Source: Armatimonadota bacterium (GTDB taxonomy: Bacteria > Armatimonadota > Zipacnadia > Zipacnadales > UBA11051). Taken from it: 56,013 nucleotides of DNA. This document shows, piece after piece, positions 1 through 56,013 of the stretch; positions within the stretch are counted from its first letter, which is position 1; each line of letters begins with the position of its first letter. The stretch covers positions 1 to 56,013 of the forward strand of contig JABLXH010000028.1 in NCBI GenBank assembly GCA_013178155.1, read 5' to 3'. The position numbers and the translations under genes are program-made. The notes beneath the pieces are model-generated. The model saw only the letters and a program-made list of their open reading frames with translations, made no database searches and was not told where the DNA came from.

Positions 1-204
1 CACACCCGCTGCCATCTCACCGGCTTCCACCCGGTATCTGCCGTCTGTGGAAACGAGGGCCGTGTCCTGTCCGACCACTAACAGCCCCTCGCCGGCAAAG
101 CCGGTCAGGTATCGCACATTCGCCGCCGAAGCGACCAGCAGGGCGTCAACCTGCTCATCTCGGAGTCGCTCCCGTAAGGCCGACAGACGGCAGAGGTAGT
201 TCAA
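1..204 (-). CDS. Xaa-Pro aminopeptidase (M24/creatinase N-terminal domain), partial
   Basis: Only the first 68 codons are inside the window; the rest lies beyond the left edge. The visible peptide contains ALLVASAANVRYLTGFAGEG and then VSTDGRYRVEA. This is the usual opening of the creatinase/prolidase N-terminal domain found in M24 Xaa-Pro aminopeptidases, cytosolic metalloenzymes that release N-terminal residues preceding proline. The C-terminal pita-bread catalytic domain and its metal ligands cannot be seen. The chosen start is a TTG immediately after the aroQ stop codon (TGATTG), with a GAAGGTGG Shine-Dalgarno inside the end of aroQ. An aroQ-pepP pair is a common gram-positive arrangement, often followed by efp. 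The family is clear; substrate and completeness are not. Confidence 0.8.
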   Translation of the reverse strand, partial: MNYLCRLSALRERLRDEQVDALLVASAANVRYLTGFAGEGLLVVGQDTALVSTDGRYRVEAGEMAAGV

Positions 205-648
205 TCAGCCCACCTTCTCGATCAGTTCTCTGGCCGCCCGCAAGGCCAGGAGATAGCTCATCCACTGGAAGCCCGATATCTGGCCCACGCAGGCGGGGGC
301 GATGACCGAGTGGTGGCGAAACTCCTCCCGCGCGGCGATGTTGCTCAGGTGGACCTCAATGGCGGGCAGACGCACGGCCTGGATGGCGTCCCGCAACACC
401 ACAGAGGTGTGGGTGTAGCCGGCAGGGTTGATGATGATGGCCTGAGCCCAGCCGATGGCCTGATGGATGGCGTCCACCAGGTCCCCTTCCTGGTTGCTCT
501 GGACGATCCGCACCGTAAGCCCCAGTTGTTTGGCCTCGTCCTCGATAGCCTCGTTGATCTGCGCCAGGGTCTTGTCCCCGTACATGTGGGGTTCCCGGTA
601 GCCAAGCAGGTTGAGGTTGGGTCCATGGAGGACCAGCACGTTTGCCAT
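205..648 (-). CDS. aroQ: 3-dehydroquinate dehydratase, type II
   Basis: The 147-aa protein catalyses the third shikimate-pathway step, dehydration of 3-dehydroquinate to 3-dehydroshikimate, in the cytosol. It has the full type II pattern. HGPNLNLLG near residue 8 is followed by a Tyr-rich lid (REPHMYG), SNQEGDLVDAIHQA, INPAGYTHTSVVLRDAI, and the EVHLSN and catalytic-His segment (EEFRHHSV). Length is normal for the dodecameric enzyme. The ATG start has GGAGG five bases upstream. The peptidase gene starts directly after the stop, so the two are probably co-transcribed. The surrounding genes concern envelope glycans, so this is a housekeeping gene beside that cluster. Confidence 0.97.
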   Translation of the reverse strand: MANVLVLHGPNLNLLGYREPHMYGDKTLAQINEAIEDEAKQLGLTVRIVQSNQEGDLVDAIHQAIGWAQAIIINPAGYTHTSVVLRDAIQAVRLPAIEVHLSNIAAREEFRHHSVIAPACVGQISGFQWMSYLLALRAARELIEKVG

Positions 649-706
649 CGCACCCTCCCGCGTATCAGCAGTTGGCCGGCTCGGACGTGAGCCCTGCGGC
701 AGTCAG

Positions 707-3199
707 CTACGAGCCGACGTAAGCCTCTGCCCAGAGTCTAAGGTTATTGAGCGCCGCCTCGTCCTCCGCAAGCCACCAGGTTCGTCCAGACGGCCGTTCC
801 GTTGGCAGTTCTCGGACCATGTTCAGCCCCTTCGCCGCCCAATCCTTGGCTTCCTCCCCATCCCCGTTGGCCGCCAGGTCGCTGGCTTCCGCCAGTACGG
901 CCCATGCCTGCAGCCGCCCCCCCTCCGCCATCGTCCCCTCCATCGGCCATGCTGCCAGACGTTGCAGCAGCCTGGCCGCGGTCTCAGTGTCTCCAGAGGC
1001 CCGCGTGAGTTGCGCCTGTCGGAAGACAGCATGGGCGTCGGACCGCCCGCTGAAGCGCTGTGACAGTTGCTCCGCGATGGCCTGGTTCTCCTCCACGCGC
1101 CCGTAGGAGCCCATTCCGGCCTGGGCCAGTTGCCTGTCCACGGCGGACTCCGTGGCAAGAGCCCAGCTAACCACCGCGGCTGCCTTCCCGAAGTGAAGGT
1201 CGGCCTCCTTCTGCCGGCCCTCCCTGCGCGCCTCGTCGCCCAGCGCGATCCAGGCGTAGCAGTAGGCCGTCTCCACCATCTCCGTCACAGCGGGACACTG
1301 CCCCACGGGTGTATCATAGAGTGCTGCCAGGCGTTTATAGATGGTGATTGCCTCGGCGTGTCGTCCTGCCCGCTCCAGGGCATCGCCAAGCTGCGCCATC
1401 CCGCGCGGGTAGCGGGGATACCACCGCAGACCCTCCTGCGCTGCGGCCACTGCCGATGCTGTGTCTCCTGCCTCGGCATAGAGACGAGAGAGGGCCACGT
1501 AGTTGACGGCCTCGGATGGCTGTAGACGCGTGGCTGCCAGCCGTGCCTCTATGGCCCGGGCCTGTAGGTCGTCCTGACCTGCCTGCGCCAGGGCCTCGAA
1601 CACCTTGGAGCGCTGAACCTGGGACCGTGCCTGCAGCGGGCTCCAGGTCGCGGCTTCCTCGTAAGCCTTCAGCGCCGCCTGATAGGCCCCCCGCGCCACG
1701 AGGCGGTCTCCCCGGCTCACCAGCGCTTCTCCACGCCCCATCGCGAAGACCCAGGCCAACAGTAGTCCCCCAAACACAATGGCCGCCCAGGCGCTGGCTT
1801 GTGGCTGCGACGGAGGCGCCGGCGTCGCCCCGTCTGACGGGGTGGGCTCCTCGGTGCCCATACCGAGGGCCAACCCCGCCACGGCGAAGAACGCAGCTCC
1901 CACCGCCGGCACGTACCACGCGTAGTCCACCAGGGCCTGCAGGGACGACGCCAGCAGCGCCGCGATGGCCGCAACACCCACGAGTCCGGAGAGCAGGCTC
2001 GGTCGCCCGCGAGCCAGTCCGCGGCCCAGTCGCATTACCACGAGCGCACCCCAGACCAGCCCGGCCGCCAGGGCGGGCACCCCGCACTCGGCGGCCAGTT
2101 GGAGAAAGCTCTGGTGCGCCTGACGCGTGTAGCCGGCGACGGCGTACCGTGGGAAGGACCACTCGAAAGTCCCTGCGCCATGACCCAGCCACGGTTTGGC
2201 TGTGATCATCTCTGCGGTGCCTTGCCACGTGTACCAGCGAAACCGCATCGAATGGTTTTGCCAGCCGAAGGCGCTGACCAGGCGTACCCGTATGGGCGGA
2301 AGCGTAAGCGCGGCAGCCACCATCAGACCGGCTCCGGCCAGCGCCAGGCCGCGTACAAGCCAAGGCCGCCGCGTGAGGCCCGCTGCCAGGACACCGAAGA
2401 GCGTACCGGCCACGATTGTTGCCCCGAGAGCCGCCTTCGAGCCGGTCAGGAGCAAGGCAACCAGCATCAGCAACAGGGCGAAGGCCGCGGCGATCTCCGG
2501 ATAGCGCGGTGCTGCAGCCTCCGCTGCGCTGACGGCCCCAGGGTCAGGACGGGCTTTGCGGCGCGTTTCAACGCGACCGTGCCGCGGGTCGCTCCTCCGC
2601 GCCGGGCTGGCGGCTGTTGGCCTGGCTGCCGGGAGTGTCGCCGACCGGGCCCGCGTCTGGGCCCCGAACAGCATGGCGGCGGCCGGGAACACCGTTAGCA
2701 GCAGGTACCCAGCCAGGCAGTTGGGGTTGTAGAAGGTTGAGAAAATGCGCCACTCCGGCTGCTCGAGAAAGAAGACGGTGCGTACGTACTCCCGTATCCC
2801 CCAGATGGAGACCAGCGCGCCGCCGGCCACGAGCCCCCAGAGCGCCCGCCGCTGCCAATCCCTGTCGTGCAGCCCGTACCGTGCCAGCCAGAAGAGCGTG
2901 ATGGCCGCGACCACGCGGGCGGCATACACGAGGCTGGCAAACACGTATACCGACACCGCTACCGAGGCGATCTGGAGCAGGGCAAAGGCCAGGAGAGCCC
3001 AGTCGCAGGCATCCAGCCTGCGGCCAGGTCTGGCCCCGCCATTGGGCGCCATCGCCACCCCCGTCAGCACCAGCAGGGCTGCTGCCCAGCCCACCACAAG
3101 CAGGCTGTGGGACACGAACATCCGTCCCGCCAACACGGGGAGGAGCGCCAGTCCCACCACAAAGGTCCAACCGCGGGCTGCCGAGAGGGCGCTGGTCAT
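707..3199 (-). CDS. O-antigen ligase/polymerase-like membrane protein with C-terminal TPRs
   Basis: About 830 aa. The N-terminal half has many membrane segments and the Wzy_C/O-antigen ligase signature: RFRWYTWQGTAEMI, LGHGAGTFEW, then the His of HQSFLQLAAECG. Members of this family polymerise or transfer lipid-linked glycans on the outer face of the cytoplasmic membrane. After the last membrane helix come roughly 300 residues of TPR-like helical pairs (for example YQAALKAYEEAATWSPLQA and AITIYKRLAALYD), probably extracytoplasmic. An Arg/Ala/Pro-rich loop of about 60 residues is inserted between two membrane helices. The start is taken at the ATG that overlaps the upstream glycosyltransferase stop (ATGA), not at in-frame ATGs inside that gene. 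Polymerase versus ligase cannot be decided from sequence. Confidence 0.85.
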   Translation of the reverse strand: MTSALSAARGWTFVVGLALLPVLAGRMFVSHSLLVVGWAAALLVLTGVAMAPNGGARPGRRLDACDWALLAFALLQIASVAVSVYVFASLVYAARVVAAITLFWLARYGLHDRDWQRRALWGLVAGGALVSIWGIREYVRTVFFLEQPEWRIFSTFYNPNCLAGYLLLTVFPAAAMLFGAQTRARSATLPAARPTAASPARRSDPRHGRVETRRKARPDPGAVSAAEAAAPRYPEIAAAFALLLMLVALLLTGSKAALGATIVAGTLFGVLAAGLTRRPWLVRGLALAGAGLMVAAALTLPPIRVRLVSAFGWQNHSMRFRWYTWQGTAEMITAKPWLGHGAGTFEWSFPRYAVAGYTRQAHQSFLQLAAECGVPALAAGLVWGALVVMRLGRGLARGRPSLLSGLVGVAAIAALLASSLQALVDYAWYVPAVGAAFFAVAGLALGMGTEEPTPSDGATPAPPSQPQASAWAAIVFGGLLLAWVFAMGRGEALVSRGDRLVARGAYQAALKAYEEAATWSPLQARSQVQRSKVFEALAQAGQDDLQARAIEARLAATRLQPSEAVNYVALSRLYAEAGDTASAVAAAQEGLRWYPRYPRGMAQLGDALERAGRHAEAITIYKRLAALYDTPVGQCPAVTEMVETAYCYAWIALGDEARREGRQKEADLHFGKAAAVVSWALATESAVDRQLAQAGMGSYGRVEENQAIAEQLSQRFSGRSDAHAVFRQAQLTRASGDTETAARLLQRLAAWPMEGTMAEGGRLQAWAVLAEASDLAANGDGEEAKDWAAKGLNMVRELPTERPSGRTWWLAEDEAALNNLRLWAEAYVGS

Positions 3200-4095
3200 G
3201 CCCGGCGCCTCCGCTGGGGGTCCCTGAGATTGTCGCGCCAGTTGGCCAAGTGGAAGGCCGCGATGAGCAGGCCAGCCCGAAGCCATACTCCGGCCGTCAC
3301 CGCCATCTTGGCGAACCACGACCGAGCCAGGTGCTTGGCATACAGCCGCTGCATGCTGCGATGGGTGCGGATGATGGTGGGCACGATCGCCTGTGTGGTG
3401 CTACGCCCGATGGCATGAGTGATAGCCGGCTGTGGCGTGTACAGCACCTTCCAGCCCGCCTGGTGCATGCGGAAGCAGTAGTCCACGTCTTCTGACCCCC
3501 AGTAGAAACCCTCATCCAGTGGGCCTACCTGTTCCCAGGCGGCTCGCCGGATGAGCAGGCAAGCCCCGGATACCCAGTCCACTTCGCGCGGGCTCTGGTG
3601 GTCCCAGTCCGACATCAGATACTCGCGGGTGGATGCCGCATGGGGCAGGAGATGCTCCAGGAAGGTATGTCGGATGATGGCCGCGCGAACCGTAGGAAAG
3701 CGCCGGCATGAAGCCTGGAGGGTACCGTCGGCGTTCAGCAGTCGCGGCCCGATCACACCGGCCTCCGGATGCTCGTCGGCAAACGCCAGCAACTGCGAGA
3801 TAGCGCCGGGGGGTACTACCGTATCGGGATTCAGCATCAGCATGTACTCGCCCGCAGCGACCGCCAAGCCCTGGTTGTTGGCGGCAGCAAAGCCACGGTT
3901 CTCCGAGTTAGCAATGACGCGGACCTCCGGATAGCGCTGCAGCATGGTCAGGGTATCGTCATGGGACGCGTTGTCCACCACGATGATCTCGCAGTCCACC
4001 TCATCGTTGCTGCGCAATGAGTCCAGGCAGGCCGCCAGGTCCTCACTGACGTTCCAGCTCACGATGACGATTGACAACCTGGGCTGCCCAGTCAA
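3196..4095 (-). CDS. Family 2 glycosyltransferase (rhamnosyltransferase-like)
   Basis: A 299-aa GT-A enzyme of the GT2 family, expected to transfer a nucleotide-activated sugar to a growing glycan on the cytosolic membrane face. Visible elements are LSIVIVSWNV at the N-terminus, EIIVVDNASHD for nucleotide binding, MLNPDTVV as the DxD-equivalent metal site, and WGSEDVDYCFRMHQAGW in the acceptor/base region. A C-terminal hydrophobic patch (MAVTAGVWLRAGLLIAAF) may associate with the membrane. The apparent start is TTG with GGAG eight bases upstream. Its stop overlaps the ATG of the ligase-like gene by 4 bp, so the pair is translationally coupled. Sugar donor and acceptor are unknown. Confidence 0.93.
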   Translation of the reverse strand: MTGQPRLSIVIVSWNVSEDLAACLDSLRSNDEVDCEIIVVDNASHDDTLTMLQRYPEVRVIANSENRGFAAANNQGLAVAAGEYMLMLNPDTVVPPGAISQLLAFADEHPEAGVIGPRLLNADGTLQASCRRFPTVRAAIIRHTFLEHLLPHAASTREYLMSDWDHQSPREVDWVSGACLLIRRAAWEQVGPLDEGFYWGSEDVDYCFRMHQAGWKVLYTPQPAITHAIGRSTTQAIVPTIIRTHRSMQRLYAKHLARSWFAKMAVTAGVWLRAGLLIAAFHLANWRDNLRDPQRRRRA

Positions 4096-4362
4096 AGCGC
4101 AGATCTCCGGTACATCAGCGCAGGCCAGATCGTTCGCAGCGGCGAACCGCCCTGGGCTATGCGGGTATGGTAATCAGCGGCCTTTTCCCGCCCCACCCGA
4201 CTTGTGGTCATGGCGCTCAGGTTGGCAACCCTGGTCCCAGGCTCTGCGCAAGGCGAGGAGGGATGCCTGGCTGGCACCCTGGCTCCTGGGAAGCAGGACG
4301 GTAGCCCCTTGCGCCGCGGTCCGGGGAAACCGTCCCCAACCGCTTGGAGGAAGTGCAAGCCA
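4096..4362. other. Divergent intergenic region
   Basis: These 267 bases separate a minus-strand glycosyltransferase from a plus-strand beta-helix gene. I see no convincing coding sequence on either strand. An AT-richer stretch near 4165-4175 (TATGGTAATC) could contain a promoter element, but I could not pair it with a credible -35 box. The last 20 bases hold the GGAGG Shine-Dalgarno of the downstream gene. Confidence 0.4.
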
Positions 4363-5625
4363 TTGAAACCAAACCATCTTCTCGTCAGTTGCCTGGCGCT
4401 GACGGTGCTGACCCACGCCTCATCAGTTGCCCAGACCGCCGGCGCTGCCACCTTGTGTCTGACCGACTTCGGTGCTGACGCCACCGGCCAACGCGACTCG
4501 GCGCCAGCCTTCGCGCGCCTGATGCGCGCCAGCGCGGCCAGCCGTCACCTGCAGATCGCCATCCCGCCCGGGCGTTTCCGGCTCGCCTCACGTGTCGTCC
4601 TGCGTCTCTCGGGCAATGAAGCGAACCTGGGTCTCACGATCACGGGCGCCGGTGAAGACACCAGTGAACTCCTCGTGGACAACACGGACGGAGGGCTGCT
4701 GATCCACGGCGAGGCCATCAACCGGTTGTCGGTGACGGTCCGGGACCTGTCGTTGGTCGCCGTCCGCGACGGTGCTGGCACAGCCGTCGAGTTCAACGTG
4801 CCAAACCCGGGCGACCACCACAGCCGCCAGTTTACCGCGCAGAACCTCCTGGTACGTGGCGAACGCTTTGACCGTGGCTACTTCCTACACGGTCTCATCG
4901 TTCGCAACGCCTGGTACCCTCGCCTGGACAATGTCAAGGTGACGGACCGCTACGGGCCCGACGTCGCCGGCCTGCCGGACGGCGAACGCATGGAGTGCGC
5001 GCTGCTCCTCGAGGATTGCTACAGCCCTCTCATTACCGGCTGCTATGTCTGGGGGGCCATGACCGGTCTGACGCACTGGGCCGTGCGCAGCAGCCCCGAG
5101 GATGGCATCGTGGCCGATTCCTATTTTGTCGGCTGCGCGCGCGGCCTCGTCGTGGCCCCCTGTCCTGACCCCTCGCGCTGGGAAGAGCCTGCCTTCCACA
5201 TCCGCGGTTGCCACATCAACTACCGCGACGTCGGCATCATCCTGCAGGGTGTCCGCCAGGCGTTCATCACCGAGTGCCTGCTCTATTGCCACGACTGGCA
5301 GGGTTCTGCCTGGCAACCCGGCCCCCCTCGCGACCTCGCTCCGGTAGACGTTGATCTGGCCTACGCCTCCGACGTCATCGTGGCCAACTGCATCTTCACA
5401 GAGCCCTCGAATCCCCGGCGCATCGCCGTGCGCATTGGCTCGGACTCTGGCCACGTGATGGTCCGGGGCAATCAGTTCAACCTTGAGGGTACAGCCATCC
5501 GCAACGAGTCTTCGCTGCCCAGCCACGCGACAGACAACATCTTCGGTGGACGCCGCGATTTCTCGGGCGGGCTGAAGCGCTACGACGACCTCACCGGCAG
5601 TCTCATCGGGACGGATCCCCAGTGA
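4363..5625 (+). CDS. Secreted right-handed beta-helix protein (pectate-lyase superfamily fold)
   Basis: With a TTG start and GGAGG 12 bases upstream, the product is 420 aa. It opens with a Sec signal peptide (KPNHLLVSCLALTVLTHASS, ending near VAQTAGAA). The mature protein begins with LCLTDFGADATGQRDSAPAF, the typical entry into Pectate_lyase_3/glycosyl-hydrolase-28-like beta-helices. Many short beta-strand rungs follow, of the form xxVRDLSLVxV and IVRNAWYPRLDNVKV. I see no definite lyase or polygalacturonase catalytic set, so it may be a polysaccharide-binding or depolymerising protein. It lies on the opposite strand between two parts of the glycan cluster. An in-frame upstream ATG exists at 4204, but the stretch before 4363 does not look like protein. 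Confidence 0.75.
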   Translation: MKPNHLLVSCLALTVLTHASSVAQTAGAATLCLTDFGADATGQRDSAPAFARLMRASAASRHLQIAIPPGRFRLASRVVLRLSGNEANLGLTITGAGEDTSELLVDNTDGGLLIHGEAINRLSVTVRDLSLVAVRDGAGTAVEFNVPNPGDHHSRQFTAQNLLVRGERFDRGYFLHGLIVRNAWYPRLDNVKVTDRYGPDVAGLPDGERMECALLLEDCYSPLITGCYVWGAMTGLTHWAVRSSPEDGIVADSYFVGCARGLVVAPCPDPSRWEEPAFHIRGCHINYRDVGIILQGVRQAFITECLLYCHDWQGSAWQPGPPRDLAPVDVDLAYASDVIVANCIFTEPSNPRRIAVRIGSDSGHVMVRGNQFNLEGTAIRNESSLPSHATDNIFGGRRDFSGGLKRYDDLTGSLIGTDPQ

Positions 5626-5630
5626 GTGCC

Positions 5631-5825
5631 TCAGCTGACCGGGTCCTCGGCCTCATCAATGAGCATGATGGGGATTCCGTCCCGGATCGGGTAGCGTTTG
5701 CCACAACCGCCGCAGACGATCCGGTCACCCTCCTGGGTCACGGGCCCCTTGCAGGCCGGACAGGCCAGGATCTCCATCAACTTCGGGTCCAGGGCCGTGC
5801 TATCCGTCTCTCGTTTCTCGGTCAT
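5631..5825 (-). CDS. Trm112/UPF0434-family zinc-finger protein
   Basis: A 64-aa protein with the pattern LACPACKGPV...IVCGGCGKRYPIRDGIPIML. This is the Trm112-like (UPF0434/YcaR) fold with two CxxC pairs. In eukaryotes and archaea Trm112 activates methyltransferases; bacterial members are small and poorly understood. The RDGIPIML end is strongly conserved in the family. The ATG overlaps the stop of the upstream GT2 gene by 4 bp, making it the last gene of the glycan operon and suggesting coupled expression. It ends five bases from the convergent beta-helix gene. Whether it serves a glycan enzyme or a methyltransferase elsewhere cannot be told. Confidence 0.88.
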   Translation of the reverse strand: MTEKRETDSTALDPKLMEILACPACKGPVTQEGDRIVCGGCGKRYPIRDGIPIMLIDEAEDPVS

Positions 5826-6700
5826 GCTTCGCCCTTACCTCCTCCGATCGCGTGCGCCAGGAGTCTTGCCCAGAGCCCAACCTTCAGCAGCCCTACGGTC
5901 AGGCTGTAGGCAAACGGGTTGAGTCTCCCCTGGTAGTGCTTACGGTAATAGGCCACGAACGCCCGGTGCGACTCCACGATCATCTCTCGCCGCACCTGCC
6001 GGGTGGCGGCACCACCATGGTGCACCATCTCGGCCGCGGGGGTGAACCAGACCTCCCAGCCCGCGTCCCACAGTCTCCGGCACAGGTCTACGTCGTTGAA
6101 GAACATCGGAAACTGCTCATCGAACATTCCGACCTGGTCCAGGGCTGCTCCCCGCAGCAGCAGAGCCGAGGCCATGGGCTGATCCACCGGGCGCTCGCTG
6201 TCGTAGTCCCACCAGCCCATCCGGTAGGCCCCAAAGACCGGATGGTGCGGCCAAAGCCGGCTCAGTCCCAGGGCCTCCCACAAGACGGCAGAGGGGGCGG
6301 GAAAGGTCCGGCAGCTTCGCTGGACCGTTCCGTCGGGCTCTCGCAGTCGTGGCGCCACCGCCCCGGCGTGCGGATGCTGCTCCAGGAAACCCAGCAGTGT
6401 GGTCAGACTCCCGGGTGGCACGACGATGTCAGGGTTCAGCAACAGCTTCTGCGCCGCTCTCGAGAGCCGCAAAGCCTGGTTGTTGGCCGCCGCGTAGTAC
6501 CGGTTCTGTTCGTTGGCGATCAGCTTGGCCTGCGGATGACGCTCCCGAACCATATCCGGACTGCCGTCAGTCGAGGCGTTGTCCACGACGATGACTTCCA
6601 ACTCCAGGCCGCCTGCATTGTCCCGCAGGCTGTTCAAGCACGCGTCCAGCAGATCCCGCGTGTTCCAGTTCACGATGCAGACCGAGAGGTCCGGGTTCAC
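5822..6700 (-). CDS. Family 2 glycosyltransferase
   Basis: A 292-aa GT2 enzyme paralogous to the one ending at 3196. It has LSVCIVNWNTRDLL, EVIVVDNASTDGS, LLNPDIVVPP (metal site) and FFNDVDLCRRLWDAGW (catalytic region). Near the C-terminus is a hydrophobic segment (AYSLTVGLLKVGLWARLL) that may attach it to the membrane. The start is GTG within a GTGA overlap with the preceding phosphatase gene, and its own stop overlaps the Trm112-like ATG. It probably adds a sugar to the lipid-linked glycan made by this operon. Donor specificity cannot be inferred. Confidence 0.93.
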   Translation of the reverse strand: MNPDLSVCIVNWNTRDLLDACLNSLRDNAGGLELEVIVVDNASTDGSPDMVRERHPQAKLIANEQNRYYAAANNQALRLSRAAQKLLLNPDIVVPPGSLTTLLGFLEQHPHAGAVAPRLREPDGTVQRSCRTFPAPSAVLWEALGLSRLWPHHPVFGAYRMGWWDYDSERPVDQPMASALLLRGAALDQVGMFDEQFPMFFNDVDLCRRLWDAGWEVWFTPAAEMVHHGGAATRQVRREMIVESHRAFVAYYRKHYQGRLNPFAYSLTVGLLKVGLWARLLAHAIGGGKGEA

Positions 6701-7224
6701 GCGCTCTGGTCTCCCGCCAGGCTGTCGTCCAGGGCTGCGTTGTGCTTAAGGATGGCGTCGCAGATCTCTCGCATGGCTCCGCGCCCCCCGGGAGCGGTCG
6801 TCACGCCGTCGGCCTGCGCGCGTACCTCGTCCACCGCATCGGCAGGGGCCAGGAACGTCCCTACCAGGTCACGTACGGCCAGGTCCAGGAGGTCATCGCC
6901 AACGAAGACCACCTGTTCAGGCCGCAGGTCCCACTTCTCCATCATGCCCTGCAGGCACTCCCGCTTGTCCCTGACACCGACGCACACCTCGGTGACCCGC
7001 AGCCGCTCACCGCGAACCTGCCCGATCTCCGAAGTGTCGGTGGTGATGAAGACGATCCGAACACCACTGTCCCGCAGCCGAGCCAGTCCGTAGCCGTCCT
7101 TCACATCGAACCGCTTCAGCATCTGGCCGTCGGCGCTCCAGTACATGCCCCCGTCAGTCAGTACGCCGTCTACGTCGGTCGCCAGCAACTCAATCCGCGG
7201 TCTGCCCGCCAGGACGTCTCTCAA
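6697..7224 (-). CDS. KdsC-like HAD phosphatase
   Basis: A 175-aa HAD-superfamily C0-type phosphatase. The nucleophile motif is ATDVDGVLTDGGMYW, followed by FITTDTSEIG, the acidic motif VFVGDDLLDLAV, and the tail VTTAPGGRGAMREICDAIL. This is the pattern of 3-deoxy-D-manno-octulosonate 8-phosphate phosphatase (KdsC) and of the phosphatase half of related nonulosonate enzymes. No KdsA, KdsB or KdsD homologue lies in the window, so the physiological substrate may be a different acidic 3-deoxy sugar phosphate. The start is TTG (TTGA overlap with the upstream GT-C gene) with GGAGT six bases upstream. It sits within the glycan operon, which suggests a role in sugar-precursor supply. Confidence 0.85.
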   Translation of the reverse strand: MRDVLAGRPRIELLATDVDGVLTDGGMYWSADGQMLKRFDVKDGYGLARLRDSGVRIVFITTDTSEIGQVRGERLRVTEVCVGVRDKRECLQGMMEKWDLRPEQVVFVGDDLLDLAVRDLVGTFLAPADAVDEVRAQADGVTTAPGGRGAMREICDAILKHNAALDDSLAGDQSA

Positions 7225-8915
7225 GGCTGTACTCCTTCAGTCCGGTCGGGCCAGCGCGGGCCAGGGAAGACCCAGGTCAGAGGCGCGCCCCCCAGCTCCT
7301 CCACGTAAAGCGCCCCTCCCACGGCCACCAGCCCGCGGGCTTCTGGCCCCCACTCTGTGGGCTTGTTCACCACGACACACAGGTCAGCCTGCTGGAGGGC
7401 CTCGGGCCCGCCGGTCAGTTCGAGGTCAGGTCTCAGCATCCCAAAGCCCTGGTACATGGCCATGCTGCTGACAAAGCCCGGCACGTTGATCCACACCTTC
7501 GCCCCCTGGGGTGCATGCTGGTTCAGCCAGGGCAGGGCGGCGGCATAGGTCTCGCCCCAGTAGGTCGCCTCCATGCCGCGCTCCACCGCGCCCCGGGTCC
7601 CACCGATCAGGGCATTGTAATACGACAGACCATAGGGGTGGGTCCACGCAGTGGCAGCCAGCATCGGCAGCAGCGCCAAGACCATCAACACCATCACGCG
7701 TGGCCTTTCCTCCTCAAGGCTGCTGGCAAGAGGTCGAACTGCCGCCCGCGCCAGCCAGCCGAAGCCCGCCGCCGCCAGCACCATCAGTGGCGGGAAGACC
7801 GGCAGGAACAGCCGCACGCCATTATACTTCGGCGAGCCGGGCAGCGAACCGGGCAGGATGTGCATGAGAAACGCCCAGGCCATCAGCGCCAGTGCGGCGC
7901 GACGCAGCCCAACCAGGGACTCCGACCAGTCACCCGCCGGTTCGCCCTCGGGTCTGCCGCGGCCAGCAAGCCCTGCCACGGCCAGGACCAGCACCAGCGG
8001 CGGCGTGGTGATAGCCGTCATCACGAGAGGGTAGTGCCACGGGGCCCGGGCGTAGACGTGCCCGAAGTAGGTCACCTGGACCGGATAGTGCTTGCCAAAG
8101 AAGGACAGGTAACGGCCCAAATGCTGCAGAGGCTCCACCCACAGCCAGGGCCACGAGCCCACGAAGATGGCGGTGCCGAGACCCACCATGCTGACCAGTG
8201 CCGGCAGGACGGCCTGGCGGCGGTACAACGCCAGCCACGGGAGCACGATAGCTGGCACGAAAAGCCCATTGACCTTGGTAGCCACGGCGGCCCCGAAACA
8301 GAGGCCCAGCAGCACCAGCCAGAAGCCGGGGCGGTCGCTCAGGTACAGACGCCTGTCGGCGGGCGGCTCTGCCCCGAGCTTCCGCGCGTACTGATAAGCC
8401 GCGGCGACTGCCAGAAACGACCAGGCCATCACCGGTGCGTCCTGGGCCAGCAGATGGCAATCCGCAAAGACGCGGGGCATCAGCAGCAAGCCGATGGCCG
8501 CAAAGAGCGCCTCGGTCCGTCGCCAGACCCCCGCCACGAAGGCGTAGAGGGCAGCGACCAGGACCGCGGCGACGAGCACCGTCGCGGTGCGCATGGCCGC
8601 CAGTGGCGGGAGCCAGGCCGCTGACAGAAACATCGCAGGCCCCGCGATGAGCTTCATGAGGCCTGGCTGTTCATCCCCGGTGGCGTCCCAGAGCCGCAGG
8701 ATGGTCTCGGCGCGAAGGGCCAACCCTGGGGATTTGCACAGCAGTGAGAGCCACTCGGCGGCCCGCATGGCCCGCGACATGTACACCGGCTCGTCATAGG
8801 AGAGACCATAGTCCCCCGCCGTGAGCGCGAGGATGACAAACGTCGCCAGAGCAAGCAGTGCCGCTGTGCGCCGGTTCAATAGCTGACGGCCTCGCTGGCC
8901 CTCGGGAGGAATCAT
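7221..8915 (-). CDS. Dolichyl-phosphate-mannose mannosyltransferase-like (GT39/GT-C) membrane protein
   Basis: About 564 aa. Roughly ten hydrophobic segments follow an early acidic loop, GDYGLSYDEPVYMSRAM, that matches the catalytic DE-type loop of GT-C enzymes. These use polyprenyl-phosphate sugars on the outer membrane face. A soluble C-terminal portion (from about residue 430) contains HPYGLSYYNALIGGTRGA and YWGETYAAALPWLNQHAP, which are typical of bacterial GT39-like proteins. The ATG is taken at 8915, in a 4-bp overlap with the upstream YfhO gene; more upstream ATGs lie inside that gene. Its stop overlaps the TTG of the phosphatase gene. The acceptor could be a glycan or a protein. Confidence 0.85.
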   Translation of the reverse strand: MIPPEGQRGRQLLNRRTAALLALATFVILALTAGDYGLSYDEPVYMSRAMRAAEWLSLLCKSPGLALRAETILRLWDATGDEQPGLMKLIAGPAMFLSAAWLPPLAAMRTATVLVAAVLVAALYAFVAGVWRRTEALFAAIGLLLMPRVFADCHLLAQDAPVMAWSFLAVAAAYQYARKLGAEPPADRRLYLSDRPGFWLVLLGLCFGAAVATKVNGLFVPAIVLPWLALYRRQAVLPALVSMVGLGTAIFVGSWPWLWVEPLQHLGRYLSFFGKHYPVQVTYFGHVYARAPWHYPLVMTAITTPPLVLVLAVAGLAGRGRPEGEPAGDWSESLVGLRRAALALMAWAFLMHILPGSLPGSPKYNGVRLFLPVFPPLMVLAAAGFGWLARAAVRPLASSLEEERPRVMVLMVLALLPMLAATAWTHPYGLSYYNALIGGTRGAVERGMEATYWGETYAAALPWLNQHAPQGAKVWINVPGFVSSMAMYQGFGMLRPDLELTGGPEALQQADLCVVVNKPTEWGPEARGLVAVGGALYVEELGGAPLTWVFPGPRWPDRTEGVQP

Positions 8916-11182
8916 CGTCTCATGCGCCCCAGCGTCCACGTTCCGGCCAGCGCCAGCACCGCCACGCACGTCAGGAAGGCGCCGACCAGGAAACTGCTCG
9001 GGTAGTAGACAAACTCAACCGTGCGGGCCTGCCCCTCGGCTTTCACGCTCCGCAGCAGCCCGTTGGCGACAGCGATCGGGCGTTCGTGCCCGTCGAGGTA
9101 GGCTTTCCAGCCGGGGTAGCAGGTGTCGGCCAGCAGAATCGTCTTCTGGGCAGCAATCTCACCCTCGATCTGCACGCGGTTGGCTTCATAACGCGTAATG
9201 GTCAGTGGCTGTGCCGGCTGCGTCCGGTCGCCGTCACGGAGAGAAGCCCGCGGCCAGACTTCGTCGTTCTCGTAGACATTGCACTCCGCAGCCAGCACCT
9301 TTCGCCAGCCGGGTGCGCGAGACAGGTCGCGCGAGGTCACGAGGTACTTGCAGTTGAGCATGTCCAGCACCGGTGAAGCCGGATCAGGGCTGCCGGTATC
9401 GTCCTGTGGCACCGTGCGCCACAGACTGCTGTAGCCCTCAAACACCAGCGAGTCCGACCCCTGCACATCCTGCAGGCCAAAGGCCATGGGTAGGTTAGGC
9501 GACATGCGGTCCATCGGTCCGCCATCCCCGACCAGGGAGGTCATGCGAAAGACGCTGGGGTCGTCCCGCAACAGGTCAATGACCCTCGTCGGCACATGCA
9601 GGTACTTGGCCGGGACCTCCGGTGTCAGGTGCGCAGCGAAAGCCAGCAAGTCAACCGCTATCACCGCCAGCAGGACGGCGACACCCAGGCGGACCCGCTG
9701 CGCGATTAGGGCCATGGTCCCCGCCGCCGCCGCGATCAGCACCAGGCAGCGAGCCAGTTGGTGCAGCGTATAGGCCCCGATGCCGGGCAGCGCCTGTTCC
9801 ATGGCGCCCGTCAGCAGCCATATCCACACTCCCCCCACTGAGGCCGCGGCCGCGGCGAGGCCCCCCAGAACCGCCGCCAGACGCTTCACCCGCCCCGCCT
9901 CACCGCTCTCAGCTTGCCGGACCAGAGCCTCGCAACCCATGCCCGCCAGGACGGCGCCAGCGAAGCAGCAAAGTACAACACTGCGGGAGATGCCGGGTAG
10001 CTGACGGGCTGGTGGCACCAGCACATAGACAACCCAGTAGACTGCGGTACCCCAGGCCAGGCTCAGACCCGCCAGCCAGACCGCTGCCCAGAACCCGGTC
10101 TGAGCTGACCGTGTCTTCCGCCAGGCCAGGGCCGGACCCATCAGCAGCAGTGGAGCCACCCCATAGTACCACACGGTCTCGACGTACTCCCGGTGGGTCG
10201 GTGAGAGCACCCACCCCCAGAAGTTGTAGTCCACAGGATTGCCTAGCAGGTTGGGCATCAGCCCGGTCAGGAGCTGGGCCGGGACCATCCGGTTGGCTAC
10301 CAGGTCGGCGAACTCTTGCCCGGCCTTCCTGGGGTTCATGCCCACCAGCTCAAGCACGGGCAGGAGCTGGATGGCGGCCAGCATGACACCCGCCGCCAGC
10401 GCGAAGATGCCGTATCCGAGAACTGACGGCCAGGCGGCAGAGCCGCTCGCACCCCGCCATGAGGCAACGGTGCGGAACGCCACATAGGCGCCGAAGATGA
10501 TGAGCACCAGCATGGACACATGCAGGTGGCCGGCCAGAAACTGCATGCCGATGGCAAGGCCGCAGGTGGCGGCCCACCCTGGACTTCGTCGGCGCACCGC
10601 CAGCTCATAGGACCATAGCATCAGCGGCAGCCACATCGGTACTGCGCGTACTGTGGGCAGCAGGAGCCAGCCCGCCACGAAACCGCTCATGGTGAAGGGC
10701 ACTGCGCCCGCTAGGGCGGAGCTGCGCCGCAGACCCAGCAGGCGCAGGAAGGCATACATGAAGCTTCCGCCCATCGTTAGCGACAGCAGCGCGGCCCAAC
10801 CGAAGGCCCGCTCGGCGGGCATCAGAGCAAACAACCAGGTCTCCGGGTAGAAGACGGCCGACTGGTTGTTGGCGACAAACGGTGCGCCGCAGAACATGTA
10901 GGGGTTCCAGAGGGGGATCTCCCCCGCCCGCAACCGCTCGCCCGCGAACTTGCGCCAGGGATAGTGTTGCTGAATGGCGTCCAGGAAGGGCATCTGCACC
11001 CGCCGAAAGCCCATCTCGCGGGCGTGTGCCTTCCAGGGCTGCATCACCATCAGCATGTCCGCCGGGGTCAGCACCCGGCCCCCGAGGGTCACTGGCCAGA
11101 GCCATGCCAGCATCAGCAACCCGATGAAGCCCACCGCCTGCAGTTCGCGCAGAAAGCTGGCCCGACGGCTCTCAGGGGTCAC
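8912..11182 (-). CDS. YfhO-family multispanning membrane protein
   Basis: A 756-aa protein with about 12 membrane helices and a C-terminal soluble beta-rich domain ending in a last helix. Hallmarks are DAIQQHYPWRKFAGERLRAG, EIPLWNPYMFCGAPFVANNQ and the C-terminal DTCYPGWKAYLDGHE...VEFVYYPSSF. The YfhO family includes enzymes and accessory factors of lipoteichoic-acid glycosylation in Firmicutes and is regarded as GT-C-like. The GTG start overlaps the upstream stop (GTGA) and has GGGAGGAG a few bases upstream, which is better than the in-frame ATG at 11200. It is a paralogue of the protein encoded at 12987-15113. Probable function: extracytoplasmic glycosyl transfer from a lipid-linked sugar. 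Confidence 0.87.
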   Translation of the reverse strand: MTPESRRASFLRELQAVGFIGLLMLAWLWPVTLGGRVLTPADMLMVMQPWKAHAREMGFRRVQMPFLDAIQQHYPWRKFAGERLRAGEIPLWNPYMFCGAPFVANNQSAVFYPETWLFALMPAERAFGWAALLSLTMGGSFMYAFLRLLGLRRSSALAGAVPFTMSGFVAGWLLLPTVRAVPMWLPLMLWSYELAVRRRSPGWAATCGLAIGMQFLAGHLHVSMLVLIIFGAYVAFRTVASWRGASGSAAWPSVLGYGIFALAAGVMLAAIQLLPVLELVGMNPRKAGQEFADLVANRMVPAQLLTGLMPNLLGNPVDYNFWGWVLSPTHREYVETVWYYGVAPLLLMGPALAWRKTRSAQTGFWAAVWLAGLSLAWGTAVYWVVYVLVPPARQLPGISRSVVLCCFAGAVLAGMGCEALVRQAESGEAGRVKRLAAVLGGLAAAAASVGGVWIWLLTGAMEQALPGIGAYTLHQLARCLVLIAAAAGTMALIAQRVRLGVAVLLAVIAVDLLAFAAHLTPEVPAKYLHVPTRVIDLLRDDPSVFRMTSLVGDGGPMDRMSPNLPMAFGLQDVQGSDSLVFEGYSSLWRTVPQDDTGSPDPASPVLDMLNCKYLVTSRDLSRAPGWRKVLAAECNVYENDEVWPRASLRDGDRTQPAQPLTITRYEANRVQIEGEIAAQKTILLADTCYPGWKAYLDGHERPIAVANGLLRSVKAEGQARTVEFVYYPSSFLVGAFLTCVAVLALAGTWTLGRMRR

Positions 11183-12990
11183 CGTGCTCCTCCCGACCAT
11201 CGGGGCACGCGGTAGATCGTGACCGGTCCAGAATCGTAGACCACCTGCAGTACCTTGCTCGCCGCTGCCTTCCATGCCGCAACGCCCAGTTCACCTGACT
11301 CGTGGCCGCCCGCCGTCATCGCCTGTTCCCAGGGGCCGTAGTATACCATTGTCACGGGATACTCTCGCAGCAGGCGCAGAAGGTCCTCTCCCGACGTGCG
11401 CCGGAAGGCTGTGTCAACGAGCGCCAGGTTGTCGCCAAAACGAGCCAACCTCACCCCTGGATCACGACCCAGCCGCTCCCAGGTGCGAAGAGGAGCGTGG
11501 GGCGGAACGTAGTGGCCGCTGTCAACAAGCGCCAACGTCTCCGCCCAGTGGCCCACCCAGGGCCGCCCGGGGCCATAGGTCGGCAGGTAACTACCGGCAA
11601 AGCTTGACGAGAGCACCACGTCGTCCGGTGTGGTATTCTGCCCCAGCCAGGCCAGAGCCTTTGCCTCGCCGTTGTCGAGGAACAGCGGCGGCTGGAGCAC
11701 GCGAGCCAGATTGGCGTTGTTGTTCCGTACTTGTCCCAGACACTGTGCCACAAAGAAAGCATTGGAGGGCATACAGGCCACACCGACGGCCACGACAGTC
11801 AGAGCCGTGCGCTCCTTTGCCTCTCGGAGGCGTCCGGACCTGCGCAGACCCCTGGTGAGCCACTCCGTAAGCCCAGCCACGGCCACGCCGGCCAGGATAC
11901 ACAACGGCAGATGCAAGCCCTCCACCATCTTGCGCTGGAAGGAGACGGGAATCAGCAAGACCAGGCTGTTGCCGAGCGCCCAGCAGATCGGGAGGATGCA
12001 CACCGCTGCATCCTGGCCTACCTGGCGCAGTCTGGGGAGCAGCGCGAATATCGATCCCCCCAGGGCCAGTAGCCCGATGAGTCCGTATCCCGCCGCGTAG
12101 TCCAAAAACCGAAAGGCCGGCGTCGGTGTCAAGCCCTTCGCCATGAAGGCCGGGTCGGCCTTAGCGGCGTATACGGCCCAGATCACCGATGGCACACTGA
12201 TGGCCACGATCGTCGCATAGTGGCGAACGACCACCCCCCAGTGGGCGGTCCCACTCCAGAGCCTTGCAGCCAACCACAGCACCAGCGCGAGGTGGACGGC
12301 GAAGACGTTGTACGTGTGGATGTTACCGAGGATGAGAAGCAGTAGTCCGCTGGCAACGGCGGCCCGCCCGCTGTTCTCTGTCACTGCCCTGGCGCTGAGG
12401 CGCAGCACCTGGCACATGAGCCCCATGGCCGTGACAAACAGACCGTTCAGCAGGAGCGAGGGGAAGGTGACCGCTTCGGGCTGAACCTGCCAGTCCAGGC
12501 CCACATCCACCGGGCGGAGCCCCCCGGCGCCATCGGTCAGCACGGCCAGCCAGCCGAGACCGGACCCGAAAGAGGCAAGGCCCAGGGTCATCCAGCGTGC
12601 CACCAGGTTGCGGGTGACACTTGCAGTGAGCAGGTAGAGGCTCCACAGAAGAAACACGCCTCCTGCCAACCGCAACGCATGGAACACAACGGGCCCAGAA
12701 AGGCCCGTGAGGGCGCTCAGGCGCCCGGCGAGCTGGAAGTAGAGGTTGACGAAACGGGGGTTCTCAGGGGCCAGACAGTACTGATTGCGCAGAAACCATT
12801 CGCCCTCTGCTGCCTGTCGTATCCAGGCCAGGTAGACGTTGCCCTCGTCCACTCCCCACAGAAAGCCACCGAAGACGCGGCCTTCAGCGACCCGGAGCGC
12901 GTCCAGGTAGGGCAGACAGGTCACGGCCATCACCAAGACCGCCCAGAGCAGGACCAGGGTGAGCTCGCGGCGCCCCACTGCCGGTGTCAC
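11179..12990 (-). CDS. Polytopic membrane protein, probable GT-C glycosyltransferase
   Basis: A 603-aa protein with a single N-terminal helix, then an extracytoplasmic loop with GGFLWGVDEGNVYLAW, and about ten more helices. The acidic DEG loop after the first helix, the overall length and the C-terminal soluble domain (SSSFAGSYLPTYGPGRPWVGHWAETL) fit the GT-C class, although I do not recognise a named family. LGNIHTYNVFAVHLAL in a central helix and a Tyr/Gly-rich tail are other visible points. The GTG start overlaps the upstream YfhO stop and has GGGAGGTG upstream. Neighbouring YfhO genes suggest a shared lipid-linked sugar donor or a shared product. Confidence 0.7.
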   Translation of the reverse strand: MTPAVGRRELTLVLLWAVLVMAVTCLPYLDALRVAEGRVFGGFLWGVDEGNVYLAWIRQAAEGEWFLRNQYCLAPENPRFVNLYFQLAGRLSALTGLSGPVVFHALRLAGGVFLLWSLYLLTASVTRNLVARWMTLGLASFGSGLGWLAVLTDGAGGLRPVDVGLDWQVQPEAVTFPSLLLNGLFVTAMGLMCQVLRLSARAVTENSGRAAVASGLLLLILGNIHTYNVFAVHLALVLWLAARLWSGTAHWGVVVRHYATIVAISVPSVIWAVYAAKADPAFMAKGLTPTPAFRFLDYAAGYGLIGLLALGGSIFALLPRLRQVGQDAAVCILPICWALGNSLVLLIPVSFQRKMVEGLHLPLCILAGVAVAGLTEWLTRGLRRSGRLREAKERTALTVVAVGVACMPSNAFFVAQCLGQVRNNNANLARVLQPPLFLDNGEAKALAWLGQNTTPDDVVLSSSFAGSYLPTYGPGRPWVGHWAETLALVDSGHYVPPHAPLRTWERLGRDPGVRLARFGDNLALVDTAFRRTSGEDLLRLLREYPVTMVYYGPWEQAMTAGGHESGELGVAAWKAAASKVLQVVYDSGPVTIYRVPRWSGGAR

Positions 12991-15113
12991 GCCGCACCTC
13001 CCGCCCTGCGGCTGGCAAACCCCACCGCAAACAGCGAGGCCAGCCCCACGAGGCTCAGGAAGGCACCGACGATGACAGTAGCCGGGAAGTACACCATCTC
13101 CAGACGGCTCGCACCCGCTGGCACCTCGACGCGGCGTTCAGCAGGGCCACCCCGCCACTCCACCTGTCGGCCGTCGGCATAGGCCCGCCAACCGGGGTAA
13201 GGGGCGTCTTTGAGAACCACCGTGAGGGCTCCCTTGTCTGCCACCTCCAGCGTCACTACGTTCAGGCCATCCCGCACGATCCGAAGCGGCTTGAGAGAGC
13301 CTGGTCCGGCCTCTGGATAAGGCATCCCGTAGGCCCGCGTTGTGGCCCCCCGCGGCGTGTCCCAGATGACGCAGCCATCGAGTTCCTCAGCCGCGCCGGG
13401 CAAGCCGGTGTGTGCCTCGGAGGCTGACACAATGCATGTCACCCGCTCGGACCACGCACGGGCGTTCTCCAGGAGGAGCATGTTGCCATTCGCCGGGGGA
13501 GCCGGGTCGGCTCCTTCCACGCGGGCGGCATACTCGCGGTAGACCGCCGGGAAGAGCGAGTCGTAGCCGTCTACACTGCGCAGGCCGTAGGCCGTGCCGG
13601 CGTTTGGGGGCAGGACCGCCTCAGTCGGCACTTTGTCCAGCCGCCAGGCGGAGCGGGGGGTGATAGCCAGATAGCGCCCGTTGGCGATCTTCGCTCTCAG
13701 CCGTGCAATCAGCGGAGTCTCAGCATATAGCTGGCTCGCCTCGATTCTTGGGTTGAAGCGATGAGCCCAGGGGAGCAATTCCAGGGCCAGCAGCACCATA
13801 GCCAGCCCCGCGACGACAGGACCGATGTAGCGGGAGTCTCGCCGCCCCCCCGGTTCTACCCCGGTTGCTCGCCGCTCGCAGGCCCGCAGCAGGGCATCCA
13901 GCCCCAGACCTCCGCAAAGCGAGGCGGCCAGTGTCCACACCGAGAGCAGGCGCGAGAAACCGCCGGCCTGCCCCAGCTTGGGCACGCCCCAGTAGAGCAA
14001 TACGGCGGGAAGCCCCCCCATGGCGCCCCAGAGCGCGAACAGCGCCACAGCCCACAGCGCCCAGGTCAGTCTTCGGCCGCGTCCCCACAGCACCCCGCCA
14101 GCGCCCAGCAGCAGCGTTGTCAGGCCGACAAAGCCGCAGTGTTCCGAATAGCTGATGCCGGCGTAGTCGCCGGTCACAGGGCTGCCCAGGAAGTCAGGTT
14201 GCACCAGGGTCAGCAACTCCAGAGGCCGCAAGGCACGCTGGTGATGGAAAGCAAAGCCAGCGGCGCTGGGCCCGCCGCCACCGCGGGGTGACAACGCCCC
14301 CAGTTCCCAGGTGGGCAGTAACTGCACCAGGGACAGCATCGCCCCGACAGCCACTGCTCCCGCCAGCCAGCCTGCTCGCCGCGGCCGGTACCCGCGCCGC
14401 AGAACCAGGGCCCCCACAGCGTAGAGCATGGCGAAGATCCACACATAGGCCGCCACCTGAAGGTGTCCGGCCAGGACCGTCAGGCCCAGGGCCGAGGCCA
14501 GCATGAGCGCGCCCCGCGCCGCCTGACCGCGAAAGACCACCTCTATCCCCCACCAAGCCAACGGCAGCCAGACGAAGCTATTGACCAGCGTTGGCAACTC
14601 TATCCACGTGACCATGAACCCGCCGAAGGTGAAAGCTGCCGATGAGAACAGCGCCGCCAGTCGCCCGGCACCCAGGGCTCTGCTCAGCCCGAAGACGAAG
14701 ATGGCCGCCAGGAGATAGTGGAGGGCGGCAGAAACGCCCATCGCCCGCCGCGGGTGGACAGCGAAGTAGAGCCAGTTGGGCGGGTAGAAGAGCGCCGATT
14801 GGCCGTTGGCGGCAAAGGGATAGCCGCAGAACTGAAAGGGGTTCCACAGGGGCAGCTCACCGTTTCGGGCCGCCTGGTGCGTCAACAGACGCCACGGGTA
14901 GAACTGGGCCACGCTATCCCAAAGAAGCGAATCCCACTGCCTCGCGCTCTGGGCGGACGGCGCGCTCGCCGACCACGGCCGCATCCGCTGCTGATAGGCG
15001 CCGGCTACCGGTACCTTGCCACCTATCAGGCAGTCGCCCCAAAACACCCCCACGGCTACTGCAAGTAAGCCGATGGCGAGGGCGTCGGAGGTTCTTCCGA
15101 GTCGGGGCGTCAT
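12987..15113 (-). CDS. YfhO-family multispanning membrane protein
   Basis: A 708-aa paralogue of the protein encoded at 8912-11182, and first gene of the seven-gene overlapping series. It has LLWDSVAQFYPWRLLTHQAA, ELPLWNPFQFCGYPFAANGQ, SLVQLLPTWELG, and the C-terminal DAPYPGWRAYADGRQ followed by MVYFPATVIVGAFLSLVG. This is the standard YfhO layout: many helices, a soluble domain, and a final helix. Paired YfhO proteins in one operon suggest that different sugars or different positions are served. The ATG is 65 bases downstream of the terminator-like palindrome of the preceding transporter gene, so a promoter should lie in 15114-15178, but I did not find a clear one. Confidence 0.88.
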   Translation of the reverse strand: MTPRLGRTSDALAIGLLAVAVGVFWGDCLIGGKVPVAGAYQQRMRPWSASAPSAQSARQWDSLLWDSVAQFYPWRLLTHQAARNGELPLWNPFQFCGYPFAANGQSALFYPPNWLYFAVHPRRAMGVSAALHYLLAAIFVFGLSRALGAGRLAALFSSAAFTFGGFMVTWIELPTLVNSFVWLPLAWWGIEVVFRGQAARGALMLASALGLTVLAGHLQVAAYVWIFAMLYAVGALVLRRGYRPRRAGWLAGAVAVGAMLSLVQLLPTWELGALSPRGGGGPSAAGFAFHHQRALRPLELLTLVQPDFLGSPVTGDYAGISYSEHCGFVGLTTLLLGAGGVLWGRGRRLTWALWAVALFALWGAMGGLPAVLLYWGVPKLGQAGGFSRLLSVWTLAASLCGGLGLDALLRACERRATGVEPGGRRDSRYIGPVVAGLAMVLLALELLPWAHRFNPRIEASQLYAETPLIARLRAKIANGRYLAITPRSAWRLDKVPTEAVLPPNAGTAYGLRSVDGYDSLFPAVYREYAARVEGADPAPPANGNMLLLENARAWSERVTCIVSASEAHTGLPGAAEELDGCVIWDTPRGATTRAYGMPYPEAGPGSLKPLRIVRDGLNVVTLEVADKGALTVVLKDAPYPGWRAYADGRQVEWRGGPAERRVEVPAGASRLEMVYFPATVIVGAFLSLVGLASLFAVGFASRRAGGAA

Positions 15114-15178
15114 ATTTGCGGCGACCTTCAGGGCCTTGGCACCTGAGTCCGTTGAAGCGTTCTCAGTACAATAGCAAA

Positions 15179-15198
15179 GAGCCGGCCGCGGCCGGCTC
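15179..15198 (-). terminator. GC-rich perfect palindrome, probable terminator of the transporter gene
   Basis: GAGCCGGCCGCGGCCGGCTC is its own reverse complement over 20 bases. Read on the minus strand it lies 26 bases after the transporter stop and is followed by CTTTGCTATTGT, a partial U-tract. It separates the transporter from the YfhO operon. Confidence 0.6.
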
Positions 15199-15224
15199 CC
15201 GACGGATCTGGACTGTCAAGGGAA

Positions 15225-15674
15225 CTAGCGCGCCACGGGACCTGCAGAGGGCCGTTCGATGGCGGATGGAGCACGACTAGCGGCCGCGGCGTGGCCCCGA
15301 TAGCTGCAAGCCACGAGGATGACACCAATGCAGATCACCGCCAAGCCGGCCGTCCGCAGCAGTGGCACAGCCTCCCCCAATAGCCTCCAGGACAGGAAGG
15401 TGACGACAACGTAGCTCAGCGCGACCATGGGGTAGGCGTAGCTCAGCTCCAGACGCGAAAGAGCCAGCAGGTAGAGAATGGAGCTCAGGCCATAGCATGC
15501 GAAGCCGGTGAAGATCAGCGGTGTGAAGATGGACTTGAGGACCACCACCGGCGAGGGCTTGGCGCCAAGTCGGTTCAGCCCAGACTTCAAGGCGATCTGC
15601 CCGGCTGCGCCCAGCAAGATGGCCACGACCAGAATGGACATGGCGATGATCATGGTTTTCCGTTTCGTCGGCAT
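15225..15674 (-). CDS. Small four-helix DMT/EamA-type membrane protein
   Basis: A 149-aa protein with four hydrophobic helices: MIIAMSILVVAILLGAAGQI, PLIFTGFACYGLSSILYLLA, YAYPMVALSYVVVTFLSW and TAGLAVICIGVILVA. The motif AAGQIALKSGLN and LSRLELSYAYPMVALSYV resemble half-size EamA proteins and the ArnE/ArnF undecaprenyl-phosphate-aminosugar flippase subunits, as well as small multidrug-resistance proteins. A hydrophilic Ala/Arg tail follows the last helix. Position beside the glycan operon favours a lipid-linked-sugar flippase role, but that is inference. Two possible ATG starts (15674 and 15653) both have weak ribosome sites, so the N-terminus is uncertain by seven residues. Confidence 0.75.
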   Translation of the reverse strand: MPTKRKTMIIAMSILVVAILLGAAGQIALKSGLNRLGAKPSPVVVLKSIFTPLIFTGFACYGLSSILYLLALSRLELSYAYPMVALSYVVVTFLSWRLLGEAVPLLRTAGLAVICIGVILVACSYRGHAAAASRAPSAIERPSAGPVAR

Positions 15675-15752
15675 AGTGGTGGCCCATGGCCGCGGTCAGT
15701 GCCGCGCACGTGGATGCTGAGACGAATCGCCGACGCTACCCGGCGCCACGAA

Positions 15753-15785
15753 GCGGGGAGCCCATCCGGCCGCTGGGCTCCCCGC
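15753..15785 (-). terminator. Strong stem-loop after the corrinoid-protein gene
   Basis: A 12-bp perfect inverted repeat, GCGGGGAGCCCA and TGGGCTCCCCGC, with a 9-base loop. It lies 24 bases downstream of the corrinoid-protein stop on the minus strand. The following bases (TTCGTGG) give a poor U-tract, so it may act as a terminator or as a 3' mRNA stabiliser. Confidence 0.6.
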
Positions 15786-15809
15786 GTCACCTCCGCGATA
15801 GCACAGACA

Positions 15810-16442
15810 CTATCCCAGCAGTTCGGCGGCCTTGTCCACAGCCGAAGCCGCGTCCGGGGCGTACCCGTCGGCCCCGATCTCGTCAGCATAGTTCTGCGTC
15901 ACCGGAGCCCCACCGATCATGACCTTCGCGGCGTCCCGGACACCGGCTTCCTTCAGCGCCTCAATGGTGTCCTTCATGGAGGGCATGGTGGTGGTCAGCA
16001 GGGCCGAGAGAGCCACAATCTGGGCGCCCTTCTCCTTGACCGCGGCCACGAAGTCCTCGGGCTTCACGTCTACGCCGAGGTCGATGACCTCATAGCCCCC
16101 GCCCTCCAGCATCATCGCCACCAGATTCTTGCCGATGTCATGCAGGTCGCCTTTGACCGTGCCAATGACGATGGTGCCCTTGGGCTGCACGCCGCTCTCC
16201 GCCAGCAGGGGCTTGATGATGTCCATGCCTGCATGCATGGCCCGGGCCGCGATCAGGACCTCCGGGACATAGAACTCGTTCTTCTTGAACTTGTCGCCCA
16301 CGACGCTCATGCCGGCGATGAGGCCTTCATTGATGATGACGTCGGCGCCGACACCCTCGTCAACCGCCGCCTGCACCAACCTGGCCACATCGTCACGCTT
16401 GCCGTTGATAACGCCCTCTGCAATTCCCTGCAGATCTGCCAT
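15810..16442 (-). CDS. Corrinoid (cobalamin-binding) methyltransferase protein
   Basis: A 210-aa two-domain protein: an N-terminal helical cap (B12-binding_2, residues 1-85) and a C-terminal Rossmann B12-binding domain. The lower-ligand motif is intact in GTVKGDLHDIGKNLV, with His101 as cobalt ligand, followed by ALSALLTTTMPSM and GGAPVTQNYADEIGADGY. This is the MtaC/MtbC/MttC-like class that carries a methyl group between a substrate-specific methyltransferase and an acceptor. The start is an ATG with GGGAGGAAG upstream; the longer in-frame extension does not resemble the family. Directly upstream lies a reactivase gene. No MtaB, MttB or MtbA-type enzyme is in the window, so the methyl donor is unknown. 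Confidence 0.92.
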   Translation of the reverse strand: MADLQGIAEGVINGKRDDVARLVQAAVDEGVGADVIINEGLIAGMSVVGDKFKKNEFYVPEVLIAARAMHAGMDIIKPLLAESGVQPKGTIVIGTVKGDLHDIGKNLVAMMLEGGGYEVIDLGVDVKPEDFVAAVKEKGAQIVALSALLTTTMPSMKDTIEALKEAGVRDAAKVMIGGAPVTQNYADEIGADGYAPDAASAVDKAAELLG

Positions 16443-16530
16443 GGTACTTCCTCCCAGTCGTGTCTCTGGCGTGTCTATCGCAAACAACTGCGGTGCGCAT
16501 GCACCTTCGTCGCCTGTGCCGCACACACCT

Positions 16531-18384
16531 TCACGGCTCCATGAAAAGCATTGTCTCCATGAACGTCTGCTGGAACTCCGGCCTTTGGGCCAGTTCCAGG
16601 TGTTGGGCCGTCTGCGCAATGCTGCAGGCGAGTTGGCGCTGCTCCGCAGAGATCAGAGCCATCATCGCCCCCGCGCCCGCGGCGTTACCGACGCCGCGAA
16701 CTCTGTCGGCCTCAACCGGAGGTAACATGCCAATGCGCAGGGCGCTCTCCGGCCGAATGTGGTTGCCAAAAGCTCCCGCCAGCAGCACCTCCTCCACATC
16801 ATCCAACTCCAACTCGGCTTCGCGAAGGAGCAACTCCACAGCCGCTCTTACGGCACCCTTCGCCAGTTGTATCTCGCGCACGTCACGCTGTGACAGGTAA
16901 ACCGGGCGGCCTGTGTGCGCCTCATCGGCCGAGGCCAGCACCATACGCCGCTGGGGGCCCTCTCCTGTCAGCCGGCGAGCCAGACTCGGAGGCAGAGAGT
17001 CAAGGGCGTCGTCGCCGACCATGCGCCCCATCATGTCCACGAAGCCCGCCTCCAGCGCTACCGCCATCGCATCAAAGAGACCCGAACCACAGATGCCAAC
17101 CGGTGGCTGATTGGCGATCGTCGTGATGTGCAGGTCGCCGTCGGGCAGGTCCACCGCCGATATGGCGCCGGGGGCAGCGCGCATTCCCTGCTCGATCTGA
17201 GCCCCCTCGAAGGCCGGGCCCGCGGCGCAGGAAGCGCACAGCAGCCGTTCGCCGGTCCATAAGACTACTTCGCCGTTGGTGCCGATGTCAATCGCCAAGA
17301 CGGGCCGTTTGCGTTCGACCAGACGGGTAGCCAGGATGACACCGACCGTATCCGCCCCTACATACCCGGCGATCACCGGCAAGGTGACCACCCGGCCCTC
17401 CGCATGCATGCGAATACCCACATCACCGGGCGCCACCGTCATGCAAGCGGCGTTGACCGGAATGTAAGGGGCTTCGGCGATGTAGCGGGGATCAAGGCCG
17501 AGGAACATGTGGTGCATGCAGGTGTTGCCGACCACAGTGATCTCGTAGAGGCGCTCTGGCCCGGCGCCGTAACTCGACAGCGCCTGTCCCAGCACCTGGT
17601 TCACCACGCCCGCGGCTTCTCGCTGCAGGCGACCCAGACCATCCGGCGCCGTCTTGGCATACTCGGTGCGGGAGATGACGTCAGCCCCGTGCTGTCCCTG
17701 GGGGTTATGCGCCGCGCCGGACCCGATGTGTTCGCCAGTGACCAGGTCCACCAGGTAGGCCACCACCGTCGTCGTGCCGATATCAACGGCAGCGCCAAGG
17801 GGGTGCTGGGCCGCCCCTGGCGCCGTAACCTCCAACAGACGCCCCTCACGGGCCGTAACCGCAACACGGAAGTCGTTGTCGCGAAGGACCCGGGGCAGCG
17901 CCCACAGCGCCCGCGGCGAAGCCTCCCGGCACGGCAGTACGCCCTGAAGACCGTCGCACAGTCGCTGAAAGTCGCTTCGCTGATCCTGAAGCGAGGGTTT
18001 GCTCAGGCTGACCACCGCGTGCTTTACGACGGGGTCGGCCTGAAGGCCCTCCAGCAGGTGGTCCTCCAGCGGCTTCTTGCCCACGACTTCCTGCTCAGGC
18101 TGAGCCCATACCTCCACATCGGTCTCAACCAGGGCCTGGCAGGCCAGACGCGTGCCGGAGGCTAGCTCTTCGGGGGAGAGAACAGCGCGCTCCTGCTCCG
18201 TTACGGGGCTGCATTGTCCCTTGAGGATCTGAACCTTGCATTTACCGCAGCGGCCGCGTCCCCCGCATGGAGCGCTCAGGGGCAGCCCAGCGCTTACAGC
18301 GGCACCCAACAGCAATTCGCCGGCGGGAACCACCGCGGTGGCACCGCCGGGCGCAAAGGTCACCCGGACTTCACTAATCTTCAC
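16531..18384 (-). CDS. Ferredoxin-ASKHA corrinoid reactivation protein (RACo/DUF4445-like)
   Basis: A 617-aa protein with an N-terminal [2Fe-2S] domain (Cys40, Cys46, Cys49 and Cys82, pattern CX5CX2C...C), a middle linker, and a large ASKHA ATPase domain. The phosphate-binding segments GAAVDIGTTTVVAYLVDL and VLAIDIGTNGEVVL, and the late LLAGAFGNHIRPESALRIG, are all present. Family members reduce inactive cob(II)alamin to cob(I)alamin on a partner corrinoid protein using ATP. The GTG start has GGAGAG upstream. It precedes the corrinoid protein by 88 bases and follows a TPR gene by 40. The functional pairing with the corrinoid protein is well supported by context. Confidence 0.92.
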   Translation of the reverse strand: MKISEVRVTFAPGGATAVVPAGELLLGAAVSAGLPLSAPCGGRGRCGKCKVQILKGQCSPVTEQERAVLSPEELASGTRLACQALVETDVEVWAQPEQEVVGKKPLEDHLLEGLQADPVVKHAVVSLSKPSLQDQRSDFQRLCDGLQGVLPCREASPRALWALPRVLRDNDFRVAVTAREGRLLEVTAPGAAQHPLGAAVDIGTTTVVAYLVDLVTGEHIGSGAAHNPQGQHGADVISRTEYAKTAPDGLGRLQREAAGVVNQVLGQALSSYGAGPERLYEITVVGNTCMHHMFLGLDPRYIAEAPYIPVNAACMTVAPGDVGIRMHAEGRVVTLPVIAGYVGADTVGVILATRLVERKRPVLAIDIGTNGEVVLWTGERLLCASCAAGPAFEGAQIEQGMRAAPGAISAVDLPDGDLHITTIANQPPVGICGSGLFDAMAVALEAGFVDMMGRMVGDDALDSLPPSLARRLTGEGPQRRMVLASADEAHTGRPVYLSQRDVREIQLAKGAVRAAVELLLREAELELDDVEEVLLAGAFGNHIRPESALRIGMLPPVEADRVRGVGNAAGAGAMMALISAEQRQLACSIAQTAQHLELAQRPEFQQTFMETMLFMEP

Positions 18385-18424
18385 GGCCGCTCTCCGTCAG
18401 ACCCGCGGGGCTGTTCTCGGCCCC

Positions 18425-18784
18425 CTAGTAGTAACGCAACTGATTGCGGGCCTCGTCAGCCTCGCGACTGCTGCCGTCAATCTCGATGACGCGCTCGAAA
18501 ACTGGTTTGGCCTCGTCAAACATCCCTAACATGGTCTGATGTTTGGCGAGGTCCAGCAGATAGCGCTGGCTGGAAGGATCCAGTTCGGCTGCCTTTTCCA
18601 GACAGGCGATGGACTCGTCAAACTCACCCATGTTCATGAGTGTCAGCCCAAGGCCCCACCAGGCCTCTGCTGCCCCCGGGTCGCTGCCCACGATGGACCT
18701 GTAAAGACCGTGGGCAGTCTCGTAGTCGCCGTTAACGCGACTCGCATGAGCAGCCGCCAGATCGTGGTTCGAGCTCTCGGCCAT
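18425..18784 (-). CDS. Small TPR protein
   Basis: A 119-aa soluble protein made of three TPR-like helical pairs, for example YETAHGLYRSIVGSDPGAAEAWWGLGLTL and DESIACLEKAAELDPSSQRYL, described here by position 25-110 rather than in full. TPRs bind peptides or partner proteins; no enzyme domain is visible. The ATG is chosen because GGAGGG lies five bases upstream; another ATG six codons further upstream has no such site. It lies just upstream of the RACo-like gene on the same strand and could be its partner, but it also resembles generic TPR proteins. Function not assigned. Confidence 0.8.
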   Translation of the reverse strand: MAESSNHDLAAAHASRVNGDYETAHGLYRSIVGSDPGAAEAWWGLGLTLMNMGEFDESIACLEKAAELDPSSQRYLLDLAKHQTMLGMFDEAKPVFERVIEIDGSSREADEARNQLRYY

Positions 18785-18891
18785 CGGTGCCCTCCGGGGC
18801 AAGACGCTGTCCCGCGGTGCCAGACCATATATGATGATGGCACAGGAAGCATAACCAGAACAAGGCAGAAAGGCAAGCCCGAATCGACTCT

Positions 18892-19833
18892 CTAGCCTGG
18901 CAAGAGAAGGTCGCCCGCCCGTAGGCGCGCCCCCCGCATGTATTCGGCCCCGCTCATCACCCTGCGCCCGCGCGGACGTACAGCAACAAGCTCCACCGCG
19001 CCATCACCCGTGGCAACAATTGGGCCAGTTTGTTTCCCGACGTCTACGATTGTACCAGGTATCGCCACCGAATGGAAGTCCGCAACGACACGCACCCGCA
19101 CGATGCCGAGCGGGTCGGTCCCGACGCGGCAATAGGCTCCTGGCCACGGGTTCAGGGCGCGGACCCGATTGCTGATGCTCAGCGCGCTGTGGCTCCAATC
19201 AATGGCGCTGTCAGCCTTGGTCAGGCGTGGAGCCCATGTTGCCTTCTCATGGTCTTGCGGGATGCGAGGGGCTGTGCCCGCCATCACTTGCGGTAGAAGC
19301 TCGCGGACCAACTCAACGCCAAGCGCGGTCAGACGAGCGGTGAGTGTCGCCGCATCGTCATCGGCGCCAATGGTGAGCCGGCGCTGGCCCACGATATCCC
19401 CAGCATCGAGTTCGACCGCGAGGTGCTGCAGGGTGACACCCGTTTCTGTGAGACCTTCCAGCAGCGCATGCTGCACAGGGGCGGCCCCGCGAAGCTTCGG
19501 CAACAGGGAGTAGTGCACGTTGAGGGCTGCCACCCTCGGCAGACTCAGAAACTCAGGGCAGAGCATCTGCCCGAAAGCCACCACCAGGACGATGTCAGGC
19601 TCCAGGGCTCCCAGTTCGGCGATCAGCGCCGGGTTGCGGCATGTCGCGGGCTGAAAGAGCCGCAAGCACCGCGCCTGCGCCGCGAGCTTGACAGGCGGCG
19701 GGCAAAGCCGGCGCCCGCGGCCCGCGGGCCGGTCAGGCTGCGTGACGACTGCCACGATCTCTCCGCCCGCCTGCTCAATGGCAGGCAGATAGGGACAACT
19801 GCATTCCGGGGTACCCAGGAAGATGACCCTCAA
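18892..19833 (-). CDS. fmt: Methionyl-tRNA formyltransferase
   Basis: A 313-aa enzyme that formylates initiator Met-tRNA with 10-formyl-tetrahydrofolate. The N-terminal catalytic domain has VIFLGTPECSCPYLPAI, VVTQPDRPAGRG, and NVHYSLLPKLRGAAPVQHAL, which contains the folate-binding and catalytic Asn/His. The C-terminal tRNA-binding beta-barrel has RVRALNPWPGAYC. The start is TTG inside a 4-bp overlap with the def stop (TTGA), with GGGGAAGG three bases upstream. Coupling of def with fmt is common because deformylase removes the formyl group added here. It is the last gene of the gmk-to-fmt group. Confidence 0.95.
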   Translation of the reverse strand: MRVIFLGTPECSCPYLPAIEQAGGEIVAVVTQPDRPAGRGRRLCPPPVKLAAQARCLRLFQPATCRNPALIAELGALEPDIVLVVAFGQMLCPEFLSLPRVAALNVHYSLLPKLRGAAPVQHALLEGLTETGVTLQHLAVELDAGDIVGQRRLTIGADDDAATLTARLTALGVELVRELLPQVMAGTAPRIPQDHEKATWAPRLTKADSAIDWSHSALSISNRVRALNPWPGAYCRVGTDPLGIVRVRVVADFHSVAIPGTIVDVGKQTGPIVATGDGAVELVAVRPRGRRVMSGAEYMRGARLRAGDLLLPG

Positions 19834-20447
19834 GGCCCTTCCCCCGCCGGGTCTGGCTCGGCGCTTTTCGCCTCTTGCTCCGCCTGGCGGCGACGCAGAC
19901 GCTCAAAGGCGGCCATGACCTCTTCCAGTGGGGCCGGCTCCCACCGGAATCCGTCCTCTTCGCGCTCATCGGGGACCGCCCACTTCAGACTGCCCGGCTC
20001 GGCCCGGTCCACGAACAGGACACCGTCGAGATGGTCAATCTCATGCAGCAGACACCGAGCCAGCAGGCCGGTGGCTTCCACCTTCACATGCTGTCCGCTC
20101 TCATCCTGGGCACTGACGACCACCCACTCCGGGCGCGTCACTTCGCCATGCAAGGTCGGGAGGCTGAGACACCCCTCATACCCTGTCTGCTCTCCTCCGC
20201 GGCCACGGACGCGGGGATTCACGAGCTTGTAGACCTTCTCGCCCTTGTCCTCCGTGTGCTCGAGTGCGACGATGCAACGCACCGACTCGCCCACCTGGGG
20301 CGCCGCCAGCCCGATACCGGGAGCCTCGCGCATCGTCTCCACCATGTCGTCCAGTAACTGGCGGATCCAGTCATCCACCTCGCGCACCCGCTCCGCCTTC
20401 CGCCGTAGCACGGGGTCTCCGCAGATGAGAATCTTGCGCACTGCCAT
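19830..20447 (-). CDS. def: Peptide deformylase
   Basis: A 205-aa metalloenzyme that removes the N-formyl group from new proteins. All three family motifs are visible: GIGLAAPQVG (residues 45-54), EGCLSLP (metal Cys) and HEIDHLDG (two metal His and catalytic Glu). It has a C-terminal extension of about 40 residues rich in Glu/Arg (PLEEVMAAFERLRRRQAEQE), longer than in E. coli. The ATG has AGGGTGG upstream. The stop overlaps the fmt start by 4 bp and priA ends 20 bases upstream of it. Confidence 0.97.
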   Translation of the reverse strand: MAVRKILICGDPVLRRKAERVREVDDWIRQLLDDMVETMREAPGIGLAAPQVGESVRCIVALEHTEDKGEKVYKLVNPRVRGRGGEQTGYEGCLSLPTLHGEVTRPEWVVVSAQDESGQHVKVEATGLLARCLLHEIDHLDGVLFVDRAEPGSLKWAVPDEREEDGFRWEPAPLEEVMAAFERLRRRQAEQEAKSAEPDPAGEGP

Positions 20448-20467
20448 TCACGCCACCCTTTGCCCCA

Positions 20468-22954
20468 TCACATCATATCGGTGGGGTCTACATCAACCGT
20501 AACTGTAACCCCGTTAGGGATTTCATACCTGCCAAGCGCCTCCGCTGTCAAGTCAGGCAGGGATGCGGCCTCTGTGGTCTTCAGCAACAGCGCATGCCGG
20601 TACTTGCCGCGAAGCTTGCGCAGGGGGGCTTCAGCGGGCCCCAGATAGTGCGTGGCCCCACTGCGGTCATCCAGGCCCATCTGGTCCAGGAGCTGGGCGA
20701 ACTGACTGGCCGCGGTCGCCGCGGCCCGGTCTGACTCGGAGGCAAACACCAGGCGCGCCAGTCGGCAGAAGGGCGGGTAGAGGTTTCGGGCCCGGCCCTG
20801 CATTTCGCGCTCGTAGAAGGAACGGTAATCATGGCGACTGGCCGCCTGGATTGCATAGTGCTCGGGGTTGTAAGTCTGCACCAGGACCTCGCCCGGGCGC
20901 TCCGCCCGTCCGGCCCGTCCGGCAACCTGGGTCAGTATCTGGAAGGTGATCTCACCAGCGCGGAAGTCAGGACGGTGCAGGCCCGTGTCGGCGTTGAGGA
21001 CGCCAACCAGCGTCACGCGCGGGAAGTCATGGCCCTTGGCGATCATCTGCGTGCCTACGAGAATGTTGGCCTCCCCACTGGCGAAGGCGCTCAGAATCCG
21101 CCCGTGGGCTCCCTTGTGCCCGATGGTGTCCCGGTCCATGCGAGCCACCACCGCCTGCGGGAACTCGCGCGCGACCTGGTCAGCAATCCGCTCGGTCCCC
21201 AGACCGTGGAAGCCGACGTCATGGCCCTGGCAGTTGGGACACTGGTCGGGCACATGGTGCGCGTAGTCACAGTGGTGGCAGCGCATGGTATGGCTCTGGT
21301 GATGATAGGTCAAAGAGATGTCGCAGTCGGGACAGCGCAGAGCATAGCCGCAGTCGCGGCACATCACGAAGGTCGAGAAGCCGCGCCGGTTCAAGAACAG
21401 CATGACCTGCTCGCCCGCGTTGAGGCGCTGGTCTATGGCCTCCAGAAGCTGCGTGCTGAAGATCTGATCCCGGCTGCTCAGGACCTGGCCGCGCAGGTCC
21501 AATATCTCCACTGCCGGGAGGGGGCGGTCATCAACGCGCGACGGCAGCTCCAGCAGGTGCAGGTCGGTATGCTCCGCCGCTGCCTCATGGTAACGAGTGA
21601 CATCGGGCGTGGCGCTCCCCAGCAGCAGAACCGCATTCGCCAGACGTGCTCGCTGGCGGGCCACTGCCACCGCGTGGTAACGGGGTGGCTGGTCCTGCTT
21701 GTAGGCAGCTTCGTGTTCCTCGTCAACCACGATCAGCCCCAGGTCCGACAGGGGCGCGAACAGCGCCGAACGGGCACCGATGACGATGCGGGCATCACCA
21801 CGCTGCAGGCGGTGCCACTCGTCGAAGCGCTCGCCCTGGCTCAGGCCACTGTGCATCAGAGCCAGTTGCGAACCGAATCGGGCGCGGAAGCGGCCCACCA
21901 TTTGCGGCGTCAACGAGATCTCGGGCACCAGCACGATGGCCGAGCGCCCCAGCCGCAGGGCCAGGTCCGCGCAGTGCAGGTATATCTCCGTCTTGCCGCT
22001 GCCGGTCACCCCATGGACCAGCAACTCAGCATTGCAGCGGGTCGCCAGGCAGGTCTCGGCACGCTGGTAGACCGCCGCCTGGTCCGGATTGAGCTGCAGC
22101 GGCGCGGCCGAGGTCCCTTCCCAGTCGGGCAACTGCGGCTCGCGCTCTTGTACCTCCAGGTGAACACTCACCAGCCCCTTGCGTACCAGGCCCTGGACCG
22201 CCTCGCGGTTCAACTCGGCGACACTGGCCGTCATGTCCTGGGTGGCCAGCAGGGTGGCGATAACCTCAGCCTGCCGTGGCGCCCGCTCCTGCAGCTCGTC
22301 CAGCAGCTCGTCCCAGGACTGGTCGCTCTCCACCAGACTGGCCACTTGCCGCTCGAGAGCCTGGGCGGTGGGACGCTGCAACTCGCGGCGAACGACGACG
22401 TAGCCGCGTTTGACAAGAGCACCCACAGCGCTTTCCAGCATCGAGGGCGTGACCTCCGCATCCTGCTGCTGCAGACCCTTCAGCAAGACCTCGAACTGCA
22501 GTTCCCCTCCCGCCTCCTGAAGCTCCCGCAAGATCGCCTGCTGGCGCGGTGCACGCTTCAGGTGGATCAGCAGTCCTCTCTGTCCCCCCTCGGCCGTCGT
22601 GCACACCACGCGTCGCGTCTTGCGGCCGCTGCCGGGGGGCAGCAGGAGCCGCAACGCGTCGGCCAGCGGCGCCACATACTCCCGGGACAGCCATTCGGCG
22701 AGAGCCAGGGCCTGTGCATCGAACAGCGGGTAGTCCAGGAGCAGGCCGAGGATGGCCCGCAACCTCACTCCTGGCGGGGCCTGCTCAGTAAGCGCGGTCA
22801 CAAAACCCGGAAGCTGCTGAGCGCCAAAGGGAACCAGCACATAGCTGCCCACGGCCACCCGGGCTCGCAGTTCGTCCGGCACGAGATAGGAGAACGCCCG
22901 GTCCAGGGAGCGGCCCGGGCGATCAATGAGCACCTGCGCATAGGGCTTGTTCAT
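20468..22954 (-). CDS. priA: Primosomal protein N', replication-restart helicase
   Basis: An 828-aa DNA helicase that reloads the replisome at stalled forks. Order of parts: N-terminal 3'-DNA-end-binding domain (AQVLIDRPGRSLDRAFSYLV), winged helix, helicase lobe 1 with Walker A VTGSGKTEIYLH and DEEH box IVVDEEHEAAYK, and a zinc-binding insertion (CRDCGYALRCPDCD and CHHCDYAHHVPDQCPNC, eight Cys). Lobe 2 follows (QMIAKGHDFPRVTLVGVLNA, QVAGRAGRAERPG). Length is slightly above the E. coli protein. The position between metK and def is the usual one in Firmicutes-type clusters. The antisense open frame of 840 codons here is only a shadow. Confidence 0.97.
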   Translation of the reverse strand: MNKPYAQVLIDRPGRSLDRAFSYLVPDELRARVAVGSYVLVPFGAQQLPGFVTALTEQAPPGVRLRAILGLLLDYPLFDAQALALAEWLSREYVAPLADALRLLLPPGSGRKTRRVVCTTAEGGQRGLLIHLKRAPRQQAILRELQEAGGELQFEVLLKGLQQQDAEVTPSMLESAVGALVKRGYVVVRRELQRPTAQALERQVASLVESDQSWDELLDELQERAPRQAEVIATLLATQDMTASVAELNREAVQGLVRKGLVSVHLEVQEREPQLPDWEGTSAAPLQLNPDQAAVYQRAETCLATRCNAELLVHGVTGSGKTEIYLHCADLALRLGRSAIVLVPEISLTPQMVGRFRARFGSQLALMHSGLSQGERFDEWHRLQRGDARIVIGARSALFAPLSDLGLIVVDEEHEAAYKQDQPPRYHAVAVARQRARLANAVLLLGSATPDVTRYHEAAAEHTDLHLLELPSRVDDRPLPAVEILDLRGQVLSSRDQIFSTQLLEAIDQRLNAGEQVMLFLNRRGFSTFVMCRDCGYALRCPDCDISLTYHHQSHTMRCHHCDYAHHVPDQCPNCQGHDVGFHGLGTERIADQVAREFPQAVVARMDRDTIGHKGAHGRILSAFASGEANILVGTQMIAKGHDFPRVTLVGVLNADTGLHRPDFRAGEITFQILTQVAGRAGRAERPGEVLVQTYNPEHYAIQAASRHDYRSFYEREMQGRARNLYPPFCRLARLVFASESDRAAATAASQFAQLLDQMGLDDRSGATHYLGPAEAPLRKLRGKYRHALLLKTTEAASLPDLTAEALGRYEIPNGVTVTVDVDPTDMM

Positions 22955-22984
22955 CGGTGCGGCTCGTTTCGTCGCGGGGGCGGT

Positions 22985-24130
22985 CTACAGGCCTGCCTCG
23001 GCTCGCAGCATTGGTACGGCGTCGAGCTGCTCCCAGGTGAACTCGGGCTCGTTGCGCCCAAAGTGACCGTAGGTGGCGGTCTTGCGGTAGATGGGCCGAC
23101 GCAGTTGCAGCTTGTCTATGATCGCCTTGGGCGACAGGTCGAAGCACCTGGAGATGATGTCGGCAATGCGCTCTTCCGGGATGGTCTCTGTGCCGAAACA
23201 GAAGACGGCCACGGAGAAGGGTTCGGGGTCGCCGATGGCGTAGGCGATCTCCAGTTCGCAGCGCCTGGCCAGCCCCGCCGCCACCACATTCTTGGCGATG
23301 TAGCGGCACATGTAGGCTCCGGAGCGATCTACCTTGGTTGGGTCTTTCCCTGAGAAGGCGCCCCCACCATGACGGGCAAGGCCGCCGTAGGTGTCAACGA
23401 TGATCTTGCGTCCCGTGACCCCCGTGTCCGCTTGCGGACCACCGATGACGAACTTGCCGGTGCGGTTGACCAGCACCTCCAGCCCCTCGTCCCGGAGACT
23501 GTCGGGGATGATCGGGTCCACGACCCACTGCACCAGGTCCCCCTTGATCTCGTCCTGCTCCAGACCCTCGCGGTGCTGCGCCGCCAACAACACCTTCACC
23601 ACGCGCACCGGCCTGTCGTCCTCATATTCCACCGTCACCTGCGTCTTGCCGTCGGGGCGCAGGTATGACAACTCCCCGCTCTTGCGGACGTCGGCCAGAC
23701 GTTTGGCGAGCTTGTGGGCCAGCACGATGGGCAGCGGCATGTACTCCGGGGTCTCGTCCGTGGCATAGCCAAACATCATCCCCTGGTCGCCGGCGCCGCC
23801 GCAGTCCACTCCCTGCGCGATGTTGGGTGACTGCTCATGAATGGCTACCAGCACCCCCAGCGTCTCACAGTCAAAGCCATACTTGGCCCGCGTATAGCCG
23901 ATGTCGCGGACGGTCTCGCGCACCACCTTGTCCACCGGCACATAGCACGTCGTGGTCACTTCTCCGGCCACGATGCAGGTGCCAGTGGAGACCATGGTCT
24001 CCACCGCCACGCGCCCCATCGGGTCCTCGCGCATGATATAGTCCAAAACGGCGTCGGAAACCTGGTCGCAGATCTTGTCTGGATGGCCTTCAGTAACAGA
24101 CTCCGAGGTGAGACGGCGCGTCTTCGGCAT
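22985..24130 (-). CDS. metK: S-adenosylmethionine synthetase
   Basis: A 381-aa enzyme making S-adenosylmethionine from methionine and ATP. It has [20 protein letters not shown] at the N-terminus, [16 protein letters not shown] in the middle, and [20 protein letters not shown] near residue 260. These are the ATP and metal binding segments of the family. The ATG is chosen 10 bases after a GAGGAG site; an ATG six codons upstream would fall inside coaBC. The enzyme feeds methylation reactions, which could include corrinoid reactivation pathways nearby, though housekeeping use is sufficient to explain it. Confidence 0.97.
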
Positions 24131-24134
24131 GCAA

Positions 24135-25382
24135 TCATCGCTCCTCACGAGCAGTCAGTAGGGCTGCAATCTCGGCCAGGATCACTTGCGCCACGGCGAG
24201 CTTGGACATCAGAGGCAGTGAACGCTCGGTGCCGTCACGTCGCAGAATGACAACCTGGTTGGTATCGGTCGCGAATCCGCCCCCCGGTTGCGTGACATCG
24301 TTGGCCACGACCATGTCCAGTCCCTTGGCTTCCAGCTTTGCGCGCCCCTTGGCCGCCGCATCACCGGTCTCCGCAGCAAAGCCAACCACGACAGCCGGAC
24401 GGGCCTTGCTGGTCACGGCCAGCAGGATGTCCCCGGTCTTGACCAGCTTCAGGTTCAGGTCCTCGCCCTTCTTGATCTTTACGTCGCTGTACTCCGCCGG
24501 GCGGTAATCCGCAGGGGCGGCCGCACTGATGAAGACCTCGGCGTCGGCCACCGCCGCCAGCACTGCCGCCTCCATCTCGGCGCAGGTTGTGACGTGCACC
24601 ATCTCCACACCGGGCAGATCGGACAGTGCGGTGGGGCCGGTGACCAGGGTGACGCTGGCGCCAGCCGCCGCGGCCGCCCGGGCCAGAGCGAACCCCATCT
24701 TGCCGCTGGAGCGGTTGCTCAGAAACCGCACCGGGTCCAGCGCCTCGCGGGTGGGACCGGCGCTGACCACGATACGCCGGCCTGTCAAGTCAAGCTCAGG
24801 CGTTGGTCCGGCCAGCGCCGTCTCGATGGCTGCCAGGAGGTGCTCTTCCGCAGCCAACCGCCCGGTGCCCTCAGCGCCGCAAGCCAGCCGCCCGGCCTCC
24901 GGCATGACAAACCCATAGCCGTGCCGCTTCAGAATGGCGATGTTCTCCTGGACGATGGGGTTGCACCACATCTGATCGTTCATCGCTGGAGCGAAGATGA
25001 CCGGGCACTTGGCGGCCATGATGGCCGTGGTAACCAGGTTGTCGGCAATGCCATGGGCTACCTTGCCGATGGTGTTAGCGGTGGCCGGTGCAACCAGCAG
25101 CACCTCGCCGAACTCCTGCAGGCTGATATGCTGCATCTCGTGCTTGAGATGCGGACTGAACATCTCGGTGTGCACTTCACGGCCCGTCAGCGTGGCGAAG
25201 GTGGTGGGTGTCACAAACCAGGTCGCCGTCTCCGTCATGACGACCCGCACCTCGGCCTCGCGGGCCCGCAGGCTGCTGACAAGGCCCGCCACCTTGTAGG
25301 CCGCGATCCCCCCTGTGACGCCAATGATGACACGGCGTCCGGCCAGAATGTCACCGCTGGGAGCAGTCTCAGCCATCGTCAT
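24135..25382 (-). CDS. coaBC: Bifunctional phosphopantothenoylcysteine decarboxylase/synthase
   Basis: A 415-aa fusion for coenzyme A synthesis. The CoaC half (residues 1-190) is an FMN-dependent decarboxylase with [33 protein letters not shown] and [10 protein letters not shown]. The CoaB half joins 4'-phosphopantothenate to cysteine with CTP and contains [20 protein letters not shown] followed by SSGKMG, and the conserved KIKK (residue about 298). Two ATGs two codons apart are possible; the ribosome site GGTGG suits the second (25376) slightly better. The gmk stop is only six bases upstream, so no rpoZ lies between them, unlike many bacteria. Confidence 0.96.
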
Positions 25383-25388
25383 CCACCG

Positions 25389-26018
25389 CTATTGCCCCGC
25401 TTCACGCAGGAGATCCTCCACAAAGGGGCGCCATTGGAGGCGGGTGAGCCGCTGGCGCTCGGCCAGAAGCACGCCCTGCAGGTTGTCTACCGCTGCGTCC
25501 AGGTCGTCATTGATGATGAGATACTCGAAGGCCTCCACATGGGCTAGCTCGTGAATCGCGCTGGCCAGCCGCTTGCTTGTGGCCTCCGCATCCTCGGTGG
25601 AGCGCCCCTGTAGGCGCTCCACCAGGGCGCCCCACGACGGCGGTGCGATGAAGACCAGCACCGCGCGCTCACCCAGTATCTGCCTGACACTGCGCGCGCC
25701 CTGGTAGTCAATCTCCAGGATGATGTCCTGCCCTGTCGCGAGAGCCTCCTCGACGGGCCGACGTGGTGTACCGTAGAGGAGGTCCTGGTGGACCACCGCC
25801 CATTCCAGCAGCTCACCAGCCTCGCGCATGCGGCGGAACTCATCGGTGCTCACGAAGTGGTAGTCTCGTCCCGCGACCTCGCCAGGACGCGGCGGTCGGG
25901 TCGTGCACGATACGGAGCGTGACACGTCGGGCAGCCGGGCGAGCATCCGCGCAATGACGGTGCCCTTGCCCACGCCCGAAGGACCCGATACGACCAGTAG
26001 AACCCCCTGTCTTGGCAA
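25389..26018 (-). CDS. gmk: Guanylate kinase
   Basis: A 209-aa enzyme converting GMP to GDP with ATP. The P-loop is VVSGPSGVGKGTVIARML, followed by SVSCTTRPPRPGEVAGRDYH (GMP binding) and ILEIDYQGARSVRQ. The start is placed at TTG (PRQGVLLVVSGPSG) because an earlier ATG would add 24 residues without family similarity, and because AGGGAG lies about 13 bases upstream. The resulting length matches the family. A TTGCAT-17-TAAACT promoter lies about 45 bases upstream, so gmk probably begins the operon. Confidence 0.94.
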   Translation of the reverse strand: MPRQGVLLVVSGPSGVGKGTVIARMLARLPDVSRSVSCTTRPPRPGEVAGRDYHFVSTDEFRRMREAGELLEWAVVHQDLLYGTPRRPVEEALATGQDIILEIDYQGARSVRQILGERAVLVFIAPPSWGALVERLQGRSTEDAEATSKRLASAIHELAHVEAFEYLIINDDLDAAVDNLQGVLLAERQRLTRLQWRPFVEDLLREAGQ

Positions 26019-26061
26019 GTGGATAGCTCGCTCCCTGCTTCCTTGATGGTGCCGTCCGCAG

Positions 26062-26090
26062 AGTTTAGCACACGGCCATAGGCGATGCAA
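26062..26090 (-). promoter_or_regulatory. Sigma-70-type promoter for the gmk operon
   Basis: On the minus strand TTGCAT (26085-26090) and TAAACT (26062-26067) are separated by exactly 17 bases. Transcription would begin near 26055, about 37 bases before the proposed gmk TTG. This is a prediction from consensus match only. Confidence 0.5.
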
Positions 26091-26123
26091 CGACGCGCCG
26101 TTGCCCCGGTCACGAACGTCTGT

Positions 26124-26396
26124 CTATGACTTGACCACCAGCATGTAGATGCCCATGAGCACGAAAAGGCCGCCCGCCACGTACCGAATGAGGTCCTTGG
26201 GAAGGTACGTGGCACAGAATCCCCCAATGCAGACGCCCATACCCGAGACAATGGTCAGGGCAAGGCTGGCGCCCAGCAATACCGCCCACGGCGACTGAAA
26301 CTTTGCCGACTGGGCCATGACAGCCAACTGGGTCTTATCCCCCAGTTCTGCGAGTAACAGCAGCCCGAAGGTGCTCACAAAGGCTTGCCAGTTCAT
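26124..26396 (-). CDS. GDT1/TMEM165 (UPF0016) family half-size transporter
   Basis: A 90-aa protein with three hydrophobic helices and the family signature ELGDKTQ at residues 17-23. Full-size GDT1 proteins have two such repeats and transport Mn2+ or Ca2+; single-repeat bacterial members are thought to assemble as homo- or heterodimers. Helix 1 is FVSTFGLLLLAELGDKTQLA, helix 2 WAVLLGASLALTIVSGMGVC and helix 3 YVAGGLFVLMGIYMLVV. No second half-repeat partner was found beside it, so a homodimer is possible. The GGGAGTA ribosome site lies just before the ATG, preceded by three stem-loops. Metal specificity is inferred from the family. Confidence 0.88.
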   Translation of the reverse strand: MNWQAFVSTFGLLLLAELGDKTQLAVMAQSAKFQSPWAVLLGASLALTIVSGMGVCIGGFCATYLPKDLIRYVAGGLFVLMGIYMLVVKS

Positions 26397-26418
26397 GATA
26401 TCTTACTCCCGAAACGGC

Positions 26419-26489
26419 GACCAGGCCGCCTGCACGGCCTGGTCTGTCCCGACGCCGGCACTATGCCGACACCTGTTGCACACACAGGT
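26419..26489 (-). promoter_or_regulatory. Structured 5' leader (three consecutive stem-loops) before the GDT1-type gene
   Basis: Read on the minus strand, three hairpins stand in a row. The first is ACCTGT/ACAGGT (6 bp, loop 7; 26471-26489). The second is GTCGGCA/TGCCGGC (7 bp with one G-U; 26454-26470). The third is GACCAGGCC/GGCCTGGTC (9 bp, loop 8; 26419-26444). A GGGACAG string sits between the second and third. Manganese riboswitches (yybP-ykoY) often precede this protein family, but the conserved GGGGAGUA loop is not seen, so I only call a candidate leader. The first hairpin could instead be a terminator for the upstream gene. Confidence 0.4.
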
Positions 26490-26522
26490 TAGGGGATTAG
26501 CAGGGATCCGTCAAGGGTGCTC

Positions 26523-28304
26523 TCAGAAGCTGCTGACACAGGCACTGTGGCAGGCGGAGTGGCACGCGGAATGGCACACGCAGGCACTGTGACAGGCGCT
26601 GTGACAGGCGGAATGCACGCACGCCGAGTGGCAAGCATCATGGACGCAGGCGCTGTGGCAAGCCGAATGACAGGCGCTGTGACAGGCATCATAGCCAACG
26701 GCCTGAGCCACGCGCTCCGCGATCCCCTCTGCACCGTCAGCGACGACGGCTGCGGTGCTCTCCACCTTCTGGGCCACGCCCCGCGCCATGTCCTCCACCG
26801 CGGTCGCCAGGCTGGTGGCGCCCCGCGCCAGCGGTGTGTCCGCGTACCCGCTGCGGGCAGCAACCTGATCCAGCCCCGCATCGCGCCAGCGACTCTCGTA
26901 GTCATGTGCGATGACAATCCAGGGAAGATTCTCGTTCCAGCCCTGGGGCGACCGCGTCCACTCGGCGCCCTTGCGGGCTTCCTCCCAGCGGCGCTCGATC
27001 TCCGCCTCGTACTTGCGCCGTGTCGCCTGCCGGTCGGCATTCCACAACTTGCCCTGCAATGACCGCGCCACGGCCTCCAGCACATAGGGTACGCTGGCCT
27101 TGTCGAGAGTGCCGTCTTCGGTCAGGGCCGTAAGCAGCACTTTCTCGTAGTCGGCCAACCCCGCGGCTTCTGGCTGCAGTACCTCCAGTTGCAGCGGCCG
27201 GCGGTTGACCACATTGACGACCCCTCTTGCCGCCAGGTACATCACGATGAGTGTCAGCACCTTCGCAGTGTCGCCCAGATACATGGCGGCTTCGATGGCG
27301 CTAAGGTCCGGAACCGTCCCCTTGGTCTCGAAGCTCTCGACCTCGATCTCTGGTGCCTCATACAGCTTCTTCAGCGGTGGTGGCTGGTGGCCGAACTGAT
27401 AAAGCTTTACCAGAGCAACAACGACGAGGCCCAGGATGAGCAGAAACAGCAACACCTGCCAGAAGCTGAAGGCACCCCGGTACTCCTCGCGTTGTGATGG
27501 CGGCAGAACCGGCGCCTTCGTGCCCTGCGGATGCCGGCGCACATCCCGAAGCTGGGACGCAGTCGCGAGGGTCAGGCCTTTGGCCGGCGCGTAGAACTTG
27601 AAGGCTGGACTCTGGTTGAGCGGTGTGTTCCCACGCTTGAGCTGGATGGATAGCCAGACCTTGCCCGACCTCTCATCAGGGGTTGGGTAGTAGTCCACAT
27701 CGTCCCACTGACCGAAGCTCCCGGCTTTCTCGGTCTGGATGCCAATCCCCCGGACGACCGCCTCGGTGACCTGCTCCGGTCGGGTGATGCCCGCTGGCAG
27801 CGCCCAGGGGGTAATGAGGTCAACGCGCTGGAGACGCACCGGCAGATTCCACGCCGGCGGCGCCCAGCTCACCGCGACCATCTCCTGGCCGTTGCGGCTG
27901 GTGCGGTCCATGATGGGCTCGGTGGCCTGGTAGCGAACCTTGAGGGTGTAGACCTCGCCCCGCCGGGTGGTGGTACCAAGGCTGACGCTGTAGTCGCCCC
28001 CCCCTTTGGACGTCAGCGATGCGTTGACGGGCTGGCCATCCGGTCCCCCCACGCACAAAGAGGAGCTGACCAGCCGATGGGACGGGGTCAGCTTCCCGAG
28101 GTTCCTGATCTGCGAGCGTCCATTCTCGAGTTCGCGGAAGGTGAGCCAGTAGTCCACCTGGGGTATGCCGTCCGAGCCGATGACCAGGCGGCTGCGGGCC
28201 TCCTCTATCTCTACCGGCGCTTGCGCCTGCGCCTGACCCGTACCAGCGACCAACGCGGCAATGACGAGTGCAACTGCTGCAACCGCTCGGAGATGGCCCT
28301 GCAT
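26523..28304 (-). CDS. DUF2207-like membrane protein with Cys/His-rich repeat tail
   Basis: A 593-aa protein. Residues 1-28 form a signal peptide (ALVIAALVAGTGQAQAQA). Residues 30-270 form a beta-rich ectodomain similar in layout to DUF2207 proteins. One membrane helix (about 280-304, FSFWQVLLFLLILGLVVVAL) follows. A cytosolic helical domain contains IEAAMYLGDTAKVLTLIVMY and LADYEKVLLTALTEDGTLDK. An amphipathic helix precedes the tail (541-593), which is nine CHSA units broken by CV, HDA and HSA, with 13 Cys and 11 His. The tail should be cytosolic. It follows the SPFH gene by 39 bases and shares its strand. Family assignment to DUF2207 is moderate; I know of no name for this tail. It may bind zinc or another metal. 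Confidence 0.75.
   Translation of the reverse strand: MQGHLRAVAAVALVIAALVAGTGQAQAQAPVEIEEARSRLVIGSDGIPQVDYWLTFRELENGRSQIRNLGKLTPSHRLVSSSLCVGGPDGQPVNASLTSKGGGDYSVSLGTTTRRGEVYTLKVRYQATEPIMDRTSRNGQEMVAVSWAPPAWNLPVRLQRVDLITPWALPAGITRPEQVTEAVVRGIGIQTEKAGSFGQWDDVDYYPTPDERSGKVWLSIQLKRGNTPLNQSPAFKFYAPAKGLTLATASQLRDVRRHPQGTKAPVLPPSQREEYRGAFSFWQVLLFLLILGLVVVALVKLYQFGHQPPPLKKLYEAPEIEVESFETKGTVPDLSAIEAAMYLGDTAKVLTLIVMYLAARGVVNVVNRRPLQLEVLQPEAAGLADYEKVLLTALTEDGTLDKASVPYVLEAVARSLQGKLWNADRQATRRKYEAEIERRWEEARKGAEWTRSPQGWNENLPWIVIAHDYESRWRDAGLDQVAARSGYADTPLARGATSLATAVEDMARGVAQKVESTAAVVADGAEGIAERVAQAVGYDACHSACHSACHSACVHDACHSACVHSACHSACHSACVCHSACHSACHSACVSSF
26526..26684 (-). repeat. Tandem 12-bp repeat encoding Cys-His-Ser-Ala units
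   Basis: The last 53 codons of the membrane protein gene encode nine CHSA tetrapeptides. Serine is encoded by AGC, AGT, TCG and TCC, histidine by CAC and CAT, and alanine by GCC, GCG and GCT. This variation means the repeat is kept at the protein level rather than being a recent DNA slippage product. Confidence 0.9.
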
Positions 28305-28343
28305 GTCGCTGTTGACTCTCCCTCGTGGCCCCTGGCGCGGCCG

Positions 28344-29372
28344 CTAGCTCACGGCCTTGCCACACTCCGGGCAGAACTTTGCCCCGGTCGGTAGCGGCCT
28401 GCCACACTCGGCGCAGAACCCGCCAGCCAGGGCGGCGCCGCACTGAGGGCAGAACTTCGCTCCCGCCGGGACGGGATGCCCGGCAGGGCACTTGGCTTCC
28501 GCCTCGGCGGAGCTCGGGCTGCTCATTGCGTCCTTCATCGCCCCGGCCATGGCGGCGCCCATGGCCACACCGGCCCCCATGCCGACACCCGTGGCCACGG
28601 CGTCACTGCCCCCGCCGCCCGCCGAGGGCATGTCACCGATGGCCTGAGCGGTCTGGAACTGCAGGTAACGGCGAGTGTCGCCAACCGCCTCCATTCCCGC
28701 ACGCTCGTCGATGAGTTTCATGACTTCCTCGGGCGGGGTGATGGAGGTGACCAGAAAGTCTACCAGTTCGAGGCCATAGTTACGGAAGTCCTCGGCCAGT
28801 CGGGTCTGGGCGGCAGCCGCGATGCTCTCCATCTGCAGCGGCAAGTCGAGGACCGTCCTGAGCTGCTCTCCCAGCGCCACCTGGAACCGCGCCACGATGA
28901 AGTCCCGCAGCCAGTCCACAACGCTCTCCGTGTCATAGCGGTTCTCCGTCCCCACGACTTCGTTGACGAAGAGCTGGGGATCGCCAACCCGGCAGGTATA
29001 CGCGCCATTGGCGCCCAGGCGCACCATGCTTAGCTCTGCGTCGCGGAAGATAATGGGCGACGGCGTGCCCCATTTGAGGCCCGTGAAGGTGCGCATGTTG
29101 ACGAAGTAGATCTCGGCCTGGAAGGGGGTCTCGCCGCCGAAGGGGAGATTGATCAGCCGTTGCAGCAACGGAATGTTGGCGGTCTCCAGGGTGTGCCTGC
29201 CCGGCCCCAGTACATCGAGGGCCTTGCCGTCGCGGAAAAACACGGCAACCTGGCTCTCGCGCACCGTCAGTTGGGCGCCCAGGCGGATAGTGCCCGGCCC
29301 GTAGGTCGGCCAGCGATGCACGATCTCGTTGCCGCTCACATCCTGCCACTCAATGACATCCAGAAGATCCAT
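28344..29372 (-). CDS. SPFH-domain protein with C-terminal zinc ribbons (YdjI-like)
   Basis: A 342-aa soluble protein. Residues 1-230 form an SPFH/band-7-like domain (SQVAVFFRDGKALDVLGPG, WGTPSPIIFRDAELSMVRLG and GLELVDFLVTSITPPEEV). A Gly/Ala/Met-rich linker (251-285) joins it to zinc ribbons: Cys295, His299, Cys308, Cys311, then Cys320, Cys323, Cys334, Cys337 (FCAECGRPLPTGAKFCPECG). Relatives include B. subtilis YdjI, which works with PspA and two membrane proteins in an envelope-stress module. There is no membrane helix, so it likely joins the membrane through partners. The ATG has GGGAGG seven bases upstream. Neighbours: a coiled-coil protein upstream and the CHSA membrane protein downstream. 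Confidence 0.9.
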   Translation of the reverse strand: MDLLDVIEWQDVSGNEIVHRWPTYGPGTIRLGAQLTVRESQVAVFFRDGKALDVLGPGRHTLETANIPLLQRLINLPFGGETPFQAEIYFVNMRTFTGLKWGTPSPIIFRDAELSMVRLGANGAYTCRVGDPQLFVNEVVGTENRYDTESVVDWLRDFIVARFQVALGEQLRTVLDLPLQMESIAAAAQTRLAEDFRNYGLELVDFLVTSITPPEEVMKLIDERAGMEAVGDTRRYLQFQTAQAIGDMPSAGGGGSDAVATGVGMGAGVAMGAAMAGAMKDAMSSPSSAEAEAKCPAGHPVPAGAKFCPQCGAALAGGFCAECGRPLPTGAKFCPECGKAVS

Positions 29373-29421
29373 GAACGTGCCTCCCTGGCATGTAGCCGTC
29401 GGCTAATGCGTGCCGCGCCCA

Positions 29422-29940
29422 TCACGAACCCAGTTGCGCTGCCGCCTCCTGGCGCTGGTCCACCACGTGATCCAGGTTGTCGAGAGCGTCGGCCAGTGCA
29501 GAAACCGCCTCGGCGCGCTGGTCCGCCGCGCTCTTTCCTACCTGTGCAGCGGCTGCCACGACGGCAGCAACGTGCTGTTCCAGGGCCACATCGAACTCGT
29601 AGAGGCGGTCCAGCTCCGCGGCCTCGATCTTCAGGGCGTCAAAGAAGCCGGCATAGCCATAGCTGGCATGCTCAATACGGTCACGGGTGCGGACTAGCCG
29701 TCGGCCAAGGCGGTTGAGGTCGGTTATCGGCTTGAACTGGCCCTCGGCCGAGAGCTTGGCCTGGGCACGGGACAACTGCTCGCTGGCGCTGCTCAGAAGC
29801 CCCACCAGGTGCATGCGCAGGAGCTTGTCAGCATCTCTGCGGTCTTCCTTCTCCTGGTACCCCTTGAAACCAGGGATCGTCTCCATCAGTGTCTCCAGCG
29901 CTGTCCGCCCATCGCGAACCTGGTCACGAAGGTCACCCAT
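29422..29940 (-). CDS. Predicted all-helical cytosolic protein upstream of the SPFH gene
   Basis: A 172-aa helical protein with no membrane segment. Striking motifs are ETIPGFKGYQEKEDRRDADK (residues 20-39), LRRLVRTRDRI-like basic helices, and HASYGYAGFFDALKI followed by ELDRLYEFDVALEQHV. I recall similar unnamed proteins but cannot give a family. The ATG (29940) has AGGTG six bases upstream; a longer reading from 29997 begins with a low-complexity stretch and is less likely. It is the first gene of the three-gene module. It could play the role that PspA plays in the comparable Bacillus module, but it is not a recognisable PspA homologue. Confidence 0.7.
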   Translation of the reverse strand: MGDLRDQVRDGRTALETLMETIPGFKGYQEKEDRRDADKLLRMHLVGLLSSASEQLSRAQAKLSAEGQFKPITDLNRLGRRLVRTRDRIEHASYGYAGFFDALKIEAAELDRLYEFDVALEQHVAAVVAAAAQVGKSAADQRAEAVSALADALDNLDHVVDQRQEAAAQLGS

Positions 29941-30049
29941 GTGCACACCTGCCTTCCCGGTACTCCCTTGCCGGTCTTGTGCTTCCCCCCTTCCCACAGA
30001 GTCACCTTCACCCGCGAGAGAGCATCCGACGAAACCGGAACCGCGCCTG

Positions 30050-30058
30050 TGCTATAAT
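30050..30058 (+). promoter_or_regulatory. Extended -10 promoter for the VWA gene
   Basis: TGCTATAAT is a perfect extended -10 element. No good -35 is required with an extended -10, and none is obvious. Transcription would start near 30065, giving a leader of about 27 bases before the proposed GTG. Confidence 0.6.
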
Positions 30059-30091
30059 GTTTGCGATGGAACCCACAAAGACCCTCCGGGG

Positions 30092-32197
30092 GTGCGAGTT
30101 CTGACGCCCCGCACGCTCCTGACGACGGCAGTCGTCGCCACAACCCTCCTGGTGGGATGGGCCCTCCGGCGGTGGTGGCTGTCAGCTCGCGAAGCAAGCC
30201 TGCCCATCCGACTGGCCATTGTGTTGTTGCGCGTCGGAATCTACGGAGGGCTGCTGCTCGCTGTGGCCAATCCGGCGGTGGTCCGCCCATACGGTGTTCA
30301 GCAACCACATCAGATCGTTGTGCTGCTGGACGCTTCCGCCAGCATGGCCTTGCCCGGCTCGGGTGCGGCCGCACGCTGGGCAGAGGCGCAGGGCGCCCTC
30401 CAGGCAGCCGCGCAATCGTCCGGCGGGGGGCTCACCAGGTTTGAGAAGGCGCTGTTTGCCGATGGCTCAGTGGGTGCCCCGGCCGCAGACGGGCCTACTG
30501 GCGAGATGACGAACCTGGACCTGGCCCTTCGCCAGATTGCCGCGACCCGGGTGCCCTCCACCTTGGTCGTCATCAGCGACGGCGCCTTCACCCACGGTGA
30601 CGCCCCGGGGGTCGCTGCCCAACTCCACCGGCAAGGGTTCACCGTGCACGCGGTTGGGGTCGGCCGCCTGGATCCGCCGCCCGACGCCGCCATTCTCGCT
30701 GTCGAAGCGCCGCAAAGGGTCCCGGAGCATACGTCTTTCAGTATCTCCGTGCTGGCCAACACGCCAGACGCGGCCTCGAACCGCGACGTGTCCATCAGCC
30801 GCGCCGACAGAGTGGTTCGCAAGGTGCCGGTCCCCCGGGGGAGACAGCCGCAGCGGGTTCGTGTTGCCGTGCCCGGCTTGCCGGCAGGCACTCATCTCTT
30901 CACAGTTGATCTGCCATCCGTCCCCGGCGAGGCGACCAGCACCAACAACAGGCGCAGCTTCTTTGTGGAGGCGTTCCGCGACCGCAACCGGATCCGTCTC
31001 GTGGCCAGCGCGCCCGGTCTGGAGTTCGCCAATCTCCGCCGGGCCCTTCTCGACCTGCCGCAGACCGAACTGCACTCATGGGTGCGTGTCGGCCGCGACA
31101 GATACCTGGCGCAGACCGCCACCACCACGCGCCCTGCTGCGATCTCATGGCCCGCGGTGCTTCGGGGTTGCCACGTCCTGATGCTCCTGGACGTGCCGCA
31201 AGCTCAAGCGGATGCAGCGGTGGTCCGACGCTTCGTGCGTGAGGGAGGCGCCCTGGCGCTGCTGGGGGGGCGACAGGCTGCGCAAGGCAGCGACTGGAGT
31301 GACCTGGCACCCCTCGTCACCGGCCCCTATGAGGATGTCCCGGTGGGCGTGGGTGCCCCCGACGGCACCACCGGTCTGGGCGCGGCGTTGTTGGGAGCGA
31401 TCGGTACAGCGGCCTGGCGAGGGGCACCCCATCTGACGGGAGCCAATCGCGTGGTCCGCGTCCAGCAGGATGCGCAGATAGTGCTGCGCACCCGCCAGGC
31501 AAGGCCCCTGATGGCTACTCGCCCCTATGGACTGGGGCGTTGTCTATCGCTGGCGACGGATGGCACGCACCGCTGGGTGCTCTCCCCGGAGGCGGACGAA
31601 GGCAGCCGCTTCCTACATCGCCGCTTCTGGAGCCAAGTCGTGGTGTGGCTGGCAGCACCGCGTGACGAGACCGATGTCGCCCTGATGCTGGACCCGCCCG
31701 TCGTGGCCTCCGGCCAGCCCGCGCGGGCTCTCGTGCAAGTGAGCCACGGCCTGAGCCCGGTCGCCTCTGCCCAGGTGCTGGTCAAGCTCCAGAGCCCTCA
31801 AGGGCCCGTAACTCTGGTGGCAACCCCCACCAGCACACCGGGACGTTACCAGGTGTCGCTCAGCGAGTTACCTGCGGGCAAGCACGAGGTGGTGGCCGAA
31901 GCGCGCGCCGCCAAGGCTTCAGGCACCGCCCGGGCGACACTCGTCGTGGAGCCGGGGGGGGCCGAGTTCGCCGACCTGACGTTGCAGAAGGGAGCCCTCC
32001 AGCGGCTTGCCGCCGCCGGCGGCGGGCAGTACGCGGCGCTGGATCAGTTGCCGCGGCTACTGTCAAGCCCCCGAACGCCCCCTCAGACCCAGACTGAGAC
32101 CCGTCTCACGACGCCCTTCCGTTCGCTCTGGGCTTTCCTGGCGCTGCTCACCATGTGTGCTCTGGATTGGTTTCTGCGGCGTCGCCACGGGCTGTGA
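30092..32197 (+). CDS. Membrane-anchored VWA-domain protein
   Basis: A 701-aa protein with two N-terminal membrane helices (LLTTAVVATTLLVGWAL and LAIVLLRVGIYGGLLLAVAN). A VWA domain has the MIDAS motif LLDASASMALPG and VVISDGAFTHGD. Two Ig-like beta regions and a glutamine-amidotransferase-like middle part (RRFVREGGALALLGG) follow. A C-terminal helix (LWAFLALLTMCALDWFL) ends the protein. It resembles the BatA-like or large glutamine-amidotransferase-type proteins of bacterial aerotolerance or envelope operons. The start is the GTG at 30092 placed after a strong -10; a leucine-coded alternative is possible. The last 50 bases overlap the convergent gene at 32148. Function is uncertain. Confidence 0.8.
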   Translation: MRVLTPRTLLTTAVVATTLLVGWALRRWWLSAREASLPIRLAIVLLRVGIYGGLLLAVANPAVVRPYGVQQPHQIVVLLDASASMALPGSGAAARWAEAQGALQAAAQSSGGGLTRFEKALFADGSVGAPAADGPTGEMTNLDLALRQIAATRVPSTLVVISDGAFTHGDAPGVAAQLHRQGFTVHAVGVGRLDPPPDAAILAVEAPQRVPEHTSFSISVLANTPDAASNRDVSISRADRVVRKVPVPRGRQPQRVRVAVPGLPAGTHLFTVDLPSVPGEATSTNNRRSFFVEAFRDRNRIRLVASAPGLEFANLRRALLDLPQTELHSWVRVGRDRYLAQTATTTRPAAISWPAVLRGCHVLMLLDVPQAQADAAVVRRFVREGGALALLGGRQAAQGSDWSDLAPLVTGPYEDVPVGVGAPDGTTGLGAALLGAIGTAAWRGAPHLTGANRVVRVQQDAQIVLRTRQARPLMATRPYGLGRCLSLATDGTHRWVLSPEADEGSRFLHRRFWSQVVVWLAAPRDETDVALMLDPPVVASGQPARALVQVSHGLSPVASAQVLVKLQSPQGPVTLVATPTSTPGRYQVSLSELPAGKHEVVAEARAAKASGTARATLVVEPGGAEFADLTLQKGALQRLAAAGGGQYAALDQLPRLLSSPRTPPQTQTETRLTTPFRSLWAFLALLTMCALDWFLRRRHGL

Positions 32198-32465
32198 ACA
32201 ATGGGAGCTGCTCGGGCTGGCGATGGCGAGCCAGGAAGTCGCGGACCGCTTCGGGGATGTAGTGCTCCTCGGTGTCCAGGTCTGCCAGCATCATCGCCAA
32301 CGCCTCCGCCCGATCACGGACGCGGAAGGACGCATCCAGCACGATGACCGGCTTTCCCCGCAGAACACAGCGACCCACGCGCCCGGCGGTGTGCTCCAGC
32401 CGGACCTCGATGCCCAGACGCCGGGCCAGGCGCGAAAGCTCCTCCAGCAGTTCCTCCCAGTCCAT
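32148..32465 (-). CDS. Small conserved hypothetical protein
   Basis: A 105-aa cytosolic protein. It begins MDWEELLEELSRLARRLGIE, then has CVLRGKPVIVLDASFRVRDR followed by AEALAMMLADLDTEEHYIPE. This pattern (two helices, a beta-hairpin with a hydrophobic core, then helices ending in AVRDFL) occurs in unnamed bacterial proteins I have seen. No catalytic motif is apparent. The ATG has GGGAGAG nine bases upstream. Its 3' end overlaps the VWA gene by 50 bases in convergent orientation, which is unusual but not prohibitive. Function not assigned. Confidence 0.75.
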   Translation of the reverse strand: MDWEELLEELSRLARRLGIEVRLEHTAGRVGRCVLRGKPVIVLDASFRVRDRAEALAMMLADLDTEEHYIPEAVRDFLARHRQPEQLPLFTARGDAAETNPEHTW

Positions 32466-32532
32466 CCGCGCTCTCCCGCTTCCCTAGCAATCGTCACCCC
32501 TTCTGTCGGTGTCGCAGGCGTTCCTCAGAACT

Positions 32533-34842
32533 TCAGGTCAGATCCTCCCAGAAGGCGGCTCTTCGCGGTATGTCCCCCAAGCCACGAACGTACACCGGCG
32601 ATCCAGTCAACTCCAGGACCACCGTTCCCTGGTCCGAGCGCCGGTGCGACCGATTGCCCATGGTGTCGGTCACCTCGACCGGCCCCGCTGCCGGAAGGAC
32701 CAACCGCACCGGCGCCCGCCACCGCTCCTCCCATGGCTCCCCGGGCTTACGGGAGTTATGGGCGAAATGCTCGGGCGGCCACCAGGCCAGGTCGGTCTCG
32801 TGCTTCTCGCGATAGCTCCAGAGCACGTCTATAGTTTCGCCGTCGCGAGCAAAGCGCACTCCGTAAAGCTCGTCATCTCCCAGTTCCAGGCGTCCCAGAC
32901 AGGTCGCACCCTCCAACTGCTCGGTCATGGCGCCGAAGGCCACATACTGCGGTTTGGGGGTCAGGTCGGTATAGAGCATGCCATAGTTGTACTCGCCGTC
33001 TGCCGGGTACTGACGCTGCGCGAACCAGACGCCGTCCTGGAACTGATACCACTCGATGACCCTTACCCCGAGAGCGATGGCGCAGACGTAGGTTCGAACG
33101 AGGTAGTCTGCAGCCGTGCGCAGGTCCACGCTGCTGCGGTAGTGACTGACGGGTGCATAGGCCTCCGTGATCCAGACTTCCTTCCCGCTATTTTGACGGG
33201 CAGCGGCAAGAGCGTCCTGCACCTGGGGTCGAAAGACCCAGCCCCGCCAGCCCTGCCAGAACTCCGGAGCCCGCGGGTGACATCCCGGATGGATAGACAG
33301 GACATCGGCCAGGGAGAGTCCCCCGGCGGTGACGAGAGCCGCGAGCCAGTCGCGCACCACGCCACCAAGACCCATGGTCATGACCTTCCCCTCTGGCCGC
33401 ACCTCCTGCATCACCTCGTGTACGGGGCGCAGGACACGCTCCACGTACTCTGCGGCACTGGCGCTGAAGTTGAGCTCATTGCCGACCTCGATGTACTCCC
33501 CCGCCTCGGGAAAGCGCGAAAGCGAGGCGCGGAGCAGGGTCTGCAACTCGCCGACCTTCTCCGGCGCCGGCACCGATGCTCCCATCTGCACATGGGGGAG
33601 AATGCCGTGGCGTTCCAGGAGCGCCAGTCTTTGCCTTGTCATGGCTACCTGGTCTTCGGTCAGGGACTCCTGCAACGGGATCCATCCTCCGCGTAGCCAC
33701 CGAACGCCGATGCGCTCCGCCAGGCGCAGCACTGTGTCAAGGTCCCATTGGTCCGGATAGTATTGGGGGTTCGCGATGACAGCGGCCAAACCGAAAGGGG
33801 AATCCCGCCGCGTCCCCCCGGCCTCCTGTTCCGGGAGCACGCCTATCGTCGTCCGGTATGGCTGGTGGCCGGCACTCCAGGAAAGCAAGGTGTCTACGAA
33901 GAGCACTCCACGCTCCCCGGGCCAGAGCGTCCGCGACACCCTTCGGCACTCGGAGGGGCCCAGGTTCAGGGGCAACCGTTCCTTCAGCAGCGTCTGGCCC
34001 TGGTAGTCGTGGACCACGATGTCCAGACGTCCGCTCTGGCGACGGCGGCTAACGTTGGTTATTTCAACCGTCAGGGGCACCCGTTCGCCCGGCGCGAACA
34101 GGTTGCCCACGCGCCCTGTCGCTACTGAAAGGGCGAGGGGGCGCCCGGCGGCCATGGCAGCCAGACGCGCGGGGTCACGGCCTGCAGCTGGTACGGCCAG
34201 CAGGGCCATTCGGCAGGTGACCTCCGTCGCGGGAGCAACCGGCGGAGTCAGGCGCCAGTGACGGGCCCGGTCGCGACTGCGCCCGTAGATCCAGTCTGGA
34301 TCGTAGTCATCAGCCACCATGACCAGGGCGGTGTCCCCGAAGATGACCTGGCGCAGTTGACACTCGGTGTCCGGATAGACTGTGTCTCCCCTGACCTCCC
34401 ACGGGTGCTTGCCGGTCGGCTTCACCCACTTGGTCACGGCGCGAGTCTGAACATCAGTGATCTCCGGGCCGAAGGTGAAGCCAAAGCCGCTGGTCCAGGT
34501 GTTCCAGCGTCGGGGGGGACCGTCGTAGGCGATAGTCCAGCGAAGCACGCTGCCCTCAGCCAAAGGCTCCACGCGGACAGTAACCTCAGCGGCGTCTGCT
34601 GCCGGCCCCTCGAGCTCGAAACGCATCACCCCATTGTCGGCAGGAACGGCCCGCAGCGTCCGGAAAGCCAGGCCCGTTTCGTCGTTGGCGCGGTACTCCA
34701 CCCCGCGCACCAGTACCCCAAGCTGTCCGTTGAGCTGCCCGGCAAACGTCAGTTGGCCCTCCTGCCACAGCACTGCAGCCGTGTGGCCCGGGGCCGGCGT
34801 GGTCAGAGCGAGGACCAGTAGAACCGCGCAACGATTGCTCAT
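32533..34842 (-). CDS. Secreted glycoside-hydrolase-like protein (TIM-barrel, clan A type)
   Basis: A 769-aa protein with an N-terminal signal peptide (CAVLLVLALTTPAPGHTA), a beta-sandwich region up to about residue 345, and a (beta/alpha)8 barrel from about 350 to 690. The barrel contains VRWLRGGWIPLQES, EYIEVGNELNFSASAAEYVE (Glu456 candidate acid/base) and KEVWITEAYAP (Glu560 candidate nucleophile). This spacing fits GH39/GH5-like retaining hydrolases of clan A, without a clear family. A beta-rich end follows (VEVTDTMGNRSHRRSDQGTV). The ATG has GGAG 10 bases upstream. The substrate is probably a plant- or microbe-derived polysaccharide. Confidence 0.75.
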   Translation of the reverse strand: MSNRCAVLLVLALTTPAPGHTAAVLWQEGQLTFAGQLNGQLGVLVRGVEYRANDETGLAFRTLRAVPADNGVMRFELEGPAADAAEVTVRVEPLAEGSVLRWTIAYDGPPRRWNTWTSGFGFTFGPEITDVQTRAVTKWVKPTGKHPWEVRGDTVYPDTECQLRQVIFGDTALVMVADDYDPDWIYGRSRDRARHWRLTPPVAPATEVTCRMALLAVPAAGRDPARLAAMAAGRPLALSVATGRVGNLFAPGERVPLTVEITNVSRRRQSGRLDIVVHDYQGQTLLKERLPLNLGPSECRRVSRTLWPGERGVLFVDTLLSWSAGHQPYRTTIGVLPEQEAGGTRRDSPFGLAAVIANPQYYPDQWDLDTVLRLAERIGVRWLRGGWIPLQESLTEDQVAMTRQRLALLERHGILPHVQMGASVPAPEKVGELQTLLRASLSRFPEAGEYIEVGNELNFSASAAEYVERVLRPVHEVMQEVRPEGKVMTMGLGGVVRDWLAALVTAGGLSLADVLSIHPGCHPRAPEFWQGWRGWVFRPQVQDALAAARQNSGKEVWITEAYAPVSHYRSSVDLRTAADYLVRTYVCAIALGVRVIEWYQFQDGVWFAQRQYPADGEYNYGMLYTDLTPKPQYVAFGAMTEQLEGATCLGRLELGDDELYGVRFARDGETIDVLWSYREKHETDLAWWPPEHFAHNSRKPGEPWEERWRAPVRLVLPAAGPVEVTDTMGNRSHRRSDQGTVVLELTGSPVYVRGLGDIPRRAAFWEDLT

Positions 34843-35013
34843 TTCACACTTTCTCCCATGCTATGCAGGTTCCCTGTGCCCGGTCTTTGGCCCTCCCTGA
34901 CACTTGGGGGCAGCCGCCGTAGTCAGGAGGTCACGGACGGCAACAAGGCGAACGTAGACCGCGCTCCTTCCCCGGGGGTGTGCGAGCGAGCATCCAGGCC
35001 CAGGTGTCCGCAG

Positions 35014-38000
35014 ATGCGTCTCCGAAGTGTGCTTGTCCGCTGCCTGACCTCAGCGTCGCTAATCCTTGCCTTCTGTTCTACCGCCGCCGTCGCCACCGAC
35101 CTGAGCGGGACGATAGACAGCGATACGTCACTCACCGCTGCGGGTAACCCCTACAACCTGGTGGGTTCGCTCTCCATCGCTGCCGGCAAGCGATTGACCC
35201 TGGGCCCAGGCGTGGTCGTCGTGGCCCGGGGCAACCATCGCATCTACGTCCATGGCACTCTCCAGACCGACGGCACCGGGACCCATCCGGTCATCCTCAG
35301 AGCCGCCGATGCAGCAGCGCGCGGTGCCTGGGAGGGCGTCTACGTCGCAGCGGGAGGGCAGTGTCTGTGGAGCAACACCGCGGTCAAGAATGCGACGACT
35401 GGCCTGACGGCGGTGGGTGCCAATCTTCAACTGGATAACTGCAACCTTCTCCTGTGTGAGACCGACGGCGCCATGGCGTGGGGCAGCACGGTTCTAAGCG
35501 CCACCGGCTGTCACTTTGACAACAACGGTCGCCATGGGCTGTGTCTGGAAGGCGACGAGGCCACCGGGGCCGTCGGCGAGTGCCACTTCCGGCGCAACGG
35601 ACAGTATCCGGTGTACCTGAAGGCCACGCTCGCCGAGATGCTGCAGGCTGGAAACGTCTATGCCGGCAATGGCGTCCAGCGCATCGGTGTTAGTTGCAGT
35701 CTCACCAACGATATCACCGACGACGATACCTGGATCTACCAGGGGGTTGACTATGACACCAGTGCCGGGGCCGGAGAGCACACGCTGACCATCGCCGCGG
35801 GGGGCCAACTCCGCATTGCTCGCTCGGTACGGGTCCGTAGCGACGGCATGGAGGTGCGCGGCGCCCTGCGCGTCTTCGGTACGGAGGACCTGCGGTGCGC
35901 TCTGCTGTCGCCCTGGACCACTGCCCAACCCGGTGATTGGGCCGGTATCACTTTCAGGCCGGGGAGTTACGGCGATCTGAACTCACTGGACCTCGCCCAC
36001 GCGACCACCGGCATCACGGTTGATGGCGCGGAGGTCAGGGTGACCGACTGCACCATCAGGGACTGCCAGTATGACGGTCTCCGCGTCACGGGTGGCGCCA
36101 CAACCTACGCCCGGTTCGACCGTTTCTTTCGTTGCGGGCGCAGTGGAGTCAGACTGGATGGCCCGGACCTGACGGGGGTTGTGAAGGGCTGTGTCTTCCG
36201 CTGGTGCGGCGACTATCCCGTCTGGGCCCTGGCCCAGAATGTCTGGTTGGTGCGCAACCTCAATGTCTACACGGACAACGCCATCCAGGCAGTGGGCGTG
36301 AGTTGCACGCTGGATCCGGATCTGGATGGCGGCAGCCACTCCTGGGTCGCCCAGGGGGTGCCGCTGGACTGCACCGCCGACAGCCTGGGAACCGTCCTTA
36401 GCGTGGGCCCGGCGGCGGCACTGGTCCTGGGCCCGGACCTGGTCTTGCTTTCGGGCGGGGTGGAGGTCTGGGGGCATCTGGAGGTCCGGGGCACTTCATC
36501 CCGACAGGTCCGCTTTGAGCCGGCAAACGCCAGCCCGGCGCCGGGCGACTGGGGTGGAGTGACCCTGCATGGCGCTACGGGGGCGGTCAGTGGCGCACGG
36601 ATCGCCTGGGCCACTACGGGTCTCACGCTTGACGGTTGCTCCGTGCCCATTAGCGAGACCACGGTGTCCAGCAGCCAGTACGATGGTCTGCGTTGTCAGG
36701 GGAACAGCAGGCCCGTTGTCACGACCTCGCAGTTCGTGGGCAGTGGGCGACACGGGGTGCTGATCGAGAACACCGCCTGCCCGAACCTCGGGGATCTGGG
36801 CTCGATCGCCATCACGGATGATGGGTACAACCGCTTCTCTGGCAATGTCGGCTATGATGTCTACAACGCCACCCCCAATACGATCATGGCCCAGGGGAAC
36901 TGGTGGCCCAGCACCGACGAGGCCGCCATCGGAGCCCGGGTCTATGACGAGGCCGACGACTCCCGTCGCGGCCCGGTGCGGTTCATGCCATGCGCGGGCG
37001 GAACCCCCAACACCGCCCCGGTGCTTTCCTGGCTGGGGTCGGTGGGCTACGAGGCCGATGGACTTGACCCGGAGGTCGGCACACCTCAGGCCGTGTTCCG
37101 GTTCCGTGTGCGCTATGCCGACGCTGAGGGCAGCCCGCCAAGTTTCGTGAACCTCCACCTCGCCGCCGGCGATGGCGAGGTGGTAGGCAGCCCCTTCGCC
37201 ATGGACCGCGGCGCTCAGACCAACTACAAGGCTGGTGTCGTCTATCTCAAGAACCTCACCCTGGCTGCCGGGCGCAACTACACCTACTGGTTTGCGGCTG
37301 CCGATGGCGAGCTGGAGGCCGTAGGACCGCCGCTGCTGCCGAAAGCGGGCCCAACGGTGAACACCGGCCCTGTCCTGGAGTGGGTGGGCACCGACGGCTG
37401 GACATCAGACGGGGTGAACCCCGACAGCGGACTGCCCGGCGTAACGGCGTTCCGCTACCGCGTCCGGTACCGTGACGCCGACGGCGATGCCCCCGCCGTC
37501 GTCCTGTGTCATGTTGCCAGGGACGGAAGTCCAGTGACCGGCAGTCCGTTTACCATGACAATGGTGGCAGGTGGCGATCCGGAAGTGGGCCTCGTCTACG
37601 AGTACGCCCGCAAGCTCACGCAAACAGGAGCCTACACCTATCGCTTCGAGGCCTCCGACGGCTTACAGCAAGCCGAGGGTGCGGCGGCACAGGAGACCAG
37701 CGGCCCGGAGGTCAGTCCGGAGTCCGGGTCAGCTCTGATCTGGTCGCTCTCGGCCATCCCAGTGACAGGACGGATGGTTGACGTCCGCTGGAACCTCACC
37801 TCCGCAGCCAGGGTGTCGTTGCGGGTGGCCAGCCTCGCGGGAAGGACCGTGGCCGAACTGATGGCAGACGACCGTCGGCGGGCAGGACCGAATTCCGCCA
37901 CCTGGAACGGCCGCTCGCAACATGGTACGCCGGTTCCTGCCGGTACCTACCTCGTCATCCTGGAATGCCGCTCCGGCGACGGCAATCGGCACCAGCGCGC

Positions 38001-38025
38001 CACCACCGTCACGCTCAGCCCCTGA
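35014..38025 (+). CDS. Large secreted repeat protein: beta-helix, Ig-like domains, FlgD-Ig end
   Basis: A 1003-aa secreted protein with a signal peptide (RLRSVLVRCLTSASLILAF). Residues 28-660 contain three similar blocks of about 205 residues, each with a strand like LSIAAGKRLTLGPG, LTIAAGGQLRIAR or LSVGPAAALVLGPD and beta-helix rungs (CxxxxxxYDGLRV). Residues 664-780 and 782-900 are two Ig-like repeats beginning NTAPVLSWLGSVGYEADG and NTGPVLEWVGTDGWTSDG. The end (907-1000) is a FlgD-Ig-like domain (NSATWNGRSQHGTPVPAGTY). Such proteins bind or shape surface polysaccharides. The ATG was chosen since the upstream in-frame codons look non-coding; the ribosome site is weak. No enzyme function is evident. 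Confidence 0.8.
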   Translation: MRLRSVLVRCLTSASLILAFCSTAAVATDLSGTIDSDTSLTAAGNPYNLVGSLSIAAGKRLTLGPGVVVVARGNHRIYVHGTLQTDGTGTHPVILRAADAAARGAWEGVYVAAGGQCLWSNTAVKNATTGLTAVGANLQLDNCNLLLCETDGAMAWGSTVLSATGCHFDNNGRHGLCLEGDEATGAVGECHFRRNGQYPVYLKATLAEMLQAGNVYAGNGVQRIGVSCSLTNDITDDDTWIYQGVDYDTSAGAGEHTLTIAAGGQLRIARSVRVRSDGMEVRGALRVFGTEDLRCALLSPWTTAQPGDWAGITFRPGSYGDLNSLDLAHATTGITVDGAEVRVTDCTIRDCQYDGLRVTGGATTYARFDRFFRCGRSGVRLDGPDLTGVVKGCVFRWCGDYPVWALAQNVWLVRNLNVYTDNAIQAVGVSCTLDPDLDGGSHSWVAQGVPLDCTADSLGTVLSVGPAAALVLGPDLVLLSGGVEVWGHLEVRGTSSRQVRFEPANASPAPGDWGGVTLHGATGAVSGARIAWATTGLTLDGCSVPISETTVSSSQYDGLRCQGNSRPVVTTSQFVGSGRHGVLIENTACPNLGDLGSIAITDDGYNRFSGNVGYDVYNATPNTIMAQGNWWPSTDEAAIGARVYDEADDSRRGPVRFMPCAGGTPNTAPVLSWLGSVGYEADGLDPEVGTPQAVFRFRVRYADAEGSPPSFVNLHLAAGDGEVVGSPFAMDRGAQTNYKAGVVYLKNLTLAAGRNYTYWFAAADGELEAVGPPLLPKAGPTVNTGPVLEWVGTDGWTSDGVNPDSGLPGVTAFRYRVRYRDADGDAPAVVLCHVARDGSPVTGSPFTMTMVAGGDPEVGLVYEYARKLTQTGAYTYRFEASDGLQQAEGAAAQETSGPEVSPESGSALIWSLSAIPVTGRMVDVRWNLTSAARVSLRVASLAGRTVAELMADDRRRAGPNSATWNGRSQHGTPVPAGTYLVILECRSGDGNRHQRATTVTLSP

Positions 38026-38139
38026 CCGTATGTGAGACCAGAGTTGCTGCAGCCTTGAGCCCCCACAGAAGGAAAAGACGGCCTGGAGCGCCAACAATGG
38101 GGTTAGCTCAGCCACATGCGGGGGTCTCTGAGGTCGGCG

Positions 38140-39222
38140 ATGGACGAAGAGTTGAGCCAACTGATCAGTGAGACTGTCAACACGCGAGCCAAGCTGGATG
38201 TGCTCCGCTACTTCCACGAGAACCCCTTCGCCTGGGAGTCACTGGCGGGGCTGGCACGGCGTCTCTATCGCGCGGAGGCTGACCTTGAGCCGGCGCTGGT
38301 CAGTCTGACACAATCGGGTCTGCTGCAAGCGCGGGCCACTGAGCGCACCGGCCATGGGGTTGTCTACAACTACTCACGCAGCGACCTGCGCTGCGAGGTT
38401 GTAGACCGCCTGCTGCAAGCGTACAGGGGTCCTGACAGCAGGCAAGTTATCGAGGCGGTTGCCGCGGCTGATCGCGAGACGCGTGCCCGTGACCTTGCCC
38501 GACAACGGGAGCTTGAGGACCTGCAGACACGCTTTGTCTCCATGGTCAGCCATGAGCTGCGGACCCCTGTGACTGCCGTCCACGGCATCCTGACCGCGAT
38601 TCTTAAGCGCGACGACCTCACCGAGCCTGAGATCCGGCCCCTCCTGGAACGGGCCTTGGCCCAATGCGACCGTCTCGCCAGCACGGCCGAGAACCTGCTG
38701 CTTCTCTCGGGCGTGCAGGCCACTGGCCGTCTGGACCTCTATCTGGGCGACGTCGAAGTGCCGGTGCTGATCGCGGAGACCCTCGATGAGTTACGGCGCG
38801 AGGGAATGGACCGCGAGATCACCTGTGAGCTTCCCGACATGCCCGTGCTCGTCGCCGACGAGTACCTCCTCGGTCAGGCCCTCAAGGAACTGCTCAGCAA
38901 CGCCGTGAAGTTCTCAGACCCGGGGAGCCGAGTCACACTGACGGCGGCCCACGATGCGGGCTGGGTGCGGCTGGCGGTCGCTGATGAGGGAACGGGCATT
39001 GAGCCCAGAAGCCGCGAGCGGGTCTTTCAAGCCTTCTACCAGGAGGAAGCGGACAGCTCCCGACGCGCCGCCGGGCTGGGTCTAGGCCTGTACGTGACGC
39101 GACTCATCGCCGAACAACACGGTGGGCGTGTGGACGTCGAGACAAAAGAAGGTGCGGGCACGACCGTCAGCATCCACATGCCTGTGGCGGGCCCGACGCC
39201 GGAGGGACAAGCGGGGGGTTAG
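38140..39222 (+). CDS. Histidine kinase with N-terminal winged-helix-like domain
   Basis: A 360-aa protein with no membrane helix. Residues 14-95 resemble a winged helix (LDVLRYFHENPFAWESLAGLA, SLTQSGLLQARATERTG, VVYNYSRSDLR). A coiled linker then leads to a HisKA domain with H-box FVSMVSHELRTPVTAVHG (His138). The HATPase_c domain has the N box LLSNAVKFSDPGS, G1 VADEGTGIEP and G2 GLGLGLYVTRL. No response regulator is nearby. The ATG at 38140 has GAGG upstream; another in-frame ATG at 38116 would add eight residues. A cytosolic kinase with a DNA-binding-type input domain could sense a ligand or DNA state. The domain assignment of the N-terminus is moderate. Confidence 0.82.
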   Translation: MDEELSQLISETVNTRAKLDVLRYFHENPFAWESLAGLARRLYRAEADLEPALVSLTQSGLLQARATERTGHGVVYNYSRSDLRCEVVDRLLQAYRGPDSRQVIEAVAAADRETRARDLARQRELEDLQTRFVSMVSHELRTPVTAVHGILTAILKRDDLTEPEIRPLLERALAQCDRLASTAENLLLLSGVQATGRLDLYLGDVEVPVLIAETLDELRREGMDREITCELPDMPVLVADEYLLGQALKELLSNAVKFSDPGSRVTLTAAHDAGWVRLAVADEGTGIEPRSRERVFQAFYQEEADSSRRAAGLGLGLYVTRLIAEQHGGRVDVETKEGAGTTVSIHMPVAGPTPEGQAGG

Positions 39223-39234
39223 GCACAACACGCA

Positions 39235-39272
39235 GCGGTCCCGCTCAACCACGTGGGGCTGGGCGGGACCGC
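39235..39272 (+). terminator. Stem-loop after the kinase gene
   Basis: A 10-bp perfect inverted repeat, GCGGTCCCGC and GCGGGACCGC, with an 18-base loop lies 12 bases after the kinase stop. No U-tract follows, so termination strength is uncertain. Confidence 0.45.
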
Positions 39273-39307
39273 GATGGCGCGATTATGAGGCGACGGGGAC
39301 CTGCCGC

Positions 39308-39333
39308 CTTCCGGGCACTCGGAGGCCCGGAAG
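39308..39333 (-). terminator. Stem-loop directly after the small secreted-protein gene
   Basis: A 9-bp perfect inverted repeat, CTTCCGGGC and GCCCGGAAG, with an 8-base loop touches the stop codon of the minus-strand gene at 39334. There is no U-tract. With the hairpin at 39235 it fills the convergent gap. Confidence 0.45.
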
Positions 39334-39855
39334 CTACTGCGTCTCGCAGGGGCGGTCGCAGTGCACGACGCCCGCCTTCACAGCGGTCGCCGTCGGCGCC
39401 ACCTGAGGCAACGCCGCTGCCACTCGCCGCGCCCACTCTTGAGCCAACTGCTGCTGCGACTTGCCTGCGGCCCGAGCGTCCTGCGGATAGACAGAGACCA
39501 GCCGGTACGACCCGACGAAGACGGTGGGGGCACTGCGTACCTTGCCCACGCAGACGGCCTCGGGCTGGACCGGACCATTGGAGATGATCTCCACGAGACG
39601 GTTGTAGATGGCTACCTCGCGCTCGGCAATGCTGTAACCGGCCGCAGGGCACTTGATGTCGAGCATGTCGAAGGCGCCGATGCCAATCCGCGCCTCGGCG
39701 GGGCGGTAGCTGTCGGCCGTCTTGGGCTTGGAGCTCAGTCCGCCCCAGATCTTGACTTCCCGCACGGGGTTACACTCCGCTGCGGCGGCATAGGGAATAA
39801 CGACCCCTAGCAGCAGGATGCCAGCGCACAACGGCAACAGCACTCTGGTCTTCAT
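39334..39855 (-). CDS. Small secreted protein of unknown function
   Basis: A 173-aa protein with a signal peptide (VLLPLCAGILLLGVVIPYAA, cleavage near AAAA). The mature part carries four cysteines (AECNP, DIKCPAAG, EAVCVGK, VVHCDRPC) plus one near the end, which could form disulfides outside the cytoplasm. It is neither clearly a lipoprotein nor an enzyme. The ATG with GGAGG six bases upstream starts nine codons after an earlier ATG without such a site. It lies 110 bases from uppS on the same strand and opposes the kinase gene. I do not recognise the family. Confidence 0.7.
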   Translation of the reverse strand: MKTRVLLPLCAGILLLGVVIPYAAAAECNPVREVKIWGGLSSKPKTADSYRPAEARIGIGAFDMLDIKCPAAGYSIAEREVAIYNRLVEIISNGPVQPEAVCVGKVRSAPTVFVGSYRLVSVYPQDARAAGKSQQQLAQEWARRVAAALPQVAPTATAVKAGVVHCDRPCETQ

Positions 39856-39965
39856 GGCATGCCTCCGGATCCAGATCGGCACGGCGGGCCCTCAGAAACT
39901 ACTCCGCGGTACGAAACCTGCCCCATGATAGCCCAATCTCGGTCCGCGGCCAAGACCCCAGAGCC

Positions 39966-40721
39966 TCAAGAAATGCTCTGCGGCACGCCGCCGAACCGTC
40001 GCTCTCGCCGGGTGAAGATGCGTAGCGCTTCCAGCAGGTGCTCTCGTTCGAAGTCGGGCCACAGCACATCCAGCACCACGAGCTCCGCGTAGGCTATCTC
40101 CCAGAGCAGGAAATTGCTGACCCGCATCTCGCCCCCCGGCCGCAGCAGGAGTTCAACATCGGGCAACTCGGGGGCGTAGAGGTGGCGCGCGAAGTCGTTC
40201 TCGCCGATGTCCTGCGGCTCCAGCTCGCCCCCATGAACCGCTGTGGCGACCGCGCGGGCAGCGTCCACGATCTCCGCTCGCCCGCCATAGTTGAGACACA
40301 AGTTCAGCGTCAGGCCCTGGTTGTCAGCCGTAGCCTTGCGCCCAGCAGCCAGCATCTCCTGCAAGGACTGGGGAAGCTGGCTCAATCGGCCCGAAGCCCG
40401 GAAGACGACATCTGCCTCGTCCAGCTCGCGCAACTCCTCCCGCAGGCTGTTCTCGATGAGGGCCAAAAGCCCTTCCACCTCAGCCTGGGGCCGCGACCAG
40501 TTCTCCGTCGAGAAGGCATAGAGGCTGACGACCTCGACGCCCAGTTCAGCGCTAGCCTGGACAAAACGCTTGGTCGCTTTGCGACCCTCGATGTGTCCCG
40601 CGAGACGCGGCAGACCGCGTTGCTGGGCCCAGCGGCCGTTGCCATCCATCACGACCGCGATGTGGCGGGGGATGTGCAACCCCTCGGCGGCGGCCTGATC
40701 GGCGAGCGTAGCGCCCTCCAA
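39966..40721 (-). CDS. uppS: Isoprenyl transferase (undecaprenyl diphosphate synthase)
   Basis: About 251 aa. The enzyme makes the C55 lipid carrier for cell-wall and surface-glycan assembly by cis-condensation of isopentenyl diphosphate units. Motifs: HIAVVMDGNGRWAQQRGLPR (catalytic Asp), ELGVEVVSLYAFSTENWSRP, TLNLCLNYGGRAEI and LLLRPGGEMRVSNFLLWEIA. The start is set at TTG (EGATLADQ) because GAGGGG lies eight bases upstream; a GTG five codons earlier is also in frame. It is the last gene of the rpsB-to-uppS group. Its product supports the glycan operon and the wall genes elsewhere in the window. Confidence 0.95.
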   Translation of the reverse strand: MEGATLADQAAAEGLHIPRHIAVVMDGNGRWAQQRGLPRLAGHIEGRKATKRFVQASAELGVEVVSLYAFSTENWSRPQAEVEGLLALIENSLREELRELDEADVVFRASGRLSQLPQSLQEMLAAGRKATADNQGLTLNLCLNYGGRAEIVDAARAVATAVHGGELEPQDIGENDFARHLYAPELPDVELLLRPGGEMRVSNFLLWEIAYAELVVLDVLWPDFEREHLLEALRIFTRRERRFGGVPQSIS

Positions 40722-40745
40722 CTTGGGTCCCCTCACTACACAGGG

Positions 40746-40961
40746 CTACTGGCGGCACGGCAACCCCGCAGGTAGGTCCGGGAAGCCGGCAATCACCAGA
40801 GTGATCTCTCCGTCAACGCTTACGTCCTCGCGAACCACCCGCCACACCCGCGCTCCGGCCACAGGCCGCGGGGGTTGGGTGACCGTCTCTCTTACCCTGG
40901 ATACGCCGGCTGTTCGCAGGCGTCGCCTAGCCTCCTCGACCGGCAGGCCCAGGACGTCCAC
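40746..40961 (-). CDS. Small PASTA-like protein between frr and uppS
   Basis: A 71-aa protein whose start, VDVLGLPVEEARRRLRTAGV, matches the first strand and helix of PASTA repeats, and whose end WRVVREDVSVDGEITLVIAG fits the closing strands. It has no membrane helix and no signal peptide. It is a single-domain version, and its position between frr and uppS recalls a conserved unnamed gene in some Firmicutes, though I cannot name it. The GTG has GGAGGTG eight bases upstream. The frr stop is three bases away. Ligand and function are unknown; the match to PASTA is by eye. Confidence 0.6.
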   Translation of the reverse strand: MDVLGLPVEEARRRLRTAGVSRVRETVTQPPRPVAGARVWRVVREDVSVDGEITLVIAGFPDLPAGLPCRQ

Positions 40962-40964
40962 GCC

Positions 40965-41519
40965 CTACACCTCCATGATCTCCGCTTCCTTGGCCCGCGT
41001 GAGTTCATCCACCTTGGCGATGAACTCGTCAGTCAGCTTCTGAATCTCCTTCTTGCCCCGCTCACAGTCGTCCTCTGAGATCTCAGAGGCCTTCTGCTTC
41101 TTCTCCAGGGTCTCGTTCGCCTCGCGGCGCAGGTTGCGGATAGCGATCTTCCCCTCTTCGGCTTTCTGGTGCACCAGCCTGGTCAACTCGCGCCGTCGCT
41201 CTTCTGTCAATGCCGGGATCTCCAGCCGGATGACGTTGCCATCGCTGTTGGGCGTAAGGTTGAGGTCAGAGGCGAAGATGGCCTTCTCAATGGCCGGCAG
41301 GACAGACTTGTCCCAGGGCGAGATCAGCAACTGGCGGGCTTCCGGCACCGTCACCGTGGCGATCTGGTTCACAGGTAATTCGCTGCCGTAATACTCCACC
41401 TTGACTCTGTCAAGCAGAGCGGGGGTAGCGCGGCCAGTGCGTACGGTCGCAAAGTCACGCTCAGTGGCTTCAATGGAGCGCGCCATTTTCTCCTTTGCGG
41501 TCTTGAGGACTTGCTGCAT
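40965..41519 (-). CDS. frr: Ribosome recycling factor
   Basis: A 184-aa protein that, with EF-G, splits post-termination ribosomes. Visible features: N-terminal helix TAKEKMARSIEATERDFATV, then RTGRATPALLDRVKVEYYGS, and the charged coiled-coil ending near LTRAKEAEIMEV. The ATG at 41519 has GGAGG seven bases upstream; a GTG one codon before is also possible. pyrH ends 13 bases upstream. The pyrH-frr pair is a standard bacterial order. Confidence 0.97.
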   Translation of the reverse strand: MQQVLKTAKEKMARSIEATERDFATVRTGRATPALLDRVKVEYYGSELPVNQIATVTVPEARQLLISPWDKSVLPAIEKAIFASDLNLTPNSDGNVIRLEIPALTEERRRELTRLVHQKAEEGKIAIRNLRREANETLEKKQKASEISEDDCERGKKEIQKLTDEFIAKVDELTRAKEAEIMEV

Positions 41520-41532
41520 CACGACGCCTCCT

Positions 41533-42285
41533 TCACTGGCTGGTTGGACTCTGACAGACTATCGTGCCCACCGTCTCCCCGCACGCGGCGCGCACGATGC
41601 TGCCCGGGCTGTGGACGTTGAAAACCACTATCGGCAGGTCGTTATCCATGCTCAGCGAGATGGCTGTGGAGTCCATGACCTGCAGCCGGAGTTCCAGCGC
41701 CTCCAGGTATGTCAGTTGCGGGAGGTGGCGCGCGTCGGGGAATTGCCGGGGGTCCTTGTCGTAGACCCCGTCCACGTTTGTGGCCTTGAGGATGCACTCG
41801 GCGCCGATCTCGATGGCTCTCAGCACCGCTGCCGTGTCGGTGGTAAAGAACGGGTTACCCGTGCCGGCGGCGAAGATGACGATCCTGCCCTTCTCCAGGT
41901 GCCGGATGGCACGGCGACGGATGAACGGCTCGGCCACCTCCCGCATCTCGATGGCCGTCTGCACCCGGGTGTCGAGCCCCATGCCCTCCAGGGCATCCTG
42001 CAGGCACAGCGCGTTGATCACGGTGGCCACCATCCCGGCATAGTCGGCGGTGGCGCGGTCCATACCGTTCTCAGCCGCGCGTTTGCCGCGCCAGATGTTG
42101 CCGCCGCCGATAACGAGACCAAGCTCCACGCCGCTTTCAAAGGCGCCCTTGACGCCCTCGGCGACGATACGCACTCGGTCCCAGTCAATGGGTCCTCCCG
42201 CGCCACCCAGCGCCTCGCCGCTGATCTTCAGCAGCACACGCTGCCAGCGCCGCCGTCCCGACTCCTGAGACGGGCAGTCGCCCAC
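41533..42285 (-). CDS. pyrH: UMP kinase
   Basis: A 250-aa hexameric kinase that makes UDP from UMP with ATP. The N-terminal ATP site is [13 protein letters not shown], followed by [40 protein letters not shown] and [18 protein letters not shown]. The GTG start shares one base with the tsf stop codon (TAGTG), and GGGGAGGAG stands upstream. Translation is therefore coupled to tsf. UDP made here supplies nucleotide sugars for the wall and glycan operons. Confidence 0.97.
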
Positions 42286-42884
42286 TATAGCTCCTCCCCT
42301 ACCTGGAAGCGAACGAACCGCCGCACCGCCACCTTCTCTCCAGTCTTGCCTACCACGTCCAGCAGCAGGTCATTGATGGTCATGCTATCATCACGAATGT
42401 ACTTCTGGTCCAGTAGGCAGTACTCCTCATAGAACTTCTTCAGGCGACCCTCTACCATCTTCTCCACAATATGGTCGGGCTTGCCCTCGGCCTTGGCCTG
42501 CGCCGTGAGCACTTCGCGCTCGCGGTCCATGGCATCGGCGGGCACTTCCTCCCGCGATACCCAGCGCGGTTGCATGGCCACGACCTGCATGGCCACGTTG
42601 TGGGCGAACTCGCGGAAGGCTTCGGTGCGCGCTACGAAGTCGGTCTCGCAGTTGACCTCCACCAGCACCCCCACCTGGTCCCCAGCGTGAATGTAGCTGG
42701 CGATGATCCCCTGCGAGGCCGTCTTGCCCTCGCGCTTGGTGGCCACGCTGATGCCCTTCTTGCGCAGGATGTCCACGGCTTCCTCAAAGTCGCCGTTGGC
42801 CTCGGCCAGCGCAGCCTTGCAGTCCATGAAACCAGCTCCGGTCTTCTCACGGAGCTTCTTGACGTCCTCGGCGGTGATTGCCAT
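42285..42884 (-). CDS. tsf: Elongation factor Ts (short form)
   Basis: A 199-aa nucleotide-exchange factor for EF-Tu. The N-terminal UBA-like module ([20 protein letters not shown]) and the core [20 protein letters not shown] are intact, and [14 protein letters not shown] ends the protein. Compared with the E. coli factor, it lacks the longer second-core and coiled-coil regions, as in cyanobacterial and thermophile short forms. AAGGAG lies eight bases before the ATG. A hairpin stands in the rpsB-tsf gap. Confidence 0.96.
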
Positions 42885-42903
42885 CTGTGCTCTCCTTCGG
42901 GAA

Positions 42904-42923
42904 GGTCCCGGCAGGCCGGGACC
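42904..42923 (-). promoter_or_regulatory. Stem-loop in the rpsB-tsf intergenic gap
   Basis: GGTCCCGGC and GCCGGGACC are perfectly complementary with only two bases between, so a compact hairpin of about eight pairs should form. It may attenuate read-through from rpsB to tsf or stabilise the mRNA. There is no U-tract. Confidence 0.5.
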
Positions 42924-42973
42924 GGCTGTAGACGTGGTGACGCCCCGCCGGCGCTTTCCTGTCGCCTCAACGC

Positions 42974-43804
42974 TCAGTTGCCCGAATCGTCGAAAACCTC
43001 AATGAAGGCGTCCTCGGGACTGAGGTCCTCCTCGCTGGCAACTGCCACCTGGCGCTCTTCAGCGGCCACGGCGCTGGCGACTTCGGCCTCCGTCTGGGCG
43101 GCCTCCACCAGTGACTGCTGGTACAGGGCGCGCCCCTCCAGGACGGCGTCGGCCATCTTGCCGCTCAGCAAGCGAATGGCGCGAATGGCGTCATCGTTGC
43201 CCGGAATGATGTAGTCCACCATGTCCGGGTCGCAGTTGGTATCCACGATGCCGACCACGGGGATCTTGAGCTTGGCGGCCTCGGTGGCGGCAATATGCTC
43301 GCGCTTGAGGTCCACGATGAAGATGGCCTGGGGCAGCCGCCTCATGTTGCGGATGCCACCCAGGTAGTTGGCCAGCTTATCGCGCTCACGCTGGTTGTTG
43401 AGCGCTTCCTTCTTTGTCAGTCGGCTCCACTCACCGCTTGCCTCTGCCTGGTCCAGCTCGTCCAGGTACTTGACGCGCGATTCGATGGTCGTGAAGTTGG
43501 TGAGCATTCCGCCGAGCCAGCGGCGGTTGACATAGGGCATGCCACAGCGCTTTGCGGCGGCCTCGATCGCCTCCGCAGCCTGACGTTTGGTGCCGACGAA
43601 GAGCAGCTCTCCGCCAGCCGCAGCCACATCACGCACAAAATGGTAGGCGGCCTCGACGAGCTTGAGTGTCTGGTGGAGATCAATGATGTAGATGCCGTTG
43701 CGCTCGTGGTAGATGTACCGCTTCATCTTCGGGTTCCAACGGCGCGTCTGGTGCCCGAAGTGGACTCCTGCTTCCAGGAGTTCCTTCATGGTGATCAAGG
43801 CCAC
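42974..43804 (-). CDS. rpsB: 30S ribosomal protein S2
   Basis: A 276-aa ribosomal protein that binds the 30S head-body junction. Core patterns: [60 protein letters not shown] and [21 protein letters not shown] Glu/Ala-rich C-terminal tail of about 45 residues ([20 protein letters not shown]) is longer than in E. coli. The start is GTG at 43804, eight bases after GGAGG; a GTG three codons earlier would overlap that ribosome site. A consensus-like promoter lies about 255 bases upstream, leaving a long leader. Confidence 0.95.
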
Positions 43805-44215
43805 AATGGCCACCTCCTCAGCACGAGCTCACAGGGCGAGGGCGCAGAGACTACGGAGCTCGCACATCGCGGCGGGCGGATGACCAATCATCTCGCCCCG
43901 CCTGCGACGTTGCACGTCTGCCGCCCGCCTGGTGTCAGACGAGCGTAGAGTACCTCCGGGGGCAACACGCCCTTATACGCCCTCGCCGGCGTGATGCTGG
44001 AGGTTTCCTTGCCACCCGCGTTGTCGCACACCCTGGCCCCGACTGCGGCGCGGCAAAACACAATACCATATCGCCTGCGGGAGCGTCAACCAAACGCCAG
44101 CCGGCACGCCAGGCCCTTGTCCCCGTCGCCAGACCAGAGGAACCGCCGAAGCCGCCGGCGAAACTCCCTCTGCCATCGCGAACGAGCCGGTCAGCTCGCT
44201 GTGAGGTGAGCTCCG
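43805..44215. other. Non-coding divergent region with the rpsB leader
   Basis: These 411 bases separate rpsB (minus) from the LamG gene (plus). A promoter for rpsB is placed at 44060-44089. The part from about 44053 to 43805 would be the rpsB mRNA leader, long enough for an S2-type autoregulatory structure, though I could not define one. I see no credible small gene in either direction. The plus-strand gene has AGGTGAG just before its ATG. Confidence 0.5.
44060..44089 (-). promoter_or_regulatory. Sigma-70-type promoter for the rpsB operon
   Basis: On the minus strand TTGACG (44084-44089) and TATTGT (44060-44065) are 18 bases apart. The -35 matches five of six consensus positions. Transcription would begin near 44053. 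Confidence 0.55.
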
Positions 44216-47200
44216 ATGCTGCGCCCCAGCCGCAGTACCCAGTACGTCACGGCTGCCCGCACCGTCCTCGTGGTCGCCTGCCTTCTTACCCTTCTGACCA
44301 CGCCTGGAGTGCTGGCCCAGGAGCAGCATGAGGGACTGCTGGCCTGGTACCCCGCCGATGAGGGCACAGGGGAGGTCCTGCACGATGCGATCGGCGGCTA
44401 CCATGGCCGGATTCTCGGAGCCCGCTGGGTGCGAGAAGGCGAGGCTGTGGCCCTTGATTTCAATGGCCTGAACAGCTACGTGGACTGCGGCGATGCGGAG
44501 CCGCTGAGGCTGAAGGACGGGCCCCTGACCATCGCCCTGTGGGTGCGGATCAACACAGACCGGCAGCAGTACCTAATCACGCGCTACGGCTGGTCCCTGT
44601 ATCTCGCGGCCGGGGGCGTTCCCCACTTCGAGGCCCGTTCCGAAGACAACGCCTCCTGGCAGACACTGGCTGGCGACCGCGCGCTGCAGCTAGACCATTG
44701 GCACCACGTGGCGGGGGTGTATGACAAGGCGGCCGGCGAGTGGCGCCTCCTCCTTGACGGCCAGAGGATCGCGGCGGCGCCTCGTCATGAGGGTTTCGGT
44801 GGCCTTTACCGCAGCAAACTCGCTTTCGGGAGCTGGGCGTGGACGCAGACGCAGTTTCTCGACGGCCTGCTGGGCGACTTGCGCCTCTACGGCCGGGCTC
44901 TCGCCGACGAGGAGATCGCCGCGCTGTACAAGGCGGGCGAAACCCACTACATACGGGGCCTGCGCTCGCCGCCGCGGCTTCTGTCGCTTTGGCTACGGCC
45001 GATGCCGACGGTCGGCAAGCTGGTCGTGGACCTGGCCTTCCGCAACCTGGCCGAAGCGGTACCTGAGCCCGGAGCATTGGTGGAACTGGCTCCCGCGGAG
45101 GGACCACCTGTGCACACCGCGCGAGTCGCACGGCTGGACCACGAGGGACGCGGCTGGGTGGAGCTTCCCACGGGTGATTTGCGCCCGGGGCAGTACACGG
45201 TACGCGCCAGGCTCACCTCCCCGGATGAGCCCCTCCCGGACGTCGCCGACGCTGCTGCCGTCTGGACCAAGTCCGGCGGGAAACCATGGTGGCTCGCTCC
45301 CACACCGGGCCCCACGGAGGTCGTGCCCAGGCCCTGGCCCCCCCTTGCGGTCAGTGACTCAGGGGATACCCGGACGGTGGCCTGCTGGAACCGCCGATAC
45401 CTCTTCCGGGGAGCTCCTTTTCCTGTCGCTGTTGAGAGCGCGGGGGCAGCGCTGCTGGCGCGCCCCATCCGCCTGCGCCTGCGCACTGACCGCGGCACGG
45501 GGGTCTGGGTGGCCGGTGGGCTGCGGGTCAAGGAGCAAAGTCCCTCCCACGTCGTCCTCGAGACACAGGCGCGGGGGGCCGGTCTGGCGCTGACCGGACG
45601 GACGACAGTCGAGTACGACGGGATGGTCCGCGTGGACTGGCGGATCACGCCGCAGGAGGCTCGGGAGCTACAGGAGCTGGTGTGTGAAATACCTCTGCGC
45701 GCCGACATCGCCAGGTACTGGTACTACTACCCCGACCGATCGAGAAGCTGGGAAGACCACCGACCGGGCAGTCTGCCGGCGGACGCAGTGAGGATACCCT
45801 TCAACCCCACGATCTGGCTCGGCGACGAGACTCGTGGACTGCAGTGGTTCACGGAGCACGACGCCGACTGGCTACCGGCCGACCGCGAGGGAGCCGTCAC
45901 GGTGACCCGCGATGGGGATGCAGTGCTGCTGAAGCTCCATCTGATCGGGCGCCCGGTGGCGCTGGATCCGGCCAGCGCTGCCACGTCTCCGGGAGGACAG
46001 GCTGCAGTCGGCTCATTGGCCTACACGTTCGGTTTCCAGGCCACCCCGGTGAAGCCCGTCACCCGTGATGCCTGGGACCTGCGCTCCTCCACGCTCTACA
46101 CGTCCGTCTACTCGGTTGCCGAACCTGGACCCGACGGCACCTGCGGCCTGGACCGGATAGCGGCGGCCGGCGTCAAGACACTGTCACTGATGGACTGGAC
46201 CAACATCCTTTGCTACAACCAGCCCACGGAACCCGATAAGCTGCGGCACTTCGTGCAGGAGTGCCACAAGCGCGGGATACAGGTGCTGGTCTACTTTGGG
46301 TTCCAAATCTCCGATGCGGCTCCGGAGTTCGCCGAATGGATGGACCAGGTGGCCAACTGGTACGAGCCGCGGCGGTACTCCTACGATTCTGGCCTGGATA
46401 ACTACCCACCCAAGCCGACGCAGACGGTCTACCGCGTGTGCTACCAGAGCGCCTGGGCGGACTTCGTCGTGGCCGGGGCGGCGCGGTGCATGGACGAGTT
46501 TGGGGTGGACGGTGTCTACCTGGACGGGACGGGCTGTCCGCTACCCTGCTACAACCCCTACCACGGCTGCGGCCCGGTAGCCGGGGACGGCACTGCGCAC
46601 CCCCGGACGACATTCTTTGCCACGCGCCGGATGATGCAGCGGCTGTACGCGGAGATCATGTCCCGCAACCCCAACGGGCAGATCAACCTGCACAACTCGT
46701 CCTTCATGACCATGCCCAGCATGGCCTTTGCTACGAGCTGTTGGGACGGCGAGCAGCTTTCCACCACGCCAGACCGGCCAATGCCGGAACGCATGCCGCT
46801 GGATTACTTCCGCACCGAGTTCATGGGTCACCAGTGGGGGGTGGCGCAAGAGTTCCTGGACTACGTTCTCCCCTACCCCTTTGCCACCGAGTGGGGCTTG
46901 ACGCTACTGCATGACGTGCCCATCCGGCCCTACATGTACGAGGAGCAGTATGACCTGACCTCGAGGCTCTGGCGCCTGATGGACGAGTTTGGGCGCAGAC
47001 AGGCGCAGTGGCTGCCCTACTGGTCGAACACTGACGCCGTCTCTGTCGAGCCGCGGGGGGCCTATGCCAGCCTCTACCGCCATCCTCGCAACGGCGTCCT
47101 GGTAGTCGTGATGAACTACACCACCCAGGCGGCGGCAGTTCGCGCGAGCTTGCAGACGGCCCGACTGGGCCTGCCCGCGGACGCGCAGGCCCGTGACGGC

Positions 47201-47287
47201 CTGACCGGGGAACTGTGGCCCATCCAGGAGGGCCGGCTTGAGCTTCCGCTGGAGCCGCTGGGCTGGAAGGCCATCTGGGTGCGCTGA
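44216..47287 (+). CDS. Secreted LamG-domain protein with glycoside-hydrolase-like C-terminus (DUF6067-like)
   Basis: A 1023-aa protein with a signal peptide (TVLVVACLLTLLTTPGVLAQ). Residues 39-240 are a LamG/concanavalin-type domain (LLAWYPADEGTGEVLHDAIG, LTIALWVRIN, HWHHVAGVYD, LLGDLRLYGRAL). A beta-sandwich middle part contains GLQWFTEHDADWLPADREGA, typical of DUF6067/GH123-type proteins. A TIM-barrel-like end has WMDQVANWYEPRRYSYDSG and VDGVYLDGTGCPLPCYNPYH, then NSSFMTMPSMAFATSCWDGE. Candidate acidic residues lie in VDGVYLD and CWDGE. The ATG has AGGTGAG seven bases upstream. It probably binds and cleaves an external glycan. Family call moderate. Confidence 0.75.
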   Translation: MLRPSRSTQYVTAARTVLVVACLLTLLTTPGVLAQEQHEGLLAWYPADEGTGEVLHDAIGGYHGRILGARWVREGEAVALDFNGLNSYVDCGDAEPLRLKDGPLTIALWVRINTDRQQYLITRYGWSLYLAAGGVPHFEARSEDNASWQTLAGDRALQLDHWHHVAGVYDKAAGEWRLLLDGQRIAAAPRHEGFGGLYRSKLAFGSWAWTQTQFLDGLLGDLRLYGRALADEEIAALYKAGETHYIRGLRSPPRLLSLWLRPMPTVGKLVVDLAFRNLAEAVPEPGALVELAPAEGPPVHTARVARLDHEGRGWVELPTGDLRPGQYTVRARLTSPDEPLPDVADAAAVWTKSGGKPWWLAPTPGPTEVVPRPWPPLAVSDSGDTRTVACWNRRYLFRGAPFPVAVESAGAALLARPIRLRLRTDRGTGVWVAGGLRVKEQSPSHVVLETQARGAGLALTGRTTVEYDGMVRVDWRITPQEARELQELVCEIPLRADIARYWYYYPDRSRSWEDHRPGSLPADAVRIPFNPTIWLGDETRGLQWFTEHDADWLPADREGAVTVTRDGDAVLLKLHLIGRPVALDPASAATSPGGQAAVGSLAYTFGFQATPVKPVTRDAWDLRSSTLYTSVYSVAEPGPDGTCGLDRIAAAGVKTLSLMDWTNILCYNQPTEPDKLRHFVQECHKRGIQVLVYFGFQISDAAPEFAEWMDQVANWYEPRRYSYDSGLDNYPPKPTQTVYRVCYQSAWADFVVAGAARCMDEFGVDGVYLDGTGCPLPCYNPYHGCGPVAGDGTAHPRTTFFATRRMMQRLYAEIMSRNPNGQINLHNSSFMTMPSMAFATSCWDGEQLSTTPDRPMPERMPLDYFRTEFMGHQWGVAQEFLDYVLPYPFATEWGLTLLHDVPIRPYMYEEQYDLTSRLWRLMDEFGRRQAQWLPYWSNTDAVSVEPRGAYASLYRHPRNGVLVVVMNYTTQAAAVRASLQTARLGLPADAQARDGLTGELWPIQEGRLELPLEPLGWKAIWVR

Positions 47288-47299
47288 GACCGCAACAAC

Positions 47300-47328
47300 G
47301 CTGCCGACCCCCGGAGGAGGTCGGCAGC
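47300..47328. terminator. Bidirectional-type stem-loop between convergent genes
   Basis: A 10-bp perfect inverted repeat, GCTGCCGACC and GGTCGGCAGC, with a 9-base loop lies 12 bases after the LamG gene stop and 26 bases from the convergent discoidin-like gene. No U-tract is present on either side. Confidence 0.6.
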
Positions 47329-47354
47329 GAACAGTAAGCCTCAGGCGGGTCCAC

Positions 47355-48110
47355 TCACTGGCTGGCAGGGGGCGCAGTGTCCGTGGTATCGCCCTCGGGC
47401 GCTGGCTGCACCTCGGGGAAGAGCGGCTGGTTCAGGGTCACGCTGTCACGGTAGCGCTTCAGGTCGCGCAGCAGATTCTCCAGCCGGATGATGAGCTGAT
47501 CCAGAACCTGCTCCCCGGCGATGGCCTCGTAACATTCCACCTCACCCAGTTCCACAAAGCGGTCGGAGCCCCAGTTCGAGGTGATGACCAGTCTGAGGTA
47601 GCGGGCCTCCACCGGCAGGAAATCAAAGGTCTGGCGCAGAGGCTTGTTCAGCAGCCGTCCGCTCTTCACCAGGGCCCAGGGGCCGTCCTTGGTGGTCGTC
47701 GAGACGTACAGCTCGAAGTCTCGGGCCCCACGGCCGATCACGGGCGGGTCTACTGTGGTTGGGTCCAGCACCAACCGCGTGATGAGACGCGTTTTCTCGT
47801 CGCGGAAAGCAAAGATTATCCACGCCGGGTCGCCCTGCTTGGGCGGAACGTTGGACGACCATCCGTGGGAGTCTTCGGGACGATAGGTGCCCGTAACGTA
47901 CTTGCCATCAATGAGGTTGGCTGCCTGCCACTGGGGCACCGGCCGCTTGTTCTCATCGAGCATCTCACTGGAGTAAGCGATGATGCGGCCGCCGTTGGCG
48001 GCCAGAAGGATGTTGGTGGTACCGGCGGCAAAGCCGGGATCGTCGCGCTGGGCTAGCGCGAAGGGGCATAGCAGGGCCACCGCTCCTACTGTGGGTAGCC
48101 AAAACCGCAT
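47355..48110 (-). CDS. Secreted discoidin (F5/8 type C)-like protein
   Basis: A 251-aa protein with a signal peptide (FWLPTVGAVALLCPFALAQ). Residues 33-190 look like a galactose-binding/discoidin sandwich: AANLIDGKYVTGTYRPEDSH, AWIIFAFRDEKTRLITRLVL, and VEARYLRLVITSNWGSDRFV. A helix with heptad spacing follows (LDQLIIRLENLLRDLKRYRD), then a Pro/Asp-rich tail. It likely binds carbohydrate outside the cell. The ATG has GAGGAG seven bases upstream. It follows the PASTA kinase gene by 75 bases on the same strand, so co-transcription is possible. Confidence 0.78.
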   Translation of the reverse strand: MRFWLPTVGAVALLCPFALAQRDDPGFAAGTTNILLAANGGRIIAYSSEMLDENKRPVPQWQAANLIDGKYVTGTYRPEDSHGWSSNVPPKQGDPAWIIFAFRDEKTRLITRLVLDPTTVDPPVIGRGARDFELYVSTTTKDGPWALVKSGRLLNKPLRQTFDFLPVEARYLRLVITSNWGSDRFVELGEVECYEAIAGEQVLDQLIIRLENLLRDLKRYRDSVTLNQPLFPEVQPAPEGDTTDTAPPASQ

Positions 48111-48185
48111 GGGCGATCTCCTCTCTTGCGGCCCGTCAAGGCCCCCCCGGCCTGACAGGCGGAAGGAGCCAGTCTGTACACGACG

Positions 48186-50030
48186 TCAACGTTCCGTGGG
48201 ACTCTCCGGGGCCGGGGCAGGCGCCGAAAAGACGCTACGGTCGTTGTGCAGCACCTCGATGGTGGCATTGCCTACCACCTTCAGGGGGAACTCCCTTGAT
48301 GCCCCCGCATCCATCGTGGCAGCCACGACCTCGCGCCCAGTGTCATCGTTCTTGACGATCTGGATCCGCTGCCCCATCTCCGTCCCCATGGCGGAGATCT
48401 TCACGATCAGCCGCCGTTCGCCTGGCCTGTCGCTACTGAAGGTTTCGTCGGGCACGATGTCCACTACCGGGTTCTCGGCCACCGCCTCGTCCCCCCCGTT
48501 CGCCGGCGTGACCGGTTCAGGCTTGGTCGGCTCCGGCCCCTTGCTCACTGTCAGGTCAACGGGTGTGCCCAACTCGGCCATGAGTCCCGGTCCGGGGACC
48601 TGTTTGACGACCAGCCCCGCCGGAACGCTCTCGTGATAGATCTGCTCCACAGTGCCAACGTGCAGGCCCTCTTTCTCGAGCCGTTCCGTAGCCTCGGCAA
48701 CCGAGCGCTGCGTGACGTTGGGCACGGTGGCCGTCTGCTTGCCGCGGCTGATCGTCAGGTCCACCGCCGACCCCGGCTCAACCATTTCCCCGATGCCCGG
48801 CACCTGGTCTACCACCGTGCCCTCGGGAGCCGTGTCCACCTCGACATACGTGATCCGGCCACGTTTCAGACCGGCCTTGGCCAGCTCCTCCTCCGCGCGC
48901 GCCTGAGTCAGTCCTTTGACCGGCGGAACGGCGACTTGTCGCGGTGCCTGACCGGGGTAGAAGGCCTGTTTGACCAGGAAAGCGACCCCAATCAGGGCCG
49001 CAAGGGCCACCACGATCGCCAGTGCCGTCATGGCGGCAACACTGGCAGGGGCCCGCTCCGGCGCCCGCGTCGGCGCACCCACCACAGGACCGGGCACCAC
49101 AGGCGACGGCCGCGGGACTGTCGCAGGAGCCCCCACGGGCACCTGGGCCGGGCTGAGCGGCAGGGTAGCTTCCTCGGACGGCACGCCCAGCACACCGGTG
49201 CGGTCCAGTTCCACCCCATCGGCCAGCTTCTCCAGATCGGTCAGCAACTCGTCAGCCGTGCGGTACCGGCGCGTGGTCTCACGCGCCATGGCCTTGTTGA
49301 TGACGAACTCCGCCGACGGCGTGATAGCCGGATTGAGAGCTCGCAATGATGGCGGCCGCTCGCGCACATGCTTGGCCGCGATCTCGGCAGCGGTCGCGCC
49401 CGTAAAGGGCACGCGCCCGGTCACGCACTCAAACATTACCACGCCCAGGGAGTAGATGTCCGACTGTGCCGTCGCTGGCCCACCCTGAGCCTGCTCCGGT
49501 GAGATGTAGTAAGCACTGCCCAACACCTGCCCATCCTCGGTCAGCCCGTGCTCACCGGCAGCGGCGGCAATGCCAAAGTCAGAGAGCTTCACGCGCCCAT
49601 CGTCAGTGAAGAGTATGTTGTGGGGCTTGACATCCCGATGCACCAGGCCCTGGCGATGGGCGTAGGCCAAGGCTCGCGCGGCCTGGATGCTGACCTCCAG
49701 TACCTTCCGCAATGGCAGGGGTGCATACTCGCGAATGATACGCTTGAGGTCTGGCTCAGGCAGATACTCCATCACGATGTAGTAGATGTCGCCATCTACC
49801 CCAGTGTCGAAGAGCTGAACGATGTTGGGGTGATTCAGCTTGGCGGCAGCGTGGGCTTCACGACGGAAGCGCAACACAGCGTCCGGGTTCTCCGCCATCT
49901 CCGGGCGAAGAATCTTGACCGCGACGTCTCGTTCCAGCGTGATGTCAAGCCCCCTGTAGACGGTGGCCAGTCCACCCTCGCCGATGCGGCTATCCAGGCG
50001 ATAGCGCCCGGCGATCAGTGAGCCTTCCAT
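48186..50030 (-). CDS. Membrane Ser/Thr protein kinase with two PASTA domains (PknB/PrkC-like)
   Basis: A 614-aa Hanks-type kinase. The kinase domain (residues 8-270) has the glycine loop RIGEGGLATVYRG, Lys39, HRDVKPHN with Asp133, and DFG at 151-153. A Pro/Val-rich linker precedes one membrane helix (332-353). Outside are two PASTA repeats (366-430 and 434-498) that bind muropeptides, and a further beta-rich domain (515-603) I do not recognise. Comparable kinases control wall synthesis and division. The ATG is chosen where the kinase domain begins (MEGSLIAGRYRL); the longer upstream reading overlaps the PBP gene. Regulation: probably through the FHA proteins of the same cluster. Confidence 0.93.
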   Translation of the reverse strand: MEGSLIAGRYRLDSRIGEGGLATVYRGLDITLERDVAVKILRPEMAENPDAVLRFRREAHAAAKLNHPNIVQLFDTGVDGDIYYIVMEYLPEPDLKRIIREYAPLPLRKVLEVSIQAARALAYAHRQGLVHRDVKPHNILFTDDGRVKLSDFGIAAAAGEHGLTEDGQVLGSAYYISPEQAQGGPATAQSDIYSLGVVMFECVTGRVPFTGATAAEIAAKHVRERPPSLRALNPAITPSAEFVINKAMARETTRRYRTADELLTDLEKLADGVELDRTGVLGVPSEEATLPLSPAQVPVGAPATVPRPSPVVPGPVVGAPTRAPERAPASVAAMTALAIVVALAALIGVAFLVKQAFYPGQAPRQVAVPPVKGLTQARAEEELAKAGLKRGRITYVEVDTAPEGTVVDQVPGIGEMVEPGSAVDLTISRGKQTATVPNVTQRSVAEATERLEKEGLHVGTVEQIYHESVPAGLVVKQVPGPGLMAELGTPVDLTVSKGPEPTKPEPVTPANGGDEAVAENPVVDIVPDETFSSDRPGERRLIVKISAMGTEMGQRIQIVKNDDTGREVVAATMDAGASREFPLKVVGNATIEVLHNDRSVFSAPAPAPESPTER

Positions 50031-50100
50031 GCAAGCTTTCACCACCTTCGCATACGGCAGACCAACCACCGCAGATGCTCGCGCTACCGCTGGGACGCTG

Positions 50101-51501
50101 CTAACGCGACTGCTCCAGCAGCGTTGCCAGCACTCGCCGCGCAATGGGGAGTGCCATCTCGCTGCCGGAGCCGGCGTGCTCAACAATCACCGTTACCACG
50201 TAACGGGGAGCATCGGCCGGTGCGAAACACGTGAACCACGCGTGAGGCTCTTTGCCGCGAACCTCCGCTGAGCCCGTCTTGGCAGCCACTTTGGTCCACG
50301 ACATGCCCATGCCCCGCCCTGTTCCTCTTTCCACCACTTGCTCCATCATACCTGCCAAGGTGGCGGCCGTCGCTGGCGACACAGCCTGTCCCAGGGCTTT
50401 GGCCTGTCCGCGAGCGACCACCACGCCTTCGGGGCTCTTGACGGCCTCCACGAGGTAGGGCTGCAGGACCTGTCCACGGTTGGCGATGGCAGCCGTCAGT
50501 CGGGCCACCTGCAGGGGCGAGAGCATTGTTGCCCCCTGACCGAAACCGGCTTCGGCCAGTGCCACCTTGCCCTTGAAGCCGCGGAAATCATACATGCGCC
50601 CGGCGGCGCTGGGCAGAGCCAGGTCTGCCTGGTCCAGCAGGTGGAACCGCTTGCCGTAACTGATGAAGTTCTCGATGCCGATCTGCGCCGCCAGTTTGGC
50701 AAAGACCACATTGCACGAATCGTAGAAGGCCTCGTTGAGGTCAAGGGTGCCATGCCCCGCCGGGCGGCGACAGACGACCGTGGCGTTGTTGACCCGCTCG
50801 CGACCCCGGCAGGTGAACTCTGTCCGGGGGTTCACCAGGCCCAGGTCAAGGGCGACGGCGGCAGTGAAGACCTTGAACACCGACCCCGGAGCATACAACC
50901 CTTGCAGGGCTCGGTTCAGTTCCGGCGACTGGGGGTCCAGCCGGAACAGCTCGTACTCATCGGTGGTGGAGGTGACCAAAGCGGGGTCATAGGCAGGAGC
51001 GCTGACCAGGGCCAGCACCGCCCCTGTGGTCGGGTCCAGAGCCACCACCGCGCCCCGCTTGCCTTCCAGCTCCTCGGTAGCCACCTTCTGCGCGGCCGCG
51101 TTGATCGTGAGCACGATGTCGTTGCCCTGGGGCTGTCCGCGCAGCAAGTCCCGCCAGGGGTTGGCGTAGACACCCTGGCCGAACAGGGCGTCACTGAGGC
51201 CCTTCTGCAGCCCACTCTGGGCGTTGTAGCCGGTCAGGTGGCAGAAATCGCGCCCCTGGGGATAGACCGCCGTCCAGCCCTTCTCCCCACGTTGGCGATC
51301 AAGAACGAGCTGGTTGTCCACAGTGTACGCCCGGCCGGGCTTGATCCTCTGCAAACGCAATCGTTGCCGCTGATTGTTCGGATCGGCGGCCAGACGGGGA
51401 GCCATGAGCACCTGCCAGTAGGTGAGCACCAGGAACAGCAGGCCGAAGCCAGCCAAAATGAGCGCCAGTAGGCGACGAATCTGGGGGGCATACTCAGTCA
51501 T
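50101..51501 (-). CDS. Class B penicillin-binding protein (PbpA/FtsI-like)
   Basis: A 466-aa transpeptidase with one N-terminal membrane helix (LLALILAGFGLLFLVLTYWQ). The three active-site motifs are intact: SVFK with Ser207 and Lys210, SCN at 262-264, and KTGSAE at 408-413. It lacks a large pedestal domain, as expected for short PbpA-type proteins that work with RodA/FtsW. It lies between the kinase and the FtsW/RodA gene, the usual order in actinobacterial division and elongation clusters. The ATG has no clear ribosome site. Substrate is peptidoglycan peptide stems. Confidence 0.95.
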   Translation of the reverse strand: MTEYAPQIRRLLALILAGFGLLFLVLTYWQVLMAPRLAADPNNQRQRLRLQRIKPGRAYTVDNQLVLDRQRGEKGWTAVYPQGRDFCHLTGYNAQSGLQKGLSDALFGQGVYANPWRDLLRGQPQGNDIVLTINAAAQKVATEELEGKRGAVVALDPTTGAVLALVSAPAYDPALVTSTTDEYELFRLDPQSPELNRALQGLYAPGSVFKVFTAAVALDLGLVNPRTEFTCRGRERVNNATVVCRRPAGHGTLDLNEAFYDSCNVVFAKLAAQIGIENFISYGKRFHLLDQADLALPSAAGRMYDFRGFKGKVALAEAGFGQGATMLSPLQVARLTAAIANRGQVLQPYLVEAVKSPEGVVVARGQAKALGQAVSPATAATLAGMMEQVVERGTGRGMGMSWTKVAAKTGSAEVRGKEPHAWFTCFAPADAPRYVVTVIVEHAGSGSEMALPIARRVLATLLEQSR

Positions 51502-51529
51502 GGCACCAGTGGCGACAGGGCGGCTCCCG

Positions 51530-52768
51530 TCAAGCGTCGGGGCTCGGCGGCAGGCAGTCGCGAGACACCGCCAGCAGCAACCCGAGCGCGATGAAGTTCA
51601 CGACAACAGAGGTCCCTCCATAGCTGACGAAGGGCAGAGTGATGCCCGTTAGCGGAACCAGCCGGAGACAGCCTCCAACGATCACCAGCGTCTGGAGACC
51701 AAAGACCGTCGCCAGACAGGCCGCCAGGAGGGCGCCATAGGGATGGCGGGCCCGCCAGGCGATGGAGTAGCTGCGTGCGGTCACCAGCACATAGAGCAGC
51801 AGCAAAGCGAAGGTGCCCGCCAGGCCCAACTCCTCGGCTGCCACGGAGAAGATCATGTCAGTGCCTGCCGCCGGCAGCAGCTCCGGGAAGCCCTGTCCCA
51901 TGCCGACGCCGCTGACCCCTCCTGCCGCCAGAGAGTAAAGGGACTGCAGGATCTGGTATCCCCCTCCCTGAGCGTCAGCCCACGGATTGAGCCACGCCCC
52001 AACGCGCACGCTGACGTGCGGGAAGAACCGTGTCGCAGCCACCATGCCCGCCAGGAACAGGATGACGCTCAGCAGAGCATAGACCTTGCGCCCGGTCGCC
52101 AGGTAGGTCACCGCGACAAACAGCCCGAAGAACAGCGCCGCCGCGCCGAGGTCGCGCTGCATGACGAAGATCGCCAGGCAGAACATCACCATCAGGATCA
52201 GCGGTCCCACGTACTTCAGTCCGGGGAGGACCACACCGGGACGAAACGACACCTGGGCCCGGATGATCGGGCCCTTGTCGGCCACGTACCCTGCCAGGAA
52301 CAAGCACATGAGCACCTTGGCCACCTCGCCGGGCTGGAAGACGAAGAAATCCCGGATGCCCAACCAGAGGCGGGCGCCGTTGACCTCAATGCCCAAAACC
52401 ATCGTCACGCCCAGCAGGGCGACAGCCAGGGCGCCGGCGGTGTACTTCCAGCGGGCCAGGCCAGCGACGTCATCAACCAGCCAGTAGGTGGCCAGCAGCG
52501 CGGCCAGGCCCAGGACCATCCACACGACCTGCTTGGAGGCCAGAGCAGGGGCGATACGCCACAGCAACACCACGCCCAACCCGCAGAGCAGAGACGCGTA
52601 GGGCAGCAGATGGGTGTCACGCCCACGGCCATCGGGGCGCAGGATGAGGCTCGTGATGACGAACCCGGCGCCGACCGTGGTCACCCGCAGCGCTCGCAGC
52701 AGCGACTGGTCCTGGGCCAGACACACCAGCACCATCCCCAGGGTGGCAACCAGGGTGCTGGTTAGCAA
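51530..52768 (-). CDS. FtsW/RodA-family SEDS glycosyltransferase
   Basis: A 412-aa protein with about ten membrane helices that polymerises lipid II together with the neighbouring PBP. Typical segments are LGIRDFFVFQPGEVAKVLMC, MQRDLGAAALFFGLFVAVTY, and GVSGVGMGQGFPELLPAAGT. FILL-type sequence AAEELGLAGTFALLLLYVLV and LTGITLPFVSYGGTSVVVNF complete the SEDS core. The start is doubtful: the first usual codon is TTG at 52768, whereas a ribosome site (GAGTGAGG) stands before an ATC at 52801. The longer form would add the expected cytosolic residues (SNACRRELGLL). FtsW and RodA cannot be distinguished here. Confidence 0.93.
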   Translation of the reverse strand: MLTSTLVATLGMVLVCLAQDQSLLRALRVTTVGAGFVITSLILRPDGRGRDTHLLPYASLLCGLGVVLLWRIAPALASKQVVWMVLGLAALLATYWLVDDVAGLARWKYTAGALAVALLGVTMVLGIEVNGARLWLGIRDFFVFQPGEVAKVLMCLFLAGYVADKGPIIRAQVSFRPGVVLPGLKYVGPLILMVMFCLAIFVMQRDLGAAALFFGLFVAVTYLATGRKVYALLSVILFLAGMVAATRFFPHVSVRVGAWLNPWADAQGGGYQILQSLYSLAAGGVSGVGMGQGFPELLPAAGTDMIFSVAAEELGLAGTFALLLLYVLVTARSYSIAWRARHPYGALLAACLATVFGLQTLVIVGGCLRLVPLTGITLPFVSYGGTSVVVNFIALGLLLAVSRDCLPPSPDA

Positions 52769-52810
52769 CAGACCCAGTTCACGGCGACAAGCGTTACTGA
52801 TAGGGAAGCC

Positions 52811-53395
52811 TCACTCGATGCCCGGGGCGCGGTAGTCCAAAGCCACCGTGCCAATGTTGATGCGGTCACCGTCACGCAGGACCACGTCACCGGTGATGCG
52901 GCGGCCATTGTGGTAGGTCCCGTTGGTGCTGTCACGGTCACGCAATATGCGCTCGCCCCCGTGAGTGAAGATGAGGGCGTGGTGAGACGAGCAGAAGCGA
53001 TCGTCAATGACGAGGCCGTTGTCATCAGCGCGCCCGATGGTCAGGGCAGCGGTCAACTCGATGACCTGGCCCGCCAGCAACCGCGACTGGCCGGGTTCCT
53101 GCACGACGAGACGAGGGCGGGCATGTTCATGGGAGATTGCGGACACCAGTGGTGAGCCGTCAGCGGCGCCACTCCTCGCGGTCGCGGGGGGCGCACCAGC
53201 GCTGGCCACGGGATGAGCAACCGGGGCAGGGACAGGACGTGGGGCCGGCTGAGGGGGCACCGGAGCTACCCCCGCACTGGCCTCCAGGCCCATCTGGCGG
53301 AAAAGACCGCGGAAGGCCCACGTCAAGAAGGCGTAGAGCGCGGCCAGGAAGGCGAACTTCCCGATAAGCAGGATAAGGCCCAATGGCATGTCCAC
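52811..53395 (-). CDS. Membrane-anchored FHA-domain protein (FhaB/FipA-like)
   Basis: A 194-aa protein with one N-terminal membrane helix (LILLIGKFAFLAALYAFLTW), a Pro/Ala linker, and a C-terminal FHA domain (about residues 105-185). The phosphothreonine-binding signature is ALTIGRADDNGLVIDDRFCS, followed by HHALI and DSTNGTYHNG. FHA domains read Thr phosphorylation, most likely by the kinase of this cluster. The GTG is preceded by AGGTG; an ATG two codons later is an alternative. FhaB-like proteins link kinases to division proteins in actinobacteria. Confidence 0.92.
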   Translation of the reverse strand: MDMPLGLILLIGKFAFLAALYAFLTWAFRGLFRQMGLEASAGVAPVPPQPAPRPVPAPVAHPVASAGAPPATARSGAADGSPLVSAISHEHARPRLVVQEPGQSRLLAGQVIELTAALTIGRADDNGLVIDDRFCSSHHALIFTHGGERILRDRDSTNGTYHNGRRITGDVVLRDGDRINIGTVALDYRAPGIE

Positions 53396-53406
53396 GACCG
53401 ATCACC

Positions 53407-54081
53407 TCAGAGACCAGCTCGGGGCCCCTGACCGATGCGTACCCGTAGCTGTACCAACCCGAACTCCAACAGGTCGCCGTCGTAGATCGGCTGCCGCGAT
53501 ACCTGCTGTCCATTCACGAAGGAACCGTTCTGACTGGCCAGGTCGCGCAGTTCGTACGCCACCAGGTTCCAGGCCACCTCCGCATGGTGCCTGGAGACCG
53601 CGGCGTCTTCCAGGCGCACGTCACAGTCGGCGCTGCGCCCGATGACCGTACGATCCGCCAGCTCCCAGACGTGCCCCCTCACCCCGGAGCCGGTCATTCC
53701 CTCAAGCCAGGCTGGCGGCCGCGGCGCAAAGGCCGAACTACAGCGCATCTGTCCCTGTCCCAGGGACTCATCGGGTGTCACCAGTACGGTGATCCCCGAG
53801 CCCACCAGCAGACCCTGCAGGGCGGCGAACTGCGCCAGGTGGGCCGCCAGCTCACGCTCCACGGAGGTCAGCGCGCTGGCAAGCTTGCGGTGATCCTCCA
53901 GGCTCAGGCTCAGCGTATAGGCGTTGTGCGCGAAGGTGCCGTCGGGTGTGTGCAGCCGGGAAGCATCCATGGCTTCGCGCAGAGCAGCCGCCATCTCCAG
54001 CGGCTGCACGGTCTGCGGGAACAACTGAGCGAAAGGACCCTCAAGAGCTGCTCGCAGGGCCTCCTCAAGCCGACGTAGCAC
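53407..54081 (-). CDS. FhaA-like protein: DUF3662 plus FHA domain
   Basis: A 224-aa cytosolic protein. The DUF3662/FhaA N-terminal part begins VLRRLEEALRAALEGPFAQL and includes VQPLEMAAALREAMDASRLH and TPDGTFAHNAYTLSLSLED. The FHA domain near the C-terminus shows VIGRSADCDVRLEDAAVSRH and LASQNGSFVNGQQV. In mycobacteria FhaA binds the phosphorylated pseudokinase MviN and regulates lipid II supply. The GTG at 54081 is chosen for GGGAGG seven bases upstream and for domain fit. A strong extended -10 promoter stands 37 bases upstream. It is the first gene of the minus-strand wall cluster. Confidence 0.93.
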   Translation of the reverse strand: MLRRLEEALRAALEGPFAQLFPQTVQPLEMAAALREAMDASRLHTPDGTFAHNAYTLSLSLEDHRKLASALTSVERELAAHLAQFAALQGLLVGSGITVLVTPDESLGQGQMRCSSAFAPRPPAWLEGMTGSGVRGHVWELADRTVIGRSADCDVRLEDAAVSRHHAEVAWNLVAYELRDLASQNGSFVNGQQVSRQPIYDGDLLEFGLVQLRVRIGQGPRAGL

Positions 54082-54117
54082 TATGGTGCCTCCCGGTTCA
54101 CCCGCAAGACATGGGGC

Positions 54118-54147
54118 ATTATAGCAGATGGGGAGGCTTTGCGTCAC
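54118..54147 (-). promoter_or_regulatory. Extended -10 promoter for the FHA/kinase cluster
   Basis: On the minus strand TGCTATAAT (-10 at 54118-54123, with the TG extension) follows GTGACG (54142-54147) after 18 bases. The start site would be near 54111, giving a leader of about 30 bases to the GTG. Confidence 0.65.
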
Positions 54148-54190
54148 TAGCGCGTAACTGCCCCCTCGTTGCTGGAGTATCAGGACTGTC

Positions 54191-54219
54191 TTGACTTCCT
54201 CGGTGTTTCGGACTATAGT
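54191..54219 (+). promoter_or_regulatory. Sigma-70-type promoter for dinB
   Basis: TTGACT (54191-54196) and TATAGT (54214-54219) are 17 bases apart, each matching five of six consensus positions. Transcription should begin near 54226, inside the SOS box. Confidence 0.75.
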
Positions 54220-54252
54220 AATAATCGAACATTTGTTCCATAACCGAGGAAG
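54195..54252. repeat. Inverted repeat around the dinB promoter and ribosome site
   Basis: CTTCCTCGGT (54195-54204) and ACCGAGGAAG (54243-54252) are perfect reverse complements, 38 bases apart. One arm overlaps the -35 box and the other contains the GAGGAAG Shine-Dalgarno. The SOS box lies between the arms. Confidence 0.85.
54226..54239. promoter_or_regulatory. LexA (SOS) operator, gram-positive type
   Basis: CGAACATTTGTTCC carries the palindromic GAAC-N4-GTTC core known from Bacillus-type LexA sites. It starts seven bases after the -10 box, so LexA bound here would block initiation of dinB. Confidence 0.8.
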
Positions 54253-54254
54253 CC

Positions 54255-55424
54255 ATGGAACGTCTTATCCTGCACGCCGACATGGATGCCTTTTTCGCCA
54301 GCGTCATCCAGGTCCTCAAGCCGCAATATCGGGGCCAACCCGTGATCGTCGGAGGACCGGGGGAACGAGGTGTAGTCTCGGCCGCCTCCTATGAGGCTCG
54401 CAAGTTTGGTGTCCATTCTGCCATGCCCCTGTGGAAAGCACGCCAGCTCTGTCCACGGGGGCACTTCCTTCCTGTAGATGGTCCTGCCTGCCAGGATTTC
54501 TCGCGCCGCGCCCTGGCCATCTACCAGCGTTATACTCCACGTCTCCTCCCCATCTCCATTGATGAGGTTTGCCTGGACATCACTGGCAGCCAGAAGCTGT
54601 TCGGGCCTCCGCTGCAGATTGCCCGGGAGATCCAAAAGGCCATTTACGACGAACTGGGACTGACGGTCTCCATCGGCCTGGGCCCCAACCGTTTGGTGGC
54701 CAAGATGGCTTCTGAGTGGCAGAAGCCCAACGGTTTGACCCGGATTACCGCCGACCAGTTGCCAGAGATCTTTGCCCCTTTGCCGGTAAGCAAGCTCTGG
54801 GGCTTGGGACCGGTGACGGCCCAGCGTCTGCAGCGCCTGGGAATCAGCACCATCGGTCAACTCCAACGTATCTCCCTGTTGCTCCTGGAGCGTGAGTTCG
54901 GTCTCATGGGGCGTCATCTCTATGCCGCTTCCCGCGGACAGGATGACAGCCCGGTACCACTTTACGATGGTAAGCGCGAGTATAGGCAGATGAGCGAGGA
55001 GCGCACTCTGGCCCGGGATACGCGCGACGTGGAACTGCTCAGCCTGACGCTCCTGGGTCTTTGTGACCATCTGGGTTGGCGCTTGCGACGCGAGGGCTAT
55101 CAAGGGCGCCAGGTGACCCTGAAGATCCGCCTGGCGGACTTTCAGACCATGACCAGAAGCGTCACCCTGTCGGCTCCGACAGATGTGGACTACACCATTT
55201 TCCAGGCTGCGGACCGCTTGCTGCGCAGCCAGCATTTCGGGGCCAAACGGGTGCGGCTCATCGGCGTCGCGGTCTCTGGCCTGGTACAGGACGGAACGCC
55301 GGTGCAGCTATCCCTGTTCAGCGAAGGGCCCGGCCGCCAACGCCGCCTCAGCCGCGCCCGGGACGACATTACAAGCCGTTTTGGGCCTGATGTCATTTCG
55401 CGGGCCAGTTTGATGGCTGGGTAG
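54255..55424 (+). CDS. dinB: Y-family DNA polymerase IV
   Basis: A 389-aa translesion polymerase. Catalytic acids are in HADMDAFFAS (Asp9) and SIDEVCLD (Asp103 and Glu104). The helix-hairpin-helix region reads LWGLGPVTAQRLQRLGISTI. The little-finger domain follows, and VQLSLF near the C-terminus fits the beta-clamp-binding motif. The SIDEVCLD version differs from the usual SIDEAF/YLD but keeps the acidic pair. The ATG has GAGGAAG upstream. The SOS operator and promoter show damage-inducible control. Length is slightly above E. coli DinB (351 aa). Confidence 0.97.
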   Translation: MERLILHADMDAFFASVIQVLKPQYRGQPVIVGGPGERGVVSAASYEARKFGVHSAMPLWKARQLCPRGHFLPVDGPACQDFSRRALAIYQRYTPRLLPISIDEVCLDITGSQKLFGPPLQIAREIQKAIYDELGLTVSIGLGPNRLVAKMASEWQKPNGLTRITADQLPEIFAPLPVSKLWGLGPVTAQRLQRLGISTIGQLQRISLLLLEREFGLMGRHLYAASRGQDDSPVPLYDGKREYRQMSEERTLARDTRDVELLSLTLLGLCDHLGWRLRREGYQGRQVTLKIRLADFQTMTRSVTLSAPTDVDYTIFQAADRLLRSQHFGAKRVRLIGVAVSGLVQDGTPVQLSLFSEGPGRQRRLSRARDDITSRFGPDVISRASLMAG

Positions 55425-55478
55425 GAGTCCAGGCCATGCCGGGCGAAACACCCGCCAGCACATGCAGAGGAAACAGCA

Positions 55479-56013
55479 GTGAACACGCGATACGCGCCGC
55501 TTATCGCCCTGGCGACAGCCGCTCTTACGCGGCTGGTCATGGCCGAACCCGCTATCCCGCCACGCCCGCTGCCCTGGAGGGGCCCCCAGATGCCCAAGGT
55601 CTCAGGCTTGATGTTCAACCAGGACTGTACCGACTTCTTCTACCGTAACACGATCCGCGACGGAGTAGACGGGGGCGCACTGCTGGATGAGTATGTCGAC
55701 CTGTTGGCCGAAGCCGGCGTGACGGTGCTGCTCTGCAACACGAACGCCCGGAAAACGAACTACGACAGTGACGTCTGGGAGACCTTCTGGGACGGCTATG
55801 ACCCTGACGGTCCCGACGACCAGCCCTTCCTGAAGCCCATCCCGCCGGCGGAAATCGCCGACTGGCGCCGGATGGTGCACAGCATGTATGCGCTGCACGC
55901 CCAGGGCGTGGACTACCCCGCCCGCATGGCGGAACGCTGCCGCCTCCGTGGCATCTCCCCGTGGATCTCGCTGCGCATGAACGATGTGCACATCAACGAC
56001 AACCTGGCGCACC
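55479..56013 (+). CDS. Secreted glycoside-hydrolase-like protein, partial
   Basis: The first 178 codons are present and the gene runs off the right edge. The GTG start has AGAGG nine bases upstream. A signal peptide (APLIALATAALTRLVMA) is followed by SGLMFNQDCTDFFYRNTIRD, AGVTVLLCNTNARKTNYDSD and DYPARMAERCRLRGISPWIS. The last two are barrel strands of the type seen in GHL6/GHL10-like putative hydrolases, with LRMNDVH after. Catalytic residues are beyond the edge. It joins the other secreted carbohydrate-active genes of this window; the substrate is unknown. Confidence 0.65.
   Translation, partial: MNTRYAPLIALATAALTRLVMAEPAIPPRPLPWRGPQMPKVSGLMFNQDCTDFFYRNTIRDGVDGGALLDEYVDLLAEAGVTVLLCNTNARKTNYDSDVWETFWDGYDPDGPDDQPFLKPIPPAEIADWRRMVHSMYALHAQGVDYPARMAERCRLRGISPWISLRMNDVHINDNLAH

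Follow-up and report, generated by a model that had tools for sequence, protein, structure and literature searches.

A conserved CHSA-repeat tail on a DUF2207-like membrane protein as the probable substrate of a dedicated radical SAM enzyme

Introduction

What is a tail of repeated CHSA units doing at the end of an otherwise ordinary membrane protein? The question is raised by a contig of an Armatimonadota bacterium (JABLXH010000028.1, 56,013 nt; "the window" refers to this whole stretch of analyzed DNA), in which the list of open reading frames and their translations delineate, on the reverse strand, a gene for a DUF2207-like membrane protein of 593 aa (26523..28304) with such a tail at its C-terminus. 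A preliminary description of this DNA had offered metal binding, redox cross-linking, and palmitoylation as possible roles of the tail. None of these alone explains the radical SAM enzyme that accompanies the tail, a partner which that reading had missed. Since an enzyme with PqqD, radical SAM, and SPASM domains accompanies the tail in all genomes tested, enzymatic modification becomes the first hypothesis. Most likely, an enzyme modifies the tail, which would be a RiPP-like segment of a protein that is ordinary in other respects; we found no description of such a tail in the literature searched.

The CHSA tail and its carrier protein

The last 55 residues of the window protein, DACHSACHSACHSACVHDACHSACVHSACHSACHSACVCHSACHSACHSACVSSF, form the C-terminal tail (residues 539-593, positions 26526..26690 on the reverse strand) and constitute the proposed substrate (core) region. 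The tail is organized as four runs of CHSA interrupted by CVH or CVC steps, with ACV closing each run, and ends with SSF in the window protein and by VSxF in most relatives. Translation of the reading frame (26523-28304, reverse strand) yields nine CHSA units with 13 Cys and 11 His, exactly as initially counted. The extent first given (26526-26684) corresponds to residues 541-593; the conserved tail, however, starts two residues earlier, at residue 539. The nine units are encoded by eight distinct 12-mers, and the codon count for the tail (Cys, TGC 8 and TGT 5; His, CAC 7 and CAT 4; Ser, AGC 5, TCC 3, TCG 2, and AGT 2) reproduces the four Ser and two His codons reported before.

Assignment of the carrier to the DUF2207-like proteins, also made at the outset, agrees with matches in part of the family. 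The DUF2207 N-terminal domain (PF09972) is matched by 17 of the 42 homologues at E<=0.01 (best 3.6e-7), the window protein itself staying below the Pfam cut-off for DUF2207_C (16.8 bits against 33). No match of the window protein was found among the NCBIfam models. Hydropathy delineates a signal-peptide-like hydrophobic N-terminus (residues 1-27, 28224..28304; model helix 2-24) and a single predicted membrane helix (residues 276-306, 27387..27479; model helix 281-305), both encoded on the reverse strand. From this N-terminal stretch and the single, strong membrane helix, the tail is predicted to face the cytosol, i.e., the same side as the enzyme, in agreement with the location proposed earlier.

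The AlphaFold2 model is confident for the body and of low confidence for the tail, and the helices that it draws in the tail were accordingly rejected as evidence. The N-terminal part of the body has a likeness to beta domains of M1 aminopeptidases that we treat as one of fold only. At the very end of the tail, residues 591-593 (26526-26534) reach a pLDDT of 93, with the remaining tail at about 40-55; in the model, the C-terminal end of the tail may perhaps dock on the body.

Conservation and taxonomic distribution of the tail

A scan of genome contigs identified 48 relatives, with a slight bias, as one of the six peptide patterns used in it fell within the tail; a search of related genomes added more. 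All close relatives by body carry the same kind of tail at their end. Neither absence from close homologues nor slippage with identical codons, the observations that would have counted against the preliminary description, is thus seen. The tail-bearing relatives belong to Armatimonadota, Chloroflexota, Caldisericota, Cloacimonadota, and Spirochaetota, as well as to one Thermoproteota archaeon; all are metagenome-assembled genomes, and single odd taxon labels among them call for caution.

For 42 aligned proteins from Armatimonadota, Chloroflexota, and the archaeon, pairwise identity averages 92.6% over the tail and 40.1% over the body, and each single pair is more alike in the tail. The Cys and His residues of the tail are the most constant, whereas Ser and Ala are replaced by Asp, Asn, Thr, or Gly among homologues. 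Relative to the closest relative, 54 of the 55 tail residues are the same, and 28 of their codons differ. Near-invariance among homologues with about 40% body identity, together with the retention of 54 residues across differing codons, places the tail far beyond chance. Selection at the level of the peptide, suggested before on the basis of codon choice in this one gene, is thus borne out by synonymous differences between genomes.

Chance CHSA patterns occur in the low-complexity reading frames of viral contigs (L110, L111, and L114), which contain CHSA-like repeats and lack a DUF2207-like body. We take these contigs as unrelated, and a viral origin of the tail was rejected. A plasmid match was also looked for, and none was found.

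A radical SAM-SPASM enzyme accompanies the tail

The partner gene encodes a protein of about 475 aa with an N-terminal PqqD domain (RRE) followed by radical SAM and SPASM domains, an architecture known from RiPP maturases. The gene shares a locus with the tail gene in 44 of the 48 relatives, mostly directly 3' of the tail gene; in the remaining four, it is encoded elsewhere in the genome (4/4). The CxxxCxxC motif and the SPASM cysteines are invariant. The PqqD domain (PF05402) matches residues 34-92 of the enzyme at locus L020 with 41 bits against 23.4, and the match is weaker in some other enzymes (16.7 bits at L053 and 14.8 bits at L007). The closest solved relatives of the enzyme by sequence include PqqE and SkfB. 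Matches to viperin in PADLOC were taken as generic radical SAM similarity.

For the analysis of co-occurrence, tails were identified by a DNA pattern for CHSACHSAC and enzymes by the profile A2 at E<=1e-100, a limit chosen after a wide score gap to the next group had appeared. Among 291 genomes of Armatimonadota, tail and enzyme were found in the identical 13 and neither was found in any other; among 301 genomes of Chloroflexota, both were found in the identical three. These counts come from related genomes and hence do not represent independent events.

The enzyme gene is usually followed by genes for a coiled-coil protein of about 390 aa and a zinc-ribbon membrane protein of about 165 aa, and the radical SAM, coiled-coil, and zinc-ribbon proteins make up the constant gene set of the loci. 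The coiled-coil protein is modeled with a pLDDT of 94.6 and has generic coiled-coil matches only, none of them at E<=0.001. Neither a leader peptidase nor an exporter is among the constant genes of the tail loci, and a secreted HExxH protein is encoded 3' in 14 loci only. Because genes for leader cleavage and export have no constant place, we file the system as RiPP-like and not as a RiPP.

A sister family with CACA tails

The weaker matches of the search of related genomes end in a different tail, CACACAGCACACACAGGGR or close variants. The body of this CACA family is homologous to that of the CHSA family (hhalign, 99.8%, E 8e-28, 418 columns), and the two share a Cys-rich C-terminal repeat and radical SAM neighbors. 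They differ in that the CACA repeat has two residues and no His, and in that the CACA tail gene adjoins a radical SAM-SPASM enzyme of its own clade and a second protein with SPASM and without a radical SAM match.

Counted from the tables, 30 of the 31 genomes with an enzyme of the CACA-type group also have a CACA tail, and five further genomes have the tail without an enzyme match at the limit used. Two genomes (G009 and G014) have both tail types together with the two kinds of enzyme. A tree of 40 enzymes separates those of CHSA type 1, CHSA type 2, and CACA loci into three groups, with the minimum number of changes. Proteins with homologous bodies thus differ in tail according to the clade of their enzyme, which is what a substrate-enzyme relation would lead one to expect, although part of this grouping may reflect common ancestry of whole loci.

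The sister system is common in the order to which the window belongs (35 of 61 relatives; e.g., L092:5412-9954 in genome G035, L008-L017, and L125-L136). One genome has a second CACA-tailed reading frame (L130:1494-1649(-), contig C369 of genome G023) with another stretch before the tail (GGFRGGGFGGGFS).

Proposed modification of the tail and alternative explanations

The gene at the same locus, the exact co-occurrence, the domains of the enzyme, the conservation of the tail, the match between tail type and enzyme clade, and the single row of genes in the closest relative lead us to propose that the CHSA tail is the substrate of the dedicated PqqD-radical SAM-SPASM enzyme. Judged from sequence, we place the probability of this reading at roughly 0.82-0.85. 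Against it count the separate contigs of tail gene and enzyme gene in this genome, the weak PqqD match of some enzymes, the relatedness of the genomes counted, and a heme enzyme (AhbD) as the best NCBIfam match, which makes another substrate conceivable. In the membrane, the beta-rich N-terminal domain of the protein would lie outside, and the helical domain and the tail would reach into the cytosol. The PqqD-like domain (RRE) of the enzyme would bind this substrate, and the radical SAM center, aided by the SPASM clusters, would work repeatedly along the ACHS/ACV units and form Cys-derived cross-links in the tail. We lean slightly toward Cys as the site of such links; that they are thioethers is a first and tentative guess, made by analogy with SkfB-type enzymes. 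Because the constant gene set includes no peptidase or exporter, the modified tail would remain on the protein, where it could serve metal binding or redox chemistry as a rigid element on the inner side of the membrane, with the coiled-coil protein and the zinc-ribbon membrane protein as its usual partners. A metal or redox role of the modified tail is possible, if rather doubtful, and a role as a scaffold would be a further candidate.

Alternatively, an unmodified tail might bind or buffer metal through its ladders of CxxxC and HxxxH, in the manner of copper storage proteins, with the enzyme having another task in the same process. Such a role would suit 13 Cys and 11 His within 55 residues and the constancy of precisely these positions against variable Ser and Ala. 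It leaves unexplained, however, the exclusive enzyme partner and the correspondence between tail type and enzyme clade, and the positions and breaks of the tail are much more constrained than metallothionein-like tails require; we therefore consider it unlikely. The window protein matches no copper storage or metallothionein family in Pfam at E<=1.

We give considerably less credence to an enzyme of the tetrapyrrole type (AhbD/NirJ-like) with a tail that binds heme or a related cofactor. This explanation draws on the NCBIfam scores of the enzyme, of which those for the heme enzyme AhbD, the best match, and for NirJ2 are the highest. The AhbD score is, however, far under its cut-off (158.9 bits against 500), models for PqqE, ACGX, and sactipeptide maturases score the enzyme in a similar range, and a PqqD domain suits peptide substrates. 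Among the matches listed, the enzyme reaches none of the NCBIfam equivalog cut-offs.

Membrane insertion or palmitoylation-like lipidation of a Cys-rich tail appears highly improbable: the carrier is a membrane protein and hydropathy puts the tail near the inner face, but 11 His make the tail polar, the constant partners at the tail loci include no lipid transferase, and the link to a radical SAM enzyme would be left without explanation. A recent origin by slippage of the repeat, or an error of assembly, suggested by the tandem 12-base units and by the chance repeats of the viral contigs, was rejected as having next to no probability, given eight different 12-mers in nine units and homologues that keep the same register and breaks with different codons.

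Modification of the tail by its own enzyme would extend radical SAM peptide chemistry, known mostly on small precursors, to an apparent substrate that is a full-size membrane protein and apparently retains its modified tail. The tail sequence is almost unchanged between Armatimonadota, Chloroflexota, Caldisericota, and the archaeon. Such constraint, and the fact that every tail type has an enzyme clade of its own although the bodies are homologous, suggest a general cellular function and not a secreted natural product. In its widest form, the proposal would describe a new class of membrane proteins with exchangeable C-terminal repeat tails (CHSA type 1, CHSA type 2, and CACA). A radical SAM enzyme specific to each tail would convert it into a cross-linked element that stays attached to the protein at the inner membrane face. 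This would be a new in-protein modification yielding a new cofactor-like or metal-binding material. We regard the odds of this wider claim as even.

Comparison with known systems

The system described here is called RiPP-like and is assigned to no named family, as the cut-offs of the repeat families compared are not reached. The SPASM thioether maturases (SkfB and PapB; sactipeptides and ranthipeptides) likewise bring radical SAM and SPASM domains to Cys-containing peptides; their substrates, however, are small secreted peptides and not membrane proteins, and the enzyme studied here scores under their NCBIfam cut-offs. The ACGX repeat, as is partly apparent from the family name, has an Ala-Cys pair every four residues, and such a pair recurs every four residues in the CHSA tail as well. 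The enzyme of this genome misses the cut-off of the ACGX radical SAM model TIGR04340 (104.4 bits against 400), the enzyme at L020 misses that of the HxsC radical SAM model (73.9 against 267.9), and the window tail protein has no match to the His-Xaa-Ser repeat protein model. In both the Hxs and the ACGX systems, short repeats in tandem are paired with a radical SAM enzyme, as far as they are outlined in NCBIfam and in the work of Haft and Basu cited in PMC9062424.

For TvgA/TvgB, a radical SAM enzyme has been experimentally shown to modify units of the four-residue repeat TVGG (PMC9062424). The likeness lies in the pairing of a radical SAM enzyme with a repeat of four residues. TvgA/TvgB differs in its small precursor peptide, in its product at Val, which is cyclopropylglycine, and in its gene set, which includes a dioxygenase and peptidase/transporters (PMC9062424).

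The nearest published parallel is provided by the TIGR04222 membrane proteins, which have a Cys-containing low-complexity C-terminus and are encoded beside an MNIO (DUF692) enzyme; modification of the tail on the intact protein has been proposed for them (PMC12452194). Shared features are the membrane protein, the Cys-bearing C-terminus, and the neighboring peptide-modifying enzyme. The TIGR04222 tails, however, are Ser/Gly-rich with scattered Cys and predicted to be periplasmic (PMC12452194), the enzyme is an MNIO and not a radical SAM protein, and the link to it is looser, as it is missing in a third of genomes compared with none here. The TIGR04222 domain has no match in the window protein, and a long homologue (L064) matches it weakly (18.2 bits, cut-off 43).

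Open-access literature contained no relevant full-text match for CHSACHSA, and neither DUF2207 with SPFH nor ACGX with radical SAM was found there; we give such searches little weight as evidence.

Organization of the locus in the window

The genome under study encodes the enzyme on another contig (C38, 1809-3206), where the coiled-coil gene follows and a gene for an FMN reductase lies nearby. In the closest relative (genome G001, locus L090), the genes for the LIMLP, SPFH, tail, FMN reductase, radical SAM, and coiled-coil proteins form a single row. Compared with this intact arrangement, the cluster in the window is split, the break lying just after the tail gene and being due to a rearrangement or, less likely, to misassembly. 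The FMN reductases found near the radical SAM gene of this genome (L089:5003-5569(-)) and between the tail and radical SAM genes of the relative (L090:6173-6727(-)) are 66% identical, and such a protein might supply the enzyme with electrons.

Just downstream of the tail gene, the place of the FMN reductase and radical SAM genes of the relative is occupied in the window by half of a GDT1-type transporter (90 aa, 26124-26396, reverse strand). It was rejected as a metal-transport partner, being present at no other tail locus compared. Upstream, also on the reverse strand, lie genes for an SPFH/Band_7_1 protein with C-terminal zinc ribbons (28344..29372; Pfam) and for a LIMLP_15305-like protein (29422..29997; 51.8 bits against a cut-off of 210). 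Both were rejected as constant partners, since among the tail loci they are kept in the closest relative only. At the tail loci of Caldisericia, the tail gene adjoins genes for three small proteins that are related to one another and about 120-147 aa long (L053:3713-4987, and in the same place at L055, L057, L058, and L060); from reading their sequences, we take them to resemble GcvH.
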